Source of the DNA: Fistulifera solaris
Taxonomy: Eukaryota; Bacillariophyta; Bacillariophyceae; Naviculales; Stauroneidaceae
Direction: 5' to 3'
NCBI GenBank assembly: GCA_030295235.1
Contig: AP026174.1
Location: 1-34,886 of the forward strand
DNA length: 34,886 nucleotides
Part shown: one piece after another, positions 1 through 34,886 of the stretch
Layout: the number at the start of each line of letters is the position of its first letter
Numbering within the stretch: position 1 is the stretch's first letter
Program-made: the position numbers and the translations under genes
Notes under the pieces: model-generated
Database searches by the model: none
The model's input: the letters and a program-made list of their open reading frames with translations, nothing else
Told to the model about the DNA's origin: nothing

Positions 1-240
1 TCATACAGAGAAATTAAATTTTCTTGCGTCGTCACCAGTTTCTCTAACACATCCGGCATTAAATTGGGTAAAGGTCGTTTTTCTTGACAAAACGTTCTCG
101 AACAACGCAACATAACGCGTCAAAGAGTTAGTCTCGCCGTGAAGCACCAACCACGTGTATAGTCCGTTCGGCTTATCGAGTTCCGTAATAAGCGACGCTA
201 TCATTTTACTCGAGGAGACTATTTCCTTATAGTCTGACAT
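1..240 (-). CDS. Small hypothetical ORF at the window edge
   Basis: A 79-codon minus-strand ORF starts at an ATG at 240 and ends with a stop exactly at the left edge. I do not recognise the product. It has a mixed, plausible soluble composition with no clear signal peptide or motif. Given how often the other genes here are interrupted by missing bases or short introns, the stop at 1-3 may not be the real end, and this could be the first exon or fragment of a longer gene outside the window. A chance ORF is also possible. Confidence 0.25.
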   Translation of the reverse strand: MSDYKEIVSSSKMIASLITELDKPNGLYTWLVLHGETNSLTRYVALFENVLSRKTTFTQFNAGCVRETGDDARKFNFSV

Positions 241-1004
241 TCTTCCTTGCTGGATATCAATAAGAAAGAATGAGAAGGAATAGCTGTTAGTTGTGCTTGC
301 CTATAATAGAAAGAGACTGCGAAAGATGATGCAGGCTGCGATCTGCGATGCATGTCAAAAGCGCGTCTCTCGCATTCAGCAGCGCGTCCGGCCACATGAC
401 AGAACCCGTGACTCCACCCCGTGAATCCAGTCGGATGAAAGGTCGCCTACACTTCATTCCATAATGCAGTCAACTGTGGCGGACGCCTGACAGACAGCAA
501 AATCAGCTTTTGCGATTGCGAATAGATAGTCTAGGCACCTGTTCATTCTGCGCACTCATTTCAGCTGACACACGTTAAGTAACGTACGACGTCGAAACTC
601 GGTTAAAATGCTCAGAAGGACAGAAGGAGAATCACAGACTTGACGTACGAAAGGGATGCTCGTCTCGAGACTGGAATCCAGTCGTGTCTCGTGCCACTTA
701 AACCAACACTCTGGGCTATAGTCATTTGGGATGACAATGATCCGCAAGGAAATTGATGAAAAGAATCATGAGTCATGAGCGTACTTCAAAGCGGTTGGAG
801 ATGCTCTTGCTGGTGAAGAGACATTTATAGCTTATCAAGGCAACCCAACAAACGGATAAGAAGGAAGACTGCGGATTCAAAGAAATTTCGCTTATGGCTA
901 AATGCAGTCCTGGAGAAACGTCATGTTCAGTCCTCGTTGGGACTTCTCGCTGTCCGTTGACTTTTCCGTTGTCTTTAAGTGATAAAACTGACTATATATT
1001 TTAA
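241..1004. other. Intergenic stretch, no gene recognised
   Basis: Only short ORFs without recognisable motifs are present on either strand. It probably holds the 5' regions of the flanking genes (the minus-strand ORF to the left and the LRR gene to the right). No repeat or RNA gene was seen. Confidence 0.4.
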
Positions 1005-4000
1005 ATGTGTACTCAGGATACTTCGAAAATGACTCAAAGACCCCGTTCAAAGCCTTTTCTCGATGGCCGATTTTGTGACCTCGGGCCACAATTTTCGGGT
1101 CCAAATTTTCGACTTCATCGGTCTTTTGATAAAACGACTTCGGAAAGCCAAATAAGCAGTTACCTCCATGGCAAAGCCATCTCAATCAGACAGCTAATCG
1201 ACCGGGCGCCTTTCATCTGGCAAAATCAGTTTATTGAAGCGAAAGACGCAACAATACAGATGCTGGAAATACGGAGGAAAGCCTATTTGCTTGCTTCCGG
1301 ATTCGTTGTGGCGGCGTTGCTTTCGTCTTCCGATAATTCATGGCAGTCATGGAGAAGATTATTCAATGGCTTATCTGTGGAAGAAACTCAACAACTGATA
1401 TTCGCACGACATGGGCAGCCGCCACGGAAATTGATGCGACGATATCTCCAGCACCATCGCCTGCAGGAAATCCGGCGCCGATAGGAACACCGACGGATGA
1501 TACACCTGCACCAGCGGGAGATAGACCTATCGATATTCCTACATTACCAGTAATTGAAACAGATGTACCAACAACATTGTCTCAGACAGCGAGTCCGACT
1601 TCAACGTCTCAAACAGGAGTGCCTACATTGCCGTCTTCTCAAACCGGAGAGCCTACTGCAGCATCGTCGTCGTCGGAAACTCCGGCTCCGACGCCTGCTT
1701 CGCCTCTCACTCTGGTACCAACACCATCATCTCCTTTGACGATAGTACCAACACCAGCGTCCCCGTTAACACTGGTTCCAACACCTTCAACGCCTTTGAC
1801 GATAGTGCCGACACCTGCATCACCTTTGACACTGGTGCCGACGCCTTCAACGCCTTTGACGATAGTGCCGACACCCTCATCACCGCTGACGATAGTACCT
1901 ACACCATCTTCCCCATTAACACTGGTTCCAACTCCTTCATCACCGCTGACGATAGTACCGACTCCAGCATCCCCTTTAACACTGGTTCCGACGCCTTCAT
2001 CGCCGCTGACGATAGTACCCACGCCTGCTTCCCTTTAACACTGGTTCCGACACCTTCATCGCGGCTGACTATTGTGCCGACGCCAGCTTCCCGTTAACAT
2101 TGGTTCCACACCTTCTTTGCCTCTAACGATAGTGCCGACACCAGCTTCTCAGACTGTACTGCCGACATCGCCATCTACTGGGTCAGACGCACCAGTCTTG
2201 GGATCACCTACATTGCCATCTTTTCAAACAGGATTGCCAACAGCAGCTTCGTCGGGAACTAATACACCTTCTGTAATTGGATCGGGTGGTTCAGGCTCTC
2301 CTGTTTTGTCCGGAACAACCGAGAGCCCAGCAGGTACTGCAGAAAGCTCTCAGCCTGTTGCCGCCGCGCCTTCTGTAAGCCCAGCGCCTTCAGCTGCTGC
2401 CGGAGGAAGCTCACAGCCTGCGTCAGGAGAGTCATCGTCGAGCCCGGCTCCTGACGATGGTACAGGCGAGAGCTCGCAGCCTGCCACGCAAGCCGCCACT
2501 GGACCTACAGTCAGTCCTGCACCGGTGGCTGGAAGTGCGGAAAGTACACAACCTTCGACGTTAATTGAAGCTGCACCGACAATCAGTCAATTGGTGTCGA
2601 CTCAATCGATGCTTTCCTTGTGTTTGCTTTAACCGATGACGAATCAATAAATGTTGAAGGCACAGCCCAGAATCTTGCGTACAAAAAGTGACTGAGTCAT
2701 TTCCCGACTTGGCTGTTCCCGGTGACGAAGAAGAAATTCGAACGATTTACGCTTTGAATACACTCTTTATGCCACGAATGGGAGTTCGTGGCGCGTTCGG
2801 ATGGTTGGACGGGTCGGATCCTGTTTGTACACCGTGGTATGGAGTGACGTGTGACGATGATGGCAAAGTTATTCAAATTAGTTTGAGTGAAAACGATCTC
2901 TTTGGGGAGCTTCCTTCTGAAATTCGTGGTCTGAATTCCTTAGGTGTGTGAGAGGCCTCGTCCTATCATCTCTTTGTACTTTTGATTTGCAAATATCTCA
3001 CGTTCTCATCATTTCAAAACATAGGAATTCTTGACGTTTCCGGTAATGACTTATACGGGACGATTCCATCTGGCATAAGTAGCTTGTCACTCTTGCAAGT
3101 ACTGGATTACTCGAATAACTTTTCAATGGCACATTGCCAACCGAGATCGGCAGCCTTTCTAGTTTGATCGGCTTCAGGGCGAATCTGAACTTTCATACTG
3201 GGACATTGCCCTCCGAAATCGGCAGACTAACCAGTTTAGTCTCTTTGGAAATAGAGGGAAATGAGCTGTCGCAGCAGCTCCTACCAGTCTCGGTAACCTC
3301 GGTGCATTAGGTACGAAGAAGCATTCAATGGATCAGTTGTTAATTATGCACGAAACACATCTCACTGTTTTCCAAACGTAGCTACACTTAATCTTGCCAG
3401 CAATGTCTTTACCGGAGCGCTTCCGACGGAGATTGGACTGCTCACCAGTCTGAAAGAAATGATTATCTTCGAAAATGGTTTCACTGCGATACCAGAAGAA
3501 ATCGGTGAACTAGGCAGTCTCGAGATAGTTCGTGCATACTTGAATTTCTTTGAAGGTTCCCCACCGACTGTGCTTTTCTCGATTCCCGTCTTTTGGTTGG
3601 GCTTGAGTTTAAGCGAAAATCTGTTATTTGGTCAAATTCCGTCGGAGCTTTTGTCAAGCTCAACCCTGAAAACTCTGAAACTGGCCCGAAATACGTTCAC
3701 AGGGATTGCACTTGACGGAGCGGCTGACGGTGTCTTAGAAGTTCTCGACTTGTCATCAAACTCATTGTTTGGCCCCTCCCTGAACAAGTCGGGAATATGG
3801 TGAGCCTCCAGGAACTAGTCTTGTTCGATAATGCGATTTCAGGTGAACTTCCCGAAAATCTCGGGTCGCTTACAGGATTGAGGGTTCTTGACATGAACAC
3901 GAACCAATTAACTGGCCCAGTACAGTCAGCGGTGTTGACAAAGTTACAGGCACTTGAAGTGTTAAATTTAAATCTCAACTTTCTCACCGGTCCGATACCG

Positions 4001-4985
4001 GCAGAGCTCGGCGAAATAGTGACGCTGCGTGAGCTCTACTTGGAATCGAATGGACTTGTTGGTCCGCTGCCGAATCTGGCGGCTTTGACGGGGCTAGAAA
4101 TTCTGTCGTTAGCGGGGAACGTTCTGGGCAGCACATTAGGCACTGACTATACTGCGTTAACTGCCCTCAAGAAGCTCAATCAATGGGACGGGTGTGACGG
4201 GACCCTTCCTGCCGAATTGCTCAGTCTACCAAGCATTGAGGTCTTGATTTTGGATGACAATCTGTTCTCGGTTCCCTTCCAGCCACAGGCTGGGAAACTT
4301 CGCCCAATCTGACCGAGTTTCGGTTATCCAGAAACAATATCACAGGGACAATACCAGCGGAGATAGCGACAGCTTTGTCGTTAGGTAAGTCGCCACGCAT
4401 CGATGCCGTATGCACTGTCTAAACACGATGACTAACACCGCTTGCTCTCGCTACATCAGAAACACTTCATTTATCTGGAAATAGTGCACTGAGCGGAGCG
4501 ATTCCATTGGATTTTTCACCATGTTTACCCTTAAAGACATCGCGTTTGATTCAACATTGCTATTTGGGCCTTTGCCGCCTGAGCTCGGATTGCTGACGAA
4601 TCTAGAGCGATTTAACGCTCGAGCTTGTTTGTTTTCTGGAACTATTCCATTAGAGTTTGGATCACTCACAAATTTGAAGTACTTGAACTTGGGACGCAAT
4701 GCTCCTTTAACGGGTCTAATACCCACGGAACTGGGTCAACTGACGGTACTCGAGAATCTCTTGCTAAATGAAAACGCTCTCACCGGACCGATTCCTACCC
4801 AGCTCGGCCAAATAACTACTGTGGTAGAAGTACAACTTGGCAACAACCAGTTAACCGGAGACGTTCCAGAACAAATATGCGCTGTTGCAGCTGATCCTTC
4901 ACTTTTGCTGGACACACTAGTTGTCGACTGCGCGGTGGTTTGTGAATTAGAAACATGTTGTTCGGAGTGTATAGAGGCGGCATAA
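1005..4985 (+). CDS. LRR receptor-like surface protein (frameshifted)
   Basis: This is a single gene read across several frames. Order: ATG at 1005; about 90 hydrophilic residues; a short hydrophobic segment (residues 93-107, LLASGFVVAALL) that could be a membrane anchor; a Pro/Thr/Ser stalk made of 10-residue repeats (about 1690-2150); a Ser/Pro/Gly linker to about 2590; a conserved pre-LRR region (FALTDD ... YALNTL); an LRR cap (DPVCTPWYGVTCDDDG, about 2815-2860); then more than 12 plant-type LRRs (LxxLxLxxNxLxGxIPxxLG); and a Cys-rich end with stop at 4983-4985. Three introns (2944-3024, 3311-3381, 4385-4459) are supported by GT..AG ends and by LRR continuity. Apparent single-base deletions occur near 1395, 2031, 2091, 2107, 2593, 2683, 3120, 3266, 3774, 4290 and 4512; around 4165-4195 there is a further frame disturbance of about three missing bases. 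Many diatom genomes encode such proteins. Ligand and role are unknown. Confidence 0.8.
1690..2150 (+). repeat. 30-bp coding minisatellite of the LRR stalk
   Basis: About 15 tandem 30-bp units encode ten residues each of the form PTP(S/A)(S/T)PLT(L/I)V. Through much of the array, units ending in LTLV (actggttcc) alternate with units ending in LTIV (gatagtacc), giving a 60-bp higher-order period. The array runs through two apparent 1-base deletions in C runs (2031-2033, 2090-2092) and a third near 2107, which together restore the frame. Confidence 0.85.
2944..3024 (+). other. Intron 1 of the LRR gene
   Basis: 81 bp, GTGTGTGAG..CATAG. The reading frame resumes as GILDVSGN, the start of the next LRR. 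Phase 1, splitting the residue just before the LxLxxN strand. Confidence 0.75.
3311..3381 (+). other. Intron 2 of the LRR gene
   Basis: 71 bp, GTACGAAG..CGTAG. Splicing joins LGAL to ATLNLASN, in phase 1 at the same LRR position as introns 1 and 3. Confidence 0.75.
4385..4459 (+). other. Intron 3 of the LRR gene
   Basis: 75 bp, GTAAGT..ATCAG. Splicing joins ALSL to ETLHLSGN, again phase 1 at the equivalent LRR position. Confidence 0.8.
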
Positions 4986-5356
4986 GCATTATCAAGCTCA
5001 GTAAGGTTGTACCTATAGAATTTGCATACAAAAATTCTTCTTTTTGGTAAAATCTTCTCTTAGACCAATTTATGAAGTGAACTTAGTTGACCGAACTCTA
5101 AAATATGGACCTGATAATACGAAACTATAAAACAATCACACCGGCACTTCTTAATTCCGACGAATGAGTGTTATGGCCGTGGGATTGGGAGACTCTACTT
5201 TGGAAATACTATAGAACGAACAAGCTATTCTCAAAGATCAACTCCATATCTACCAAGGACTTCGATGATATAATTAAATTTGAATGTTTGTCATGACAAT
5301 GAATAGTGACTCCATCAACTTGGCGCAAGGATTGAATTGTTTGCAGCGGAAGATCC
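4986..5356. other. Intergenic, LRR 3' end to Alba-like 5' region
   Basis: 371 bp, AT-rich, with no ORF worth keeping. It presumably holds the LRR terminator and the promoter of the downstream gene. Confidence 0.4.
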
Positions 5357-5871
5357 ATGTCTTTGCAAGAAGAGGAAGAGGAATCATTACATTCCGAAGC
5401 TTTCGAAGAAGAAGAGACGAACGAGGCGAGTCAGCCAGCACCTTCCGACCGACCCACTATAAATGTATCCGCTAGTCGACGACCAACTCATTATCACAGC
5501 CTGGCAAAACAGTATCTGCAAAACAATCAACGTGTTCTTTTCGTGGCCATGGAGGCAGCTATTCTCGTATCGATTGATGCAGCCTTGTTACTGGAGCGCA
5601 ATCAAATTGCCAGGATAGAGCGGTATGTGTCGTTGTTCTTGCGATTCTTCGTTTACATCTCATGTTCGTCCGTATTCGCTCTTCGCCTCACATATTTCAA
5701 TGCAAATTCTCGTCTTGATATCGTAACAGTGTAACGACTTCCATGGTCACATTCGAACCTTCAGCTAATCGTGCAGAGATGGAAAGTAAAGCACGCATTT
5801 CTATTTCTCTTGAAAGAACGGGAGCCTTTATCACATGGCTAGAGCAGGAAGCCGGTTGTCCTTCAGAATAA
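5357..5871 (+). CDS. Alba-like nucleic-acid-binding protein
   Basis: Two exons (5357-5622 and 5730-5871) give 135 residues with no frameshift. The N-terminal ~45 residues are acidic and disordered (EEEEE, FEEEE). The rest resembles the Alba fold: RVLFVAMEAAILVSIDAALLL matches the Alba helix that follows the first strand, IARIERVTTSMVTFE fits the middle strand, and KARISISLERT fits the last strand of plant/protist Alba proteins (compare KAKIEIVL). Alba proteins bind DNA or RNA and act in chromatin or translation control. The start is the ATG at 5357 because the frame and exon lengths agree with an in-frame stop. An AATAAA polyadenylation-type signal overlaps the region just after the stop. The assignment rests on pattern recognition only. 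Confidence 0.6.
5623..5729 (+). other. Intron of the Alba-like gene
   Basis: 107 bp, CG|GTATGT..AACAG|T. Removing it joins IARIER to VTTSMVTFE in frame and continues the Alba-like strand. Without splicing the ORF runs into a hydrophobic, Alba-unlike tail. Confidence 0.75.
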
Positions 5872-6377
5872 TAAATAAAACGAAAATCACTTTTAAGCGA
5901 ACCGTTCTCTCCTGATTATCTTTTCAACTTCTCTTTCTTGAGTTTGTCATTGAATCTTCGATCGCATGCATCTAATTGAACGAATATCTCTTGTTATGCT
6001 GTTTGGAAGATCATTGACATCTTTGCGTAACGACGTGGCCGGAAATTGCCCTCATCCATTATTTCAAAATTAACCGCGAAGTGAATAGACCGGTACTGAA
6101 GACATTCTGCAAATAGACGCTGTTTGAGATACCTACAGAATTCGGTTTGTACTGTTTTCGCTTGCTGCGTCAGACAAAAGCCACGCGAAACCTCTCACAA
6201 TTTTGTTCTTTTCACCACATCACCACAGAATAACGATTAGACGATGATCTTGTTCTCGTCCTCAGCCTTTCATCCCTTCTCTCATTGATCATTATTGCCT
6301 TCTTCCTCTTCAATGTAATGTATATTCAGCTAGAACAGAAAAATGCAAGAATCGATTATCAATCTTGATACTCTTCT
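5872..6377. other. Intergenic, nothing recognised
   Basis: About 500 bp between two plus-strand genes. AATAAATAAAA directly follows the upstream stop. No other motif or repeat was seen. Confidence 0.4.
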
Positions 6378-7689
6378 TTGTTGCCTGCGAGAACACGGTA
6401 CCTTCCGATGGAAGGAATGTTCTTTATTCTCAACAAACACCACGACGCAGTTCTTCCCGTGCAGTTTGAAGTCAAAGCAGCTCACACACGAGTTCTGATT
6501 GCGGCTCTTACAGTCCAACAAGCAGTAGAAGGCGTTACATATCTCTTGCAACTTCCCCATTCAAGTAACGACCCAATAAATATACGGCGTTATCGCGATT
6601 GGAGCAAAGAGGAAACTGCAGAAGACGACAACGGTAATTTGTGGTGCAGCGCCTTTTCGGGCAACTGCAAACGATTTTGACGAGCTCATTGGAACGAACC
6701 GTTGGCTTTCACTACTTTATTTTTCGACGGAGCAATCTGTTGCAGTTGCTCGTCACGGCGTGAAATTGCGCTACACTGCTGTTCCTTCGCCGACGGTGGG
6801 CATGGTTTTCTGCGAGAAATTGAGCTGAATGGTGCAGCTACCTTGCACGCGCTAACAATGAATCGATTACCGTGGGAGCCGATGGTTTGGAAACGTTTGT
6901 TGCCGCTGTTGCGCGTCGATGAGATGAGCTTGGAGAATATTACGATTGACCCGGAAGATTCGGCTTTCCTTAGCAGAGTTCCTCCCAACTTTCGCTGTTA
7001 CGTTGTAATTTCACGGATCAAGCACAAAGTTTTGTCAATCGCTTGCACAAACTGGAGGTCCGCACACCTTTGTTTTGGAAGACGGGCCGAACATACAAGC
7101 GCAGGGAGAAGGTAGGTGGAGGAACTTGCTATCATGCTCCGTTCATATTTGCGCGAATGTGCGAACACTCGGCATTTATATTCCAAGCACATGGAATGTC
7201 ACCAATCATCTTCCTCTCGTCGTGCAGTCTCTACGAGGCAACAAGCAAATAAAGCGTATCATTCTACGAAATGCTCAGCATCTTCAAGATTGGTCAGAAG
7301 CCTTGCAAACGCTTTCGCTTCATACGTCGCTGCAACGCCTTGATCTACTAGAGTGTCGCAAAGAACACGCTGATCAGCTCATAAAACACAGTATCGATGC
7401 GTTGACTCACAATCGGAGCTTTCATATTCAGTTGCAAGGGAAGGGCGAATATTGGAATCGAATTCAAAAGAAAGATCGAGCCACAATTGTTGTACAATCG
7501 CTTCCACTGCTTCGCGAAACAATGTCAGCAAACAAGCGACCAGTGCTATCGTATGGCTATATTGAGTTCGGCTCTAGCCGAGACCACAGGGTGCCAGCCT
7601 CCCGCACTCTCACAATTGCTGCTCACTACAAATCTCGATGCATTCATCGCCTACATGCAGCGTTAATTGATTACAGTCCAATGATGTAA
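6378..7689 (+). CDS. Unrecognised leucine-rich protein (frameshifted)
   Basis: Overlapping ORFs in different frames combine into one product of about 430 residues that ends at 7687-7689. The clearest segment is the last ~200 residues (about 7075-7689), with lines such as LPLVVQSLRGNKQIKRIILR and LQTLSLHTSLQRLDLLECR. These have the spacing of irregular ribonuclease-inhibitor-like leucine-rich repeats, but I would not assign a family. Frame switches are needed near 6665, 6830 and 7090. No signal peptide or membrane segment is evident, and the start is not determined (no convincing ATG at the left edge). It could be a diatom-specific LRR-type protein. Confidence 0.4.
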
Positions 7690-7696
7690 ATGCTAT

Positions 7697-8728
7697 TTGA
7701 TACATGGTAGAAATGTTATCTATTTACAAATCGCACCAAGTGGTGCCTCATCCGTCACTATAAACACACATGATGGCAGAACCTCAGGAACAGCCAACAT
7801 GAACAATGCAGTTTGTGGCAACGGTAATCAGAATAACGGAGGTTGCGGTCCCACTCAGCAATCTCTCCGTTTGCCCAGAGTCGGTTCCCGTCCCAGTGCC
7901 GGTCCCAGTACCGGCTCCGGTCCCCGTCCCAACCCCAACACCACCTCCTACATTGCGCCAGTCGTCAGAGCCTTCGGAACGTCCCACGACGACACCATCC
8001 GTGCCTCCCAGTATGAAGCCATCGTCTGAGCCCTCGGAACGTCCCACGACGACACCATCCGCGATCCGCGCCTCCCAGTATGACGCCATCGTCAGAGCCT
8101 TCGGAAGGTCCCACGATGACGCCGTCGTCCGAGCCTTCGGAACGTCCCACGACGACACCATCCGCGCCTCCCAGTTCGACGCCAACTGCTATGCCGTCCG
8201 CTAACCCATCCGCATCTCCAACTCTATCGCCTTCGGCATCTCCACGGGTTTCTGCTTCAACCGTCCTGGAGAAGTGTGCCGCGAGCCCGCGGATGCCTGC
8301 GATGTTGCCGAGCGCTGCATCGAAGGCGATGACTCCTGCCGTGCGTGCGACAATAAGTACACTGGTGGTTACGGTTACAAGTGTTCCACCACCGCCTATT
8401 TGTGTGGCCCTTCCAATTTGAGTATGTTCCAGTGCAATATCGGTAACGGAGGTGAACTCGGTCGTGCAGCTGCCTTACCCCAGCTGCCTTGACGATGGAA
8501 CGGTGGAACTTGTCAAGCGTTGCCCCAACGGAAGAGACCTGAGTGGATGGGCTACTGGTGTCTGCACTGACGTCAATGGAGCGCAAGTCTGGACGTGTGG
8601 TGCAAAGGAACTACGAACGGCGGAACCAGATATCCTGTGACCTTTCCGTCGTGACGAATCCGGAGCAGTGTATTGTTGAGGATGAGCCCACCCGATTCCG
8701 CCGTCTTGGTGGACCCGGATCTTGGTAA
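7697..8728 (+). CDS. Ser/Pro/Thr-linker Cys-rich protein (frameshifted)
   Basis: Reading across frames: an N-terminal Asn/Gly/Cys segment (VCGNGNQNNGGC, about 7810-7850); a PVPVPVPAPVPVPTPTP spacer (about 7885-7950); repeats of PSSEPSERPTTTPS (about 7970-8170); PSANPSASPTLSPSASP; then a Cys-rich region from about 8247 (GFCFNRPGEVCREPADACD, DSCRACDNKY, YKCSTTAYLCG). CREPxDxCDVAExC resembles the disintegrin-like Cys pattern, although the match is short. The C-terminus continues with more cysteines in changing frames (stops at 8640 or 8728). PSSEPS linkers are typical of secreted or cell-wall-associated diatom proteins. No signal peptide was found, so the true start is probably upstream or hidden by a frameshift. 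A 7-bp duplication (about 8060-8075) breaks the linker frame. Confidence 0.5.
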
Positions 8729-9574
8729 AGGCTCGGCAATCATGCATTGGGTGATCACTCCATCGAAATACATGTTGCATGTTGCATGTTACATTCAACT
8801 TTAGGACAACAAAGATTAGTTAAGAAACGAGAGAAGTGTGAGCGCAAGACAAGAAATAAAGCTCAATTCATATTAAAATACATCAGCATTGCGTACTGAC
8901 AATTATTACCAGTAAGCTATATTAAATGAAATCGTTCGTACCTCCAAAAGCAATTCTATTCGAGACGTTGCAAGATTGTAGACTTTCCTTTTCGATTACC
9001 AGCAGAATAGATCGCTCATGTATTTCCTGTCTTCCTGTCATCCAATTGTGAATCTTGAAAGCGCCAGATATCATCCGGTAAGAGTCATATTAGTCAAATC
9101 GTTTTATGATAGTTCTTCAACGCTGTCAGGAGCGAAACCAGCTGTCGTTCCTCGACGCCTTGATCCTTTAGCTTCGCCGTTTGATTCCAAGTTCTCGTCG
9201 CATTGCTTACTCATTTTTAGCAAGGTCATGAGGTAAGGAGCACAATACGGTGAAATTCTTGATCTGCATTGAATTATAGTTTGATGATAATAGCATTGAC
9301 GCAAGAAGAGCGACGATTGCATCTCGCGGTTCGCCGGTTTCGCGACGAGGCACGCGAGACGCGAGCGCGAGGCATTTACCGCAGGGACGAAGTTAAATGT
9401 ATCTCCATAGTACTCAACGTGACGGTACTTGACAGGCACTTATAGTGTACTTAAGTAGTATTTTACTATCGGGCATTATACTTCGGTTGTCCAGTGACTC
9501 TACTTACTTAAACGTTTTAAAATATATGCCCCATGTGTTTTCCACGACTCAGCATGTACTGTCTTGTATCGAAA
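8729..9574. other. Intergenic, no gene recognised
   Basis: Only short ORFs of unconvincing composition occur. The strand of transcription cannot be judged. Confidence 0.4.
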
Positions 9575-9715
9575 AATGTCTCCCATAAAAGGAGACGAAG
9601 TTTCCCGTTTAGGAGACGAAGTCTCCCGTTTAGGGACGAAGTCTCCCATTTAGGAGACGAAGTCTCCCATTGGGAGACAAGTCTTCGTTGGGAGAGTTGG
9701 GAGTTGGGAGACGAA
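9575..9715. repeat. Palindromic minisatellite array 1
   Basis: About six degenerate units of roughly 20 bp with the core GGAGACGAAGTCTCCC. Each core can fold on itself (GAGAC-GAA-GTCTC), and neighbouring cores can pair as GTCTCCC-ATT-GGGAGAC (about 9663-9678). A closely related array lies about 500 bp downstream. Confidence 0.75.
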
Positions 9716-10211
9716 AATGCCTCAATTGAATCAACAGAGCACGTTGATCCGGTAGAGAGAGAGAGAGAGAGCTGCTTTGAGAGAAACGTCGAGCAACGGG
9801 CGGTCCTCCGGTAAGAGGCCGTTTGGGCCGAGGAGATATTGGGTACGTAATTCGTCGCCTAACGTTGCGACCTCGGCCTTTTCCTGCCTGCCGCGTCGAT
9901 TTCATGGAGAATACTGTTTTGACGTAACCAAAGCGCACGAATAATGGTAAAACAGCTCTTGTTCCAATCTGGTTCATTTAGAGGGCGGAGCCGAAGGAAG
10001 GTATGAATAATGCGGCATGTGCCCTCAAGTCGAGGAGGAGTCGTCATTCGTCATCGTCGTTTGTCCTTGATGATTTTTCGGAAATAATAAGCGCGCAAAA
10101 TACCAATACCTTTCGCTACTCTTTTGTATGAGAGAAACAACGTTTTCGCGAAGAAAAGCAATATGTCTTCGAAAGAAGACATCGTGTATGAACGAAATGT
10201 CTTCGATTTTG
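9716..10211. other. Segment between the two palindromic arrays
   Basis: About 500 bp with a short GA run (about 9753-9770) and no convincing gene. With the flanking related arrays it could be the body of a small non-autonomous element, but no terminal repeat or target-site duplication could be defined by eye. Confidence 0.3.
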
Positions 10212-10335
10212 TGTAGACGAAGACGAAGACGAAGACGAAGTCTCCCATTGGAAGACGAAGTCTCCCATAGCGAAGACGAAGTCTCAGTAGCGAAGACGAA
10301 GTCTCCCATTGGGAGACGAAGTCTTCGTTCGAAAC
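10212..10335. repeat. Palindromic minisatellite array 2
   Basis: Starts as a GACGAA hexamer run (10215-10240) and continues with GAAGTCTCCCATTGG-type units. It contains GAAGTCTCCCATTGGGAGAC, the same 20 bases found in array 1. Confidence 0.75.
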
Positions 10336-10838
10336 ATGTCTCCACTAATACTAAAAAATATATTTACTTATTTAGCTTCGATATAGTATTGTATAGGCTT
10401 AAATATCGAAAAGTCATTACATTGACAAATGCTACAAAATGTACTATCTTTGATTCCCGTTTCTTTGACCCTTGTCCGAAGTAATAATGTGACTGTGGAT
10501 TTTAAGTACAATGGGAGACATAGTTAACTTCGTCCCAGGTATTTTCTTTTTCATCGTGACGACTTCCTCACGACTAAAGTCAAGTCACGATAAAAGGACT
10601 TTTCTAGAGTGAGTACCTTGTACAGTAGGTGTCATTGTACGTAGTAAACACTTCTTCTGAACCTTAACCTTACGGGATACCTGCCGATCAGAATGGCTAC
10701 GTCAGTCGCTGGAACACGATAGAAAGAGAAACGAGAAAGGAGCACAGAGCACACGATACGACAACACGACAACGACAACATTTCGCATTACAACTTACTC
10801 CGTACTTGCTTTTATTACTAGACCTACAATCAACAAAC
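10336..10838. other. Intergenic and glutaredoxin upstream region
   Basis: AT-rich at first. One further related GGGAGACATAG word occurs near 10509. The last ~150 bp are purine- and ACA-rich and probably form the promoter and 5' UTR of the glutaredoxin gene. No ORF is supported. Confidence 0.4.
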
Positions 10839-11282
<444 letters not shown>

Positions 11283-11413
11283 GCATTAGTTTATCACCTG
11301 CAAATCTACCTAGCGATAAATACCACGATTTGACTAAGAATTACGCTCAATTTCAAGCTGGATCTTTAGATTAGCAATGGCTTCACTCTTACTCATAGCT
11401 TCATGATAAGTCA

Positions 11414-14400
11414 TCACCAAATGGACCCACCGAGGCCGTCACTGCCCCACTTGGGTGTCTGCTTCTTGTCGTCATCCGAAAAGCCAAATAAATGAACACC
11501 GAGGCCGTTGTCACCATGATCTGCAGTCAAAGGCAGCGGCTGGTTGTCCCATAGAGACGTGCCTTCGTTTTCACGATTCAGCGATTCTAAGCCAAGTCCT
11601 ATAGGGATCGGAAAATCATGCGGTTCGGAAGTTCCAAGACCGCTTAAAGCAAGCAAGGGATCAGGGGCATTCGAGGACGCAAACAACGACGAACCGAGTC
11701 TTTCGTTATCGCTCCTAAAGTTGTTGCTGCTTCCTAAGAACGCATGTTGAGCTGAAAGACTCGCGCCGTATTGATGATGCTGATGGGGCTCGTGAAAAGT
11801 GGGGAAATGCGGCATAGGATCGACACGATGTCCAGCTCCGAAGTGAGAAACGTGTCGATTCATATTACCAGAGCCTACCACGTTATGGGGATTATACCCT
11901 CCAAACAGCTGATGATGTTGATGGGGATCCAGTGAAGACTGATGCCCGATAGGGTTCATTTGTACGGTTGGATGCCCAATTGTCGCAGGGGACTTGGGTG
12001 TACCGAGGCCTTGCATTGCCATCGATTCCGAAATGGCCGGCGGACCAGGAGGCGCACCAAAACTAGTTCCGAACGCATTATTATGATTCCAGTTCGAGGA
12101 AACCGGCTCTTCGTACATAGTGGGTGGAACCTGAAATCCTGGCGGGGCGTTGCTGTGTGGCACAATCGTAGATCGAGTGGCAATGCTACCGAGCGTTGAA
12201 ACCGTAGCATCGTCATTAAAATCTCAATTGTGCGATGCTCAATGGAAGACGTAGCCGTTGACGATCCTTGAGCAGTCCCGCTGTTTGCAGCTTGCATGTC
12301 AGGCACCTCTTCTTCGCGAACCCGTTGCAAAGGCGGAGCAGACTTTCGCAATTCAAATGCTTCTCTTTCTCTGAACTAACAGGCACTGCGGGCCTCGTTG
12401 ACTTAGGTGGCTTAGACTCGGGCGCTCTCGGGAGACCCGCCATTCGATTGGGCCATTCACGATTTCGGCTTCTCATCTTTTTGAAAATCGGCTTTCATTT
12501 GCTGCTGAGGCTCGCTGTCTGTTTCGTATCCTTCTTCTTAGGCTGTTTGGAGCTCAAGACCCTCCGCCTTCACTTCAGTCTCCGTCTCACGCCGCGAGAC
12601 CTGATGGATCTCTTCTGCGCTCTCTTGCTGACCAAAATCCACGCGACAGCATTGTCAACGGTTGCACGACTATGACCACCGCAAGCGTTAATAGCAGCCT
12701 TGACATCTTCTTGTTGAAAACCCATGCCCAACAAGGCAGTCACTACCGGGTCCTCCCGAGGCACCACCGAGGGAGTCGTCCGATCGAATACTCCCGGGTG
12801 GTTTCTGTCTTCCCTACTTTGCAGCTCATCTTGGGGCTTCTTTTCTTCTTCCGAATTCGCTTACTCGGAGCCGCACCCATTTCGTTAGTCTCGTCTATTT
12901 TAGCGCCGGGAATGCTCGACTTGCTGCTCGTATCATTAGAAGTACTATTGTTTGTGGAGACATCGTCTTTCTTTGCCATGCTTTCATCCTTCTCGCATTC
13001 CCTTTAATCGTCTCGACTTCACGTTCAACTTTGGCAACAGTTGTTTTGTCAAGTAGTCCTCTTGCAACATCTTCGAGTCTTATCATTGCTTTACTCAACA
13101 AAGCCATGTAAAGCTTTTGATTACTTTTGTGCTCTTTGGAAAGCTCAAGCACGCCGTACCCAGTGTCTCCACGTCGTTGGCTTTCGAGAGCATCTTGCAC
13201 CAACTCACGGGCTGTAATTCCGTTTCCGGTCGATTTTGACCATGTGTGCGAAGATTTGGTCGGAGTATCCACTTGCAACCTGCATGGAATTTAAGCACAA
13301 CCAGATTTCCCGATATAGCAGAATAGTGAACTGCGTTCCATCCCGATTCTTGGCAAGTATCATTCAGTGTCACTTTTAATTTCATATCAGGAGGCCACAA
13401 AGTGTCGCTTGCGGCTCGCCCAGACTTCTTCGCTCCAGCCTTCTGCACGTATTCAGTCAATTCCTTGTTGACATGGCAAATTCGATCGACAAGTTCACTT
13501 TCACCCCACCATGAAGCAATATGAAGCACGCTTCTTCCGATGGTCGAAATAGGTGTCAATAAGAGGAGAGGACGTAGTCTGAGAATGAACCGAGCCAGAC
13601 ACAATCGTGCAGCCTGTCCCTTCTGCCGATGTTTCACAAACAAAGGAAGTAATTCTTCCAGATGCGGTTCCAAAGGATTCGCCTTCTCATAATCCTGTAA
13701 TAAGGGCGAGTGTTCCAAAATATCTTCCAAAAGCGACACAGATGCAGAGGAATTTTGACAAACTTGTTGAAAGGTGGCGATAACTGCTGTGCGCCACGAA
13801 ACGATTGCTTTCTTTCTGGCAAGAAATAGCTGCTCCGCCTTTTGAAGCGCGGCCTGATTCAATTCTTCGACCTTTTAGCGGCTTCGTTATTTGGAATCGC
13901 GACAGCTCTTTCTTTCTTGTTCCTTCGAAAGTTCTTGCGTGTTCGTTCTTCGTGTTCGAGCGCCTCTTCTACGGCGACACGTTCGAGCGCATCCCATTCG
14001 AAAGGAGCGATTCCTTTCGATCCTGTAACCTTTTCATCGTCTCCCTCCAGAGATGATACATACTGTGTCGGAGGCGCCTGTTTATCTTCCGCCGGTATAT
14101 CTTCCAGCGCCGGTAGACCTTCCAAAGAGTTGTCCTCATCGACCGTGTTTGACAAAGGAGGCAACGTTTCCGTATTCGGCCAGGTCAAATCATCTGGCCA
14201 TCCGCCGGGAGGAGGAGGAATATCAGCCGGAAACTGAAACAAATGACTTCGGTTTTGTTTTCAGTACCGGCGGTGGCTTGGTTTCATTGAGTCGCTCCGT
14301 GTTCATTTGCAGTCCCATGATCTCGACAAACATGCTCATTAGTGCTTTCATTTCTTTCTCCGTGCAAGGCAAACCCGGCGGCTTTTCGGTAACGAACTCT

Positions 14401-14581
14401 TGCTGCTGTCATGAATCAAGTTACCAAATTGAATACGTAAATCACGTCCTGCATTCGCTCCGAGACTAGCCACCGACTGCAAGTACTCCGCCGCTTCACT
14501 GGGAAGCATTGACTTTGCCTCCTGATTTCCCAATTTGACTTGAATCATGCGCTTTTTCGGATTGTGATTCGTCGACTCCAT
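11414..14581 (-). CDS. Large ankyrin-repeat and UBA-domain protein (frameshifted)
   Basis: Minus-strand frames chain from ATG 14581 to TGA 11414-11416, giving about 1,050 residues. Order: a basic/hydrophilic N-terminus; Pro-rich and acidic linker (PADIPPPPGGWPDDLTW, about 14240); a charged helical segment (EEALEHEERTRKNFRRNKKER); an alpha-helical region; two recognisable ankyrin-type repeats (GRSVLHIASWWGESELVDRI, SGWNAVHYSAISGNLVVLK, about 13300-13560); a polar Lys-rich linker; a UBA-like domain (DPVVTALLGMGFQQEDVKAA ... AVAWIL, about 12620-12750); then a long disordered His/Gly/Asn/Pro-rich tail. The UBA domain suggests ubiquitin binding and the ankyrins a protein partner. No catalytic motif was seen and I do not know a named family with this architecture. 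At least eight frame switches, mostly apparent missing bases. The 3' end converges with the glutaredoxin gene (131 bp apart). Confidence 0.65.
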
Positions 14582-14926
14582 TCTACAAATAGTATCGTTT
14601 TATTCAAGCATACAGTGAAATCGAAAAGCAGCAAGGAATCACAAGAATACCAGGTAGACTAGATTTCGCAGTCGCTTGTATTGTTGCTGTGTTTGAGATG
14701 CGAGCGACGCCGTCCACTGGAACGCGCGCTGCCCGCCTTTTCGAAATGGAGAATAAGCGGGACTAAATATAATTTAGTCGCCACTTACGGGAAAACTAAC
14801 ACCTTTATTGTCACTGACGCCTGTATGGCGAAAATGTGTAACCGTCGTGATGATGATCCGATGCGGACGACAGATATCTCGTTTTGGCAATCAAAGCTTT
14901 CATTTTCGTTGAAATTAAATAAAATA
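14582..14926. other. Upstream region of the ankyrin/UBA gene
   Basis: 345 bp with no supported gene. It holds the presumed promoter of the minus-strand gene and may include a more diverged neighbour of the satellite that follows. Confidence 0.35.
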
Positions 14927-15620
14927 CAACGCTTCGAATGTCTACTCAATTTCACATAGCTCTCGTAGGGAATTTATCGACAGAGGGGTACCGGATGTTG
15001 AGTAATTTCGATCACACCGTTATCCGCATTTCTCGGACACCAATATCAACCATACTTTGCCCAACATTGCTAATGCGTGAAATTAGACAGTAATCAAAAC
15101 TAGACTAATCTGTGATACAAGAATTAGTAGAAAGATACAACGCTTCCTTTGTCTACGCGTATTTTACGTAACCGCCGTAGGAAATTTATCTCTGCAGGGG
15201 TACCCGGAGATTGCATTTTCCACCATCATTCAAATTTTTCGATTTACGGTGCACAGACGTCAGCCTTATATTGCGCAACGTATGGGCACCGTAGCGGTCA
15301 GTAATAGTCGCCACCGATTTGAAGACAAAGGATGACGGAACGAACAATCCAACGCTTCGAATGTCTACTCATTTTCACGTAGCTCTCGTGGGGAAATTTA
15401 TCGACAGAGGTACCCGGATGTTGTGTAATTTCGATCACACCGTTATCCGCATTTCTCGGACACCAATATCAACATACTTTGCCCAACATTGCTAATGCGT
15501 GAAATTAGACGGTAATCAAAACTAGACTAATCTGTGATACAAGAATTAGTAGAAAGATACAACGCTTCCTTTGTCTACGCGTATTTTACGTAACCGCCGT
15601 AGGAAAGTTATCGATTGATT
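14927..15620. repeat. 211-bp tandem satellite with 422-bp higher-order repeat
   Basis: The word CAACGCTTC recurs at 14927, 15138, 15350 and 15560, giving steps of 211, 212 and 210 bp. Units 1 and 3 are nearly identical (TCGAATGTCTACTCA..), as are units 2 and 4 (CTTTGTCTACGCGTATTTT..), while 1 and 2 are only distantly alike. This gives an A-B-A-B arrangement. Unit 4 is cut off after about 60 bp. Confidence 0.85.
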
Positions 15621-15680
15621 AGACGGGCGAAAATGAAGAAACACAATAGCGATTCCAATACTATGGCTCATCCAATCGAA

Positions 15681-15725
15681 CTAGTCTAGTCTAGTCTAGT
15701 CTAGTCTAGTCTAGTCTAGCCTAGT
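15681..15725. repeat. CTAGT pentanucleotide microsatellite
   Basis: About nine CTAGT units, the last with one substitution (CTAGC). Confidence 0.9.
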
Positions 15726-16189
15726 GAATTTGGCGATATCTTGGGGACAATGTTTTCGGTGACCGCTTGGACTGACTAGTTGTGAGGCTAATGCAGCGTA
15801 TGAACTGCGAATAAACGATTGAGGGCTATGTAGCATTTCTGCTCGGGAAAATTCATGTCTAGACATAGTCTAAGGTCTAGACTACATTATTCATCGTTCC
15901 CCTTGCTTTGTGTTTCACTGATCGTCCGTCGTCCGTCGTTGGTTCGAAGTCCGACGTCCGACGAAGTTCTTTTCGAAATACTATGATGCCAAGAGTAGAT
16001 CAGTAGACAATGTACGAAGGGACTACGTCAAACAATTATTTTGCCACTCATCGCAAAGGGCGGACGAGTGTTTTCGGCATCTTCTTTTATGCCACTTCTG
16101 TCATACGAAAGGATATCCTTTTCATTTTGTTTATCATTAACATCCTGCAAAGGTAGCCCATCGACCAACATTTACAGCGACCACGCCGT
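15726..16189. other. Upstream region of the CSRNP-like gene
   Basis: Contains small inverted words (GTCTAGAC at about 15858 and 15882) and a CGTCCGT/CCGACGT-rich patch (about 15922-15965). No gene is supported. The last part is presumably the promoter of the following gene. Confidence 0.35.
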
Positions 16190-17398
16190 ATGGCTCCGCC
16201 TCCGCCTTCGAAATCTTATCTTTGGAAGTTTGATGACGATTCATCAACCGCTTCTTCTTCTACCGACGACTCGTCTCCTTCGTCTCCTCATGTCATTCAT
16301 TACCATCCGTCTAAGGAGACGAAAAACTCCGATTATGTTTCTTCTACAGGCGCATCCGCCACGAAACTTGAAGAACAGCAATCAAGCAAGTCTAGACGAA
16401 ACCAGAAGAATAAGCGGAAAAGAAGAATAAGAAGAAGAACAAACATATCGCAGCTTCTCCAGCAGTCACAGAGAAACCGGCATATTCGGAAAGACGTGTA
16501 ACATTCAATCAAGTTGTCGTACGAGAATTCAAACGCTGTCTAGGCGAAGGTGTACCTGGCGACGGTGGGTGGCCTTTGGGTATGGAGATGAAGGCTTGCT
16601 TCTCGCAAACTCTGAAAATTGAAGACTATGAAACTGCCAAGGCTGAGAAACTGCAGCGCCGCTGGAAGGAATGCTATCCAGATCGTGGCGATAAAATACC
16701 CGAGACGCTGGAAACAAGGCCTTTCGACTACAAACGTGGAGTCAGCAATCTTTTGTTTCGATCTCTCCCCGAGCACAATCGAATGAAAGTGCTTCTGGCC
16801 TCGGGTGAGCATGAAGTCCACCACTCCTCCAGTGCGCCTGTTCACAAACGCCGAGCACGCTCGAAATCGGTTACAGAGGAGTACTCGGATGATTTTCCAC
16901 AAGTTGATGTCTTGCATGTTCGTAATGAATTGGAAAATATTCGGGCAAGTCGCACTATGGAGGGCCATACCGGATGTACATGCCGCAAATTGCATGTTTA
17001 TATACCGCCCCGGGTGGCGGCGGTAAGCTCATAGTCGTCGTCTGTCGGTGCACAAGGTCATTGAGGAATTGCGCAAACGCCACAAATTGCCCACAGAAAA
17101 TAAAAGTCGAGAAGAGTTGGAGCTACTTTTACACTCGATTGTAGCGGAAGAGCCATGCTGTACCCACGATTGTCCTTGTACACAGAACGGTATCAACTGT
17201 CAAGTCGACGCATGTTCTTGTTGGTTGGCGTCCCACATGGAGGACAAGAAAGCAAGCAATTCTGTGCCCAATAAGAATATCCGAGAACGGTGTGGCAACA
17301 GATACGGCATGTACGCTATTGATGAATCTTTAGTTGACGCCGAGCGGAGACATCAGATTAGGATGTACTGTCAAGTGATAGGCGAAAAACAACAGTGA
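16190..17398 (+). CDS. CSRNP-like Cys/Ser-rich nuclear protein (frameshifted)
   Basis: From ATG 16190: a Ser-rich N-terminus (about 65 residues), a strongly basic Lys/Arg stretch (about 16395-16450, possible nuclear localisation signal), then a conserved block starting RRVTFNQVVVREFKRCLGEG. Next come GGWPLGMEMK, RPFDYKRGVSNLLFRSLPEH and LLASGEHEV, a first Cys cluster (TGCTCRKL), and a second cluster (CCTHDCPCTQNGINCQVDACSCW ending with ERCGNRYGMY; quoted in parts because of length). The order of VTF.., LLxASG, CxC, NGINCQVD and CGNxxG matches the N-terminal domain of animal Cys/Ser-rich nuclear proteins (AXUD1/CSRNP), which are DNA-binding transcription factors. Frame switches near 16445 and twice near 17015-17030. 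Stop TGA 17396-17398. Possibly a zinc-binding transcription factor; function in diatoms is unknown. Confidence 0.7.
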
Positions 17399-17831
17399 TG
17401 AAATACAGAGGTTAGGGGTTAGGAGAGACGCTCAAAGCAAGAATCTTAGATGTTAATTAGGATCTTCTACGTAGTTACATTGTTTTCAATCGATGATGCG
17501 TATACAAGGTGTATATGTTAATGAAATGATTTTGTTTACTTCGAAAAAGCTTCGTATGTCTTCCAAATATTCGACGAAAGATATTTCGAAGTTTTTCCCG
17601 ACTGGATCAAGTCATGAGTCGTTGCAAATCCAGTACGACACGCATTGGACGACCCTTCGCCAACGTGACGAAAAACAGCGAACGAACGAACGAACGAACG
17701 AACGAAGAGCGAAGACATCAAAATCAACAGCAACAACAAGCATTCATTTGATGCGAAGATGCTTTCAATCGACTACTTATAATATCGCATTTTCACATCA
17801 TTTCTTATTCATTCAAAGTTAAAAGCTGTGT
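17399..17831. other. Intergenic with GAAC microsatellite
   Basis: Contains a short AGGTTAGGGGTTAGG telomere-like word (17409-17423) and about six GAAC/CGAA units (17679-17705). It may contain an unrecognised first exon of the PH-START gene. Confidence 0.4.
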
Positions 17832-19433
17832 TTGATAATTCCCGCAGCAGCCTTTGTGGCGGTTACTTTTGGCTGGATAAAGTGTCCGACGGAGGAGCGA
17901 AAACACAGAGACGTATTCGAGTTAGAAGAATATTTTGAAGAAGACGAAGAAAGTGAATCATCAGCTGAAATTTACAGTGTTATTTCGGAAATGAATCAAC
18001 ATTATCAAGGAGAGTTGTGGAAGCGCCGCGATGTATTCAAACAAAGTTGGCGACCGCGCTGGTTTGTGATACAGCCTGAGGAAAAGCTTTTGACATATTA
18101 TCTCTTGACCTCTCAAAGTCGCCCCGCAAACGCAACACCCACATCTTTACAACGCTCCCCTTCTTCACACGTATCAGCTAGGAGTCGTACAATATCAGTT
18201 GATAGCTTGGCGTCTGAGCAGAGCTTAGACTACGATGTTTTACCGCGGGGTCTTTGTCGCTTGAGAATTGTACAGTTTCCAAGAATGGGGTTTCGGTGAA
18301 GAATGATCTATTCATGTTCACGGTCGTGTCATCTAGAAATGAAAAGTATTATTTAGCCGCACGGAGCGACGCTGCAAGAAGCGACTGGATGCAGCGGATC
18401 ATAGCTGCGAGTCGTGGGCAATCATCACCATTGTCAAGGACCTTACCTCGGACTCCTCCTCCCGAAGTATGTACTCCATCTCGCTTGGATAGAGCAACGC
18501 CACGGTCGGGAAGTAGACGTATTGCTCACTGGGACGATGTCTTACAGGAAGGACCGTATTCGCTGAATGTACCAGAGGCACTGACGAATCGTTTACGTCA
18601 AACTATGGAGAAATATCTCTCGGTAGCTGCACAAGACAAGACTAACAATTGGACGATTCTACAACCAAAGAAACGATTAAGAGGCGGTCATTCTTACGAA
18701 ACTCTATCTCGAACCTATCCGGATGGCCATGGTATGATTTTTACGGTTGCGGAATTTCGCAACATTACGCCAACACAACTATTTTCCACGTCTATTGATC
18801 CGTCGCGTCGAAAGCGCATGGAACCCACTCTCTCTGATGCAAAACGATTGCATGTTTATAATCCTCATACTTTTTGGATGTCTACCAGTTTCGCGGTGTT
18901 TGGCCGGTAGCGTCTCGGGAGTTCGCCGTGGTGGTGCATTGGCAAGTTGTGCAATGGAAGTCCGCTCCAGCCATAATTGCGTATAGTTTTACGTGTCCTG
19001 AGGCAGAGCAAGCTGCTCCTGAATCTACCTCGAAAGCTGTTCGTGCAAAGTTGATCATTAATTTTGGAATTATTGAGGCCACCGATACAGGGAGTCGTTG
19101 GACGCGCATAGCATCTTTTGACTTGATGGGTGGTATCAGCCAAAGCCTATCGAATGTCGTTCTTATGCAGCAATCCGCGATGCCAGAACTACTACTGAAG
19201 TACTTTGAGCAAACAAAAGTGCCTAGTGCTACTACAATTTTATCCAACGAGTCTATTCGTGAAATGATCATCGGTCCTATTTTGGGAATTGGGAATACTG
19301 GCGCGAGACGACAACTCAATTTCATTCCCCGGTCCCGGAGTCGCCGGATATCACGTCCTTAAGTGACTTGAGCGAGAAATCAGCGTCAAAAGAAGTTCTT
19401 AGTCCATCTCCAACATTTCAAGCCGGGCATTGA
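17832..19433 (+). CDS. PH-START lipid-transfer protein (frameshifted)
   Basis: The open frame at 17832 lacks an ATG before 17991, so an upstream exon or frameshift is likely; an acidic stretch (EEYFEEDEESESS) precedes the first domain. The PH domain (about 18000-18410) runs from YQGELWKRRDVFKQSWRPRW through LENCTVSKN to RSDWMQRI. A Ser/Pro linker follows, then a START domain (about 18590-19260) with WTILQPKKRL, FRNITPTQLFSTSIDPSRRK, VYQFRGVWPVASREFAVV and IASFDLMGG. PH domains bind phosphoinositides and START domains carry lipids, so a role in non-vesicular lipid transfer at membrane contacts (as for CERT/STARD11) is a family-based inference. Frame changes near 18265, 18873 (T run 18871-18875) and 19315. 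After the last one the frame ends at TGA 19431-19433. Confidence 0.8.
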
Positions 19434-19453
19434 TCCTCGTTTTGCCACTTTTG

Positions 19454-20214
19454 ATTTACTTATCGTTGTCTCTTGTCCATCGAGAATTTTAGCCTTTTGG
19501 TGCTTTTGTATCGCGGTCTTTCTTGCAATACGCCAAACCGTTTGTTTGCACTTGGTACAAGGGCCCGTCCTTTCGCGTGGTCTCGGCGGAACCCTTTGAC
19601 ATCTACTGTCACGTGTCGAATATCGGTACCAGCTAAGGGCATTCGTCGCTACTTGACTAATTCGAAAGAAGACAATGAAGCGACGGCTTTTTCATCAGGA
19701 TATTACGCACGTGCATCTCCTCATATCTGCAATTGCCAAGGCTCTAACGAAAGAAAAGCAACTATGCGTGGGACATCACTACGTACCCTGGCTGATGATT
19801 GATACGGCGGTAGACACTTCATCAGAACCCATTACTGTTTCAGTCTCTGAAAATGGTGGAAGCGTTATCAATTTGAAAAATGTGCAAGAGCGCACTGTAC
19901 AAAGTATTGCAGACGAGCTCGCTGACGCTGAGAACGACAGAGATCGTGGCTATGTTTCTGCGCACTACCCTAAACTTGGTCAATGCTTGGTAGTTGCGTC
20001 CCATGATACAAGTCTCGTTACAGTTGATGCCGTAGTGTCGGCTCGTCCCGAAGTTTCCATTGTGGCTGTTGTCGAGAAGGACGGGAGAACCAACAATTCA
20101 CTGATTATATCACTCACAATGGTGGTTCCAATAACTGCTGATGTATCTGCTTGTCGTCGCTATGCAGCCGATGTTCAACAACATTTGCAATTCCCGGAAT
20201 TATGCGACAATTAA
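19454..20214 (+). CDS. 2-oxoacid dehydrogenase E2-like acyltransferase-fold protein
   Basis: The best part runs from the ATG at 19675 to TAA 20212-20214 (179 residues). HLLISAIAKALTKEKQLC is like the first helix of the E2 (CAT-like) domain, INLKNVQERTVQSIADEL is like the VIRDAdxxSLxEIAxEI segment, and SLIISLTMVVPITADVSA sits where the E2 core has its Sxx-DHRVxDG motif. The catalytic HxxxD of true E2 enzymes is absent there (VVPITADV). Upstream, in another frame, ISVPAKGIRRYLTNSKEDNE fits the preceding helix, and an Arg/Ser-rich, acid-poor sequence could be an organellar presequence. A frame switch is needed near 19680. No lipoyl domain is visible. The gene starts about 20 bp after the PH-START stop. 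Either a non-catalytic relative or a misread one. Confidence 0.42.
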
Positions 20215-20265
20215 AAGTTTCTATGCATTGACATTTGGACTATTATGAAGTTCTGAAGTAGGGAG

Positions 20266-22727
20266 CTACTGTCGTTTTCGCAGTAGCCTCCGTAGAAACC
20301 CTCGTCGTCGCTTCCGTTCTCCGCCTAGTATACGGCGAATTTCTTCTACCTGTTTTTCTTCTTGGTTCATGTAATCCAGCGTTATGCGCTTGAGTTTTCA
20401 AGTTTGATTGGGTCGGTAACGTCGATTGGAAATTCATCGGGTAAACCCAGCACCGGGTTTAATCGAAAATAACGAGTCATGGACGATGTTTTACTTCCTA
20501 GGCTTACGGCTGCTGGATTGCCCAAGATATCTTCCAGTATATGGTGCGTTTGCTCCCCATCACACGCGCTATTGACTATTTGACCTATTATCCCGTCCCA
20601 GCCGATACGAGGAGCACTTTTCTGTTCGACGAAAGCGCCAGTTCCGACGCTCACTAGAAGCTCAATCGGAATATCAGGGAACAGTGTTCTGGCCTCATGG
20701 ATTGCCACTGCACTAGGATTGCTTGAAACGATTCCACCGTCCGCGTATATCTCACCTCCCATCATGACCGGCGAAGACTGTCGGTGCGGCAGTGGATGCC
20801 CGTAACGCGAAACGTTGTAGGACACGAAACGACCCTGGATATCGCGAGCCAGTGGTGGTGTCTGCTCCAGGCGCTTTGGGAGACACGCGCTTACGCGCAT
20901 AAACGGCATTTCGAATGATCGGGTGTTCCAACTCAAGTCCGAGTCCCAACTCTTCTCGTGCTTTGTCAGGATTGATAACAAAAGAGTCAGCTAATTCTCC
21001 ATTCGCATAATTATAGTTTCTCATCAACGACACATGAGTCGGTGTAGAGGACATTTTGGACGTGACGCAGAACACCAATGGGACCGTGGGATCTGCTCGT
21101 GAATCCAACATGATCTCATCTCGAAGAATATCCGTTAGCACTTTCATAAAATGAGCTTCATCGTAACTCGCTGTAGTAAAAACATGAGTGGAGTACTCAG
21201 CGCCGATTTCACGAAGATTTGTTTGATGAGTTGATTATAGCGTTCCACCGCCTCGGCACACGTCTCTTGTCGAATGGCGGTGAAAACGCAATGATCCCAC
21301 CGGTGGACGTGCCGGCCACGATATCAAAGCAATCGGCGACCTCTGCACCGTTTCCAATCTTTTCCATAAGATCTCGGACCGCAGTGACGGCAACCATCCC
21401 ACGTGATCCACCACCATCAAAGAGAGAATGCGAAGGCCGCGCTGACCCGGTGTCTTTGGAGTCCACTGGTTGTAGCCAATAGCTGCTAATATTTGATTGG
21501 CTATTCGTTTGACGTTTGCATTCAGATCTTTACCAAGAGTTGCTGCCTCTAGAAATGGTCTTCGCAATGTCCGACGCCCGCGTGCTTTTCGTTGCCACAA
21601 CCATTTTGCCATTTCACCAGGATATCGAACCCAGCGTCTAGCCTTTTCTTTACGAGCGTATGATGAACATCCCAGGACAGCATCCGCAAGACCATTCGTA
21701 GATCGTATCGCATCAATCGCGTTGTCACTAGATACCACCATCGCCAGCAAAGTTGACAAACGTAGAGCTTGGATCGCAGTCGGATCTCGCGTTGATTTCT
21801 TCGAAACTTATTATCTGTATACTCATTGGCATGCTGTAGTATATCGGAGAAGTCCCTCATAAGACCTCCTTTCCAAGCGGCGTTGGCACGCAATGTTGTA
21901 TCCGTAATGACGGCAGCCAAGTCCAACGACAACACCGATACATCTCGAAATGACACGACACGCACTGCAAGCTGCACGATACGCTTGTTCCGTACTTTCC
22001 AATGTGTAAGCAGTGGAAGAATCAGCTTGTTCTGGCGATACTTTTGAATGGCCATCGCTCCATGACGAATGATTTCGAGTAGAGGAAACAGACCGTCTGT
22101 TTCACGAGCCAGTAATTTCCACTGTTCGACTGTTTCGGTACTCGCTAAAATATTTAGTGCCAAGAAACGCATATCACGACTCAGACGTCCTCCTTCGGAA
22201 GGAGTATCAGCAATGGAAAGCGGGATGTCTTTGACTGTCTTGTAATGACTTCGATAAAGAGAACTCATCGGTAACACTTGGATCGGTGTCTGCATTTGCT
22301 CCGCGCCATCGAGCCATTTGACTGATCCATCCAGTTCTTTCGCAGTCTCCCAGTCCAGTACAGGTATTTCTTCAACATAATCAGATTCTGGTAACGTACC
22401 CTTTTTGTTGTGTCGTTCGCTTTTATAGCAGGACGGTCCAGATCCACCACCCCCCTGAAAATCACCTCTTCTTTGCATCTGCAATAACAGATTACCGAAA
22501 GAACCCGACGCAACCGATTCCCAATCATTTAAAGTTTCCACAGCCGTGCTCTCTTGTGTACTATTGTTGTTGCTGGCGACAGTGCTAGAATCTTTTGCGA
22601 AGATACGCATAAAGAATGTTGTCGCTGCGAAGCACTGAAAACGAACGTCGTCGACGGCATTGTCCATCCGTTGACGTGCACACGCCAGAAAAGCATGAAA
22701 AGAAAACACATAGCAAAACCCTCTCAT
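20266..22727 (-). CDS. Patatin-like phospholipase (frameshifted)
   Basis: Minus-strand frames chain from ATG 22727 to TAG 20266-20268, giving about 820 residues. The N-terminus (MRGFCYVFSFHAFLACA) is hydrophobic and may be a signal peptide or anchor. A helical, Leu-rich middle (about 21650-22220) looks like armadillo/HEAT-type helices. The patatin domain follows: LRILSL then DGGGSRGMV (oxyanion loop, Asp codon about 21418), GTSTGG (nucleophile Ser about 21305-21307), and ADGG (catalytic Asp about 20739-20741) followed by SNPSA. The C-terminus is basic (GERKRRRGFLRRLLRKRQ). Ser-Asp dyad patatins hydrolyse acyl chains from phospho- or galactolipids; helical-repeat plus patatin resembles PNPLA8/iPLA2-gamma. 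Frame switches near 21740, 21420, 21230, 20960 and 20390. Confidence 0.85.
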
Positions 22728-23145
22728 ATTTTCTTCTTTTGTAAGGGTAAAGTATGATAAAGAGTGAGGTTGAAGGATAATAGGGATACAAAGTGATGAT
22801 GCGAGAAAGTGTTGTTTGCAAAAGTGATGGGTTTTCGAGATGATTCGTGACTGTTTGACTTGACGCAATCAAAAGGTGTCAAGCGGAAATGTCGCACTGA
22901 TGAACCTACAACGAACCGACCATCTGGTGCGACTGTGAGGAAAAGTGTAGTTTGAGTGTTTCTGGATCTTCTGTGCGATGATTTCTACTTGTGACGTAAG
23001 ACGTAAGCAACGAACGTGTTCGTCGCGTTTCGAGAAAGCCGACGTCCGCGACGTTTTTCTCACCATGTCGTTCGATCTCGTCGCTTCTCGTTCTCGCAAC
23101 AACACTGTTTTCTTTATCATCAAGAAGAAACTGTTTTATTTCAAA
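22728..23145. promoter_or_regulatory. Divergent promoter region, patatin and PGAM genes
   Basis: 418 bp between two diverging start codons, so both promoters must lie here or overlap. A TGACGTAA word (22992-22999) matches the core of a bZIP/CRE site. One such word is expected by chance at low frequency, so binding is not shown. Confidence 0.4.
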
Positions 23146-25726
23146 ATGCGGCATTATATTGATATTTTCTGTATCTTGGTACTCTCAACGGGCAAATATG
23201 GCACTGTAGCCTTTCAAAGACCCTTTGGGTCGCTCGAACACGCGCTGTTGCGCGTCAAGCTTCGACAGACACAGAAAGTCGAAGCAATGCAAGCGACGAT
23301 CTTTCTCGACCTATTTCCAACGGATACTCCATGTCGATGTCAGGCAATTATCAAAACAGTCTGCAAGAGAAAGGGAAACTACTAAGAAAGTTGTTCGGTC
23401 GTCGGCCCTTGGAATTAGACGACGATGACGGATACAACTCGATGCGCAGCGAATCTTCCAAAATGATTACAGTCCTAAAAGCATCAACAATGTTATCTTT
23501 CCGAAACCGAGAGTCGAGCCGGGAACACTAATACTCGTTCGTCACGGAGAATCACTGTGGAATGCGAATGCTACGTTCACTGGATGGGCTGATCCGGGTC
23601 TGTCAGAGCGAGGTCGTCGGGAAGTCGAACATGCGGCGCGTTTATTACTAGAAGGTGGATACGAAATCGATATTGTCTTTACTTCCCGACTCAAACGGGC
23701 AATCATGTCGTCGTGGATCATGCTACAAGAAATGGAACAAATCTACAAGCCGGTTTTAAAACGTGGCGATTGAATGAACGCATGTACGGAGCATTGACTG
23801 GATTGTGCAAATTCGAGACGGCGGAACGGTTGGGTGCAGATCTAGTACAAGAATGGCGAGGATCCTTGCGTACACGACCTCCTCCGTTGACACCCAACGA
23901 CGAGTATTGGCCCGGTCGTGATCGGAAATATGCGGATTTGTCGCTGGAGCAAATTCCCATGACCGAATCGCTTTTGGATTGTATGGAGCGAACGGCGCCT
24001 GTCTGGGAAGATAAAATCAAGTACGAATTGCGCCATGGGCGAAATGTCATGGTAGTGGGACACGCAAACACCTTGCGTGGTTTAGTAAAGACAATTGATG
24101 GGATTTCGGATGAAGATATTCAAATGGTTTCGATTCCGACCGGCATTCCCATCATTTACAAATTCGATCGTGATTTAAAGCCAATTCCTCCTTCCGCCGA
24201 AAAGTCGACCGTGAGTCAAGTGCATATGAAGGGTTTATTTCTGGAAAACCCGGATTGCTGAAAGAAGCTCTCAAACGTGAAGAGGGTGGGCGAATCAAGT
24301 CCCTGGATACAACAATACACTGGCGCTGAGCTCAAGCCAAATGTCGGTACCTTTGACGTCTCTCGAGCGAAGTCTGTTGAAGTTGCGTGCAGAGCGAGAG
24401 CTAGGTGAGTGGGCAGGGCAGTTTATTGATCCAAACGCAGCTCCCGAAGACGATGGGAGTGACGGCAACAACGGAAAGCCTATGCAATTTATCGAAGATC
24501 AAATCTGGTCAGACGGATTGCAGGCATTGGAGCGCGGAGACCAATTTGACCCAGACCTTCCACGTTCAAAGATGATGGTAGTATGGAATTTTCGCAAGGT
24601 GATGATGATGACGACGACGAATCGCCTGTTTCTCCATACGTTATCTCGAGTAAGCCGTGCGTGACTTCGGTGCCCAGCCAAGTGTTGGTGCCGGAATGGG
24701 AAAGACGCCCGTTCGACGCGATCCAGTTATTGTTATCATTCGACATGGCAAGACGGGTCACAACTTGCTCGGACTATTCACGGGATGGGACGATGTCGCG
24801 TAAGTATGCGGTTGTGCGTTTGTTCGTGGATCCGACTGAACTCACAATTTGCCGCATAGACTTGCCCAAGACGGAATCGAAGAAGCCAAAGACGCTGGTC
24901 GGCTGCTAAAAAGTACGGATTTGAATTCGATGTGGTTTATACTTCGTGGCTTTCACGAGCGATCGAAACGGCGTGGCATGTGCTTTCGGAAATGGATTGT
25001 TTATGGCTCCCTATCATTAAAACTTGGCGACTGAATGAGCGAATGTATGGAGAGCTCACCGGACTTTCGAAACAAATGGTAAAGCAGCGTCATGGCGAAA
25101 CGCAGTTCAAAGCATGGCGACGAGGCTATAAAACACCACCGCCAAAGGTCTCTTCGTTTTCTCCTCATTATCCTGGCAACGACCCTCGCTATTCGAAATA
25201 CTTGTCTGATCTGCGATATTCTGTGCGCGAGTCCCTCATCCGAAGTATTGAGAAGGAAGACCGACACTTGCTCGCAAACTTCCCAAATCGGAATCGCTGA
25301 AAGATTGCATGGACCGGACAATACCCTTTTCACGGAGTGCATCACGATGCCGCAAACAGATTGACCAGGGAAGCGTGTTTTTTAATTTCCAGTAGCGAGA
25401 ATGCTATTCGGGGCTTGTTGATGCATCTTTGTGATATACCGGAGGATAAGATTGTTGAGCTAGAAATTCCGAACGGTCTTCCGATCATTTTCGATGTCAA
25501 GTCGAAATGCGTAAAGCTTCTTGACGATGGTAGCGGTCGTGATCCTTTGGAAGTGCACAATTTTGGTAAAGCGGCAAGCTACCTGTTCCGACCTTGTCTC
25601 AACGAAGATGGATCACCGGATGAGGAGTGCATGATATCCGTCGACGATGATTTTTCGCTGACTGCAGAAGAGCAAGAAGTTATAAATTCAATTAAGAATC
25701 CGGTCGCAGCCGTACAGGGAAAGTAA
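23146..25726 (+). CDS. Plastid-targeted double-domain phosphoglycerate mutase
   Basis: ATG 23146 starts a signal peptide (RHYIDIFCILVLSTGKYGTVA) followed by FQRP, an A|F plastid junction. Domain 1 (about 23525-24230) is a cofactor-dependent phosphoglycerate mutase: LILVRHGESLWNANATFTGW with RHG at 23540-23548, LNERMYGALTG, and VVGHANTLRG with the second His at 24061-24063. A linker (LEKPGLLKEALKREE; VPLTSLERSLLKLRAER) leads to domain 2 (about 24715-25540): IRHGKTGHN, TGWDDVA, LNERMYGELTG, but ISSSENAIRG in place of GHxNxLRG, so the second His is a Ser. A 60-bp intron lies at 24800-24859. Stop at 25724-25726. It interconverts 3- and 2-phosphoglycerate; domain 2 is probably not a normal mutase. 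Frameshifts occur near 23300, 23470, A run 23758-23761, 24245, 24290, 24580, 24700, 25270 and 25370. Confidence 0.88.
24800..24859 (+). other. Intron in PGAM domain 2
   Basis: 60 bp, GC|GTAAGT..GCATAG|A. Splicing joins TGWDDVA to LAQDGIEEAK, the expected mutase sequence. Confidence 0.85.
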
Positions 25727-25769
25727 ACTATGCAACAATTCGCTTTATGGGACGAAATTATAATCTGTA

Positions 25770-26901
25770 TTATTTATCAACTATATTCTTCTTTATAACT
25801 AAGCCGCGCAAATCGCATGGCAAAGCATCGTTAGTGAAAAGCTCACTGACAATAATCTTGGATCGATCGTATTCCACGCCATCGTGATCAACAATAATCT
25901 TATTGTCCGTCAAGAAGTCTACGAAAGCTCGCCAACGCTCCATTGTCATGGTACCCCAGCTTCCTGTCTTGCTTAAAATAGCGGGTGCAATAGCCTGCGC
26001 CGACGCCATGACAAATTCCTTGTCTTTCAGCGATGGGTGTCCACAGGCGCATAACGCTTTGCTCCCCGAACCGGATCCGACGCCGCAATTTTATATCCAC
26101 GCTCGGTAGCAGCCAAGAAGGCCTTGACCTTGTCCATGTGGTCGAGATAGTATCAGGGCGGCAAAACAAGATCGGCGCATATCCGTACGCAACATTATAA
26201 TCATCCCAGCTGAACTCGTTCAATTTCTGTCCAGCACGAGCCGCTAAGAGACCCTCCCAATGAGAAAAGATCCAAGCTGAATCCGAAAGACCGCGTTCGA
26301 GAAAACTAGCAACAACACTTCCAGCTTCAAAGATTTCAGGCACAGCGTAGCCATGGCCTGGAAGTGGCTGAAAAATTACTTTGCTACCGTCGCCCCTGCA
26401 TTATTTACCATGGTACGAACCATGGCATCCGAAAACGGCCCCAATGTGAAGCGAAACGTCGACCTTGTAATTTCGCCGGAGTGTCGATTCCAGAACTTTG
26501 AAGAGTGCAAATAGCAGACGTCGAGCCTTGCAGGAGAGCCGCAACCGCCACAAGGCGCGACATTTGTTGCGTGGAAGTTGTGGCAAACGAAACGACAGTT
26601 TCAGAAGCCCCAACTGCGAATGTTGCTGTGCCAGCGGCTACCCGACGGGGCGGCGTAACAGCTCCTTCATTCTCGTTAGGAGGAACGAGCGTTACATTAA
26701 GCCCTGCTGCGGTGTAAAACCTTCTTGCAAAGCAACATACATGCCAACATGGTTCGTATTGGGCGTCCAGTCTAGTGCGACTGTGATTTTCCCCTTCGCA
26801 ATGTCACACATTGATAAGTTTTCGGACGAATGATGATCGGCAGCGTTGATAACTTTGAACGGATGAGCGACGGCAATCAGCGGACTGGCAAGATGAAACA
26901 T
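25770..26901 (-). CDS. NMT1/THI5-like substrate-binding protein (frameshifted)
   Basis: Minus strand, ATG 26901 to stop 25770-25772, about 375 residues. The N-terminus (MFHLASPLIAVA|HPF) looks like a signal peptide; an upstream extension is open but lacks an ATG. KITVALDWTPNTNHVGMYVA is the first strand and ligand loop of the SsuA/THI5 family. FAVGASETVVSF (about 26572-26612), AWIFSHWEGLLA, FSWDDYNVAYGYAP and the C-terminal WRAFVDFLTDNK follow in family order. Bacterial relatives bind pyrimidine thiamine precursors for an ABC transporter; fungal THI5 makes the pyrimidine itself. No CCCFC iron-site motif of fungal THI5 was seen, so ligand binding is more likely than synthesis. Frame switches near 26700, 26530, 26380, 26140 and 26040. 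The gene converges on PGAM with only 43 bp between stops. Confidence 0.8.
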
Positions 26902-27479
26902 GCAAAGCAAGTAGAAGGCCACAAAATAATGCAAAATAGGAAATCGAGGCCGAGGCCCAGACGTACCAAAATACCTTACAAAGCTATTTTCGAAGTCTCT
27001 AAGATGCTTCCCAGTTTACAGGCCATCAAATACGTAGTAATACTTATGAAAATAGACACCGTAGGAACCTTATGATTGCTCATGGCTCATGGTTCATAAT
27101 TCAAATCAAAATCAATCATTAATCATAAAGAATAATATTCTACATCATCAATCATCAATCATCGATCATCGTGCGTTATGAATGATGAAAGTACCCTACT
27201 GTAGTAGTAGATTAACCGGGACACCCGCAAAATTTTCGCGGTTACGCTTTCGCGGTGGCCGCAACGGCTCGTCAAGTCCTTTCGTATAACACGTTTCGCT
27301 CTACGAGACTTACGGTAAAGTTAAAGGACAATAATCAAGGCCCGAAGGGTTTCATTAGTCAAAGAAAAATGTTCACTTCGTCGTAGCGGTAATGATTCAA
27401 TTATCTATCACTCAAGTTGATCTACGTTGCGAAGAAATCCTTTAAGGCGAAACCACCTTCGAAACGTCATCATCGCTAA
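26902..27479. other. AT-rich gap with ATC/AAT-rich runs
   Basis: Contains AATCAT/ATCATC-rich sequence (about 27080-27180). No gene is supported. It marks the transition from gene-dense to subtelomeric sequence. Confidence 0.4.
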
Positions 27480-27499
27480 GTATGCCTCACTTCGCCGCA

Positions 27500-27660
27500 C
27501 ATCCCCTCTATCCCCTTTTATCCCTAAATTCTTTAGTTTATCCCCTCTCATCGCCGGAATCCCTCTCATCGCCGGAATTCCCCTCTCTCCCCTCTTATCG
27601 CAGCGATTCCCCTCTCTCCCCTCTCATCGCAGCGATTCCCATCTCTCCCAGAATTTCACT
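27500..27660. repeat. CCCTCTC/ATCGC minisatellite
   Basis: Degenerate tandem units such as CCCCTCTCATCGCAGCGATT and CCCTCTCATCGCCGGAAT, with strong C/T bias on this strand. About six to seven units. Confidence 0.75.
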
Positions 27661-29206
27661 TTAGCTAATCTATATCGTTTGTATTGGAGGACAGTAACAG
27701 GTGTTTGCGGAGAGGGAAAGAACCGCGCAGCGAGGATCTCCCCAAACCCCAACTTAGTACTAGGCTTAGTTCTACGCGGCTAAGGTGCAATCGTTAGGTT
27801 TCGCACCCCTGGGTAGGGTCAAGGATGGGGAACACCTCTTCTTACGCACGTCCGCTGCTAAAAGGGGCCGGTGATAGAGCAGTCCTTTGACAAAAGGCAA
27901 AAGAGTTAAGTTGGGTGTCGGCTATTGTAATTGCCTTAGGAGTGAAAGTAGAAGAAGTGGGATGAAATTTTGTCGATATTTTGCGATGAATAGTTTTCGA
28001 CAAGACGAATTACAAATAGCTAAAGCGGTAGCTACGACACGTGAATCGACTATTTCGCAAATGTATTGGAACAATCGTTTGATTATTGATACAATGAGAA
28101 CGATAAGCGAGCGCAAAATGATACGCTTTCGACTTTATCAATTTTGTCGAATTTGGCGACCGACGTTCGAATATTGAAATCTAAGAAAGCGCTACGATTT
28201 GACAAGCACAGACCCAATCAAAGCTTTTAAAATTCATGTTAAAGTTATTGTACGATTTCTGTGCCGAAATCGCGTCTCTAATGCTTGCATTTGAAGAATC
28301 GAAATTTTCGGTCGGTCAACGAACGTACCTTTGATTCTCTTTCTTTGACTTTCAAACGCACTATTTTGATCAATCATAACAAGACAGCAGTCGACCTTAA
28401 ATAGCAGTAGTTACATATGAGCCGAGAATATGAATTGTTTTTCGATACGGCTTCGCAAGGGCCTCAAACATCCCTTCTTTTCGACGGAAAATGCGGCATG
28501 TACTTTGAAAGCCCGCTGCACAGTCATTTTGAATAAATCCGCGCGTTTCTTCGTAGAGCCTCGTAGGAATAAATAGTATTTGACAGCAGTGTCTTTATAT
28601 AATTGAAAAGTAAATGTCGAATGAAGTAAATGACGGCCTCCGATGTCATGGTTGATTGTTGTCGTTTTGAGAAAAGGATTCCGAAACGGACACGACTGAC
28701 GCGTGTAATCAAACACCACCCTGCGACATTAAACGATTTTTGACAGTGCAAAATCAGTACAATCCTACGGGTCTAGGTACGTTAATTGCTATAGTAAATT
28801 CTCAAGACCAGAAATAACAAATTCTGCACAGATAATGGCCGATTGACTGCAACAACTGTGGATATCTTTCGGAATAAGTACAACAATTACTACAGTTCAA
28901 CGCTTTGACAACTTGAACTAGCTGAGAAGATTGAAGTGTGAATTATATTAGTCGTAATAAGCAAAGCACTTAGTGATTTACTACAAATAAAGTGTTAGAA
29001 TCTTGCTGGTCCTCGGTGAAGGGCTATTCATGATCTGTGAGCACGCATTTTGACCGGAATATCAGATATTCTTTTGAAAAGTGATGAGGCACTCCTTCCC
29101 ACAATTTGTGCTTGACCACAGGTTGTAATCGTTCGACAATAGTGCTTTCTTGCTCCTTGCTTTCTGCTTGTTGCTTCTACCTTTTATTGCTTTCCTTCAT
29201 CTCAAG
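27661..29206. other. Subtelomeric stretch, no recognised gene
   Basis: About 1.5 kb. A 96-residue plus-strand ORF (27887-28177) contains SFRQDELQIAKAVATTREST but matches nothing I know; other ORFs are shorter. No tRNA, repeat array or motif was recognised. It could hold remains of old elements. Confidence 0.35.
27887..28177 (+). CDS. Unrecognised short ORF
   Basis: 96 codons with a charged helical composition in the second half (DELQIAKAVATTREST, MRTISERKMIRFRLYQF). It has no known motif, sits in a gene-poor subtelomere and may be a fragment or chance. Confidence 0.15.
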   Translation: MTKGKRVKLGVGYCNCLRSESRRSGMKFCRYFAMNSFRQDELQIAKAVATTRESTISQMYWNNRLIIDTMRTISERKMIRFRLYQFCRIWRPTFEY

Positions 29207-32200
29207 ATGGACTACAGCTTTGAAGACCTTTTCAACGGTGACTACCCAACTCCTGACCGCGAGAATGTTACTGGCGGGATGGCTGGGACAGATGGGGCGG
29301 CTGGTCTGGCCCCGGCGACTGCAACTACTACGCTATGGACTTGGGCAGTGGAGATCATCCAACAGCTGAGATAGGTGCCCCAGCACCTGCTCCTTCCTTC
29401 TTGTGGTCGCCAACTGCTACTGGAACTGCACCCGTGACAACTCCAGCTTCTTCGTTGTTCCCAGCTCCTCCTCACGATGCTCATGGCGGATGGCAATGAT
29501 GACTTTGAAGAACTTCTTGTTGGTCCTCACGACTGATCAAACTCCTTTGCTCATTCCAACTCCTCCAATCAGAACTGCAACTGCATCTGCAGCGATGACA
29601 GCAACCAACAATGCTGTGGCTCTTATCGATGCAACTCGAGTCTGGGTGGTGGAGATCATTCTGGTGGACCAGCTCTGGTGACAAGTGAACTTCCAACTAT
29701 GGCTACAGTTGACTCTGGCTCTGACGACTCAGTTGGAACTTCCTCCAGCATCTATAAGCGTACTGCCACGGACTTGGACAACAACGGCTCAATCAGTTCC
29801 ACGAAACTGTCAACTTCGCCTCCCAAGCCATTCAACATGTTTTACTTCACGGAAGGTAAATTGAAGTGCCTTGCAAAACATTTGTCAAGGAAGATGCTCT
29901 TTTGAATGAAACTACCGCTGCCAATATCTTTGAACATGTTAGTGCAAACCACACCGGCTTCTCCTTTGATCAAGCTACTGCAGCGGAACTGGCAGACGAA
30001 ATGAAGATCTGGAAGACACAGGCGTTTGATATGAGGGACGCTTTCATCTGTCTTCACTGTGGAAAGGCGAACATTGATGCGATCAATCTTGACCCGAGTC
30101 CTGCAGGAAGATCTCGAGCAGAAACAGTGCCCCAGCCGCAAGCAGAGAAAAATAAAGCTTTCACGTTGGCCGAGAACGGCGAAGGAAGCTGTCTGCTCTA
30201 CCGCGAGTTCCCTCACACAAATCGCGGCGCAGCAAGGCGTTTGACTTTGCCGCGAGCGATCGAGATGATTGAGAAATATCGCTGTGGAGGGAGGAGACCA
30301 CACCGTATGTCACCCATCTTCAGCCTCTTGTGGATCTTTGCCATTGCTTGGGCTTGGATTTTGATACTAAGTTTCGAGAATTCATTGTTCCGCCGCGAAA
30401 GAGATTGATCAGACTATGGAGCCGAGCTTGAACTCATTCACAAATGGCTGGAAGAATGGATGAGAAAGAATCACACAGAGCTTCTTATCAAGATGATTGA
30501 TCCAAAGACACGCGTGCAAGCCTGATGACTTTTCCTGGGCTAGATGTGAGCGACCGACCTACGGTGCAACCTTTGTTCTCTATGAAAACATTGTTGATCT
30601 ACTCACGGAGTTAAAGCATTTCATTATGCTTCATGTGGCGAACAGGCTCATTTATCATCCGCTCGCATTTCTCGAATTCATCGAACCGAGTCCCAAGCCC
30701 AAGATCCACAGTTGTTTGTGTTGGAAATGCTGGCGGCATACCTTGAAGAAGATAGGGCTTTTCCACCGCAAACCGATGTTGAACTATACTGCATTGTTGG
30801 CTCCATGGTACTGACCAAGAAGAAACTTCGCTTCGAGACTGTGGAGAGGTGGCCTCCATGGTTTCGTGTCCTCCACATGTTGCGAGCAACGCGGATAAGC
30901 TCTTTTGCCGTGCAGCAAGACACAATGAGAGACAAGACAATGCGGTTTATTGCTGAGAGAGTGTGAGGTGCAAGGGTGCCCGCAATGCTTTCTGGATTGA
31001 TTAGTGCTACACGAGACATGTCGGCACGCAAAATTACAGCAAGGCGGCGGAGGCGGACGGCACAAACATCTACTACGGCAATACCTATCACAGAGACTTC
31101 TTTTCTGGTCTCCTACCTGCAGCTCTGGAGAAGTGCAAAGAAGCATTTGCTAGCATCTTCCGCGGGGAAGCTGGGCCTCTTTTCTGAACTGCTTCGAGCG
31201 GTTGTGGTCCATCACGTTGATGAGGCAACATTGTGGTTTACAATGCAGAATGGAGAGCAAACAATATCATCGGAGGATCTACAAATGAATGGCGATAGCG
31301 CTGAAACACGGACAGAGATGCTTCAGCAAGTGGCTGCATACCTTGATTTGGCATTTGACTGTTTGGTTTTGGAGTTGGAAGCCTTACGAAGTCAGACATC
31401 TGAAGTTGTCTGAAGTTCACTTTGCGCTGGGGCGGCCGAGTATGGTTTGGTGGTCAACAAGACTGTAAAACTTGTGTCAAAACAGGCTGCAGTGAAGCGA
31501 AAGGTCATGCATGTTCTGCCAACTGAAATGTGTCGTGTGTTTATCTTGTATCGGGCGGCACTTCAGCAGTTGAATCCTTTTGGCAACAATCTGCTACTAG
31601 CTCTTCCAAATAACGAAAACTCGCATTACAGCATGCGGCAAGCTGCTCGGACACTCTTTGATCTTGTAAACACACCCAGAAAGACGGAAATTCGGCAGGT
31701 GTTTTCAGCGTGGCACAATGTCTTGTTTGGCGAAGTCGATCACACCATTTTGACAGCAACTGAATCTGTGGCGAACCAGCATGGACATTCAGAGAACACA
31801 TGTCGAGCGATATCATACAAAGTTGCAAAGCGCAGGCATCAAGCTGATTCGGATCTTTCAAATGTCACTTGGGCGTACCACTCTGCTACAAAAGGCGGCC
31901 GTCGACAGTGGCGACATCTGAGGGACCGGCAGCGATACGGACCAGGTTTCCAGTTCCTGGACATCACACAGCGACAAATGGTGGAGATGGTTCTAAGCGG
32001 TACCACGGCCATGTCGGTACCCCTGCGGAAGTGGTAAATCACTTGCATGGCTTGGGCCACTTTTGGCGGCGTGGTTCTCCAACAAGCCGTTGAACACAAT
32101 CATTGCTCTTTCACCCTACAAGTTACTGAACAAACATCACATTGCATCGGCTGAGGCCCGTTTGGCAAACACATCAGTTCGGATAGGAAATGCAGGCTTG

Positions 32201-33140
32201 GCGTTTCAGTGGCACAGATGCGCTGCTCAAATCAAAGCGATCACAAACTAGGAAAGCTTGACGTTGTGTTTTGTTGCTGTCGGAGTTTGTGGAGCTCTTC
32301 AAGAACCACAAAAGCTGCCTCAAGGCGGACTTTTGCACAGCGATTGTTTTACTAGGATGAGGAGTACATACCATGCTTGTCCGAAGTCTCTTTTCGCAAT
32401 GAGTACAAAGAGCTTCAAGAGATCGGAGCGCTAGATATTCCAGTGATAACTCTTTCGGGACGCTGGACTTTGCGCTCATTGATCCAGTGTTCGCATTTTT
32501 AACCTCAACAAAGTGCCTCCTCGTAAAATTCTTCGTGGCGAGGTAATGGGAGAAGTAGATCAAGGCTTCACTGTGGACTACTAGGTGGTGGGCGACCTAG
32601 TGGCTAGCGCGAGCAATCTTGTCGTTAGCTGAGTCAAAGAACTAAACTCAGGAGTGTCAATGCATCATTTGCAATACAATCGGACTCGGCAGCACAGCTA
32701 GAAGAATGGCTCTTGCAACGTGGATTCACTCCATGCGTTATTACTGGTCATTCTGGCGATGAAGAGATCCAAGCGCCTTTCGACGATGGCGAATGGTGAA
32801 ATCAAATCTACATTACAACAACTTGTGGCTTGGTAGGAAACGAGAATCGCAAATGCGTGCATGTTCTTGTGGCTGGCAACATTTTTAGTATGAGCAACAT
32901 GATTCAGTCCTACAATCGAATCACGAAGGTCTCAGAGAACGTCGGATGGATCATTTCGGTACTGCTGGATCACAGTGATAACCCTTGAGCGCAACAAAGC
33001 ATCTGACGGACAAAGCTTTCAGTCTCTTTGTCAAATGGGGATCCTATCGGAGACACACCAAAATGGCTTTATGAGGACTTGTTCGAGCTTTGCGGTCTAA
33101 GGAAAAACCTTTACTGTGGGGTAAAGTGTAAGATTTCGAT
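29207..33140 (+). CDS. RecQ-like, telomere-linked-helicase-type protein (frameshifted)
   Basis: Coding sequence can be followed from ATG 29207 through many frames to about 32990-33140, over 1,200 residues. Order: Thr/Ala/Pro-rich N-terminus; a C2H2-like finger (LKCLxCKTFV ... NIFEHVSANH, about 29860-29955) and a second CxxC (FICLHCGK, about 30045); a long helical region; a segment VMHVLPTEMCRVFILYRAAL (about 31507) and NQHGHSENTCRAISY (about 31775-31818); FQFLDITQRQMVEMVLSG before a Walker A, GSGKSLAW (32027-32050); SPYKLLNKHHIASAEARL (motif Ia region); DEEY (32356-32367, motif II); IPVITLSGT (motif III, about 32435); then ITTTCGLVGNENRKCVHV and SMSNMIQSYNR (motif V/VI-like). This matches RecQ-like SF2 helicases with the N-terminal layout of fungal telomere-linked helicases. 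Transcription points to the telomere 1.2 kb away. More than ten frame breaks; some may be real decay. Confidence 0.7.
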
Positions 33141-33880
33141 CAATTTACGTTCTATTGGAATTAGTTTGAATATCATCGAAACAGTACTGCAATTTCAAAA
33201 GACAAACGTGATCGAAATGACAAATGACCAACCACCACAAACACTCAGCGCGAACCGCGAACAACAATAAACAAGCATCACCATTGCAATGCAAAGCTAT
33301 CGACAGTAATAAAATAGTCAATTTGTTATACTTTTCGTTGATTCTTTTTCTAGTAGCTTTATTTCGTTCTAATAGATCGTCCAAAGGGCGCCGCAGGCTA
33401 TAGGTGTATTAAACAAAGCTGTAAATCGCGTCAAAGTAGAAGCGCTGCTGTGGTGTCATCAAAGTGTCTTCGAGCTGCTTTACAGCTACTGCGGTTGCTC
33501 TTTGATGTATCTTCGTACCGATTCTTCCTTTTTATGACAATATAGTAGGTTCCTTGTTTGAATGGGTCGAAAGTCGTTTTACAACAAATAATCGCGTTTT
33601 CATTCAGAAAGAGCTGCTGTGGCGCACCTGGCTCACACCCAGCGTTTCCTCGTGAATGAATCGATATCTCGGTTTGCTTCTTTCAGATTCGTCTTTCCTG
33701 CATTTTTATATGATGTATACGAAGTTTGGGTTCGAAAGATTGATTTTTGTTATTTCACTGTACAGCGGCATCGCGCCATGGTCAACTTCGACCGTGCTTT
33801 GAACAGTCTTGAATTTCGTGCCCTGTGCTTTATGCGGCGATAATCTTTGGAAGTTGTCTATCGCGGCTGTCTTGTTACGT
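33141..33880. other. Subtelomeric stretch beyond the helicase gene
   Basis: No gene is supported. The 74-residue plus-strand ORF at 33619 has no motif. The exact helicase stop may lie at the start of this stretch. Confidence 0.35.
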
Positions 33881-33884
33881 TCGT

Positions 33885-33928
33885 TATTCGTTCGTTCGTT
33901 CGTTAGTTCGTTCGTTCGTTCGTTCGTT
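33885..33928. repeat. TTCG tetranucleotide microsatellite
   Basis: About ten TTCG units with a single TTAG variant. It is the reverse complement of the CGAA/GAAC run at 17679-17705. Confidence 0.85.
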
Positions 33929-34153
33929 TGGAATTTCTTGGAATGAAGTTTTGCTGGCGTCATGCCACAATTTTCGTTCTTCGATTATCTTTGGAATTAG
34001 TATGTCCGTCGTTCTTGCATTCTCTTTAAGTGATGGTTTTTGTTTTGATTATCAAAGGCGAAAACGCGCAACATAAACGACGATGGCGTGCATCCGTGTC
34101 AAATGACAATATCAGCACCATGAAAGAGCTACTGTCTCTCTTTTCTTTCTACA

Positions 34154-34325
34154 GGGTTAGGAATTTGGAAATTGGGATATGGAACTTGGAATGTGGAAAG
34201 GGAACTTAGAACTAGGTAAAGCGGAATATGGTAACTAGGAAGAGGTAAATGAGGTAGAAGGAACAAGCAGATAATTGGAAAAGAGAGAATAGGTCGGGAA
34301 AATAGGAAATAGGAAAGATATTGGA
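34154..34325. repeat. Purine-rich subtelomeric tract
   Basis: About 170 bp with very few C on this strand and recurrent GGAA, TAGG and TTGGAA words. It starts with AGGGTTAGG, a telomere-like word. The G-rich strand is the same as that of the telomere. Confidence 0.7.
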
Positions 34326-34384
34326 CATTGTGCACCAGTAAGACAATTAGCTGCAGCACGGTCTGTCTGGCAGACCCACTGACA

Positions 34385-34886
34385 TTAGGGTTAGGGTTAG
34401 GGTTAGGGTTAGGGTTAGGGTTAGGGTTAGGGTTAGGGTTAGGGTTAGGGTTAGGGTTAGGGTTAGGGTTAGGGTTAGGGTTAGGGTTAGGGTTAGGGTT
34501 AGGGTTAGGGTTAGGGTTAGGGTTAGGGTTAGGGTTAGGGTTAGGGTTAGGGTTAGGGTTAGGGTTAGGGTTAGGGTTAGGGTTAGGGTTAGGGTTAGGG
34601 TTAGGGTTAGGGTTAGGGTTAGGGTTAGGGTTAGGGTTAGGGTTAGGGTTAGGGTTAGGGTTAGGAGTTAGGGTTAGGAGTTAGGGTTAGGGTTAGGGTT
34701 AGGGTTAGGGTTAGGAGGGTTAGGGTTAGGAGTTAGGGTTAGGGTTAGGGTTAGGAGTTTAGGGTTAGGGTTAGGGTTAGGAGTTTTAGGAGTTAGGAAG
34801 GGTTAGGGTTAGGGTTAGGGTTAGGGTTAGGGTTAGGAGTTAGGGTTAGGGTTAGGGTTAGGGTTAGGAGGTTAGGGTTAGGGTTT
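34385..34886. repeat. Telomere, (TTAGGG)n
   Basis: Perfect TTAGGG hexamers from 34385 to about 34664 (over 45 copies), then TTAGGG mixed with variants (TTAGGAG, TTAGGAGGG, TTAGGAGTTT, TTAGGAAGGG) to the end. The G-rich strand runs 5' to 3' toward the right edge, which is the orientation of a right chromosome end. Confidence 0.98.

Follow-up and report, generated by a model that had tools for sequence, protein, structure and literature searches.

A chromosome-end gene of the diatom Fistulifera solaris joining probable zinc fingers, a predicted tyrosine-recombinase fold and a RecQ-like helicase

The window analysed here is an entire contig (C50, 34,886 bases) of Fistulifera solaris, in an assembly of 51.7 Mb and 61 contigs. 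Its right end is a telomere of TTAGGG repeats on the forward strand (about 34385 to 34886; the tandem array at 34385–34885 holds 82.3 copies), directly preceded by a chromosome-end-associated repeat (34150–34384, forward strand). This repeat has at least 54 genome matches (40 of 51 candidates scored), mostly near contig starts or at high coordinates, and among the matches listed 21 of the 22 on the minus strand lie no more than 5.7 kb from a contig start. A match at C26:198671 is a possible exception to the end location. The gene under study occupies 29207 to about 33140 of the forward strand, its 3′ end being approximate, and reads toward the telomere, which it adjoins as the sequence-only reading had proposed. 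Along the same strand it shows Cys/His pairs, taken as probable zinc fingers (about 29860–30090), a tyrosine-recombinase-fold region (31174–31833) and a RecQ-like helicase core (31900–33000). It is preceded by an upstream block (27700–28983, forward strand) that is shared with other chromosome ends. A tandem array (27540–27649) marks the proximal border of this shared end block and adjoins a break in the alignment of C50 with contig C27. Further inward, an NMT1/THI5-like gene is found in two frames of the reverse strand (25900–26803; Pfam matches at 1.4e-13 and 7.4e-4), just beyond the border of colinearity with contig C29; THI5 genes are subtelomeric in yeast too. Within 14800–15423, a stretch of about 80 bases matches dozens of genome places, as in a dispersed satellite, these matches being often about 425 bases apart (C36, C38, C40, C5 and C1).

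The reading frame of the gene is broken, and the helicase motifs are scattered over many short stop-to-stop frames. A second version of the locus lies on C27, and within the gene the two differ by 54 indels, 34 of them with a net length of one and 50 of 54 not multiples of three. Between 25.0 and 29.0 kb, six of the eight 500-base bins show no substitution at all, the remaining ones being bin 25.0 (1.0%) and bin 27.5, beside the tandem array (7.4%). Inside the gene, the substitution rate per bin is 0.6 to 3.7%, and part of this perhaps results from indel placement. Since the indels are mostly frame-breaking, yet substitution-free bins lie nearby, most of the frame breaks are presumed to be assembly errors in a poorly polished sequence. 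Moreover, window positions 9–15 kb correspond to C27:20054-26103 at 99% identity, with an identical order from the end. Because of this colinearity and of the mostly substitution-free bins near the gene, two independent full copies are ruled out, and C50 and C27 are, as judged from their alignment, one chromosome end assembled twice.

A related gene on contig C30 helps to assess these frame breaks. Over the 491 residues searched, it shares 95% identity with a public F. solaris protein of 1457 residues, FisN_13Hu001 (P0001), which bears out the diatom origin first held to be probable; the 001 of its name may be read as the first gene of a scaffold. The C30 gene also shows several frameshifts in this assembly, and the length of the public protein fits an unbroken frame across the C30 span. 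A verdict of pseudogene from frameshifts alone was thus not adopted, since a frameshifted gene and an intact 1457-residue record exist for the same relative. When P0001 was searched against the window by tblastn, the matches stopped at residue 1231 of 1457, and the Cys-rich tail of P0001 found no match in the window copy.

The N-terminal half carries paired Cys/His motifs, which are more complete in C27 (CLAC..H..H, CLHC). The zinc fingers announced by the sequence-only reading are therefore readable as motifs, their Pfam counterpart being weak (zf-C2H2_2, E 0.052). At the other extremity, the relatives P0004, P0006 and P0008 have an extra conserved C-terminal domain, for which Pfam scans of P0006 and P0008 gave no convincing match.

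In the helicase core of the window copy, the Walker A motif PCGSGKSLAW (32022–32051), motif II (32356–32367) and an SGT-like motif III (near 32450) can be recognized, followed by YITTTCGLVGNENRKCVHVLVAGN at about 32806–32880, within a stretch of motifs V/VI (about 32806–32920). The Walker A and SGT motifs named from the sequence are present, but the DEEY then proposed was a misreading of the broken frame: in C27, PCGSGKSLAWL and DEVH lie within a single open frame of 209 residues, which matches the Pfam DEAD domain (E 1.5e-13). Pfam helicase matches in the family range from sub-threshold to significant, and homology to P0001 covers the core. In the predicted model of the relative P0002, the helicase core has RECQL5, BLM, WRN and RecQ among its top Foldseek rows. 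The core is thus, by its modelled fold, a RecQ-like SF2 helicase, as initially suggested. The resemblance to RecQ helicases lies in the fold of this core; they differ in that their zinc-binding, RQC and HRDC domains have no Pfam match in P0001–P0003, and among these three the recQ_fam model matches P0003 only, at 19.0 bits, far below its cut-off of 219.8.

The earlier description comprised zinc fingers and a helicase; the tyrosine-recombinase fold is an addition to it. The window region 31174–31833 is homologous to residues 586–794 of P0001, and a tyrosine-recombinase catalytic-domain fold is present in the predicted model of P0002, the one relative that was modelled, with Cre and XerH as top structural matches in two aligners. 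When queried with this region, sequence models (Pfam, PDB sequences) returned no recombinase match. The active-site set Arg-Lys-Arg-His-Tyr, compared by Cre residue numbers, is kept together in 26 of the 27 divergent relatives covering it, P0001 (C30) included, and the Tyr follows the His by nine residues. The corresponding window codons, placed by hand, are those of Lys (31459–31461), Arg (31693–31695), His (31786–31788) and Tyr (31811–31813). At the position of the first Arg, near 31375, Ser is read in C50 and Leu in C27, in an error-rich stretch of sequence. Where the box II His would be expected, every covering row has Thr, Val or Leu. Cre, XerH and the type IB topoisomerases thus share with the diatom protein the predicted fold and the Arg-Lys-Arg-His-Tyr arrangement, whereas the latter lacks the box II His and any detectable sequence similarity to them, and is fused to a helicase.

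Such conservation of the active site favours a functional protein, in which cleavage through the tyrosine is putative. It could be argued instead that the gene is a passive passenger of subtelomere exchange, either because its recombinase domain is inactive and would only bind DNA, or because the transcript matters more than the protein, as argued for the tlh genes of S. pombe, proposed in part of PMC7840980 to act mainly through RNA. The absent box II His, the first Arg not read in C27 and C50, and the mere remnants found at two chromosome ends all fit such a passenger, but the joint retention of five active-site residues in nearly all of these divergent relatives and the long protein in the public record do not, and we consider this explanation improbable.

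The upstream block was matched five times, always at the end of a contig: besides C50 and C27, these are on C23 (497–1594 of 957,500), on C30 (849,825–850,941 of 858,319, a contig ending in telomere repeat) and on C21 (961,141–961,333 of 962,882). The block is full on C27, C30 and C23, with an upstream border at about 27.6 kb of the window, and reduced on C21 to 28605–28804, its border there being at 28605. As C27 and C50 are the same end, relatives or remnants of the gene occur at four distinct ends, with remnants only on C21 and C23. On C23, telomere repeat replaces the expected continuation of the leader from about window position 28,983. On C21, it sets in within the N-terminal coding sequence, whose first 28 residues remain recognizable by their match to P0001. 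The C21 remnant directly follows frames that resemble a copia-type retroelement.

DNA and protein searches of the genome with the C50, C27 and C30 pieces, P0009 and P0001 revealed no internal copy; every first-pass candidate was scored, and the counts are lower bounds. As relatives or remnants occur at four distinct ends and none was found internally, the locus is not a single internal gene, and the proposal of a telomere-linked gene with copies at several ends holds, two of these ends having remnants only. Regions less than 8.5 kb from contig ends make up about 2% of the assembly. Simple arithmetic then puts the chance of four end locations at about 2 in 10 million for independent copies, but duplicates are not independent. 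A search of viral contigs gave 27 pattern matches and 0 relatives.

This distribution bears on two further explanations. The locus could hold the helicase of an ordinary DNA transposon (Helitron/Pif1, AcademH or KolobokH type) that lies near ends by chance. The retroelement-like frames beside the C21 remnant would be compatible with this. AcademH and KolobokH do carry DEAD and Helicase_C domains, according to part of PMC10799480. However, the window, the C27 and C30 pieces and P0001–P0003 have no Pfam match to Pif1, Helitron_like or DDE domains, which also answers the early concern about a transposon-borne Pif1/Helitron protein; a recombinase fold is found instead, and the relatives found lie at ends only. 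This origin appears very improbable.

A domesticated host gene, kept for the replication or recombination of eroded ends and spread passively by subtelomere exchange, would account for a location at ends only, a low copy number and an active site conserved among relatives. The left end of contig C29 has to be considered here. It matches window positions 17,634–25,828 at 88% and then leads straight into an end repeat and telomere, the gene block being absent past this homology. F. solaris is allodiploid, and the C29 left end is therefore taken as the homoeologous end, on which account the block is either additional to one end of this pair or missing from the other by loss. That two of the four ends hold remnants only, and that the homoeologous end lacks the block, makes it less likely that every end needs the gene, and we regard the host-gene explanation as rather unlikely.

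As the relatives found lie only at ends, they suggest a gene family dwelling there, similar to the fungal telomere-linked helicases (TLH) but differently built. In S. pombe (tlh1-4), Ustilago, Magnaporthe, Fusarium and Agaricus var. burnettii, too, several chromosome ends have a RecQ-like helicase as their terminal gene, and truncated copies occur next to full ones (parts of PMC7840980, PMC7473861 and PMC12857005). For fungal TLH, such truncated copies are reported in parts of PMC12857005 and PMC7473861; the diatom family has them as well. In contrast, the DUF3505 domain of fungal TLH is missing from the diatom family: the suggested profile check for DUF3505/OrsD (PF12013) found nothing in P0001–P0003 at E values up to 10, nor in the window, C27 and C30 pieces at values up to 1. 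The tyrosine-recombinase fold is a further difference: the parts of these papers cited here describe none for TLH, and PMC7473861 states that the helicase core was the sole domain detected.

Outside the family, the best-scoring protein is P0031 (E 3.7e-11); it carries DUF3505 and a RecQ-like helicase, and the profile match extends into its Cys-rich tail. When only the helicase core is used, P0031 (109.4) is outscored by several ordinary RecQ proteins, among them P0032, P0125, P0116 and P0033 (124.3 to 119.8). In an unrooted helicase tree, the family forms its own clade (100/100), apart from two DUF3505 rows, neither of which is known to be fungal. The motif spacing of the recombinase fits by eye in the DUF3505 proteins P0031 and P0088, and a long profile match to P0088 passes through the recombinase region. 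Scores of 23.5 for P0031 against a shuffle maximum of 22.1, and of 10.5 against 16.1 for P0088, led to the rejection of a recombinase domain in these proteins: the region appears no better than shuffled controls and remains a lead. Between an independent family and a transferred one, the two origins first envisaged, the former fits better, since DUF3505 is absent and the helicase stands apart from the two DUF3505 proteins compared; a transferred fungal TLH fits less well. The family is filed as working like TLH and as a non-member. The initial observation is thus confirmed, and its first interpretation is supported. Cryptons and Starships, eukaryotic mobile elements compared by description only, also have a tyrosine-recombinase fold as a possible mobilising part; the helicase fusion and the end-only location are on the diatom side, where mobility is putative.

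The explanation that we favour, with somewhat better than even confidence, is that this end-linked gene encodes one long protein combining zinc fingers, a tyrosine-recombinase fold and a RecQ-like helicase, which acts as an end-dwelling, mobile-like agent. From the computed fold and residues, we infer its binding target, cutting and movement as follows. The zinc fingers and the recombinase domain would bind DNA near chromosome ends, where the active-site tyrosine would cut and rejoin strands, and the helicase would open the duplex, so that the gene block could be copied or exchanged between ends. The protein would thereby keep its own gene at chromosome ends, while terminal DNA loss, followed by new telomere repeat, would trim copies. 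As discussed for fungal TLH, a side effect of these activities could be the recovery of eroded ends. A broader and rather speculative extension, which we hold to be doubtful, would be that all TLH, fungal and diatom alike, are covert mobile agents of a tyrosine-recombinase/helicase kind, specialised for chromosome ends, the recombinase being open to view in diatoms and unrecognised in fungi.

Our literature search found no telomere-linked or subtelomeric helicase in diatoms, and no telomere-linked helicase beside a tyrosine recombinase among the matches listed; the words "helicase" and "subtelomer" are absent from the main text of PMC8147415. It is a long-standing question why fungi have helicase genes at their chromosome ends. 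If a non-fungal helicase of this kind shares its chain with a recombinase fold able to cut strands, the ways in which such blocks arrive at chromosome ends and depart from them would become testable, and so would the question of whether the blocks are parasites or helpers.
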